From positions 1 through 35,009 of the forward strand of contig CAIZJW010000256.1 of assembly GCA_903933385.1 (NCBI GenBank): a stretch of DNA of 35,009 bases. The letters run 5' to 3'. The position numbers and the translations under genes are program-made. The notes beneath the pieces are model-generated. The model saw nothing but the letters and a program-made list of their open reading frames with translations. It did no database searches and was not told where the DNA came from. How positions within the stretch are numbered: position 1 is the first letter of the stretch; every line of letters begins with the position of its first letter. Below are positions 1 through 35,009 of the stretch, piece after piece. The DNA is from an uncultured Silvanigrella sp. (GTDB taxonomy: Bacteria; Bdellovibrionota_B; Oligoflexia; Silvanigrellales; Silvanigrellaceae).

Positions 1-663
1 GATGACGTCTGATTTTGCATCTGACTTTTTGCCGGTTGGAAGGTACTTGACTGGTGGAAGTAGAAAAAAAGAAATGGCAGCAATAGCAACCATAATAAAT
101 GCCATGATCATATAAATATCTGACCAGGACCAGCCGTTACCTTTAACTGGATCTGCCCAAATGAGCGCAATGCCGCCAGACAAAATCATTGCCACACGGT
201 AACCAAAAACATAGATGGCAGAAGCAAATCCTCGCTCATGGTGCTCCAAAACATCTGTCCGGTAAGCATCAACAACGATATCTTGAGACGCGGAAAACAC
301 AGCAATTGTGACTGCAATCAACGAAAAAAGATGTGTGTTTTGAGATGGGCTAATAGTTGAGAGCACAGCAAGTGCACCAGCTGTCCCCAACTGAGTTGCA
401 ACCAACCATCCTTGGCGTCGTTTGAAGAACGGCAACTCAAAACGATCCATGAGGGGAGCCCACAGGAATTTGAACGTATAGGGCAAGCCCACAAGGGAAA
501 AGAATCCAATTGTCGCAATGTCAACGTTGTCGGTGGCAAGCCAGGCTTGCAACGACGCCGAGGTTAGAGCGAGTGGAAGTCCGCTTGCAAAGCCAAGAAT
601 CAACACAATCGTAAAACGCCAGTACGGATGATCGAGCCACGACTTCACCATCGATTTCTCCAT
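1..663 (-). CDS. ampG: AmpG-family muropeptide MFS permease, 3' end outside window
   Basis: The minus-strand reading frame opens at the ATG at 663 and stays open to the window edge (221 codons), so only the N-terminal half is present. AmpG permeases bring anhydromuropeptides from the periplasm into the cytoplasm for peptidoglycan recycling. Diagnostic stretches are visible: LGFASGLPLALT near residue 20, LPYTFKFLWAPLMDRF near residue 63, and SQDIVVDAYRTD near residue 127. All three are hallmarks of AmpG rather than of generic drug-efflux MFS proteins. At least five hydrophobic helices can be picked out. A -35/-10 pair lies about 30 bp upstream. No beta-lactamase or amidase gene is nearby to suggest a resistance role. 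The Shine-Dalgarno sequence is weak (GAG). Confidence 0.85.
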   Translation of the reverse strand, partial: MEKSMVKSWLDHPYWRFTIVLILGFASGLPLALTSASLQAWLATDNVDIATIGFFSLVGLPYTFKFLWAPLMDRFELPFFKRRQGWLVATQLGTAGALAVLSTISPSQNTHLFSLIAVTIAVFSASQDIVVDAYRTDVLEHHERGFASAIYVFGYRVAMILSGGIALIWADPVKGNGWSWSDIYMIMAFIMVAIAAISFFLLPPVKYLPTGKKSDAKSDVI

Positions 664-694
664 GAACTTTGCTCAATGAGTCTTTGAAGTCTGA

Positions 695-723
695 AGTTTA
701 CGTGAGCATGTAGGTTTGTTCAA
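695..723 (-). promoter_or_regulatory. Sigma70-type promoter for ampG
   Basis: On the minus strand a -35 TTGAAC (718-723) and a -10 TAAACT (695-700) are separated by exactly 17 bp. This gives a start about 25 bases ahead of the ampG ATG. It is the only good match in the ampG/829 divergent gap. Confidence 0.5.
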
Positions 724-828
724 TCAGCAACTGGCAGGCAACGAACATCGATTCATTCCCTCGATAGCCCAATTCTGCTATGCCATGGTGAGAGCCGTAT
801 CGAAACTCTGTCATTGCGAGATACTTAA

Positions 829-1557
829 ATGAACGAACCTGTTTCCGTTTCGTCCGACAACAATCTAAAAAATCAAAATACGTCTATGTTTTTGAACCTC
901 ATTGTTAACGTCTTCCTACCGTCCATTGTCCTAACCAAGCTCAGTGCGCCTGAAAGACTCGGTCCGATGCTGGCTTTTTGGCTTGCACTCTCGCTTCCAA
1001 TCTCGTTTGGGCTTTGGGAGATCGTTCGAAATCGTAAGACCAGTTTTTTTGCAATTTTTGGCCTTCTGAACGTCGCGCTCACAGGCGGCTTAGGCTTGCT
1101 GCAATTAGATGGATACTGGTTTGCAGTGAAGGAGGCAGCATTCCCGCTTATCCTTGGAATAGGAGTCCTCGTTTCTACGAAGACGAAGCTTCCCGTTGTG
1201 CGCGGGCTGCTCCTCAACGAGAATCTGGTCAATCTTCCAAAAATAATGAATCAACTCGATCAATCGGGCCGTCATAAAGACTTCGAGCAACTGATAGGAC
1301 GAGCAACTCTCTTGTTTGCGTGTTCATTCTTTCTCAGCGCACTCCTGAATTTCGGGCTTGCTCGTTTTGTTCTGAAAAGCCCAACAGGAAGCCCAGAATT
1401 CAACGCCGAACTAGGCAAAATGACCGCCCTGAGTTTCCCGGTCATTGCGCTGCCCGTTCTGATCTTTACAGGACTTATTTTTTGGTACCTTTTTGGCGGA
1501 ATCAGTAAGATAACATCACTGAGCAAAGAAGAAATTCTACGAGATCAGAGCAAGTAA
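829..1557 (+). CDS. VC0807-like integral membrane protein
   Basis: A 242-residue membrane protein. About six hydrophobic segments are visible, roughly at residues 20-36, 45-62, 70-90, 97-113, 158-180 and 200-225. The pattern matches what I recall of the VC0807 family: an LTGGLGLLQLD segment, a KEAAFPLILG segment, and a conserved tail with FNAELGKMTALSFPVIALP. The family function is unknown; relatives are sometimes compared with intracellular septation proteins. The ATG at 829 is preceded by a modest GAG-type ribosome site. The gene stands alone: ampG diverges upstream and the DUF6165 gene converges 14 bases downstream. I see no clear terminator in that small gap. Confidence 0.65.
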   Translation: MNEPVSVSSDNNLKNQNTSMFLNLIVNVFLPSIVLTKLSAPERLGPMLAFWLALSLPISFGLWEIVRNRKTSFFAIFGLLNVALTGGLGLLQLDGYWFAVKEAAFPLILGIGVLVSTKTKLPVVRGLLLNENLVNLPKIMNQLDQSGRHKDFEQLIGRATLLFACSFFLSALLNFGLARFVLKSPTGSPEFNAELGKMTALSFPVIALPVLIFTGLIFWYLFGGISKITSLSKEEILRDQSK

Positions 1558-1571
1558 ATCGAACGTAAAAA

Positions 1572-1973
1572 TCAATATGGTTTGTAGCTTTTCTCCTCAG
1601 AAAAAGCCGAACCCATTTCCTTGTTGATTTTTGATTTTACATTAAACCGCTGATCGTTCGTCACATAAACTGCCCGCGCTAATTCAATAAATTTCTGATC
1701 GAATGCTTTAGCTCGCTCTTTATCGCGAATGTCATCCTCAATCACCCATAGAGCTTCGTTAATAGACTTGAGCTCCATGACGAAGGGATGACTTACATTT
1801 ATAGAATTCTTGCCACAGATCTCGATGAGCGCACTGAGCTCTTTTCTAATGTTTACAAGTTTAGCTTGATCTGAAATACGCTCGCTCTTAATTTGAAGGA
1901 TGGTAATTTTATCGAGAAGTTCTCCCACAGACACAGGAACCAAAACCTCAGAATGACTCACTGAAAACCTCAT
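1572..1973 (-). CDS. DUF6165 family protein
   Basis: 133 residues, probably cytosolic and helical. The sequence fits the DUF6165 pattern as I remember it: an N-terminal PVSVGELLDKITILQIKSE, a central INEALWVIEDDIRDKER, and a C-terminal FIELARAVYVTNDQR followed by GSAFSEEKSY. The family has no established activity. Members are often found near LPS or glycosyltransferase genes, but here the gene lies 35 bases downstream of the oligopeptide-type ABC permease genes on the same strand. It may therefore be the last gene of that transcript. The start is the ATG at 1973, which places the conserved core a few residues in. No key feature is missing. Confidence 0.75.
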   Translation of the reverse strand: MRFSVSHSEVLVPVSVGELLDKITILQIKSERISDQAKLVNIRKELSALIEICGKNSINVSHPFVMELKSINEALWVIEDDIRDKERAKAFDQKFIELARAVYVTNDQRFNVKSKINKEMGSAFSEEKSYKPY

Positions 1974-2008
1974 AAAAGTGACGATAAATTCAGGAAAAAA
2001 GTATCAAT

Positions 2009-2866
2009 TTATAATGATTTTGCTTTCGGATCGAGGGCCAATCGGAGAGATTCAGCCAAGAAATTCAGCGACAGAACCACACTCAGAAGTGCCAACGATG
2101 GAAAAATAGCCAGATGCGGTGATTCAAGCAAGTAGGAACGCGCCTCACTCAGGAGAGTTCCCCAAGAAACGTAGCCCTCACCCAACCCGAGTCCAAGAAA
2201 ACTGAGCCCGGCTTCAGCCAATATCACTCCAGCAAGAGCAAATGTGGACTGGATTAGGATAGGTGCTGCTGCATGAGGGAGAAGATGCCGCACAATGATG
2301 CGCCATTGCCCTGCCCCCATTGCGCGGGCAGCTTCCACAAATTCGCGTCGGTTCAACGAGCGAAACTCACCTCGAATGACCTTGGCAGACCCAATCCATC
2401 CCCCCAGACTGAGCGCCAAGACGGTGTTGAAAAGCCCACCCCCCATGAAGAACGTGAGTGTAATTGGCAGTACGAGGGGTGGAAAGGAAAGCAAAATGTC
2501 CATGGCCCTTGAGATGACAAGATCTATCCAACCCCTGTTCAGGGCCGCAAAGGCTGCCAAGGGTATGCCAACCAAAAGACAAAGTGCCACAGTGGTCAGC
2601 CCCACCAGAATGGAAGTGTGAGCACCATTGAGTATTTGCAAAAACACACTCGCACCGACCGAATCATATCCAAACCACCCGAGCGGCTCAGTCAAAACGA
2701 AATTGGGTGGCAAACGAGTTTTGGGTAAGTTGATCTCAATCTCTCGCCAGTCATCCGAAAATTGTGGCAAAAGAGAAAGAATGAGCCACGTCAGGAGCAC
2801 AATCGAACTCAACTGAGTTGAAAGATCGCGAAGTAGAATTTTTTTTACAAGTTGTGATTTATTCAT
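2009..2866 (-). CDS. Peptide/nickel-type ABC transporter permease, DppC/OppC class
   Basis: 285 residues with about five to six membrane spans. It is one of two inner-membrane channel subunits of a binding-protein-dependent importer. The cytoplasmic EAA coupling loop that docks on the ATPase is clear: REFVEAARAMGAGQWRIIVR followed by HLLPHAAAPI at roughly residues 177-203. The final third carries the family's LAEAGLSFLGLG motif followed by WGTLLSEAR. The start overlaps the end of the DppB-like gene by four bases (ATGA), so the two are translationally coupled. Length is normal for the family (about 280-300). The transported substrate cannot be told from sequence. Confidence 0.9.
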   Translation of the reverse strand: MNKSQLVKKILLRDLSTQLSSIVLLTWLILSLLPQFSDDWREIEINLPKTRLPPNFVLTEPLGWFGYDSVGASVFLQILNGAHTSILVGLTTVALCLLVGIPLAAFAALNRGWIDLVISRAMDILLSFPPLVLPITLTFFMGGGLFNTVLALSLGGWIGSAKVIRGEFRSLNRREFVEAARAMGAGQWRIIVRHLLPHAAAPILIQSTFALAGVILAEAGLSFLGLGLGEGYVSWGTLLSEARSYLLESPHLAIFPSLALLSVVLSLNFLAESLRLALDPKAKSL

Positions 2867-3783
2867 GAGCCACCCAACCGGGGGTCAACACATTGGTGCA
2901 CTGCATCCACGAGCGCAGCAGCACAAACATGGACAATTGCTAAAAGAACAACGCATCCTGAAAGGAGATTATAATCACGTTGTCCTATGGCCTCCATCAT
3001 CAAGGAACCCAAGCCTGGCCAGGTAAAAACCTGTTCAGTGATGATAGCCCCACCTAACAAACTGCCCATCTGAAGACCAAGAACCGTGATAGAGGGCAAC
3101 AGTGCATTTTTCAACGCATGCGCCATGAATACCCTGGTGCGACTGAGGCCTTTACTATTTGCAGTTCGAATATAGTCCTCGTTGAGCACCTCAAGGAGAC
3201 TTGCACGCAACATGCGCCCCGTTATTGCAGCCAAAGTTATTCCCAGTGCGACCGATGGCAAGACAAGAGACTTCCAACCTTGGCTTCCCGTGAGTGGCAA
3301 CAGATCGAGCCAGACCGAAAAAAACCAAAGAAGTGCTGTGCCAGAAATAAATGACGGGGCAGAGATAAACAGCAGTGAAAATACTGCCAGCCACTTATCG
3401 GTTTTGCTTCCAGCCTTCAAGGCACCCACAACTCCGAAGAGAAATGCGCAGCAAAGCGAGACTGAAAAGGCCGATCCAGCCAAGCGAATCGTTTGTAAAA
3501 ATCGCTCGGCCATGAGTGGCCACACAGGACGTCCATCCATCCAACGCGTCCCAAAATCGCCGCGCACCAAATTCCAAATGTAAGCGAAGTATTGCTCCGA
3601 AAGAGACTTGTTGAAGCCATGCGTAGCCAGCCACCGCTGCTTGTCGGAATGCAGAGCTTCGGGTCCAAGGACAGCATCCACAGGGCTCCCTGGAAGCAAT
3701 CTTTGCAGAAAAAAAACGATTGAGACAACGGAAAATGTCACAAATATAAGGCGCGCAAGAAAGCCTATCCAACTGCGCGACAT
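2863..3783 (-). CDS. Peptide/nickel-type ABC transporter permease, DppB/OppB class
   Basis: 306 residues. The first helix (near residues 8-27) and the following LLPGSPVDAVLG segment are typical of DppB/OppB. The EAA coupling loop reads EDYIRTANSKGLSRTRVFMA then HALKNALLP, near residues 200-230. The C-terminal part has the usual GAIITEQVFTWPGLGSLM segment. It pairs with the DppC-like permease whose start overlaps its stop. It begins four bases after the stop of the substrate-binding protein gene. Gene order is binding protein, permease B, permease C; the two ATPase genes that usually follow are absent. The transporter must therefore borrow ATPases encoded elsewhere. Confidence 0.9.
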   Translation of the reverse strand: MSRSWIGFLARLIFVTFSVVSIVFFLQRLLPGSPVDAVLGPEALHSDKQRWLATHGFNKSLSEQYFAYIWNLVRGDFGTRWMDGRPVWPLMAERFLQTIRLAGSAFSVSLCCAFLFGVVGALKAGSKTDKWLAVFSLLFISAPSFISGTALLWFFSVWLDLLPLTGSQGWKSLVLPSVALGITLAAITGRMLRASLLEVLNEDYIRTANSKGLSRTRVFMAHALKNALLPSITVLGLQMGSLLGGAIITEQVFTWPGLGSLMMEAIGQRDYNLLSGCVVLLAIVHVCAAALVDAVHQCVDPRLGGS

Positions 3784-3787
3784 TGAA

Positions 3788-5386
3788 TTACCTCTGGTTC
3801 ATGTTTGTCAAAGATGTATATCGGCCATCAGGATAAATTCGAAATCCAGAGAATTTCTTATTCACTATAGCATGCCCTGTGCGATGCCACAGAAAAATAT
3901 AAGGCAGGTCGGAAGCAATGAGCGATTGAGCACTTTGGTAAAGCGCTCGACGGGTCTCGAACACTGTTTCGACTTTTGCCTTGTCGAGAAGTTCATCTAA
4001 TTTAGCATTAGAATAGAATCCTCTATTGCCTCCCAAAGGAGGGACGCGTTTTGAATGAAAAACGAAATGAAGATGGTCGCCGTCTTTATATCCCGTCCAT
4101 GGCGCTATCCATGCCTGAACATTCCCATCGTTCAAATGTTTCATAAACGTGTTGAACTCAAGAACTTCCACGCTCACCTTCAGACCCACCTTTTTGAGCT
4201 GTCCAGCAATTGCCTTCGCAACCGCAATTCTCTCGCGGTTTAAAGGAACCTTTATGCTAAAAGAAGCCCTTGTTTTTGGCCCAGAACTTCCATCTGGATC
4301 GTTTAAACCAGCAGCATCGAGAAGTGTCTCTGCCTCCCGCAAATTAAATTCTGCAGGGAATTTATTCTCATAGTGAAATGGGTTTCCGGGCGGAAACATC
4401 GAATTGGCTTCCTGCCCCAAGCCTTGCAAAGTAAATTTCAGAATTTCACTCCGATTCATTGCGAGTGCAATGGCACGCCTCACACGAACATCTTTGAAAG
4501 TTTTGTTTTTAAGATTGAATGCAAGAAACGCTGTGGAGTCAGCAGTTCGTAATTGCACGTCAAAATCGCCGGATCGTTGATTTTTAAATTCCACAACCTT
4601 GTCGGTGTCGAGACTGTTCTGAATTAAATCAACTTCACCTTTGAGCAAGGCTGCATACCGTGTGTTGCTATCAACGAAGATCTTGAAGATGACTTTCTCC
4701 ATTGCGGGAAGCTCACCCCCAAATGGCGCTCCGGTGTATTTTTCATTTCTTTGAAGAATCCACTCATCATCTTTTGCTTTCGCCAAAACAAACGGACCAG
4801 ATTCGTAACCCTGCCCGATGAGATCGTCGGCCGCGCGAGACAATGCCTCACGGGGAAGAATTCCGACAACTAAGTTAGAAACCAAGGAGGTGTCCGGCTC
4901 CGAGAGGCTAATACGAACCTCGCGCTTTGAGATTCTTTCAACAGTCCTGATTCGCTCATAGGTTCCCCGGCGCGGACTCGGAGGAAGGCCCGGTAGTCCT
5001 GTCCGGATGAAGTTGTAGGTCGCGGCCACGTCCTGCGCATCAACTTCTCGGCCATTGGCGAATCGGATACCATCGCGAATTTTTATCAGGACAGTGAGCG
5101 GGTCCATGATCTTCACCGTCTCGGCGAGAATCTCCTGGGGAACCCCAGACTCCGAGAAGCCAATCAAGGGTAAGAAGAGGAGTGGCTCCAGGTATTGACT
5201 GTTAGCGTCGGTGGCCACAAACCTGGGGTCGACGGACCTCGGCCGAGTTTCGAATGCTACATGCAATGCAGCACCTGATGTTTTGGGAGTCGCCCAGGCA
5301 TTTCGTGGAGCAGAGATAGCAGCAATTGCACCCACCAGCAGAGCAAACCTCTGCTCCGCTCTCCTCAACCATCTGAAATCAATCAT
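3788..5386 (-). CDS. Extracellular solute-binding protein, family 5 (peptide/nickel type)
   Basis: About 532 residues, the usual size for OppA/DppA-like periplasmic receptors. An N-terminal signal peptide is visible: positively charged start (LRRAEQR), hydrophobic core ALLVGAIAAIS, and likely cleavage after AWA. Family-5 traits include FETRPRSVDPR at the mature N-terminus, IRDGIRFANGREVDAQDVAA near residue 105, RRAIALAMNRSEI near residue 305 and YIFLWHRTGHAIV near the end. The ATG at 5386 is preferred because it leaves a compact signal peptide; a GTG at 5401 would add five residues. A GGGGGAG lies only three bases before this ATG, which leaves the start somewhat open. It heads the importer operon. 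Substrate unknown, probably a peptide. Confidence 0.88.
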   Translation of the reverse strand: MIDFRWLRRAEQRFALLVGAIAAISAPRNAWATPKTSGAALHVAFETRPRSVDPRFVATDANSQYLEPLLFLPLIGFSESGVPQEILAETVKIMDPLTVLIKIRDGIRFANGREVDAQDVAATYNFIRTGLPGLPPSPRRGTYERIRTVERISKREVRISLSEPDTSLVSNLVVGILPREALSRAADDLIGQGYESGPFVLAKAKDDEWILQRNEKYTGAPFGGELPAMEKVIFKIFVDSNTRYAALLKGEVDLIQNSLDTDKVVEFKNQRSGDFDVQLRTADSTAFLAFNLKNKTFKDVRVRRAIALAMNRSEILKFTLQGLGQEANSMFPPGNPFHYENKFPAEFNLREAETLLDAAGLNDPDGSSGPKTRASFSIKVPLNRERIAVAKAIAGQLKKVGLKVSVEVLEFNTFMKHLNDGNVQAWIAPWTGYKDGDHLHFVFHSKRVPPLGGNRGFYSNAKLDELLDKAKVETVFETRRALYQSAQSLIASDLPYIFLWHRTGHAIVNKKFSGFRIYPDGRYTSLTNMNQR

Positions 5387-5500
5387 AGACTCCCCCGACA
5401 CTCAGAATGGGAGTGTACTCCTTTCACGAGTCCGTATGAACGCCAGAAGCGTCACAAGCCCCCCGCAGGGTCTTTGCACCTGTAAATTGGCAGACCACGG

Positions 5501-5529
5501 TTGACGCAGCTCACTGCCTTGGTTAGAAG
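5501..5529 (+). promoter_or_regulatory. Sigma70-type promoter for rpoZ transcript
   Basis: TTGACG (5501-5506) and TAGAAG (5524-5529) are separated by 17 bp, with the rpoZ ATG about 40 bases further on. The -35 is strong and the -10 is moderate. It would drive rpoZ, the unknown exported gene and metG. Confidence 0.5.
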
Positions 5530-5567
5530 GCTTCTCTTGGCGCAATTCTTTAAGAGGTAATTGAGAC

Positions 5568-5813
5568 ATGGCACGTATTTCCATCCAAGACTGTCTCGAC
5601 AGAATCCCAAACCGCTTTGCCGTGGTCATGCTGGCGGCTCGCCGCATGCGTCAGCTCCAAAAAGGAAGCGACCCACTGGTAGAGTGCAGAAACAAGGAAG
5701 CCGTGACTGCGTTGCGCGAGATTGCAGCGGGCCTTGTGGGAATCCATGAAATGGAAAACATTCCTGGCTTGTCTGAAAACATCGAACGCCAAGCTAAACG
5801 CTACAAAGACTGA
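5568..5813 (+). CDS. rpoZ: RNA polymerase omega subunit
   Basis: 81 residues. Omega binds the beta-prime subunit and helps RNA polymerase assembly; in many Proteobacteria it also contributes to ppGpp binding. The N-terminal MARISIQDCLDRIPNRFAVV, the following ARRMRQLQKG and the later NKEAVTALREIAAGLV are the classic conserved blocks. An AAGAGG ten bases before the ATG supports the start. Unlike the common gmk-rpoZ-spoT arrangement, here it is followed by an unrecognised exported protein and metG. Confidence 0.93.
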   Translation: MARISIQDCLDRIPNRFAVVMLAARRMRQLQKGSDPLVECRNKEAVTALREIAAGLVGIHEMENIPGLSENIERQAKRYKD

Positions 5814-5861
5814 GTGGTCGTTCGGCTGTCTGTCATGCAATTTTTCCGAGAAACAAAAACC

Positions 5862-7670
5862 ATGACTCTCCGAGCCTTGGGCGCTGCCACACTGGCCGTG
5901 CCATTTCTATTTATTTGTTCGCACCTAGCTCAAGCATCGTCCTTAGACAAAGAAGCCTCAGCGACTCCGGCAGAGTTCGCGGCTTCGTTGCGTTGGGGGC
6001 GACAAGGCCCCGATTCCGAATCAATGGAAATCACCACAGCTCTGAGCACCATTTTTCAGCAACAAGCCAACGACATTAACTTTTCTAAACGTGGACTCAC
6101 AAGCCTCCTCGAGCAGGGTTTACCGCGTCAGCTCGGACGTCTTTTTCCGTTTCGGCGGATGCATCAGGTGCCTGCTCAATTCTTTTTTGAAAATTTTGCA
6201 CCTGTTGCTTTTCTCGTTGGAGAACTCAACACACGAGTTCCTCCGATTCTTGCTGAAACCGACACGGCAGAGTGGCTTGAACTAAAAAGCAGAGATCCTA
6301 TCCCCCCTGCGCGCGAACTGAATCCTCCGCTTCCAGTTGCACAAGGACTGCGAACTTTGTCCCTGCAAAATCCCTGGGCAAGCGAGATATTTTCCGCTGC
6401 ATGGAGCAATTATTTTGAATCAGCGGCAGCCATAGTCGAAAATGGAGGCCTCAATTGTTTGCGAAAGTCCCTGAAGAAAAATGATGTTGGAAGTCAGACA
6501 TTGCCGGCCCATTTTCGTTGCAGCACTCCTCTGCAAGCGCTTTCAAAAGACAATGGAATTCCAAAACTACTTCCGAGAAAATTGGGACCTTTGACGGTAC
6601 CCCAAAACAACACGGCTCCGACTTCTGCAGTGCAACCCACGTGTATTCCTATGGGCCGCATGAACATGCAAGCACTCGAATTGCTCGGCGACGAAAAGGC
6701 CGGCCACTGCTTGCTCTGGCGCGCTTCAAAAGACGAAAGGTTTCAGCAGAGATCGTTCTCCTCGAAGCTTATTTGCCTGAATGCACGACATAAGAGTTTT
6801 CAGCGCACGCGTTTCAATTCGGTTGTCGCAGTGCTGCCCTCCAGCCGTCCTGATGCGCTTCATATTCTGGAATCCGAAGATGGCCTCATCACCGCTCATC
6901 GCTTGAGTCTTGCAACATTGAGCATTGGTAAAGAAGAGATAACCACCAATTCCGGACAAAATTTACGCAACGCAACTTTTCCACAAAACCGAAACGGGCT
7001 TTACGCGTGTCAGCAACCATCGGCACCCAGTGCACAGCCCTTTCCAAGCACAGAGACTCTCGGTGCGAACGTGGAATGGGTGTACCTCGACGACTCTGTT
7101 TATTCTGGTTTGAGAGCGGTCCGCCCCGAAACTGATGTTGCTTGGCGTCTCAAAGAAACCTCCGACTCATCCATCGACGTTGAGAGATTGAATTGGTCGC
7201 AGCTTTCGTATGACCACCCCTCAATCACGGCCGATCGCACATTTGCCTGCTCCGCAGCGCGTGATATTGATGCGAAATGTGGAATACGAGTTCTTCAAAC
7301 TGCGTTGCAGATCTCTGAAGAATGGCTTTCCGGAGAATTTGATCGCAGCGAATTCCCAATCCAAGTCCAATTGAGCGCAACCCTTCTCGTTGCTCAAGCG
7401 CTTGAGAAAACCATGCTCACGCTCCCTGAGTGGGCATTGCGAGAAGAAACCGAAACACTCCTTGGATTCTTTCGGAAAAAATCGCAGGCTCTTTCGGAAA
7501 ACCGCGCATTTGCGGGCAATGCACCGAGAATCGAACGCAACGGAAAAGCTATTCCCACAGCGCGACGCTACTTGGACATTCCGCGTGATTCACAGGAATA
7601 TCTCACCATCAAAAATTCAATTTCTTCGGCAGGCGACTTCTGGGCATTGCTCAAGCAGAAGCCTCTTTGA
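5862..7670 (+). CDS. Unknown exported protein, about 600 residues
   Basis: I do not recognise this protein. The ATG at 5862 gives a good signal peptide (MTLR, then a hydrophobic core, then LAQA before SS), so the product is predicted to cross the inner membrane. The reading frame is open from a GTG at 5814, directly after the rpoZ stop, and an ATG at 5835 is also possible. There is no lipobox and no later membrane span. The mature part (about 575 residues) contains scattered cysteines (for example near residues 186, 207, 245, 266 and 387) that could form disulfides. It has no repeat or catalytic motif I can name. The C-terminal third is helical and charged. It sits between rpoZ and metG, eight bases before metG, so it is probably cotranscribed with them. 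Confidence 0.8.
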   Translation: MTLRALGAATLAVPFLFICSHLAQASSLDKEASATPAEFAASLRWGRQGPDSESMEITTALSTIFQQQANDINFSKRGLTSLLEQGLPRQLGRLFPFRRMHQVPAQFFFENFAPVAFLVGELNTRVPPILAETDTAEWLELKSRDPIPPARELNPPLPVAQGLRTLSLQNPWASEIFSAAWSNYFESAAAIVENGGLNCLRKSLKKNDVGSQTLPAHFRCSTPLQALSKDNGIPKLLPRKLGPLTVPQNNTAPTSAVQPTCIPMGRMNMQALELLGDEKAGHCLLWRASKDERFQQRSFSSKLICLNARHKSFQRTRFNSVVAVLPSSRPDALHILESEDGLITAHRLSLATLSIGKEEITTNSGQNLRNATFPQNRNGLYACQQPSAPSAQPFPSTETLGANVEWVYLDDSVYSGLRAVRPETDVAWRLKETSDSSIDVERLNWSQLSYDHPSITADRTFACSAARDIDAKCGIRVLQTALQISEEWLSGEFDRSEFPIQVQLSATLLVAQALEKTMLTLPEWALREETETLLGFFRKKSQALSENRAFAGNAPRIERNGKAIPTARRYLDIPRDSQEYLTIKNSISSAGDFWALLKQKPL

Positions 7671-7678
7671 GGTCAATC

Positions 7679-9676
7679 ATGAAGAGCGAACATCGGTATT
7701 TCACCACACCCATTTATTATGCATCGGGCGAGCCACACGCGGGGCATCTTTACTCCACCGCTCTTATGAACATTCTTGGCCGCCATTATCAGCACCGCGG
7801 ATACGAAACTCGTACTTTAACCGGCATGGATGAACACGGTGAGAAAATTGAAGAGAAGGCTAAGTCGTTAGGAAAATCTCCGCAAGCGCTTGTCGACGAA
7901 CTTGCTCTGAAATGGAAAGACATTTTCACTCAATTCGTTTTTTCCTACGATATCTTTATGCGCACCACGAGTCCGGAGCACAAAGAAAACGTAACAAATA
8001 TACTCAAGTCTTGCTTCGAAAAAGGCGACATCTATTTCGGCGAGCACGAAGGCCACTATTGCGTCGATTGTGAGGCATTCCTCACTTCCAAGGAAATGGA
8101 CGACAATAAGCAGTGCCTTGTTCACAAACGAGCCACGGAGCTGCGGCGTGAAGGAAACTATTATTTCCGAGTGCAGAAATATCTGCCGCAGATCATCGAA
8201 CTCATCCGAAATGGAGCGATTGTCACGCAGCGACGCTACATCAATGAACTACTGGGACTCGCTGAAACGTTTGAAGGTGATTTGAGTATTTCACGTCCCA
8301 AAACGCGTACGAGCTGGGGTATCGAATTGCCATTCGACTCGAAGCACGTTGCATATGTTTGGTTCGATGCTCTCCCAAATTATGTAACTGGAATTGGCGG
8401 AATAACAGCTGCGCGCACGAGCCCTTACTGGGCGTCTGCAACTCATGTCATTGGTCGCGACATCCTAAAATTTCATGGCTTGTTTTGGCCAGCAATTCTG
8501 TTGTCACTGGGGCTGCCAATGCCACGTCTCTGTGTCACTGGCTGGCTTCTGTCTGGCGGCCATAAAATGTCCAAGAGCCTCGGCAACGTCATAGCGCCCC
8601 CTGATCTATTGCCATTGGGTCGTGATGCATTTGTCAACACAGCATTTCGTTTGGCCAACCCAGGAGAAGACATTGATCTTACGATCAAGACAATCGTCGA
8701 ACGGTTTAATGCCGATCTCGCAAATGGCATAGGGAACCTGGCATCTCGAACATTAGTGATGGTCGAAAAATACTTCGAAGGTGTCATTCCACCCTTCCAC
8801 AGATCTGCTCAAACTGAAGAAGAACTGCATTTAGTTGAGCAAGCAGCAGCTTTGCCAATCAGCGTTGAAAATGCATTCGATGAGTTTCGGGTTGCAGATG
8901 CGCTGCAGCAAATTTGGGAGCTTATTGCGCGCACCGACAAATACATCGCAAATCAAAAGCCGTGGGAACTTGGCAAACACACTGATGAGGCTTCGCGCAA
9001 CCGACTTGCAAATGTTCTTGCACACAGCACCGGTGTATTGAGGGTTGTTGGCTACCTTGCCGCGTCCTATTTTCCTGAGCGAATGAATGAACTTCTGAGT
9101 GCACTTGGGGAAGACAATGGTTCAATGAACCAAGCCTTTGTCAGGGCACGAGAGTTTTATTCGATTCGGTCTGGGTTCAAGCTAAGTGATGTGCCACGAC
9201 TGTTTCAACGCATGGAGCTCCCCGCAGTTGCTGTCGCAAAACAAGTGGAAACATCCAGCGCTGCGAAAGCTCCGCCGAAAGCCGGGGATACCGTTAAGAG
9301 CGCAACATCCACAACTCCTGAGGCCAATGCCCAGGGCAATTCGATAGCAAACATATCTATCGATGATTTTGCAAAAGTTCAGATCCGGGTGGGCACTGTT
9401 ATCAACGCTGAGCTTGTTGAAGGCTCAACAAAACTACTGCGCCTGCGCGTTTCACTCGGCGATTGCGGTATGCGGCAAATTTTCTCCGGCATTCGTGAAT
9501 GGATCACACCAGAAGAGCTCGTCAATCGTAAGGTTCTCATAGCTTCGAACCTTGCTCCTCGAAAAATGAAGTTTGGCATTTCAGAAGGCATGCTCCTCTC
9601 CACAGAAACCCAGCAAGGAAAAATCATGCCAGTTTTCGTCAGTGAAGAGATGAAGGAAGGATCTTTGCTCGCCTGA
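7679..9676 (+). CDS. metG: Methionyl-tRNA synthetase with C-terminal tRNA-binding domain
   Basis: 665 residues. It charges tRNA-Met (elongator and initiator) with methionine in the cytoplasm. Class I signatures are present: HAGH at residues 20-23 and KMSKS at 296-300. The connective peptide holds one zinc knuckle, CVDC about residues 134-137 paired with C-L-V-H about residues 151-154, i.e. the single-knuckle form. Residues about 560-665 form an EMAP/Trbp111-like tRNA-binding domain (FAKVQIRVGTV, then RQIFSGIREW, LASN-type loop and FGISEGMLLSTE). The linker around 515-555 is Ala/Thr/Lys-rich. The ATG at 7679 has GAGG six bases upstream; an in-frame TTG at 7667 overlaps the previous stop and is less likely. 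Confidence 0.96.
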   Translation: MKSEHRYFTTPIYYASGEPHAGHLYSTALMNILGRHYQHRGYETRTLTGMDEHGEKIEEKAKSLGKSPQALVDELALKWKDIFTQFVFSYDIFMRTTSPEHKENVTNILKSCFEKGDIYFGEHEGHYCVDCEAFLTSKEMDDNKQCLVHKRATELRREGNYYFRVQKYLPQIIELIRNGAIVTQRRYINELLGLAETFEGDLSISRPKTRTSWGIELPFDSKHVAYVWFDALPNYVTGIGGITAARTSPYWASATHVIGRDILKFHGLFWPAILLSLGLPMPRLCVTGWLLSGGHKMSKSLGNVIAPPDLLPLGRDAFVNTAFRLANPGEDIDLTIKTIVERFNADLANGIGNLASRTLVMVEKYFEGVIPPFHRSAQTEEELHLVEQAAALPISVENAFDEFRVADALQQIWELIARTDKYIANQKPWELGKHTDEASRNRLANVLAHSTGVLRVVGYLAASYFPERMNELLSALGEDNGSMNQAFVRAREFYSIRSGFKLSDVPRLFQRMELPAVAVAKQVETSSAAKAPPKAGDTVKSATSTTPEANAQGNSIANISIDDFAKVQIRVGTVINAELVEGSTKLLRLRVSLGDCGMRQIFSGIREWITPEELVNRKVLIASNLAPRKMKFGISEGMLLSTETQQGKIMPVFVSEEMKEGSLLA

Positions 9677-9744
9677 AAACAACCAGTCGTTCGATTTAAA
9701 GAATGAGTTTTTCGAAACTTACAAATGAACGCCGACGAGATACG

Positions 9745-9775
9745 AAAAAGCCCCCTGACCGGGGGCTTTCTTTTT
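9745..9775 (+). terminator. Rho-independent terminator after metG, probably bidirectional
   Basis: GCCCCC (9750-9755), loop TGACC, GGGGGC (9761-9766), flanked by AAAAA on the left and TTTCTTTTT on the right. The stem extends by three A-T pairs. Because both flanks are suitable it can stop metG transcripts and those of the convergent pentapeptide gene. Confidence 0.9.
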
Positions 9776-10352
9776 AGCGGCTGATTTTAGTGCCTTCATT
9801 GACCGAACGCATAATCTCATCACGTGGAATGAGATCCGTGGGCAATTGAGCTCTTCGAACATTTGCCCGATACAAAACCGCTCCGCGCAGCTTTGTGTAA
9901 TCGAGATCGGCATCTTCAAGATTGGCACGAGTTAAATTCGCCCCTTCAAGATTAGCGTTCCAAAGGCTCGATTCGGAAAAATCACAGCCCTCAAGATTTG
10001 AATCCTTGAAGTTGACGTATGACAGATTGGCACCTGCAAAGGTGCAGTTCGAAAAATCTAGCTTAGTCAGGTTAGCCTTGCGCAAATCAACTCTCGAAAA
10101 ATCGCGAGTCGACTGAAGAATCTCTATGGCTTCTTTGCGCGTGAGAGTTTTAGGCTTGGCACTCTCGGGATCAATGGCAATGCCAGCACTTGCTGCGCCT
10201 CCACCATCTTCGTCTTCATCTTCGTCATCATCGGAGAAGTCATCATCGTCAAAGTCGGAATCATCGTCATCCGAACCACGACGCGGAGAACACTTGGATT
10301 TTGGTTTTTCGAGCAGAGCGTCAACGCTGCTGAAGGTTTTTTTGATGTGCAC
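9774..10352 (-). CDS. Pentapeptide-repeat protein with polyacidic segment
   Basis: 192 residues in three parts. Residues about 26-52 are almost entirely Asp, Glu and Ser with a few Phe and Gly. Residues about 68-85 look like a short helical linker. Residues about 84-170 are pentapeptide repeats of the A(N/D)LxX type, such as ANLTK, ANLSY, SNLEG, ANLEG, ANLTR and ADLDY. These fold into a right-handed beta-helix. Some family members mimic DNA and inhibit gyrase, but most have no known role, so I assign none. There is no signal peptide. The start is a GTG with AGAGG eight bases ahead. The stop codon lies inside the T-tract of the metG terminator. Confidence 0.85.
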   Translation of the reverse strand: MHIKKTFSSVDALLEKPKSKCSPRRGSDDDDSDFDDDDFSDDDEDEDEDGGGAASAGIAIDPESAKPKTLTRKEAIEILQSTRDFSRVDLRKANLTKLDFSNCTFAGANLSYVNFKDSNLEGCDFSESSLWNANLEGANLTRANLEDADLDYTKLRGAVLYRANVRRAQLPTDLIPRDEIMRSVNEGTKISR

Positions 10353-10433
10353 CTTCGGATCCTCTCTGGTTCAGCAACCGGCTGTTAACGGAAATCGGAT
10401 TATCTTTACTCACTTTTAGGCCAAAATGGCAAC

Positions 10434-10461
10434 AAAAAAGCCGACTTTTACAGTCGGCCTT
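10434..10461 (-). terminator. Rho-independent terminator of the ImmA/IrrE-like gene
   Basis: On the minus strand GCCGAC, a seven-base loop and GTCGGC (10440-10458) are followed by six T residues. It ends transcripts of the gene at 10485-11459 and insulates the pentapeptide gene downstream. Confidence 0.85.
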
Positions 10462-10484
10462 TGAGAGTCGGAAAGATTCCCCCT

Positions 10485-11459
10485 TCAATCCAAGAAGTCT
10501 TGGCCACCCTGGAATTTGCCACCGGTGGGATAATCGTCCTCGGAAAGCAATGAAGCATTCACAAGACCAGGCGAAGGGCGCTTCGGGGGCATGCTCACCG
10601 TGGGTGCTGCAAAGACTCCTTCGGCCGCATCACGCATCAACAAAGTCACGAGACGACTCCGTATCACGACTTTTGGAACCCAAAACAGATTAGCAAGGTA
10701 CTGAACCATATTTGCCCGCGCTGGCACTTTTGTGAGTTCCGACTTCAGAAGGTCGGAGGGTACGAGAAGTGCGTTTGCAAGGTCGATGATTTCGGTTGTT
10801 GTGGATTCCTCGGTCCGAGGAGGAAGCATGAACTGCTCTCTCTCAGAAAGCAGAATAATTCTTGCAACTTCGCGCGATATCGCGCACCGAATGTGGGACG
10901 TGAGATCGCCTTTGCGGTAACGGACCACGTACTGGCCTGGTTTGATTCGATTGGAGCGAGCCAAACGATCGGTGACCTCGGCCTGAACCAACTGAATAAA
11001 CGGCAGAGAGGTCATGAGCTCGGGAAGAAAAACAGGAACACTCATGACGCCGGCGCGGGCTGTCAGATTGTTAGCGACCTCTTCCATGATGAGCTGCCGA
11101 TCACGACGGTTTTTGGAGAATGAAACACCCCCTTGAACCTTGCTCTGACGAGACTCATCTTCTGATTCGGAGAAGTCGAACCAAGCTTCGTCGAAATCAA
11201 TCGCTCCGCTGGCAACATCTTCAATCAGTTCAACATCTACATCGAGCTCACGAGAAAGTGCTTCCAAAGCAAAAATACTTCGGACTGCTTTCTTTCCGCG
11301 TTTCCAATGACTGGTATCGCTCGGATTATAATCAAGGATATTACCAACATCCTGATCATGCACTTTGCCTTCGGGCTTGCGTGCTTCCAACACTCGCAGG
11401 CAAAATTTGAACAAAACCGCTGATTGCGGAAATCGCTGACTCTCGCTGGCTTTACGCAT
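10485..11459 (-). CDS. XRE-like HTH plus ImmA/IrrE-type domain lacking the zinc-binding histidines
   Basis: 324 residues. Residues about 30-85 look like an XRE-type helix-turn-helix (HDQDVGNILDY, then SHWKRGKKAV and FALEALSRELDVD). Residues about 125-275 align by eye with the ImmA/IrrE (DUF955) peptidase fold. A helix that should carry HEXXH is followed by the usual DLANALLVPSDLL and by LANLFWVPKVVIRSRL. At the zinc site the sequence is RCAISREVARIIL: both histidines are arginine (R196, R200) while the glutamate (E197) remains. The protein is therefore probably not an active metallopeptidase but could still sense or bind a partner. The tail (280-324) is Pro/Gly-rich. The ATG has AGGGG eight bases upstream. 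It has its own promoter and terminator, so it is monocistronic. Confidence 0.72.
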   Translation of the reverse strand: MRKASESQRFPQSAVLFKFCLRVLEARKPEGKVHDQDVGNILDYNPSDTSHWKRGKKAVRSIFALEALSRELDVDVELIEDVASGAIDFDEAWFDFSESEDESRQSKVQGGVSFSKNRRDRQLIMEEVANNLTARAGVMSVPVFLPELMTSLPFIQLVQAEVTDRLARSNRIKPGQYVVRYRKGDLTSHIRCAISREVARIILLSEREQFMLPPRTEESTTTEIIDLANALLVPSDLLKSELTKVPARANMVQYLANLFWVPKVVIRSRLVTLLMRDAAEGVFAAPTVSMPPKRPSPGLVNASLLSEDDYPTGGKFQGGQDFLD

Positions 11460-11510
11460 ATCGCGTCCCCTGAGCGCACTGTGACTGATGTTTTTGAGCT
11501 GCTGGCCAAA

Positions 11511-11540
11511 ACATTACTAGGAGGCTCTTGGAAGTGTCAA
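11511..11540 (-). promoter_or_regulatory. Sigma70-type promoter of the ImmA/IrrE-like gene
   Basis: Minus-strand TTGACA (11535-11540), 18 bp, TAATGT (11511-11516). The -35 is a perfect consensus. It lies just beyond the dnaK terminator and about 52 bases before the start codon. Confidence 0.65.
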
Positions 11541-11556
11541 CCGCAAAGTTCACCGT

Positions 11557-11586
11557 AAAAAAAAAGTCGCGCCTCTTGCGCGACTT
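11557..11586 (-). terminator. Rho-independent terminator of dnaK
   Basis: A nine-pair stem, AAGTCGCGC and GCGCGACTT with a five-base loop (11564-11586). On the minus strand it runs into a T-tract opposite the A-run at 11557-11565. It is about 75 bases beyond the dnaK stop. Confidence 0.9.
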
Positions 11587-11659
11587 CAAAAAACAGGTCT
11601 CAGCAACATTCCACCTCAAGATCCCTTATAGAGAGTTCGAGGCGAAAGGACTGAACAGG

Positions 11660-13561
11660 TTAATTTGATTCAAATTCAGCGTCGACAACGCCATCCTTCT
11701 TAGCAGATGGACCTTGCGCTCCAGCCGCGCCAGCACCGGCCTCTGGGCCTTCTGCCGAGGTAGTCTTGTACATTTCCTCTGCCAATTTATAGGCCTTTTG
11801 CTCCAAAGCCTGCGCTGCAGAGTCAAGTGCTGCTTTGTCTTCTGATTGTGTCTCCAGAACCTTGCGAGCAGTTTCAAGCTCAGCTTGAACTCCGGCCTTC
11901 ATTTCAGCAGGAATCTTCGCTTCATTATCTTTCAAGGTTTTTTCAACTTGGAAGCAAAGACCATCAAGTTTATTCCGAGCGTCAACTGTTTCACGACGAT
12001 CTTTATCTTGTGATGCATGCACTTGTGCATCATCAACCATGCGCTTGATTTCCGATTCGGAAAGTCCGGAAGAACTTGTGACAGTAATCTTCTGCTCTTT
12101 GCCTGTTCCAAGATCTTTTGCAGACACATTCAAAATACCGTTGGCGTCAATGTCGAAGGTGACTTCAACCTGTGGCACACCACGTGGCGCGGGCGGAATT
12201 TCGCTCAAACTGAAACGACCCAACAACCGATTATCGCGCGCCATTTCTCGTTCACCTTGATACACAGCGATTTCAACGCTGGTTTGGTGATCTGCAGCAG
12301 TCGAGAAAATTTGGCTTGCACGTTTTGGAATTGTGCTGTTGCGCTCAACCAACTTGGTGAACACGCCGCCCAATGTTTCAATTCCGAGGCTCAAAGGTGT
12401 GACGTCGAGGAGAAGAACATCTTTGACTTCTCCGCCCAAAACACCAGCCTGAACAGCAGCACCCACAGCAACCACTTCATCTGGATTCACGGAACGGTTG
12501 GGTTCTTTGCGGAAGAATGCCTTAACCTTTTCGCCAACCAAAGGAATACGAGTTGAGCCACCAACCATGACAACTTCATCAACTTGTTCAACAGAGAGGC
12601 CAGCGTCTCGCAGAGCGGAACGGCAAGGCTCAATTGTCTTTTCAATGATCTTGTCGACCATTTGCTCAAACTGCGGACGGCTCAACGACAAAGCAAGGTG
12701 CTTTGGCCCAGATGCGTCAGCGGTAAGATAGGGGAGATTGATGTCAGCTTTCGTTGTTGAAGAAAGCTCGATTTTGGCTTTTTCTGCAGCTTCGCGGAGA
12801 CGTTGCATTGCCATAGGATCTTTGGACACATCGATGCTCGTTTGCTTCTTAAATTCACCGACGAGAAATTCAATAAGACATTCGTCGATATTGTCACCAC
12901 CCAGGTGGGTGTCGCCATTGGTTGCAAGCACTTCAACTACGTTGTCGCCCACTTCCAAAATAGAAACATCGAAAGTACCGCCACCGAAATCGTATACGGC
13001 AATTTTTTGATTGTGCTTTTTATCCATTCCGTATGCGAGCGCAGCTGCCGTTGGTTCGTTGATGATTCGAAGAACTTCGAGACCAGCAATACGACCAGCG
13101 TCTTTTGTCGCCTGACGTTGCGAGTCATTGAAATAAGCGGGAACGGTAATCACGGCCTGGGTCACCGACTGGCCGAGATAAGCTTCGGCAGATTCTTTAA
13201 GTTTGGTCAGTACCTTCGCAGAGATTTCTGGAGGAGCTATATCTTTGCCGCCAAGTTCGAAAACAACCTTGTCACCGCTGCTTTGCTTTACGGTGTAAGG
13301 CATTTTGGAGGCTTCATCTTTGCGCTCGCTGTAGTGCATACCAATAAAGCGTTTCGCAGAGTAAACTGTATTCTTTGGGTTGGTGACAGCCTGGTTGCGT
13401 GCCGCGCGGCCAACAATAAACTCACCATCGCGCGTGTAGCCGACTACAGACGGAGTCGTGCGTTCACCTTCATGGTTGGGAATCACCTTAGGTGTTCCAT
13501 TTTCCATCACTGCAACAACCGAGTTGGTCGTACCAAGGTCAATCCCGATGATCTTTCCCAT
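11660..13561 (-). CDS. dnaK: Chaperone protein DnaK (Hsp70)
   Basis: 633 residues. An ATP-dependent chaperone that binds exposed hydrophobic peptides in the cytoplasm and works with DnaJ and GrpE. All three Hsp70 signatures are present: GIDLGTTNS at the N-terminus, [14 protein letters not shown] near residue 193, and [13 protein letters not shown] near residue 335. The substrate-binding domain starts after the [16 protein letters not shown] linker region. The C-terminal lid ends in VVDAEFESN, shorter than the EEV-type tails of many homologues. The ATG at 13561 has GGAGG nine bases upstream; an open frame further upstream is not credible because the conserved protein starts at MGKIIGI. dnaJ and grpE are not adjacent. 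Confidence 0.97.
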
Positions 13562-13659
13562 TGCTATTGTCCTCCGCTGCGGGCCATTCACACTACAAAG
13601 AAACCAAAGAATCATTGGCTTTTCTCGACCTTGATTCACCAAGGCCGAGCATGCGCAGG

Positions 13660-13687
13660 AACATAATCGGCACTGAAAGCCTGTCAA
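13660..13687 (-). promoter_or_regulatory. Sigma70-type promoter of dnaK
   Basis: Minus-strand TTGACA (13682-13687), 16 bp, TATGTT (13660-13665), giving a leader of roughly 90 bases. The leader contains a small hairpin with arms CCTTG and CAAGG (plus-strand 13629-13644). I find no CIRCE element (the HrcA operator) in the leader. Heat control, if present, is by another route. Confidence 0.6.
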
Positions 13688-13755
13688 CATCCAAAGCCGC
13701 ATTTGCCTTGTGAGGAGCCCAAGAGTAAGACCTGCATGTAATATGATCAGGACTT

Positions 13756-13777
13756 TGTGGCGGACACATCCGTCACA
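13756..13777 (+). repeat. 22-base inverted repeat in the dedA leader
   Basis: Arms TGTGGCGGA and TCCGTCACA flank a four-base centre CACA. As RNA this is a nine-pair hairpin with one G-U pair, eight bases before the dedA ribosome site (GGGAG, 13786-13790). As DNA it is a near-perfect palindrome that could be an operator. A possible -10 (TATGAT, 13742-13747) lies just upstream. Confidence 0.6.
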
Positions 13778-13794
13778 TCCTGGCCGGGAGCACT

Positions 13795-14415
13795 ATGGAA
13801 CCGCTCAGCCTATTGGTGACCTTCTTTACTGATTACGGTTATATGGCCGTTTTTGGGGTGTTGCTCGCCTGCGGATTCGGGCTGCCTATCCCGGAAGATA
13901 TTTCACTTGTCGCCGGGGGCATTATTTCCGGCCTTAAATATACGAACGTTCATGTGATGTTTTTGGTCGGTATGGCCGGCGTGCTTATTGGCGACGGAAT
14001 AGTGTTTTCGGCTGGACGGTTTTTTGGCCAAAAAGTTTTCGAAATTCCGCTCGTTAAGAAACTGGTCACGCCTGAACGCTTCGCAAAGGTTCAGAAAAAA
14101 TTTGCACAACATGGCCGCTGGGTTGTTTTCGCTGCGCGATTTATGCCCGGCCTAAGAACCCCCGTCTTTCTGACCGCCGGTGCCACACGTCAGGTCAGTT
14201 TCCTGCAATTCCTTGCGCTCGATGGATTGGCCGCCCTCATCAGCGTGCCGGTCTGGGTGTATTTGGGATACTTCGGAGCTAACAACCACGAATGGCTCAT
14301 GCAATGGGTGAAGCGGGGGCAGGTTGCCACAATCGTTGTGCTTGCGCTTATCATTCTTGCTGCAGTCATGATTTTTTACATTCGCAAACGGAACAAAAAA
14401 CAATGGCAAGCTTGA
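13795..14415 (+). CDS. DedA-family membrane protein (SNARE-associated/VTT domain)
   Basis: 206 residues. DedA proteins are inner-membrane proteins; several are now thought to move undecaprenyl phosphate or phospholipid between leaflets, and their loss affects envelope integrity and pH or antibiotic tolerance. Key family elements are visible: FGLPIPEDISLVAGGIISG near residue 28 with its acidic residue, and FAARFMPGLRTPVFLTAGAT near residue 115 with the conserved arginines. Hydrophobic spans lie near 15-35, 45-70, 130-160 and 175-197. The C-terminus is basic. GGGAG four bases before the ATG supports the start. It is the first gene of a likely three-gene unit; the next gene overlaps it by 13 bases. 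Which lipid it moves cannot be told. Confidence 0.9.
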   Translation: MEPLSLLVTFFTDYGYMAVFGVLLACGFGLPIPEDISLVAGGIISGLKYTNVHVMFLVGMAGVLIGDGIVFSAGRFFGQKVFEIPLVKKLVTPERFAKVQKKFAQHGRWVVFAARFMPGLRTPVFLTAGATRQVSFLQFLALDGLAALISVPVWVYLGYFGANNHEWLMQWVKRGQVATIVVLALIILAAVMIFYIRKRNKKQWQA

Positions 14416-15050
14416 GAATCGAAGATGCAATACTCACTTACTGTGGATTCCTCGTTGCCATAACAATGCGCGAGGCAGCACACGCAATCACCGCCCGTGC
14501 CCTTGGCGATCGTTCACTCGAAACTGAGTCTCGAGCGACTATCAACCCGGTGCCGCACATTGATTTGCTGGGAACAATTATTTTGCCGGGAGTCTTTCTC
14601 CTGTCAGGAATCCCGTTTCTTCTTGGTTGGGCAAAACCACTCAACATCGACACCCGCTATTTCAAGAAAATGCGCCGGGACATAAATATTGCAGAGTTGG
14701 CTGGCCCCCTGACGAACTTCGGCATTGCTGTAATTTGTGGCGCAATCGCATTACTGCTTGGCTATAAGGTAGAAATGATGTGGGCTGGCCAAGATCCGGT
14801 TCCACGTCTCCTACTTGCAATCGCTCAATCAAATATTGTGATTGGTCTGCTCAACTTGCTTCCGTTCCCAAACTCCAGTGGTTGGCGTCTGCTGTTGAAC
14901 AACATTCGCTATCAATGGGCACAGTCGCTGATTCAACACGCGAACATAATCAGTATCGTAATGCTCGTCCTTCTTTTGACGAATGTCTTGAGCCCTTTGT
15001 TCATGGGTGCGATAGGCTTGTATCTGTTCGTTCTCCAGCGCATTGCTTAA
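14403..15050 (+). CDS. Site-2-protease (M50)-like membrane protein with degenerate active site
   Basis: 215 residues with about five membrane spans, overall a good match to the short rhomboid-like/YdiL-neighbour class of M50 site-2 proteases. It keeps ATINPVPHIDLLGTIILP, GWAKPLNID, RRDINIAELAGPLTNF and NLLPFP in family order. Two catalytic features are changed. The HEXXH helix reads MREAAHAI (R23 for the first histidine; E24 and H27 kept). The LDG motif that supplies the third zinc ligand reads PNSSGW (residues 156-161). It is therefore probably a pseudoprotease. The ATG at 14403 lies inside the end of dedA and gives the conserved N-terminus; a longer upstream frame encodes no family-like sequence. 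Translation is likely coupled to dedA. Confidence 0.8.
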   Translation: MASLRIEDAILTYCGFLVAITMREAAHAITARALGDRSLETESRATINPVPHIDLLGTIILPGVFLLSGIPFLLGWAKPLNIDTRYFKKMRRDINIAELAGPLTNFGIAVICGAIALLLGYKVEMMWAGQDPVPRLLLAIAQSNIVIGLLNLLPFPNSSGWRLLLNNIRYQWAQSLIQHANIISIVMLVLLLTNVLSPLFMGAIGLYLFVLQRIA

Positions 15051-15085
15051 ATGCAAGAGGGAGCGCACTGAATTGTGGAGCCCTC

Positions 15086-16144
15086 ATGGAATTACTAAAC
15101 TACAACATCTACTCACATGCCGATGCTGATGGCGGCATAGCGTCCGCTATTTTTGCTCGGTATTTGAAGCAGATCTCAGGAAATTTGAGAACCGAGATTT
15201 CGGTTCATCCAGTGAATCACGGCCCTGATCAACAAGACTGGACCCTGACTGAACTTAAATATCCTTGCGCTATTCTCGATTTCTCCCTGCATCCATCCTT
15301 TCTTACAGAAAAGTTCTTCTCGATTGCGGGTGAAAGTGTAGAGTCTAAAAATAATCCGCTCGGATGCTACTGGATTGACCATCATCCCACGGGAGCAGGA
15401 GTTCCATTTCTGACTCCTGAAAATTGCCAGCAATATCTCACACACGTGAAAAGCCTGTGGGATGTGACGGCCACCAGCACTCCTGGTCTCATGCGCAAGC
15501 ATCACAAGACCCTTGGAATACCTCGTGAACTCATTGAAGAGTATGAGGAGTTAATTGATCAAGCCGAAATTATTGATGCCGCGATGTTCGCCAATGCACA
15601 ATCAGCTCACGATTTTTCGAGCAATTCGGTTAAACTTCAGACTCTTTTTAGTTCATCACATCCCTCGATTGATCGCGTTGCTCTCTATAGAAACTTGGTA
15701 AAGCAACTTATTATTTCACCGCGCATCGAAGATTTGATGAACTCTGACCCTATCTACTCTGCGCTGATCGAACACGAACAAAACCTCGTGTTGCAGCAAC
15801 GACAGGTTTATGCGGACAAAACCGTAGTTGATCAAAAAATAGCGCTGAGCAATTTCATGAATTGGCCCGCCGATGAACAATTTCCCGGCATGGGAAGATT
15901 CATCCCGTACCTCCTCTATCCGGAGATACTCTACGCAATTCATATACAACCCAACAAATCAGGAATTTCTTCCATTTCTTGTGGGATCAACCCCTGGAAC
16001 AAGCCCAAAAAAGGGGACAAGCACCTCGGCAATTACTTTGCAACCCATTTTGGCGGCGGGGGTCACGCATTTGTTGCAGGCGGAAGGATAACCACACGAG
16101 AAAGCCACAAAATCGATGAACTTGTAAATTTTCTCAAAAATTAG
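15086..16144 (+). CDS. DHH/DHHA1-family phosphoesterase
   Basis: 352 residues. The family holds Mn-dependent phosphodiesterases and phosphatases (NrnA-like nanoRNases, pAp phosphatases, RecJ-like nucleases). Ligand motifs are present in order: SHADADG (H11, D13, D15), ILDFS (D65), and the name-giving D98-H99-H100 followed by PTG. The C-terminal DHHA1 substrate-binding motif is HFGGGGHAFVAGG at about 321-333. The middle section (about 130-300) differs from standard NrnA. I therefore do not assign a substrate. GGAG lies five bases before the ATG at 15086. It follows the pseudoprotease gene by 35 bases and is probably cotranscribed. Cytosolic. Confidence 0.82.
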   Translation: MELLNYNIYSHADADGGIASAIFARYLKQISGNLRTEISVHPVNHGPDQQDWTLTELKYPCAILDFSLHPSFLTEKFFSIAGESVESKNNPLGCYWIDHHPTGAGVPFLTPENCQQYLTHVKSLWDVTATSTPGLMRKHHKTLGIPRELIEEYEELIDQAEIIDAAMFANAQSAHDFSSNSVKLQTLFSSSHPSIDRVALYRNLVKQLIISPRIEDLMNSDPIYSALIEHEQNLVLQQRQVYADKTVVDQKIALSNFMNWPADEQFPGMGRFIPYLLYPEILYAIHIQPNKSGISSISCGINPWNKPKKGDKHLGNYFATHFGGGGHAFVAGGRITTRESHKIDELVNFLKN

Positions 16145-16149
16145 AATCG

Positions 16150-16178
16150 TTGTTACCTTGCACAACTACCGATAGAAT
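16150..16178 (+). promoter_or_regulatory. Promoter of the beta-oxidation pair
   Basis: TTGTTA (16150-16155), 17 bp, TAGAAT (16173-16178), followed around the start site by a short inverted repeat TTGG/CCAA (16180-16190) that could be an operator half-site pair. The -35 is only moderate. Confidence 0.45.
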
Positions 16179-16212
16179 TTTGGGGTCCAACTAACACATC
16201 GTGAGGACTCCA

Positions 16213-18585
16213 ATGGAACAGCCCTTCCTTTTCAGAAAAGTTGCCGTACTGGGTGCCGGCGTCATGGGAGCTCAAATCGCTGCCCATCTCGCCAATGCAA
16301 GCGTTGAAGTCATTTTGTTCGATCTTCCAGCGAAGGACGGCGACAAAAATGCGATCGCCCTGAAGGCGATTGCAGGGATGCAAAAGCTCGAACCAACGCC
16401 TTTTTCAGTTAAGTCAAAAGCAAGCGAAATTGCGGTTGCCAACTATGAAACAGATTTGGCGAAGCTCAAAGATTGCGATCTGATCATTGAAGCCATCTCG
16501 GAGCGGATTGACTGGAAATCAGATCTTTACAAGAAAGTTGGACCTCACATTTCAGCTGATGCCATTTTTGCAACCAACACCTCAGGGTTGAGTCTCAAAA
16601 CACTGAGTGAACATTTACCCGAACACCTAAAGAAGAGATTCTGCGGTGTGCACTTCTTTAATCCACCACGCTACATGGCTCTTGTGGAAATCATTCCCGG
16701 ACCAACCACAGAGCTCGCAGCAATGGACAACCTCGAGTCATTTCTAACAACGACTCTTGGCAAAAGTGTAGTGCGTGCAAAAGACACCCCTAACTTCATT
16801 GCAAATCGCATTGGTGTTTTCTCAATGCTGGCAACACTTCATCACGCCGAGAAATTCAAATTGGGCTGCGATGAAGTTGATGCATTGACCGGACCAGGTA
16901 TCGGACGCGCAAAAAGTGCTACCTACAGAACTGCTGATGTCGTAGGTCTCGATACCTTTGCCCACGTTGTTAAAACCATGTCGGACACCCTTCCAGACGA
17001 CGCTTGGCGTTCGATTTTTTCACTGCCAGATTGGTTCAAAGGGCTCATTGAAAAAGGGGCACACGGCCAAAAAACAGGGGCTGGGGTTTACAAGAAGGTT
17101 GGCAAGGACATCATGGTATTTGATCCTTCCAAAGGCGATTACCGACCTTCGGCTGGCTCCGTGGCAGCAGAAGTTGAACCGATTCTCAAAATAAGAAATC
17201 CAGCCGAGCGGATGACAAAATTGCGCGAATGCAAACATCCACAAGCACAATTCCTCTGGGCTATTTTTCGAGACCTTTTCCACTATTGCGCTGTGCAATC
17301 TGAAAGCATTTGCCACAATCTCCGCGACCTAGACTTCGCCGTTCGATGGGGATTCGGTTGGACCGCTGGACCATTTGAAACCTGGCAGCTCTCAGGATGG
17401 CAACAGGTGAGCAGCTGGATTCAAGAAGACATTGCCTCAGGAAATACAATTGCAAAAACTCCCTTGCCTGCTTGGGCCACAGAACCAGGACGATTGGGAG
17501 TTCATAGCAACGAAGGTTCATGGTCACCTTCGCAAAAAATCATTGCACCTCGTCCCAAGAGTGCATTGCATGCCAGACAAATTTTTCCTGAACGACTGGT
17601 GGGTGAAACTGTCGAATACGGAAAAACATTATGGGAAAATGAAGGTGTGCGCGTTTGGACTACGGGCGACGACATTGGGATAATGTCATTCAAAAGCAAG
17701 ATGCACGCCATTGGACAGGAAGTTCTTGATGGAGTCATTCAGGGAGTTGCCTTTGCAGAAAATAATCTGCGCGGACTCGTGATTTGGCAACCAGAACAAC
17801 CCTTCAGCGCGGGCGCAAATCTTGCACAAGTCAGTGAAATGCTTGTTGCCAAGAATTATACCGCCGCTGAAGCAATGGTGAAAAAATTCCAAGATGCTTC
17901 ACAAGCGATCAAGTATTCAATGATCCCCACCGTTGCAGCTGTGAGTGGTTTAGCACTTGGTGGCGGATGTGAATTTGTAATGCACTCGTCGAAAGCCGTG
18001 GTGGCGTTGGAAACTTACATGGGCCTGGTTGAAGCTGGTGTTGGTTTGATCCCTGCCGGAGGCGGATGCAAAGAACTCGCTTTGCGCGCCGCTCAGGCTG
18101 CACGCGGCGGAAATATTTTTCACTTCATCAAGCAAGCATTCGAAACCATTGCAATGGCGCAAGTTTCGCGCAGCGGGGAACACGCTCGCGAGCTCGGATT
18201 ACTCCGAACAACTGACATGGTTGTATTCAATGCCAATGAGCTTCTCTACATCGCAAAACAACAAGCAAAGGCAATGAGTGAGTCGGGATATCGTCCGCCG
18301 CTGCGCCCTCGCGAAATCCAGGTTGTCGGAAAGGGCGGAATAGCAACTCTCAAAATGATTATTGCCAACATGCTCGAGGGTGGCTTTATCAGCGCACATG
18401 ACGCGGCGATTGCTGAGCGAACCGCAACAGTGATCTGTGGCGGGCATGTCGATGGCGGAACAACTGTGAGCGAGGAATGGCTTCTTGAGCTTGAGCGTAG
18501 CCTGTTCGTTGAACTTCTCAAAACTGAGAAAACACTCGCACGGATCGACTACATGCTCAAAAACGGAAAACCTTTGCGCAACTGA
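16213..18585 (+). CDS. 3-hydroxyacyl-CoA dehydrogenase / enoyl-CoA hydratase, FadN-type order
   Basis: 790 residues. It should hydrate enoyl-CoA and oxidise 3-hydroxyacyl-CoA in fatty-acid beta-oxidation. The dehydrogenase comes first: an NAD-binding GAGVMG at residues 14-19, then the catalytic GVHFFNPPRYMALVEI (H147, E159), then the C-terminal dehydrogenase domains to about residue 420. The hydratase/isomerase domain follows (about 480-700), with the oxyanion-hole FSAGANL and GLALGGGCEF and the catalytic-region GLVEAGVGLIPAGGG. This order is that of Bacillus FadN, the reverse of E. coli FadB. GAGG six bases before the ATG at 16213 fixes the start; a GTG at 16201 overlaps that site. It is followed by the thiolase gene 30 bases on. 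Confidence 0.93.
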   Translation: MEQPFLFRKVAVLGAGVMGAQIAAHLANASVEVILFDLPAKDGDKNAIALKAIAGMQKLEPTPFSVKSKASEIAVANYETDLAKLKDCDLIIEAISERIDWKSDLYKKVGPHISADAIFATNTSGLSLKTLSEHLPEHLKKRFCGVHFFNPPRYMALVEIIPGPTTELAAMDNLESFLTTTLGKSVVRAKDTPNFIANRIGVFSMLATLHHAEKFKLGCDEVDALTGPGIGRAKSATYRTADVVGLDTFAHVVKTMSDTLPDDAWRSIFSLPDWFKGLIEKGAHGQKTGAGVYKKVGKDIMVFDPSKGDYRPSAGSVAAEVEPILKIRNPAERMTKLRECKHPQAQFLWAIFRDLFHYCAVQSESICHNLRDLDFAVRWGFGWTAGPFETWQLSGWQQVSSWIQEDIASGNTIAKTPLPAWATEPGRLGVHSNEGSWSPSQKIIAPRPKSALHARQIFPERLVGETVEYGKTLWENEGVRVWTTGDDIGIMSFKSKMHAIGQEVLDGVIQGVAFAENNLRGLVIWQPEQPFSAGANLAQVSEMLVAKNYTAAEAMVKKFQDASQAIKYSMIPTVAAVSGLALGGGCEFVMHSSKAVVALETYMGLVEAGVGLIPAGGGCKELALRAAQAARGGNIFHFIKQAFETIAMAQVSRSGEHARELGLLRTTDMVVFNANELLYIAKQQAKAMSESGYRPPLRPREIQVVGKGGIATLKMIIANMLEGGFISAHDAAIAERTATVICGGHVDGGTTVSEEWLLELERSLFVELLKTEKTLARIDYMLKNGKPLRN

Positions 18586-18615
18586 AATCGCGCATCATTG
18601 ATGAGGAATAATTTC

Positions 18616-19815
18616 ATGACAAAAAACACACGCGACGCATACATAGTTTCAGCTTTACGCACCCCTGTTGGCAAAGCTCCCCGCGGGGCTTTGCGCAATG
18701 CACGCCCCGACGATCTTTTGGCATTAGTGCTTAAGTCGGTTGTTGGTTCAGTTCCAGGACTTAATCTGCAGGAAATTGGCGACGTCGTTGTTGGCTGTGC
18801 CATGCCAGAAGCAGAACAAGGAATGAATATTGCTCGTATCGGACTGTTGCTCGCTGGGTTGCCTCACACGGTTCCAGGGATCACTGTGAATCGGTTTTGT
18901 TCTTCAGGCCTTCAGGCGATTGCTTATGCTGCTGACAAAATCCGACTTGGCGAGGCCGATGTAATGATCGCAGCCGGCACAGAAAGTATGAGCCTCATCC
19001 CGATGATGGGACACAAGGTCGTGATGAATCCAAAAGTCTTTGAGAGCAACGAAAACCTAGGAATTGCATACGGGATGGGAATCACTGCAGAGCGCGTTGC
19101 GAATCAGTGGAAAATTTCTCGGGAGGCACAAGACGCCTTTGCTCTTGAGAGCCATCGCCGTGCTGCAGCTGGTTGGCAAAATGGTGAGTTCAGCCAGGAG
19201 ATTGTGCCTGTTGATGTGGAAGATAGCATCTTCGATTCAACGGCAATGCGAATTAAAAACACCCACACGATTTTCAACCGAGATGAGGGTCCACGCGCCG
19301 ACTCATCGATTGAATCACTTGCCAAACTCAAGCCTGTCTTTTCTGTAAAGGGGAGTGTCACAGCGGGAAATAGCTCACAAATGTCGGATGGAGCTGCTGC
19401 AGTTCTGCTCATGAGCGAAGAAGCTCTCAAACGCTACAATGCAACTCCGATGGCAAGATTTGTATCGTATGCAATTGCGGGCGTGCCGCCTGACATCATG
19501 GGAATTGGGCCAAAAGAAGCCATTCCGCGCGCCCTCAAAATGGCAGGCATGAGCCAAAATCAGCTCGACTGGATTGAGTTGAACGAAGCGTTCGCCGCAC
19601 AAAGCTTGGCTGTCATGAACGACCTCAGCCTCGATCCAGCGAAAGTGAATCCATTGGGTGGAGCAATTGCACTTGGACACCCTCTTGGAGCCACAGGTGC
19701 CATCCGCATGGCAACTCTTGCGCACGGTCTTCGTCGGCGCAAGCTCAAATACGGGATGATCACCATGTGTATCGGAACCGGGATGGGCGCCGCTGGTATT
19801 TTTGAGGCACTTTGA
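18616..19815 (+). CDS. fadA: Acetyl-CoA C-acyltransferase (thiolase), FadA type
   Basis: 399 residues. It performs the final thiolytic cleavage of 3-ketoacyl-CoA. The catalytic set is complete: nucleophile C95 in NRFCSSGLQ, H355 in ALGHPLGATGA, and C385 in CIGTGMGAAG. The motif SNE-type ELNEAFAAQSLAVM lies just before the His. Length is typical (about 390-400). The ATG at 18616 has AGG nine bases upstream; earlier ATG and TTG codons in the same frame are less well placed. It forms an operon with the multifunctional dehydrogenase/hydratase gene just upstream, the normal complex partner. An acyl-CoA dehydrogenase gene is not in the window. Confidence 0.95.
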   Translation: MTKNTRDAYIVSALRTPVGKAPRGALRNARPDDLLALVLKSVVGSVPGLNLQEIGDVVVGCAMPEAEQGMNIARIGLLLAGLPHTVPGITVNRFCSSGLQAIAYAADKIRLGEADVMIAAGTESMSLIPMMGHKVVMNPKVFESNENLGIAYGMGITAERVANQWKISREAQDAFALESHRRAAAGWQNGEFSQEIVPVDVEDSIFDSTAMRIKNTHTIFNRDEGPRADSSIESLAKLKPVFSVKGSVTAGNSSQMSDGAAAVLLMSEEALKRYNATPMARFVSYAIAGVPPDIMGIGPKEAIPRALKMAGMSQNQLDWIELNEAFAAQSLAVMNDLSLDPAKVNPLGGAIALGHPLGATGAIRMATLAHGLRRRKLKYGMITMCIGTGMGAAGIFEAL

Positions 19816-19848
19816 TTCTTTGCTCTCAGGCAGGCAATTGAGGGGGAC

Positions 19849-19876
19849 TTGGCAACCGTACCACCTCGTTTATATT
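19849..19876 (+). promoter_or_regulatory. Sigma70-type promoter of htrA
   Basis: TTGGCA (19849-19854), 16 bp, TATATT (19871-19876). The leader to the htrA ATG is about 80 bases and holds a strong hairpin. I see no match to a sigma-E style promoter (GAACTT-16-TCTGA). Confidence 0.6.
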
Positions 19877-19888
19877 GTGTGTTTGTCG

Positions 19889-19929
19889 ACTCCCGCAGGC
19901 CATGAGTGCCTTGGGAGTTGTTGTTTTGG
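19889..19929 (+). promoter_or_regulatory. Two-step hairpin with T-rich tail in the htrA leader
   Basis: ACTCCC pairs with GGGAGT (19889-19894 and 19913-19918), with an inner AGGC/GCCT stem (19897-19900 and 19908-19911) and a seven-base loop. A T-rich run (TGTTGTTTTGG) follows. It lies downstream of the promoter and upstream of the gene, so it could act as an attenuator or a thermosensor, or stop leftover fadA transcripts. Confidence 0.55.
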
Positions 19930-19962
19930 ATCACAAAATGTTTAGATGAAACAGGTGCGCCT

Positions 19963-21552
19963 ATGAATTTCAATTTCGTTGGTTTTGTTAAGTCGGGAAC
20001 AAAGCGTATTTTCGTCGCTGCACTTGCTTTGAGTGCCATTTTCGGAGTTGTCTCTGGAGGAATTTTATTTTTTACCCCCGAACAACTCGATAACGTCAAA
20101 GATTCCTTCGTCGCCATGGGTTCAAGGGGATACAAACTCCCAGACACATCCCCAATTCCCCACAGCTCGGACGCGGAAATCAAAACACTTAAAACCTTCT
20201 CGAAGGTTTTCGTAAATTTGGCTAAACAAAGCCGACCAGCTCTCGTTTTCATCAAAACAAAAAGAGAAGTTCAGTCGAGGGGAAGAGGCGGTTTTCCATT
20301 CCCTGACGACTTCTTCTTTCCTTTTCTTCCACCGGGAGGAGGCGGAGGACGTGAGCGCGGCATGCAGGAAGCCGCAGGTTCTGGATTCATTGTCGATCTA
20401 AAATCGGGATACGTTCTAACCAACAATCACGTTGTCCAAGAAGCGACCGACATCACCGTTCAAACCTTTGATGATCGCAAATTCAAAGCCAAGCTTATAG
20501 GCAGTGAACCCTCGGTAGATGTTGCCGTTCTGAAAATGGAGAATTTCAGTTCCGGCTCTCTCAAACAATTAGGTCTTGCTGATTCGGATGTTGTTGAAGT
20601 TGGAGATTGGGTTGTTGCGCTAGGTGCGCCGTTTTCTCTCCCACAAACTCTCACCGTTGGGGTTGTGAGTGCACTTGGCCGTGGCGGTGTTTTGGGTGGT
20701 GGCGCAATTGAAGATTTCATTCAAACTGACGCAGCAATCAACCCTGGTAACTCAGGCGGACCGCTGCTGAACCTTGATGGAAAAGTGATTGGAATCAACA
20801 CGGCCATCAGCTCACCCACCGGAAGTTCTGCGGGAATTGGCTTTGCAGTTCCTGCGAATATGGCTCGCCTTGCATCAGAGATGCTCATCAATGAAGGACG
20901 CGTCACCCGAGGATTTTTGGGAATTGACGGCCGTGATTTCGGGGAATTGAGTCCTGATGTTCTCAAAGAGTTGAAGCTCACTGAAGATAGCCAAGGAACT
21001 ATGATAGTCGGTGTTGTGAAGGGAAGTCCTGCAGAAAAGGCTGAACTGAAACCATACGATGTTATCCAAACTTTGAACGGCGGTGCGATTTCAAGCTTTG
21101 CACAACTGCGCACACGTCTCGCTTTCACGAAACCCGGAACAGAAGTTAAATTGGGGATTCTGCGAGACGGCAAGCAGATCGACATCAAAGTTAAAATTGG
21201 CCAATTCAGCCCTGAAGTTGCGCAACGAGATGCTGACAGCGACGGCGATTCAGCGAGCGGCGTTGCGGGTGAATTTGGTTTAGTTCTCAAAAATTTGTCA
21301 GCCGAATTGCGTAAACAGTTAGGCATTCGATCAACACAAGGTGTCCTCGTTTCAGCTGTTGCGGACGATAGCTATGCCGCATTTGCTGGTCTGCGCCGGG
21401 GCGATGTCATCACAGAAATAAACAGAAAAGCAGTAAAGAACATCAAGGACGTCGAAGTTGCACTCAAGGTGTCGAAAGATAAACCTCGAGATCTTTTGTT
21501 CTTGATTGAGCGTAATGGACGAAATCAACTGGTTGTGCTGCGTCAGCGCTAA
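19963..21552 (+). CDS. HtrA/Deg-family serine protease with two PDZ domains
   Basis: 529 residues. A periplasmic quality-control protease. A membrane anchor or uncleaved signal is visible at residues about 15-37. The catalytic triad is intact: H156 in TNNHVV, D186 in DVAVLKM, and S264 in NPGNSGGPLL. A Gly/Phe/Pro-rich insertion (about 105-132) stands where DegP has its LA loop. PDZ1 covers about 310-400 (TRGFLGIDGRDF and SPAEKAELKPYDVI) and PDZ2 about 440-529 (GVLVSAVADDSYAAFAGLRR). The ATG at 19963 is preceded by AGGTG. It is the first gene of a likely three-gene unit. DegP/DegQ/DegS cannot be separated by eye; two PDZ domains argue for DegP/DegQ. Confidence 0.94.
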   Translation: MNFNFVGFVKSGTKRIFVAALALSAIFGVVSGGILFFTPEQLDNVKDSFVAMGSRGYKLPDTSPIPHSSDAEIKTLKTFSKVFVNLAKQSRPALVFIKTKREVQSRGRGGFPFPDDFFFPFLPPGGGGGRERGMQEAAGSGFIVDLKSGYVLTNNHVVQEATDITVQTFDDRKFKAKLIGSEPSVDVAVLKMENFSSGSLKQLGLADSDVVEVGDWVVALGAPFSLPQTLTVGVVSALGRGGVLGGGAIEDFIQTDAAINPGNSGGPLLNLDGKVIGINTAISSPTGSSAGIGFAVPANMARLASEMLINEGRVTRGFLGIDGRDFGELSPDVLKELKLTEDSQGTMIVGVVKGSPAEKAELKPYDVIQTLNGGAISSFAQLRTRLAFTKPGTEVKLGILRDGKQIDIKVKIGQFSPEVAQRDADSDGDSASGVAGEFGLVLKNLSAELRKQLGIRSTQGVLVSAVADDSYAAFAGLRRGDVITEINRKAVKNIKDVEVALKVSKDKPRDLLFLIERNGRNQLVVLRQR

Positions 21553-21568
21553 ATGAATCGGGGCTTGA

Positions 21569-22609
21569 ATGAGCGATTTATCCGTCCGCAGGACCTCTGC
21601 ATCTGTGCAGATCATTGGCATCCATGTGGGCGGTTTTTCGACTCACAAAACCTCGCTCGTCAGAGCTAGATGTGTTCTTAAAGAATTCCAATCTGGCATT
21701 GGTGACTCACAACTTCACCGGGTTATTTGTTCACGGTTGCAGCAGTCGATGACAGAGCTCCCGCTCGCTTCACCAGGCAGTCATTTTGATAACGACTCAC
21801 CTCATCAATTGAATTCGCCATTGTTTTGGGAAGCATTTTCCTCTGAACTCGGACCCGTTCCACAAGCTGACTCCGACACGCAACTGATGCAAACCATCTC
21901 CGATTTGGGTGGTGCGCAGATTTTTTGTCTTGATGCCCCAATCACTTTTCCGAGCTGTACTTCATGCGTGCGACGGTGCCCTGGGGTTCCAATGTGTCCT
22001 GAGCCTGCAGTTCAAGGACTCATGAAACTTTGGGACGAGGACAAACAAAGCGAAGAAAAACGTCCACGCATGCCAATGCCACACACTGAAAGATACTTTG
22101 AAGCCTATGCACGCAGGCGATATGAGCATGCGAGCTTCAGCGGAACGATGGACATTGAGAGTGCGCTTTCAAGCAACAAAGCCCCGCTTTCAGCGCGTGC
22201 GCATCACCTCGCTCAACGCATTCATCAAAACTTTCCGAATGCAATTGTGGTTGAAACACACCCATGGCTTGCTGCGGTGGGCTGGGCGCTTCACGCTGGC
22301 TATAGGCTGAGTCACATTGCTGAACTTCGTCAGCCTGACGCAGGGCGCGTTTCTCGCGCAGGACTCCTGAAAAAACTGGAAATGCAGAGAGTGGCCTTGC
22401 GTTCGCCAACATTCATTGAAGATCTTTTTGTTGAATTAAGTGAGCACGTCGAGATATTTGCTGCAAGCATGGCAGCATTGAGTGCATGGGGACTTCTCAA
22501 TGGCCTTTGCGATATCCAGCCATCGTTCATTCAACAGGGTCAAGACGATCCTTTGAAAGGCTGGGCACTCGTCCCCCGAGAGTTGGCAACATATGGATGG
22601 GGTCACTGA
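21569..22609 (+). CDS. DUF429-like protein (predicted RNase H-fold), cysteine-rich
   Basis: 346 residues, no signal peptide. The layout resembles DUF429 predicted nucleases. An N-terminal beta hairpin (IIGIHVGGFSTHKTSLV) comes first. A central strand FCLDAPITFP carries an acidic residue and proline. PLSARAHHLAQRI and VVETHPW follow, and the C-terminal helix is EIFAASMAALSAW. A cysteine cluster CTSCVRRCPGVPMC (near residues 131-145) could bind metal. The usual C-terminal aspartate of the fold is not obvious, and the first strand has H rather than D, so activity is doubtful. It starts 16 bases after htrA. Its last 17 bases overlap the next gene. The DUF429 link is from memory of motifs only. 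Confidence 0.5.
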   Translation: MSDLSVRRTSASVQIIGIHVGGFSTHKTSLVRARCVLKEFQSGIGDSQLHRVICSRLQQSMTELPLASPGSHFDNDSPHQLNSPLFWEAFSSELGPVPQADSDTQLMQTISDLGGAQIFCLDAPITFPSCTSCVRRCPGVPMCPEPAVQGLMKLWDEDKQSEEKRPRMPMPHTERYFEAYARRRYEHASFSGTMDIESALSSNKAPLSARAHHLAQRIHQNFPNAIVVETHPWLAAVGWALHAGYRLSHIAELRQPDAGRVSRAGLLKKLEMQRVALRSPTFIEDLFVELSEHVEIFAASMAALSAWGLLNGLCDIQPSFIQQGQDDPLKGWALVPRELATYGWGH

Positions 22610-22988
22610 AATAAAAGAAATCAGCGGCTGGATTCTTCCTGATGGTCACTGGCAACCGGCAGAAGAATGGTGGCACGTTTCTGCGCTTTATGATCTCAAG
22701 GAACAATTTCCGGTTCACTTTAGTGACAATCTTCAAGAGGCACTGAGTGGAGGCGACGAATCGAAAATACGCCGAGCTGCTTCCGAAGCTGGATTTGTAA
22801 AAATATCTCGCCAGCAGATGGATCTTATTTCATTGACCCTGCAACAACTGCGCACTCTCCAGAAACTCGTTGAACTCATCGATCCTGAGGCTGAGTTCAT
22901 GATTCTTCTTGAACACGGAAATCGTCAAAAAAACATAGCAGTGGGGAGACTTCTCAAATTGAAATCGGTCTCGCCACTGCTCGCTTGA
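22593..22988 (+). CDS. Small unknown protein overlapping the DUF429-like gene
   Basis: 131 residues, not recognised. It starts 17 bases before the upstream stop codon in another frame, which suggests translational coupling. The N-terminal part has a compact GWILPDGHWQPAEEWWH block (residues about 12-28), rich in tryptophan and acidic residues. The middle is helical (about 45-105), with a leucine-rich run LISLTLQQLRTLQKLVELID. There is no signal peptide, membrane span or cysteine. It is followed by secG on the opposite strand. A short TTTTAG/CTAAAA palindrome (22994-23006) sits in the gap. The Trp-rich head may be a small beta fold; I assign no function. Confidence 0.7.
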   Translation: MDGVTEIKEISGWILPDGHWQPAEEWWHVSALYDLKEQFPVHFSDNLQEALSGGDESKIRRAASEAGFVKISRQQMDLISLTLQQLRTLQKLVELIDPEAEFMILLEHGNRQKNIAVGRLLKLKSVSPLLA

Positions 22989-23019
22989 ATTCTTTTTAGA
23001 CTAAAATTTCGTGCTAAAA

Positions 23020-23490
23020 TCAGGGTGCGGGAGCAGGTGCAGGCGATGCAGCTGGCACGGGAACCACTGGAGCCTGAGACGCTTCGCCCGCAGGGGCAGC
23101 AGCAGGTGTGCTCACCGGAGTCACTGAACTCCCAGAGCCTTGCGCAGGCTCGGCAGCCGTAGCTGGAGTGCTCGCTGGCGAAACTGCTGGAACGGCTCCT
23201 GGAGTGGGAGTCGCTGAGAGCGCTGAATCGAGCTCGCGAGTGACACCGAACTTCTCATGGGTTTTAACCCATGCCAAAGCTGTTGAAAGGCCAAAGAACG
23301 CAGCTCCAAAGATCCAGGTGGCACGAACTATGAGCGCTACACCACCCGAAGCACCAAAGAACCCAGCTGAATTGCCTCCGCCGAACGCCGAGCCGATTCC
23401 GCCTTCGTTCCCATGCTGCAAAGCAACAATCAAAACGATGAGCACGACGCTCACAAAGATAAGCAATGCAGTAAGGAGACCGACAAGCAT
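23020..23490 (-). CDS. secG: Preprotein translocase subunit SecG with long Ala/Pro tail
   Basis: 156 residues. SecG is the small membrane subunit of the SecYEG channel. The core is typical: a first span LLTALLIFVSVVLIVLIVAL, then the diagnostic QHGNEGGIGSAFGGGNS and FFGASGG, then a second span near residues 57-76. After residue about 95 comes a tail of nearly 60 residues made almost only of Ala, Pro, Ser, Thr, Gly and Val, ending PAPAPAP. E. coli SecG is about 110 residues, so the tail is an extension. The ATG at 23490 gives the normal short N-terminus; the open frame 28 codons upstream is not family-like. Its own promoter lies upstream. Confidence 0.92.
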   Translation of the reverse strand: MLVGLLTALLIFVSVVLIVLIVALQHGNEGGIGSAFGGGNSAGFFGASGGVALIVRATWIFGAAFFGLSTALAWVKTHEKFGVTRELDSALSATPTPGAVPAVSPASTPATAAEPAQGSGSSVTPVSTPAAAPAGEASQAPVVPVPAASPAPAPAP

Positions 23491-23536
23491 ACGACCCAAC
23501 CCCCGAAAATACCGGAAACAAGACTCGAACTCCGAG

Positions 23537-23564
23537 CTATTACACAAAGCAACGGACAGCTCAA
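23537..23564 (-). promoter_or_regulatory. Promoter of secG
   Basis: Minus-strand TTGAGC (23559-23564), 16 bp, TAATAG (23537-23542), about 45 bases before the secG ATG. Confidence 0.45.
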
Positions 23565-23581
23565 GCTTACGCACCCTCCCC

Positions 23582-23609
23582 AGAGGGAAAACTTGAAGAT
23601 TTTCCCTTT
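23582..23609. repeat. Hairpin between secG and the DEAD-box gene
   Basis: AGAGGGAAAA and TTTTCCCTTT pair over ten positions (one G-U) with an eight-base loop. A 12-bp perfect palindrome GGCCAATTGGCC follows at 23651-23662. Both lie in the divergent gap upstream of the helicase ATG at 23703, so either could be in its 5' leader. Confidence 0.5.
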
Positions 23610-23702
23610 ACCTTTGTGACGTTTCGCCTTATGCCTTTTGAGCCGAATCCGGCCAATTGGCCCTTTTGGTCCTCTTCTTGATTCACAAGTGAGAAATTCA
23701 GA

Positions 23703-26195
23703 ATGGTTCGCTCCAGCAGCACGAAAACGTCAAAAGAAAAGAAAACCGAAACCGCCCGCCCGAGCAAATCTGGCAGTGGCAAAGCGGTCGCAAGCAAAAC
23801 TGTGCCTGTGAGCAAATCAGCAGCAGACAGCTCGAAAACCAAGAGTCCTGCGAAAAAAACAACAGCAATCAAAACCAAGGCTGCACCCGCTGCAAAAACA
23901 GAGGCCGTTAAAGCCAGCACATCGAGCCGACGCACAAAAGCAAACGAGACAGCGCAACCCTCTAAAAGTAAGAGCGGTTTAGCAAAAGCGAAGTCGCCGA
24001 AGCCCCAAACTCTTGAATTGTTCGAGCATGTATCGGTCGAGCAAGACACACCTGTGGTCAGTGTGCTTCCTGCACTCAGCGACGAGCCCATTGATCCCAA
24101 CATGGCAGATATCGAAGCCAAGACGCCGCCCGAGTTTCGCGACGCAGTAGTTCCGCACTTCAGTGACGCATTGCCAACAGGCCTAGAAACAAAGGGAACC
24201 GAGGGGCAAACGGAACCAAAGCAAGAAGTGACTTTCAGCTATCTTGGCTTCAACGACTTAATCCTCGAAGCCATCCGAAAACAAAAATTTGATAAACCGA
24301 CTCGTGTGCAAGCTCTTTGTTTGCCCTTCACACTTGATGGCAAGGATGTTGCGGGATTTGCGCAAACCGGAACCGGTAAAACAGCAGTTTACCTTCTGAC
24401 TGCTGCCCACAAACTCCTCAGCCAGGAAAATCGGCAAGTTCAACCGCACAAGCCACACGTTCTTGTCGTCGTTCCTACGCGCGAATTGGCCGATCAAGTT
24501 TCGCAGGACGCAAAGCGACTTCTTGGTAGCCTTCAACTCAAGAGCATTGCAGTATTTGGCGGTGTTGATGTTGAGCGCCATGTGAGTGAACTCAGCCAGG
24601 CAGTTGACCTTGTCGTAGCCACACCCGGACGTTTGCTCGATCTTCACCGCAGCAAAAGACTTGAACTCGACGACATTCAACTACTCGTTATTGACGAATG
24701 CGATCGCATGTTCGACATGGGATTTATTGATGACGTTGAGTACATATTGCGTCATCTGCCTACAGAGCGAGTGCAGAAACTTCTTTTCAGTGCAACCGGG
24801 AGCGAAAAGGTAAAGGAACTCGCGTTCGAATATCTTGAAGAACCCGAATACATTGAAACCGATCCAGTGAGCATCACTCCCGAGAAAATCACTCAGGTCG
24901 CTTACGCCGTCTCAGCGGAGCAAAAATTTCTAACTCTGATGGGCCACCTCAAGGCGAACAACCCCGAATGTGCAATTATCTTCACAAACACTAAGGTGGT
25001 TGCTGAATGGGTTGGCTACAAACTTGCCTGCAATGGCCTCAATGCAGAAGTCCTCACTGGGGATCTTCCGCAGCGTAAACGCATGTCACTCATTAAAAAA
25101 ATCAAGGAAGGCAAATGCAGCCTTCTTGTGGCAACCGACGTACTTTCTCGTGGTTTGCACGTTGCCAATCTTTCGCACGTCTACAACTTCGACATCCCAG
25201 ATGATGAAGAAAGCTTCATTCACCGCATAGGCCGTACTGCACGCGCCGGTGCAACCGGACACGCCATCACTCTTATCTGTGATGATTATGGCTACAACAT
25301 GGGCGCGGTGGAAAAGCTTCTTGGATTCAGCATTCCACTGGAACCAGTGCCAAGTTCCTATCTACAAGCAGAAGATACCTCCGACTATCCATTCGATAGC
25401 AACGGCCGGGTTAAGGTCTTTGGCCAAACACACGAAGCGGCCGGACAAGAAGGTGAAGAGTCATCCTTCGAAGCACCTCAACAAAAACGTCACGAGAAGC
25501 GAGATGATCGCCCTGCAGCCGCAGAACGCGGACCACGGAGTGAACGCCCAGAGTCCACTCTGCCACATCACCGGCGTGATGCTGGCCGGGGAGCACAAAC
25601 TGAACGCCATGCTGCTCCGCGCCCTCAGCAAGAAAAACACATTGAGAATTCGGGGCCCATCGCAGCTGCAGCACCAGTGAGTGTTCCGGTGGCGGCACAC
25701 AGCCGGCCAGTCGACGGACCACAACCTGTGTCCCAGCGTCCATCAACGGCAGCTCCGCAGACTCACGCTCCGCATCAGGGACCAGTGCGTTCTGCCGCGC
25801 CTCACGCGGCCGGCCCGTCTGCACCAGCAGCTCGTCCGACACATGCAGTACATTCTAACGCCACCTCGACGCCACGCCGCGATGAGAAAGCTAAAGAGAC
25901 AATTGAAATGGCAATTCAGGCAGCTAAAAAAGCCGCTGCTCGCAGACAGGGCGGCCATGGCAGCTCTGGTTCTGCAACAACGCCAACCGTTAAAAAGCAT
26001 GGAAAAACTCGCGTCACGGAACAAATCGATGAAATTGCAGCAGCAGTTCTCACCGGAGCGCAAGAGAAGTTGGGCGGAGCATTCGGAAACCTCCAAGATC
26101 GTTTTGTTTCAAGGCTCGAAGAAAATTTCCCGAGACTCTCGGAAACTCTCGTGCGCCTTGGATTTTTCTCAAAACGATTCACCGACGACAGGTAA
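23703..26195 (+). CDS. DEAD-box ATP-dependent RNA helicase with long disordered tails
   Basis: 830 residues. Helicase motifs are all in order: Q motif RVQALCLPF about residue 200, Walker A AQTGTGKTA about 220, PTRELADQ about 258, TPGRLLDL about 308, Walker B DECD about 331, SAT about 363, ATDVLSRGLHV about 478 and HRIGRTARAG about 506. DECD instead of DEAD is a tolerated variant. It unwinds short RNA duplexes in ribosome assembly, cold response or RNA decay. Residues 1-170 are Lys/Ser/Ala/Thr-rich and look disordered; residues about 560-750 are rich in Pro, His, Ala, Arg and Gln. The last 75 residues form a conserved-looking helical end. RhlB, RhlE and SrmB types cannot be separated by eye. 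Confidence 0.93.
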   Translation: MVRSSSTKTSKEKKTETARPSKSGSGKAVASKTVPVSKSAADSSKTKSPAKKTTAIKTKAAPAAKTEAVKASTSSRRTKANETAQPSKSKSGLAKAKSPKPQTLELFEHVSVEQDTPVVSVLPALSDEPIDPNMADIEAKTPPEFRDAVVPHFSDALPTGLETKGTEGQTEPKQEVTFSYLGFNDLILEAIRKQKFDKPTRVQALCLPFTLDGKDVAGFAQTGTGKTAVYLLTAAHKLLSQENRQVQPHKPHVLVVVPTRELADQVSQDAKRLLGSLQLKSIAVFGGVDVERHVSELSQAVDLVVATPGRLLDLHRSKRLELDDIQLLVIDECDRMFDMGFIDDVEYILRHLPTERVQKLLFSATGSEKVKELAFEYLEEPEYIETDPVSITPEKITQVAYAVSAEQKFLTLMGHLKANNPECAIIFTNTKVVAEWVGYKLACNGLNAEVLTGDLPQRKRMSLIKKIKEGKCSLLVATDVLSRGLHVANLSHVYNFDIPDDEESFIHRIGRTARAGATGHAITLICDDYGYNMGAVEKLLGFSIPLEPVPSSYLQAEDTSDYPFDSNGRVKVFGQTHEAAGQEGEESSFEAPQQKRHEKRDDRPAAAERGPRSERPESTLPHHRRDAGRGAQTERHAAPRPQQEKHIENSGPIAAAAPVSVPVAAHSRPVDGPQPVSQRPSTAAPQTHAPHQGPVRSAAPHAAGPSAPAARPTHAVHSNATSTPRRDEKAKETIEMAIQAAKKAAARRQGGHGSSGSATTPTVKKHGKTRVTEQIDEIAAAVLTGAQEKLGGAFGNLQDRFVSRLEENFPRLSETLVRLGFFSKRFTDDR

Positions 26196-26198
26196 ACA

Positions 26199-27413
26199 AT
26201 GGCAACTCAGCGGGATCAAATTCTCCTGAAAGTTGCATCCCTCAACACGTGGCATGGACTCGATGGACATGGCACGTTTTTGTTTGGTCAGCTTGAATCC
26301 AGAGCGGAGCGAATGGCGCGGCTCGAAAGGCAAATCTCCTGCCTCAAAAGCCTCAATGCAGATCTCCTTCTCCTCCAAGAGCTCAATCCACTTCCGTTTC
26401 GTGCTCATTGGTATGCGCAAAAGCTGGGAATGAGAGCTGAATATGTGTCATGCAATTCTGGAATCAAACTTGGGTGGGGCCCACCGGGCAACTTGAACGA
26501 GGGCCTTGGAATCCTATTTCCAACCGACTGGCAACACGAATTCCTAGGCCGAAAAAGGCTCTCAGGGGAACTGCGTTTCAATCCTCTGCGCATTTCCGCA
26601 GTCACTGGTCCGTTTTTAAGTTTTCAGTTGCATGAGTCGCGCGTTGCTTTTGCAATGCGTTTTAAAATACCGCCAGAACGGCGCATCAATGGATACGAAG
26701 GTCGCAATTCACTCTTGGTTGCCGTAACGCATCTTCACGTTTCGCACGAGCAAACTCCCCGCAATGAGAAGCTTGTCAAACAAGCGGAGAAAGAAGGAAA
26801 ATTAACGGCGGCCGAAGTTGAACTTATGAAAAAACATTTTCGCTTCGCAAATACACGCCGCATGACAGAAGTCGATCAGTTGGCAAGTTGGCTGGAAACT
26901 TTGCGCCAACCTGATGAACCAATTCTTGTTGCGGGAGATTTCAATTGCGAACCGCAGAGTGCACCTTACAACGCCCTCCTGCGACGAGGGTGGCATGACC
27001 TTTGGCTTGAATCGGGAAACAGTAGCGATCTTCTCGAAAGCGCCACCTGGGATGCTCCACGCAACACTCTCACCGAACGCGTGAAGGAATTTCAGCATTC
27101 AACCGCCCGAAAGCATCCACACATAGCGGAAGTACTCAAGCAGGCTGATTCACTGCCACGCCGGATTGATTTCATGTTCGGACAACCGGCTAAGAACAAT
27201 CCTGCCAGCAAAAACTTTCAACTTGGAGCTTCGGGGCATTTGCTCCGAGTGAAAAGATTTGGCTACCTATCTGGTAATCCACTCACAAGCGAGACACTCA
27301 TCTCTGACAATTTTGACGATTACAAATCGCGAGATGAATTCTCCAACCATGCCGGTGACGACCTAAAGTTTATCTCGGACCACTTTGGATTGTGCGCTGA
27401 ATTTGGAATTTGA
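26199..27413 (+). CDS. Endonuclease/exonuclease/phosphatase (EEP) family protein
   Basis: 404 residues, no signal peptide. The EEP fold covers Mg-dependent phosphohydrolases such as exonuclease III, DNase I-like enzymes and sphingomyelinases. Visible active-site blocks are N16 in SLNTWHG, E61 in LLLLQELNP, VTHLHVSH near residue 177, GDFNCEP near residue 248 (Asp and Asn), and SDHFGL at 393-398 (Asp-His). All are in canonical order. A Lys/Glu-rich helix (about 185-215) follows the first half. It begins three bases after the DEAD-box stop, so the two are probably cotranscribed. Whether it acts on nucleic acid or on a small phosphoester is not evident; the RNA-helicase neighbour gives a weak hint of RNA. 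Confidence 0.85.
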   Translation: MATQRDQILLKVASLNTWHGLDGHGTFLFGQLESRAERMARLERQISCLKSLNADLLLLQELNPLPFRAHWYAQKLGMRAEYVSCNSGIKLGWGPPGNLNEGLGILFPTDWQHEFLGRKRLSGELRFNPLRISAVTGPFLSFQLHESRVAFAMRFKIPPERRINGYEGRNSLLVAVTHLHVSHEQTPRNEKLVKQAEKEGKLTAAEVELMKKHFRFANTRRMTEVDQLASWLETLRQPDEPILVAGDFNCEPQSAPYNALLRRGWHDLWLESGNSSDLLESATWDAPRNTLTERVKEFQHSTARKHPHIAEVLKQADSLPRRIDFMFGQPAKNNPASKNFQLGASGHLLRVKRFGYLSGNPLTSETLISDNFDDYKSRDEFSNHAGDDLKFISDHFGLCAEFGI

Positions 27414-27420
27414 AATTCTT

Positions 27421-28215
27421 TTAATTCGATTCCGCTGAAGCCGACATGAGCCAAGTCGCGGCCGCCACAGCGGCAGGAGTGCGAAGAATACGTGGACCCA
27501 GACTCACGAATTCAATAGGCCGCTGCGTTGCATGATCTGCAAGGTAATCATACTCGCGCTGACTAAAGCTCGCTTCAGGCCCGACCACGCATGCCCACGA
27601 TCGATTTTTCGAGTTCTTCAAACATTCAAGCAGATGACGTGAACCAGTTTGAAATTCAGAATGAATTGGACGTTCGTCACAAACAAAAAGTTCCAACACC
27701 TCCGAACCCGAAATTTGAATGCATCTTTCAACTGCCGAAGAAAGATTTTCCGACAAAACAACTTCCAGATTCCAGGGTGATTTTGTGATGCGGTTCAATT
27801 CTGCGACCTGCTTTCGCAACTTTTCTGTCTTGAAATCTTGCTTTGAGGTACTGCGTTCTCCACGAAAGAAAACGAGCAGATCAATCCCTGACTCAACACA
27901 AGCCTGAACAACTTCGTCGAGAGCTCCGGGTTTAGGTAACCCTACTATGGCAAAACGACCAAATTGGCTTTTATCAGCAAAAAACTCTGACTGAATTACT
28001 ATCTCAACAGATTTCTTGCGCATAGAGACAATCGGTCCGCGAGCAGTCCATCCACAACCATCCGCCAGTTCTACTATCTCACCCTCTTTGAGTCGAAGGA
28101 CTTGCGATGCAAGATGAGATTCATCCTCACTCAGCTGCACACGGGAATTAGAGCCACTCGGGGAGCTGTCACGAGGCGCATAGAATCGCCAAACCTGTTT
28201 ATACTCTTGGCTCAT
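27421..28215 (-). CDS. rsmE: 16S rRNA (uridine1498-N3)-methyltransferase
   Basis: 264 residues. RsmE uses SAM to methylate U1498 of 16S rRNA. The N-terminal PUA-like part (residues 1-75) has SHLASQVLRLKEGEIVELADG. The C-terminal SPOUT knot carries AIVGLPKPGALDEVVQACVE, CVVGPEASFSQREYDYL and FVSLGPRILRTPAAVAAA. In most RsmE the last motif continues R-(A/T)-E-T-A after ILR; here it is RTPAA, and GPEGG is GPEAS. The glycine-proline-glutamate core remains. The ATG at 28215 overlaps the stop of the upstream gene by four bases, so it is the last member of a five-gene set. It is about eight bases from the convergent EEP gene. Confidence 0.9.
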   Translation of the reverse strand: MSQEYKQVWRFYAPRDSSPSGSNSRVQLSEDESHLASQVLRLKEGEIVELADGCGWTARGPIVSMRKKSVEIVIQSEFFADKSQFGRFAIVGLPKPGALDEVVQACVESGIDLLVFFRGERSTSKQDFKTEKLRKQVAELNRITKSPWNLEVVLSENLSSAVERCIQISGSEVLELFVCDERPIHSEFQTGSRHLLECLKNSKNRSWACVVGPEASFSQREYDYLADHATQRPIEFVSLGPRILRTPAAVAAATWLMSASAESN

Positions 28216-28730
28216 CTCTCAGCTCCAATTTTGGCGTCAAAGGGAAACTCTTGGAGATAACTCATTCTCGCTACCTCAGACGCCGATATAAATTCGACGT
28301 CTTGCATCCACTCGACGAAGGTTACGAAAAGTATGTCAATCTCTTCATACAACCTTGAGCTCATGAACGCGTCATACTTCAAAAATAAATCCGGAAAAAT
28401 CACCAAAATCTTTCTCCAGCTTTCTTTATTCTCAACTTTTGCAAGAGAAAAATCTTCGTGAACTTCATCTGGGAGGAACGGTAGAGACTGAATTGAAAGC
28501 ATTTTTTTAACGCAAATGAGATGATCGAAAATCAATTTCGAAAAATCTGCACTTATTCGGGAATCACTCCAGACAGCGCCAAGCTTGAGAGTCGTGTGTT
28601 CATGGTTGGGATACTTTACAAGCGCATGAAATACATCTTTGTTGCGATGTATAAAAAATTCAGTCACAGCAAAAAACGCAAGCGTCAGCACTGTCTGAGG
28701 AAGGCAGAAATGATCGTTCGACGTTTGCAT
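28212..28730 (-). CDS. Unknown 172-residue protein coupled to rsmE
   Basis: Not recognised. An N-terminal hydrophobic stretch (VLTLAFFAVTEFFI, about residues 14-27) is short and could be a buried helix rather than a membrane span. The rest is mostly helical, rich in aromatic residues and charged. A middle segment with LIFDHLICVKKML and a WRKILVIFPDLFLKYDAF segment stand out. There is no catalytic pattern. An AGGAG stands about eleven bases before the ATG. It overlaps rsmE by four bases and starts 15 bases after the stop of the gene at 28746-29603. Because rsmE stands alone or next to prmA in many genomes, the pairing is unusual. Base composition resembles its neighbours. Confidence 0.75.
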   Translation of the reverse strand: MQTSNDHFCLPQTVLTLAFFAVTEFFIHRNKDVFHALVKYPNHEHTTLKLGAVWSDSRISADFSKLIFDHLICVKKMLSIQSLPFLPDEVHEDFSLAKVENKESWRKILVIFPDLFLKYDAFMSSRLYEEIDILFVTFVEWMQDVEFISASEVARMSYLQEFPFDAKIGAER

Positions 28731-28745
28731 TGGAATGAAAGCTCC

Positions 28746-29603
28746 TTACCGTGGAGCAGATACCGCAAGACTGATGTCCACAGGACCATCATTCATTGTT
28801 TGAGCCTTCAGCGCAGGAATCTCTTTCGAGAACCTCGCAACGACTTCCTGAATCTTGCCCCTAGGAATTTTTGTCTGATACAGGATGCCATCTTTGCTGA
28901 CATCAACGGGCACCAGATGAGTCTCGGCAACTCCCTTTGAAAAGGCCTTTACCACAGATTCCAATGAAGCCAATTCTCGTTCCGAGATCTTTTTATCGAC
29001 AAGAACTCGCAAAGCTTCCTGGTTGGGGGCAGGCGCAGAGGGAGCTCTCCAGGAGCGCTGAAAACTACTGCCAATCCTCTGCATTATTTTTAAAACTGTC
29101 GAAGAATTCGTTGGGTCTTGTATCGCACGACTCCAGTACGAGCGCAGAAACCGACCGTCCACCTGAGCCCATGCGTCAACTCTCTCGAGAAGAACGGGCT
29201 GCTTCTCAAATACTTTTACCCCAAAAACAACTGAAACTCCTTGTGGCTGACTCAATCCAGACACCGTGAACGGCACCTCTGGAGGCCAAACCTGCGGATC
29301 TCGCCTGACCCCGCTGAGACTTCCAAGATTTTTAATTATTCCGCCCACCCGCGTTGCGTGATCAGTTGACCAGGTTGTTTTCACCACTGAAGAAATTTTC
29401 GGAAGCATACCTTGCGCCAAGGAAGCACACATTTGATCGAGCGAACTGGCAGAAAACTCGGAAACAACAATATTAAGCTTGATTGAAGCGCACGGCTTTG
29501 CACCCTCAATGCGAGAGGCCGCTTCAGCAGGAAGAACGTATACATCTCGGGTCGTCTCGTTGATAAGAAACATCGCTATCGGAACTAGAGCCGCTGCAGA
29601 CAT
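28746..29603 (-). CDS. Unknown, possibly exported, 285-residue protein
   Basis: Not recognised. The first 15 residues are hydrophobic (AALVPIAMFLI) with almost no positive charge. This makes either a weak signal anchor or a truncated signal peptide. Cysteines occur only near residues 38 and 59. The C-terminal third has an amphipathic helix ERELASLESVVKAFSKG and ends with a beta-rich segment. The mature part may alternate beta strands and helices (for example FTVSGLSQPQGVSVVFGVKV). It begins 12 bases after the previous gene's stop and ends 15 bases before the next gene, fitting a single operon. No lipobox or domain I know is visible. Confidence 0.72.
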   Translation of the reverse strand: MSAAALVPIAMFLINETTRDVYVLPAEAASRIEGAKPCASIKLNIVVSEFSASSLDQMCASLAQGMLPKISSVVKTTWSTDHATRVGGIIKNLGSLSGVRRDPQVWPPEVPFTVSGLSQPQGVSVVFGVKVFEKQPVLLERVDAWAQVDGRFLRSYWSRAIQDPTNSSTVLKIMQRIGSSFQRSWRAPSAPAPNQEALRVLVDKKISERELASLESVVKAFSKGVAETHLVPVDVSKDGILYQTKIPRGKIQEVVARFSKEIPALKAQTMNDGPVDISLAVSAPR

Positions 29604-29615
29604 TTTTGACCCGCC

Positions 29616-30335
29616 TTAGTTGGCATTTGCCGGAGTAGATACCGGCGCATCCTTTGACTTCTCCGGGGCGTCAACAGCAGGCTCGACAGATGCGAAGAGA
29701 TTAGAGTTCTCAAGAAGTGAAGCATCCTCTGAGGAGGCCGGCTTTAGATTTCCGCCGACTAATTCAAGGCTAACAACCTTTGCTCCAGATTCGGATGCAC
29801 CTGAGAGCGGATTCAAGTCAATGATTTTTCCGCCGACGCTCACACTCACCAAGCCACACTTGATATTTGCCAGCGAGAGACGCGGAACTTTAAGGGCCAA
29901 CGGAGCACCGCCTTTTGTCTTGAGTGTCGCGGGCTTTCGTGCCACGTTTTTGAAAACTTCACGAAGCGGAGCTACCAAAGAAATCTTCAACACACCGTTC
30001 GAAAAAATCTCACTTCCCTGTGATTTTACACTTCCCTGCCACGACGGAAGAGATACATTTTGTTCAGCAGAACCAGCATTACAAAGACTTGTTAGTTTAG
30101 AATTAAGATTTGCAATCCCGTTGCGTCGCGCAGTAATTTCAGCGTCCAAACCACCACGTTTTCCGCCATTTTCGGGTGTGTATATACCGAAAAACTGAAC
30201 CTGACGTTGCGAAAAGTCGAAGGTTATTTGAGTGTCATTTTTTAATTCTGCTGCAAAAGAATTAACTGAATAAACCACACCAACTAACGTTGCCGCAACT
30301 GCTGAACAACGAAATAATTTCAAAAAAGAGTTCAT
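29616..30335 (-). CDS. Unknown secreted protein with signal peptide, 239 residues
   Basis: Not recognised. A standard signal peptide is clear: MNSFLKLFR, hydrophobic AVAATLVGVVY, and likely cleavage at SFAA-ELKN. The mature protein is beta-rich and probably periplasmic, with a TFDFSQRQVQFFGIYTPENG start and several Val/Leu/Lys-alternating stretches. The end is Ala/Pro/Ser/Asp-rich and looks disordered. Only two cysteines follow the signal (near residues 88 and 163), which could pair. GGAGAG seven bases before the ATG at 30335 fixes the start; an ATG at 30356 overlaps the previous stop and would spoil the signal peptide. It lies between a membrane-anchored coiled-coil gene and another unknown gene in one operon. 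Confidence 0.8.
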   Translation of the reverse strand: MNSFLKLFRCSAVAATLVGVVYSVNSFAAELKNDTQITFDFSQRQVQFFGIYTPENGGKRGGLDAEITARRNGIANLNSKLTSLCNAGSAEQNVSLPSWQGSVKSQGSEIFSNGVLKISLVAPLREVFKNVARKPATLKTKGGAPLALKVPRLSLANIKCGLVSVSVGGKIIDLNPLSGASESGAKVVSLELVGGNLKPASSEDASLLENSNLFASVEPAVDAPEKSKDAPVSTPANAN

Positions 30336-30352
30336 TTCGCATCTCTCCAAAA

Positions 30353-31744
30353 TCATGTATTCACAGTTTCAAGTTCACTGTTATCAAGGTCATCGGCTGG
30401 TTGCGATAATTGCAGCTCCAAAGCCATCGCCTGAAAGCTCGACTCGAGAGTCAGCGTCCATCTATGGGTTTCCTGCCAAACTCGATTATCGATAACTTGG
30501 CTATAGCTGAGTTGACTTAAAAGGACACGAACGTCTTGCAAAAGCGACGGGAGCCTGCTCATTTGTTTTGCAAGTTCAATTTTGTAATCCATCTCAATTT
30601 CAATCGTAAAATTTTCATCGATTATTTTCTTAATCCGAGTATGGCTTTCACGCAGAATGGCCTCGTTGTGCCCTTTGAGTAAGCGTCGCACTCTTCCTTG
30701 GGATTCTTCCAGGGTTGAAATGAGTACAGCCCGCTCCGCTTCAACATTTAAAAGTCTGTCGACTTCCGCCTTGAACCAACTAAATGTGTGTCCCATGTCT
30801 TCAGGTAGTTCGCCAAAAAGCTCACGCAAACGAGGTTTGTAAAGATCGATGAAAGATACGAGTCCCGCAGTTACCGACGGGTTCTTTTCAGCACGCTGAA
30901 ACTCGGAGCGCAATTCGCGCAATTCTTCGAGAGTCCTTCTCACGGTTTCAAGCGGCACGTCGCCGAGAATTTCTTTAATTTCCTCGGCAGCAATCACACC
31001 TTCATCGGCAATCTGCAAGCGGCGCTCCTCACGCCGACGCGATTCAGCCATGTTGGCAAGCTGATTTTCTATTTCACGTCGTCGATTCCACAAGCTGAAT
31101 GCCACCGGAGCGCACAGCGGAATACTTACGACTAAGACGCAAATCAACAACGCAAGATTGAAGCCTCTCCTCACACTGGCAAGCCGTTCGAGGGCATTTT
31201 CCTTTCGCTGTTCGATGCGCTGGATATTTTCTTCGTATCGCTCGCGATTCTGAAAATGAAAAATTGCATCGCATAAATGCTCGGCGTTATCGGCATAGGG
31301 AAGAAGACGGTTGAGCGTCTTGTAACGAGAATATTTATGCAGAATATGCGATTCTGCATGCGCAAGATTTTGCTCGAGAAATTGCTTCGCACGCTGATGG
31401 TTCAGCAGAAACTTCTGTCTCTCTGCATCCTGCAGCGCGTTCCACAATCGCAACGTATTACTGAGATCGTCGATTTCACATTGTTGTCGCTTCATCTCTG
31501 CCTGAAGAGCATCAAACTGCGCCGTGCGCTGGGAGAGAACGACGTATGCATCTTTCGCTCTGAGCCACTGTTGTGCTTCATCGGGCACCGCTGAGCGCGA
31601 AAATTCCTCGAGGACCATTAACGAACGTTCAGCACGTCTAATGTGAACAGCACGAATTGCTTGTGGAGCCTGTGCAAATGTAACAGCAAGCACTCCAAGC
31701 TGATTGCCTAGACGAGATAGCTCATCTGAACTCACAAAAGTCAT
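30353..31744 (-). CDS. Membrane-anchored coiled-coil protein of unknown function
   Basis: 463 residues, not recognised. Almost the entire protein is charged helix typical of coiled coil (Arg, Glu, Gln, Leu repeats), broken by one strong hydrophobic span at residues 195-219 flanked by RR and NRRRE. About 190 residues lie on one side and 240 on the other. There is no signal peptide, so topology is uncertain. The two helical arms flank the membrane span nearly symmetrically, a layout reminiscent of membrane-bound scaffold or division-ring regulators such as EzrA/ZapG in general shape only. The ATG at 31744 is used; a TTG at 31801 extends the frame but adds unlikely sequence. It is the first gene of the five-gene set ending at rsmE. 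Confidence 0.78.
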   Translation of the reverse strand: MTFVSSDELSRLGNQLGVLAVTFAQAPQAIRAVHIRRAERSLMVLEEFSRSAVPDEAQQWLRAKDAYVVLSQRTAQFDALQAEMKRQQCEIDDLSNTLRLWNALQDAERQKFLLNHQRAKQFLEQNLAHAESHILHKYSRYKTLNRLLPYADNAEHLCDAIFHFQNRERYEENIQRIEQRKENALERLASVRRGFNLALLICVLVVSIPLCAPVAFSLWNRRREIENQLANMAESRRREERRLQIADEGVIAAEEIKEILGDVPLETVRRTLEELRELRSEFQRAEKNPSVTAGLVSFIDLYKPRLRELFGELPEDMGHTFSWFKAEVDRLLNVEAERAVLISTLEESQGRVRRLLKGHNEAILRESHTRIKKIIDENFTIEIEMDYKIELAKQMSRLPSLLQDVRVLLSQLSYSQVIDNRVWQETHRWTLTLESSFQAMALELQLSQPADDLDNSELETVNT

Positions 31745-31979
31745 ATTATGTCCGCTTCGTGCAAAGACCTCTTGGGGAGGCCGACCTAAGGATTCTGGCA
31801 AAACAGCCTAATGAGAGTATGACCCGAATCTTGGGGGTGGGAAACCAAACGGGGCGTCAAAACGCTGGACTCCCGAAACCTCTGCAAATGATTGAAAGCA
31901 CCAAATTTTACAGAACTTTTTTACCTTGCCCCAAACCTGTTCGATGTGGTAGTCGTCGCGTTGCAATTGGGAGGGGTCC

Positions 31980-33623
31980 ATGCCTGCAGATTTACGTGAA
32001 CTTGAAGAACAAACTCAGCGCAGACGCACGTTTGCCATTATTTCACACCCCGACGCCGGTAAAACCACTCTAACCGAAAAGCTACTGCTGCTTGGTGGTG
32101 CAATTCGCCTAGCTGGCTCGGTGAAAGCCAAAAAATCGAAAAAATTTGCGACTTCCGACTGGATGGAATTGGAAAAACAACGCGGAATTTCAGTTTCAAC
32201 AAGCGTGATGAATTTCGAATATCGAAACTTTGTCTGCAACCTGCTTGATACCCCTGGACACCAAGACTTCTCGGAAGACACCTATCGAACATTGGCGGCA
32301 GCAGATGCGGCCATTATGCTTATTGACGGCGCAAAGGGTGTAGAACCTCAAACGATCAAGCTTTTCGAGGTTTGCAAAATCCGTCAAATTCCGATCTTCA
32401 CTTTTGTGAATAAAATGGACCGAGACGCTCGTGACCCATTCGATCTCATGGATGAAATTGAGCAAGTTCTTGGTATTCAAACATACCCAATGACTTGGCC
32501 AATCAGCAGCGGCGAAAGATTCAAAGGCGTTATTGAGCGCAAGACCCGTCTCGTGCACTTTTTTCAAGGAAGAAACACAACTCTTGAAACACCAGCACAA
32601 CTCATTCCGCTAAACGACAAAGAGCAGCTCAGCGCTCTGGTGCCCGAGGCGGATCTCGAATCCACACTCGAAGGACTGGAGATGGTCGACACTGCAGGAA
32701 ATGATTTTGCCGAAGAGGCATTTCGCCGCGGTGAAATCTCTCCTGTGTTTTTTGGCAGTGCAATGACGAACTTCGGTGTTCGTGCATTTCTAGAGGCGTT
32801 CTTGGAAATGTGTCCTGGCCCTAGTTCCAAGGGGAGCAGTGCTGGTCCGGTCAATCCACTGTCTCAAAATTTCAGCGGCTTTGTTTTTAAGATTCAGGCC
32901 AACATGGATCCAAAACACCGCGACAGAATTGCCTTCCTAAGAATTGTAAGCGGTGTTTATGAAGCGGGACTGATGGTGAATCATTCGCGCCTTGGTCGCG
33001 AAATTAAGCTCACTCAACCGCAACAATTCTTCGCGCAGGAACGCACTGCGAGCGAACGAGCTTACGCCGGCGACATTGTCGGCATTTACGACCCCGGAAT
33101 TTTCGCAATCGGCGACTCACTCACTGAGCAACAAAAATTCGAGTTTGAAGGAATCCCACAATTCGCTCCGGAGAACTTTGGAGTGGTTCGAACATCGAGC
33201 GCGCTCAAGCGAAAACAACTTCTCAAAGGCCTCGTGCAACTTTGCCAAGAAGGCACTGTGCAGATGTTCGTCGACGAATCCAGAGCCGCGAGTGACCCCA
33301 TTCTTGCAGCAGTGGGAGTGCTTCAATTTGACGTCCTCTTGTTCAGATTGCGTAACGAATACAATGTTGATTGCGCACTGGATATTCTTCCCTACAAACA
33401 CGCACGCTGGACGAACGTCTCGGACACGGAAATTGCAGAAGCAAAAGAAAAAACTGACGCAACCGTGGTGCGGGACATGCAAGGAAATGCTCTGTTCTTA
33501 TTTCGCAACGATTTCAACATCTCTTATTTTCAAGAGACCTGCCCGAAAGTGGGTCTGTTCCGCAGCAATGCGACGCTCAAAGGCAACATGATGCGCTCCG
33601 CATCATCATTTTTCGACGAATGA
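31980..33623 (+). CDS. prfC: Peptide chain release factor 3
   Basis: 547 residues. RF3 is a GTPase that recycles RF1/RF2 from the ribosome after peptide release. The G motifs are clear: SHPDAGKTTL at about 22-31, the RGISVSTSV switch I at about 68-76, DTPGHQDF at about 89-96, and NKMD at about 144-147. RF3-specific sequences include WPISSGERFKGV and, late in the protein, FEGIPQFAPENFG and the C-terminal GVLQFDVLLFRLRNEYNVD. The length is slightly above the E. coli 529. A strong GGAGGGG lies just before the ATG at 31980 (three-base spacing). The intergenic stretch upstream holds no obvious promoter by eye. Confidence 0.96.
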   Translation: MPADLRELEEQTQRRRTFAIISHPDAGKTTLTEKLLLLGGAIRLAGSVKAKKSKKFATSDWMELEKQRGISVSTSVMNFEYRNFVCNLLDTPGHQDFSEDTYRTLAAADAAIMLIDGAKGVEPQTIKLFEVCKIRQIPIFTFVNKMDRDARDPFDLMDEIEQVLGIQTYPMTWPISSGERFKGVIERKTRLVHFFQGRNTTLETPAQLIPLNDKEQLSALVPEADLESTLEGLEMVDTAGNDFAEEAFRRGEISPVFFGSAMTNFGVRAFLEAFLEMCPGPSSKGSSAGPVNPLSQNFSGFVFKIQANMDPKHRDRIAFLRIVSGVYEAGLMVNHSRLGREIKLTQPQQFFAQERTASERAYAGDIVGIYDPGIFAIGDSLTEQQKFEFEGIPQFAPENFGVVRTSSALKRKQLLKGLVQLCQEGTVQMFVDESRAASDPILAAVGVLQFDVLLFRLRNEYNVDCALDILPYKHARWTNVSDTEIAEAKEKTDATVVRDMQGNALFLFRNDFNISYFQETCPKVGLFRSNATLKGNMMRSASSFFDE

Positions 33624-33634
33624 AAGAGCTGAAA

Positions 33635-33907
33635 ATGAATCAAGACAACAAGTCGAATTCAGACCAAGATACGAACGAAAGCCAAGAGAATTCCCTTGGC
33701 AAAGTTCTTCCCTTTCGTCGCCCAACACCCCAACCCACTCTTGTGAGACGCTCTGGCGATGGTGTGGGAACCAATCAGGGAGTTGGCCGCGACAAAAGCA
33801 AATTAGCGGCTTCAGCCCCCTGGAAAGGCAAGGTTGCTCAGGCACTTCAGATTGTATTGCTTGCCGGAGCTTTTCTCCTTGCACTCAAGAACTGTGGAAA
33901 AATCTAA
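33635..33907 (+). CDS. Small protein with C-terminal membrane segment
   Basis: About 90 residues from the ATG at 33635, or 95 from an ATG at 33620 that overlaps the prfC stop. The first 60 residues are polar, Asn/Asp/Ser/Gln-rich and probably disordered. Residues about 68-83 form one hydrophobic helix (ALQIVLLAGAFLLAL) followed by a short KNCGKI end. This is the shape of a tail-anchored small membrane protein. It is placed directly after prfC, so it is probably cotranscribed. I know no family. The reading frame could also be chance, but codon use and position favour a real gene. An AGAG-type ribosome site is weak. Confidence 0.6.
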   Translation: MNQDNKSNSDQDTNESQENSLGKVLPFRRPTPQPTLVRRSGDGVGTNQGVGRDKSKLAASAPWKGKVAQALQIVLLAGAFLLALKNCGKI

Positions 33908-33940
33908 AACTATTGAATTATTTTTTTTCGAACGAGGGAC

Positions 33941-33968
33941 TTGCGCTCGTCATTCGGCTTTGTTACAC
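33941..33968 (+). promoter_or_regulatory. Possible promoter of tRNA-Asp
   Basis: TTGCGC (33941-33946), 16 bp, TTACAC (33963-33968), then a GC-rich stretch up to the tRNA at 33983. Both boxes are partial matches. An imperfect inverted repeat with arms CGAACGAG and CTCGTcaTTCG (33929-33956) overlaps the -35. Confidence 0.3.
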
Positions 33969-33982
33969 ACCGTCTCTGCCGC

Positions 33983-34059
33983 GGGGGCGTAGTAGAGTTG
34001 GTTACAACGCTGGCCTGTCACGCCGGAGGTCGCGGGTTCAAGTCCCGTCGCTCCCGCCA
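33983..34059 (+). tRNA. tRNA-Asp (anticodon GTC)
   Basis: 77 bases including an encoded CCA (34057-34059). Acceptor GGGGGCG pairs with CGCTCCC (one G-U). The anticodon stem is CTGGC/GCCGG with loop CTGTCAC, giving anticodon GTC. The T stem is GCGGG/CCCGT with loop TTCAAGT. Discriminator base G fits Asp. A terminator follows within seven bases. Confidence 0.95.
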
Positions 34060-34065
34060 TCCCCC

Positions 34066-34100
34066 AAAACCCTGGTTCGCAAGAACCGGGGTTTTTTATT
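34066..34100 (+). terminator. Rho-independent terminator of tRNA-Asp
   Basis: A 13-pair stem (34066-34078 with 34083-34095, one G-U), GCAA tetraloop, and a run of six T. Typical strong terminator. Confidence 0.92.
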
Positions 34101-34175
34101 TCAAGTTTCCCTGAAACAAGCGCACGAAATTCTATTTAATATCAGCCGAAAGCAAACAAGAATAAGAGCAAAGCA

Positions 34176-34201
34176 GGGGGGGGGAATTCATGTGATGAAT
34201 T
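34176..34201. repeat. G9 homopolymer next to a perfect inverted repeat
   Basis: Nine consecutive G (34176-34184) adjoin AATTCAT-GTG-ATGAATT (34185-34201), a seven-base-pair perfect inverted repeat. It lies just downstream of tRNA-Trp on that gene's strand. The hairpin would be followed by C9 rather than T, so it is not a classic terminator. Confidence 0.6.
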
Positions 34202-34206
34202 TGAAG

Positions 34207-34282
34207 TGGCAGGCCAGGAGGGATTCGAACCCACAACCCGTTGATTTGGAATCAACTGCTCTACCGTTGGAGCTACTGACCT
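34207..34282 (-). tRNA. tRNA-Trp (anticodon CCA)
   Basis: 76 bases including encoded CCA. Acceptor AGGTCAG pairs with CTGGCCT (one T-G). The anticodon stem is GTTGA/TCAAC with loop TTCCAAA, giving anticodon CCA. The T loop is TTCGAAT. Discriminator base G matches Trp. It is on the opposite strand to tRNA-Asp. Bacterial tRNA-Trp often precedes secE-nusG; here dut lies divergently upstream. Confidence 0.95.
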
Positions 34283-34294
34283 ATGCGTGTGGGG

Positions 34295-34324
34295 TGTTTA
34301 CGCTGGAAGAAGCACCCCGGTCAA
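34295..34324 (-). promoter_or_regulatory. Possible promoter of tRNA-Trp
   Basis: Minus-strand TTGACC (34319-34324), 18 bp, TAAACA (34295-34300), about 12 bases before the tRNA. An inverted repeat GGGGTG/CACCCC (34291-34318) brackets the spacer. Confidence 0.4.
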
Positions 34325-34376
34325 GTTTTGACGAGCGCTCATAAAAGTGTTTTCGTCGCGGCGGAGGTTTCCAAGC

Positions 34377-34976
34377 ATGTTAAGAAAAAAAATTATCGCC
34401 GCCAAAGTGACTGGTTTGGGCAACCGTCTTCTCCCTCGCGCCACAGCGAAAATCTCGCATGCGTTGAGGCAGCTCCCATTAGAGCTGAGCGGAGCCCTGC
34501 CGGTATTGAGCCTCGAAAACTCTCGCCCCGACTACGACGCAGCGGGCGAAATCAACTACGCAACAGCATTATCGGCAGGCTTCGACCTGAAAGCAGCCGA
34601 CGACGTTGTGATTCCATCTGGTGAATGGCGGCTTGTGGACACTGGCCTCCGCCTGGCAACTCAACCAAATAAGCCGTCAGTTCGCATCCGATGGGGTCGC
34701 ACCGGATTCGACGTTGTCGCCGAACTCCAGATTCGGCCAAGAAGCGGACTAGCCGTCAAAAGAGGCATCACAGTCCTAAACGCACCCGGGACAGTCGATG
34801 CCGATTACGAGGGAAAAATAATGACTTGCCTGATGAATCACGGCAAGGAAGATTTTCGAGTCAAAAAAGGCGACAAAATCTCTCAGGGTGTTTTTGCCTT
34901 GGCAATTCGCCCACACAGCGTTGCGGTTGCCGATAAAACCCGCGGCGATGGCGGTTTTGGCTCCACAGGCCAGTAA
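34377..34976 (+). CDS. dut: Deoxyuridine 5'-triphosphate nucleotidohydrolase (dUTPase) with N-terminal extension
   Basis: 199 residues. It cleaves dUTP to dUMP and pyrophosphate, keeping uracil out of DNA and feeding dTMP synthesis; the active form is a trimer. All five motifs of the trimeric family are visible. Motif 1 is AGFDLKA near residue 72. Motif 2 is RPRSGLA near residue 121. Motif 3 is GTVDADYEGKI near residue 140. Motif 4 is KGDKISQGVFAL near residue 165. Motif 5 is RGDGGFGSTG at the end. The catalytic Asp is in motif 3. Usual length is about 150, so about 45 basic residues are extra at the N-terminus. Motif 1 is the usual position after that extension. GGAGG nine bases before the ATG at 34377 fixes the start. 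A GTG at 34347 lies before that ribosome site. Confidence 0.95.
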   Translation: MLRKKIIAAKVTGLGNRLLPRATAKISHALRQLPLELSGALPVLSLENSRPDYDAAGEINYATALSAGFDLKAADDVVIPSGEWRLVDTGLRLATQPNKPSVRIRWGRTGFDVVAELQIRPRSGLAVKRGITVLNAPGTVDADYEGKIMTCLMNHGKEDFRVKKGDKISQGVFALAIRPHSVAVADKTRGDGGFGSTGQ

Positions 34977-35009
34977 TTGACTTCATGGCCAAACTTGGGC
35001 AGACTCCGA

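Follow-up and report, generated by a model that had tools for sequence, protein, structure and literature searches.

FlgP, FlgT and Lpp20 have in common a fold termed 'SHS2-like', which consists of a three-stranded sheet with a helix across one face (PMC12222027). FlgP carries, in addition, a long β-hairpin insert between the helix and the second strand, and this has been linked to ring formation (PMC12222027). In H. pylori, Lpp20 (HP1456) and HP1454 co-precipitate or interact with FlgP, a protein of the basal disk, and with FapH (PMC11756786). Two further systems, Tol–Pal and the PflA/PflB–FlgP disk set of Campylobacter, co-encode a helical protein of the inner membrane with periplasmic partners (general knowledge and PMC12222027).

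Here we describe a set of four genes, designated 'A' to 'D', from an uncultured Silvanigrella sp. In composition it is reminiscent of the last two systems, but no member of the set is related to either of them in sequence. The four genes form a real, conserved and undescribed module. We give a probability of about 0.5 to the reading that this module is specific to the order Silvanigrellales and that its products make up a cell-envelope complex not described before. 'Order-specific' is used here to mean within the lineages searched, since our set of genomes from the phylum covers part of the wider Bdellovibrionota.

Gene layout and distribution

The window, meaning the whole stretch of DNA analyzed, is one complete contig of its genome, 35,009 bases in length. 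Five reading frames, all confirmed, occupy positions 27421–31744 of the minus strand. Gene A (30353–31744; 463 aa) leads the set and is followed by B (29616–30335; 239 aa), C (28746–29603; 285 aa), D (28212–28730; 172 aa), and a gene for an RsmE-like 16S rRNA methyltransferase (27421–28215), which overlaps D by four bases. The spacings A/B, B/C, C/D and D/rsmE are 17, 12, 15 and −4 bases, exactly as the first-pass annotation gave them. They rest on the second ATG of B (30335), upstream of which stands the sequence GGAGAG; were the alternative in-frame ATG at 30356 the start, B and A would overlap by 4 bases. Gene A diverges from prfC (peptide chain release factor 3; 31980–33623, plus strand), a neighbor conserved in the family (f1). 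The presumed promoter region lies between the two, at 31745–31979, and a simple scan of it found no sigma-70-like site above chance. At the other end, a gene for an Exo_endo_phos protein (26199–27413) is convergent with rsmE and seven bases away.

Only rsmE matches known families, as had been supposed. Its product scores 64.9 bits (E 8.4e-18) against PF04452, for which the cut-off is 23.9, and 73.7 bits against TIGR00046 (cut-off 41); the N-terminal PUA domain, PF20260, falls just under its cut-off, at 21.2 bits versus 23.9. In contrast, A–D gave no meaningful match in Pfam, NCBIfam, PHROGs or PADLOC, whether searched as single proteins or as all members of their alignments, and their profiles matched no PDB sequence. 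The PADLOC models of anti-phage defence matched nothing in A–D of the window, and among homologues drew only weak matches to PDC-S05 (one D protein, E 0.0014) and Csm2 (one A protein, E 0.027). The libraries and the PDB thus bear out the earlier view that, of the five, only rsmE is recognizable.

Profile searches located A in all 15 Silvanigrellales genomes and, among 43 further genomes of the phylum, in none. B was found in 15 of the 15, C in 14 and D in 13. Outside the order, the B, C and D profiles gave only chance-level matches (E 0.01 or worse) in the other genomes of the phylum, about 41–43 in number. Searches with single sequences of A and of B returned the same 15 genomes. A pattern scan with A of a public collection of 84,980 species, less sensitive than the profile searches, named Silvanigrellales MAGs, Spirobacillus cienkowskii and Fluviispira multicolorata as relatives. 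No relative of A was found in viral contigs, and none on plasmids. Within the genomes searched, then, A–B–C–D has travelled together throughout the order Silvanigrellales, and was not found outside it.

The neighborhood is conserved, too. Orthologues of A–B–C–D hold the same order and orientation in several genera, which is more than chance would produce, and in four of these (g1, the genus of the window, and g2, g4 and g5) the full arrangement A–B–C–D–rsmE is kept, adjoining prfC and divergent from it. The B genes of g5, and some of its D genes, were missed by a simple gene caller and recovered by further searches. Spacing is tight almost everywhere, −4 overlaps included; the exceptions are two g5 species with an A–B gap of 121 bases. 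The large negative B–C gaps in g5 are calculated from the longest C start and so are upper bounds. The first-pass annotation took the closely packed set for one transcript, and named two findings that would count against a module: scattered homologues of A, and clear matches to unrelated known families. Neither was obtained. The genes are nearly always kept as one tightly packed unit, and the signal-peptide protein, B, is encoded next to A in all genomes that allow a check.

Three genomes depart from the common pattern. In one (G004), A–B lies beside prfC, C lies elsewhere, beside a gene for formate–THF ligase, and D is not detectable by profile. Another, a 72%-complete MAG (G013), has the order B–D–rsmE, and the profile found no C between B and D. 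In the third (G014), which belongs to a different family, A, B and a homologue of C (profile match, E 9.9e-51) lie in a row; neither rsmE nor prfC adjoins them, and D was not found by profile. A–B is therefore an invariant pair and C is nearly invariant, whereas D was added at the level of the family. Neither C nor D is an essential part in every lineage, because C can be missing (G013), relocated (G004) or without a signal peptide (g1, see below), and D is absent from G004 and G014. Since A–B–C occurs without rsmE or prfC in G014, and the set is split in G004, we judge these two genes to be syntenic neighbors rather than functional parts, with rsmE dispensable. The first-pass annotation counted rsmE among the members, and from that role it has to be dropped.

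Operons also combine genes of unrelated function. The present one might owe its form to history alone, with A and B cooperating and the other three genes sharing a promoter with them but no function. Relocation and loss of C accord with this, as do the strong divergence of D, its absence from two genomes, and the fact that A–B alone are adjacent in every genome where this can be checked. Against it, the order A–B–C persists in a second family, without rsmE and prfC as neighbors, which suggests that A, B and C are linked in function. On balance we think the purely historical account unlikely.

The exported-type protein B and the flagellar question

Protein B begins with what is, by inspection, a signal peptide, MNSFLKLFRCSAVAATLVGVVYSVNSFA-A, as was recognized at the outset. 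Signal peptides are present also in the B proteins of g2, g4 and g5, and no B member has a lipobox Cys at the cleavage region. After the signal peptide come a β–β–α–β–β domain, a β domain and a tail rich in Pro, Ala and Ser. The first domain spans about residues 45–134 (246-aa numbering) and contains the invariant residues G57, E73, A76, R77, C92 and W106 together with an SxGSEI motif. The second has an invariant C167–G168, and C92 and C167 could possibly form a disulfide. The structural model of B has a pLDDT of 75.6, and confidence is high in the first domain.

When PDB structures were searched with this first domain, HP1454 ranked first (Foldseek E 0.071, probability 0.90) and Lpp20/HP1456 second (E 0.097, probability 0.96), neither match being significant. 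The TM-scores by target were 0.23 and 0.49, respectively. All three are exported envelope proteins. B differs from the LPP20 (PF02169), FlgP and FlgT proteins in that it lacks a lipobox and possesses a second, β domain and a conserved pair of Cys residues. The long β-hairpin insert of FlgP, likewise, is missing from the model of B, which has instead an insert of ~18 residues with a short helix and no hairpin, where local confidence is low at 95–100. By eye, B was suspected of being an LPP20 member. None of 14 B members matched LPP20 at the Pfam gathering score, a genomic LPP20 search did not list the B loci, and hhalign comparison with the order's own LPP20-family proteins returned a probability of 0.1% (E 0.82). 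Membership of B in the LPP20/FlgP family is accordingly not supported, although B may work like these proteins.

Were the likeness real, the module might be an accessory of the flagellar motor, in which B forms or caps a periplasmic or outer-membrane ring in the manner of FlgP, FlgT and Lpp20, C acts as the adaptor and A as the anchor in the inner membrane. The identity of the two best structural neighbors, their H. pylori interactions with FlgP and FapH (PMC11756786), the single fold that unites FlgP, FlgT and Lpp20 (PMC12222027), and the occurrence of FliG_C in all 15 genomes with the module speak for this reading. FliG_C occurs also, however, in 37 of 41 relatives without the module (in some via weak paralogues only), so flagella as such do not depend on the module. 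Nor does a flagellar gene adjoin the module in any genome examined; the neighbors are prfC, rsmE, fatty-acid genes and other non-flagellar genes. For these last two reasons in particular, and with Foldseek values short of significance and a profile comparison that speaks against kinship, we do not favor the flagellar reading and regard it as having a low probability.

Proteins A, C and D

Protein A is mostly helical, and has one hydrophobic segment, at about 197–219 by inspection. The segment includes conserved residues C202, P209, C211 and P213 and has strongly charged flanks, and conservation of the protein is highest around it, at about 140–300. With its only hydrophobic segment at mid-chain, A is laid out differently from TolA. 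Heptad-like periodicity exceeds that of shuffled sequences only in windows within about 43–112, 113–168, 264–375 and 362–445, the strongest being 278–361, and Pro and Gly are scattered throughout the C-terminal half. The description of A as 'nearly all coiled coil' is thus not upheld. A match to HpaA (E 1.9e-4) scored 20.8 bits where the cut-off is 274.65, covered 119 helical residues, was obtained with one model only, and was rejected as an effect of composition.

The central membrane span attributed to A fares better in part: the single hydrophobic segment is there, but its transmembrane topology is less secure, as positive flanks and conserved prolines permit re-entrant insertion. Both flanks of the segment abound in Arg and Lys, and so the positive-inside rule leaves the topology unsettled. 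Export of a 196-residue N-terminal half that has no signal is unlikely, and we take this half to be cytosolic. Conceivably, A is monotopic, entering the membrane and returning so that both helical halves are cytosolic; A and D (and C, in g1) would then work at the inner surface of the membrane, perhaps to shape or divide the cell, with B acting separately in the periplasm. The Arg/Lys-rich flanks of the 22-residue segment and its two conserved prolines would fit such an arrangement, as would the N-terminal half without an export signal and the C proteins without signal peptides in the window's genus. Members of the order have been described as pleomorphic, with spirals among their forms (PMC10645651). 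The tight and universal pairing of A with an exported partner is left unexplained by it, though, and the searches found no match to a cytoskeletal family. We consider this arrangement quite improbable.

The model of C (pLDDT 76) contains two α/β domains. The C proteins in g2, g4 and g5 have a signal peptide, and that of G004 has a signal peptide or a longer hydrophobic leader. In all three species of g1 there is no signal peptide, and the protein starts at the first β-strand: its hydrophobic start aligns with β-strand 1 of the mature domain in the other genera. The hydrophobic N-terminus that was taken to be of export type is thus part of the fold, and export of C in the window's genus is doubtful. 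Fold searches with C brought up ribosomal proteins and hibernation factors, at E-values no better than 0.03, which we attribute to generic α/β similarity. PqiC-type auxiliary lipoproteins of ABC transport (PDB 8q2c, 8q2d) were matched weakly (E 0.16–0.21, probability about 0.2), and the order of strands and helices is loosely similar. These scores are at noise level, however, ribosomal proteins rank above them, C has no lipobox, and its operon contains no gene for an MCE-type partner. Fusion of B and C by stop read-through was considered as well, because the two genes share a frame in g1 and B has a linker-like tail. It was rejected, since the separating stop differs among the three g1 species (TAA, TGA and three stops).

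D has no signal peptide, and is conserved near the C-terminus at W141, E161 and P163. It evolves fast, being 32–33% identical to its counterpart in a congener versus 75% for A; dS was saturated in a selection test.

A candidate envelope complex

How might the four proteins act? We infer that they are parts of one complex, and an assembly spanning the envelope is reasonable to suppose. A would be the inner-membrane anchor, held by its central hydrophobic segment, and would provide a helical scaffold. B, secreted to the periplasm, would be its conserved partner. C, with its two domains, may serve as an adaptor that in most genera would be periplasmic, and D as a small cytosolic accessory. Since no catalytic family or motif was recognized, the role of the module would be structural rather than enzymatic, to bridge or reinforce the envelope, perhaps around the flagellar motor or another such machine. 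More tentatively still, the set may represent a trans-envelope machine that became fixed in the common ancestor of the Silvanigrellales, with A as a helical scaffold anchored by its center in the inner membrane, B as a periplasmic component that possibly forms rings, C as adaptor and D as cytosolic subunit.

The order in question includes Spirobacillus cienkowskii, a parasite of Daphnia, as well as Silvanigrella and Fluviispira, two genera with pleomorphic cells. Four families absent from the libraries, and kept together across such an order, are good candidates for an envelope trait that defines the lineage. If the proteins do assemble with one another, the few trans-envelope scaffolds would gain a new set of components; and if the weak likeness of B to FlgP and Lpp20 is real, the four would be a new kind of motor accessory.

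The junction of B and C

B (29616-30335) and C (28746-29603) belong to the four tightly packed genes of unknown function, A to D, that lie on the minus strand upstream of rsmE. In the window's genus, C is in frame with B, and the two are separated by a single stop codon in two species and by three in the third (junction region 29540-29700, minus strand, in the window; L016:10340-10500 and L017:9480-9660 at the corresponding loci). In this genus B has gained a linker-like tail rich in Pro, Ala and Ser, and C has lost the signal peptide that is present in other genera. In genus g5 of the order, C carries a CxxC motif (e.g. CEYC) right behind the first strand (L022-L027), which is not present in C of the other genera compared. 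In G013, D comes immediately after B and rsmE after D, C being missing from its usual place (contig C89; L062:1-1741), an arrangement that rests on this single MAG of low completeness (72%).

LPP20 and FliG_C proteins

Genuine LPP20-family proteins of ~320-335 amino acids, with a common C-terminal region, are encoded in genera g5 and g3 of the order (L053-L061). By whole-genome search, most genomes of the phylum contain two to five frames with a FliG_C domain; besides the normal FliG of ~340 codons, several of these are of ~600-1000 codons.

Other genes in the window

A DEAD-box helicase of 830 amino acids (23703-26195, plus strand) has a long N-terminal extension rich in Lys, Ala and Ser, and a low-complexity C-terminal one. 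SecG (184 amino acids; 23020-23574, minus strand) is also extended, and only residues 33-102 fall within the SecG domain. Two plus-strand frames, of 618 (5814-7670) and 454 amino acids (14780-16144), have no match in Pfam; the former shares four bases with the gene for methionyl-tRNA synthetase.

The congener contig in the public record

VGHE01000006.1 (L031), which carries the title ‘Betaproteobacteria bacterium’, is identical with the contig of the congener, G001 (192,796 bases). It encodes an A that is 75% identical to that of the window, so the taxon in the record's title seems to be misassigned.
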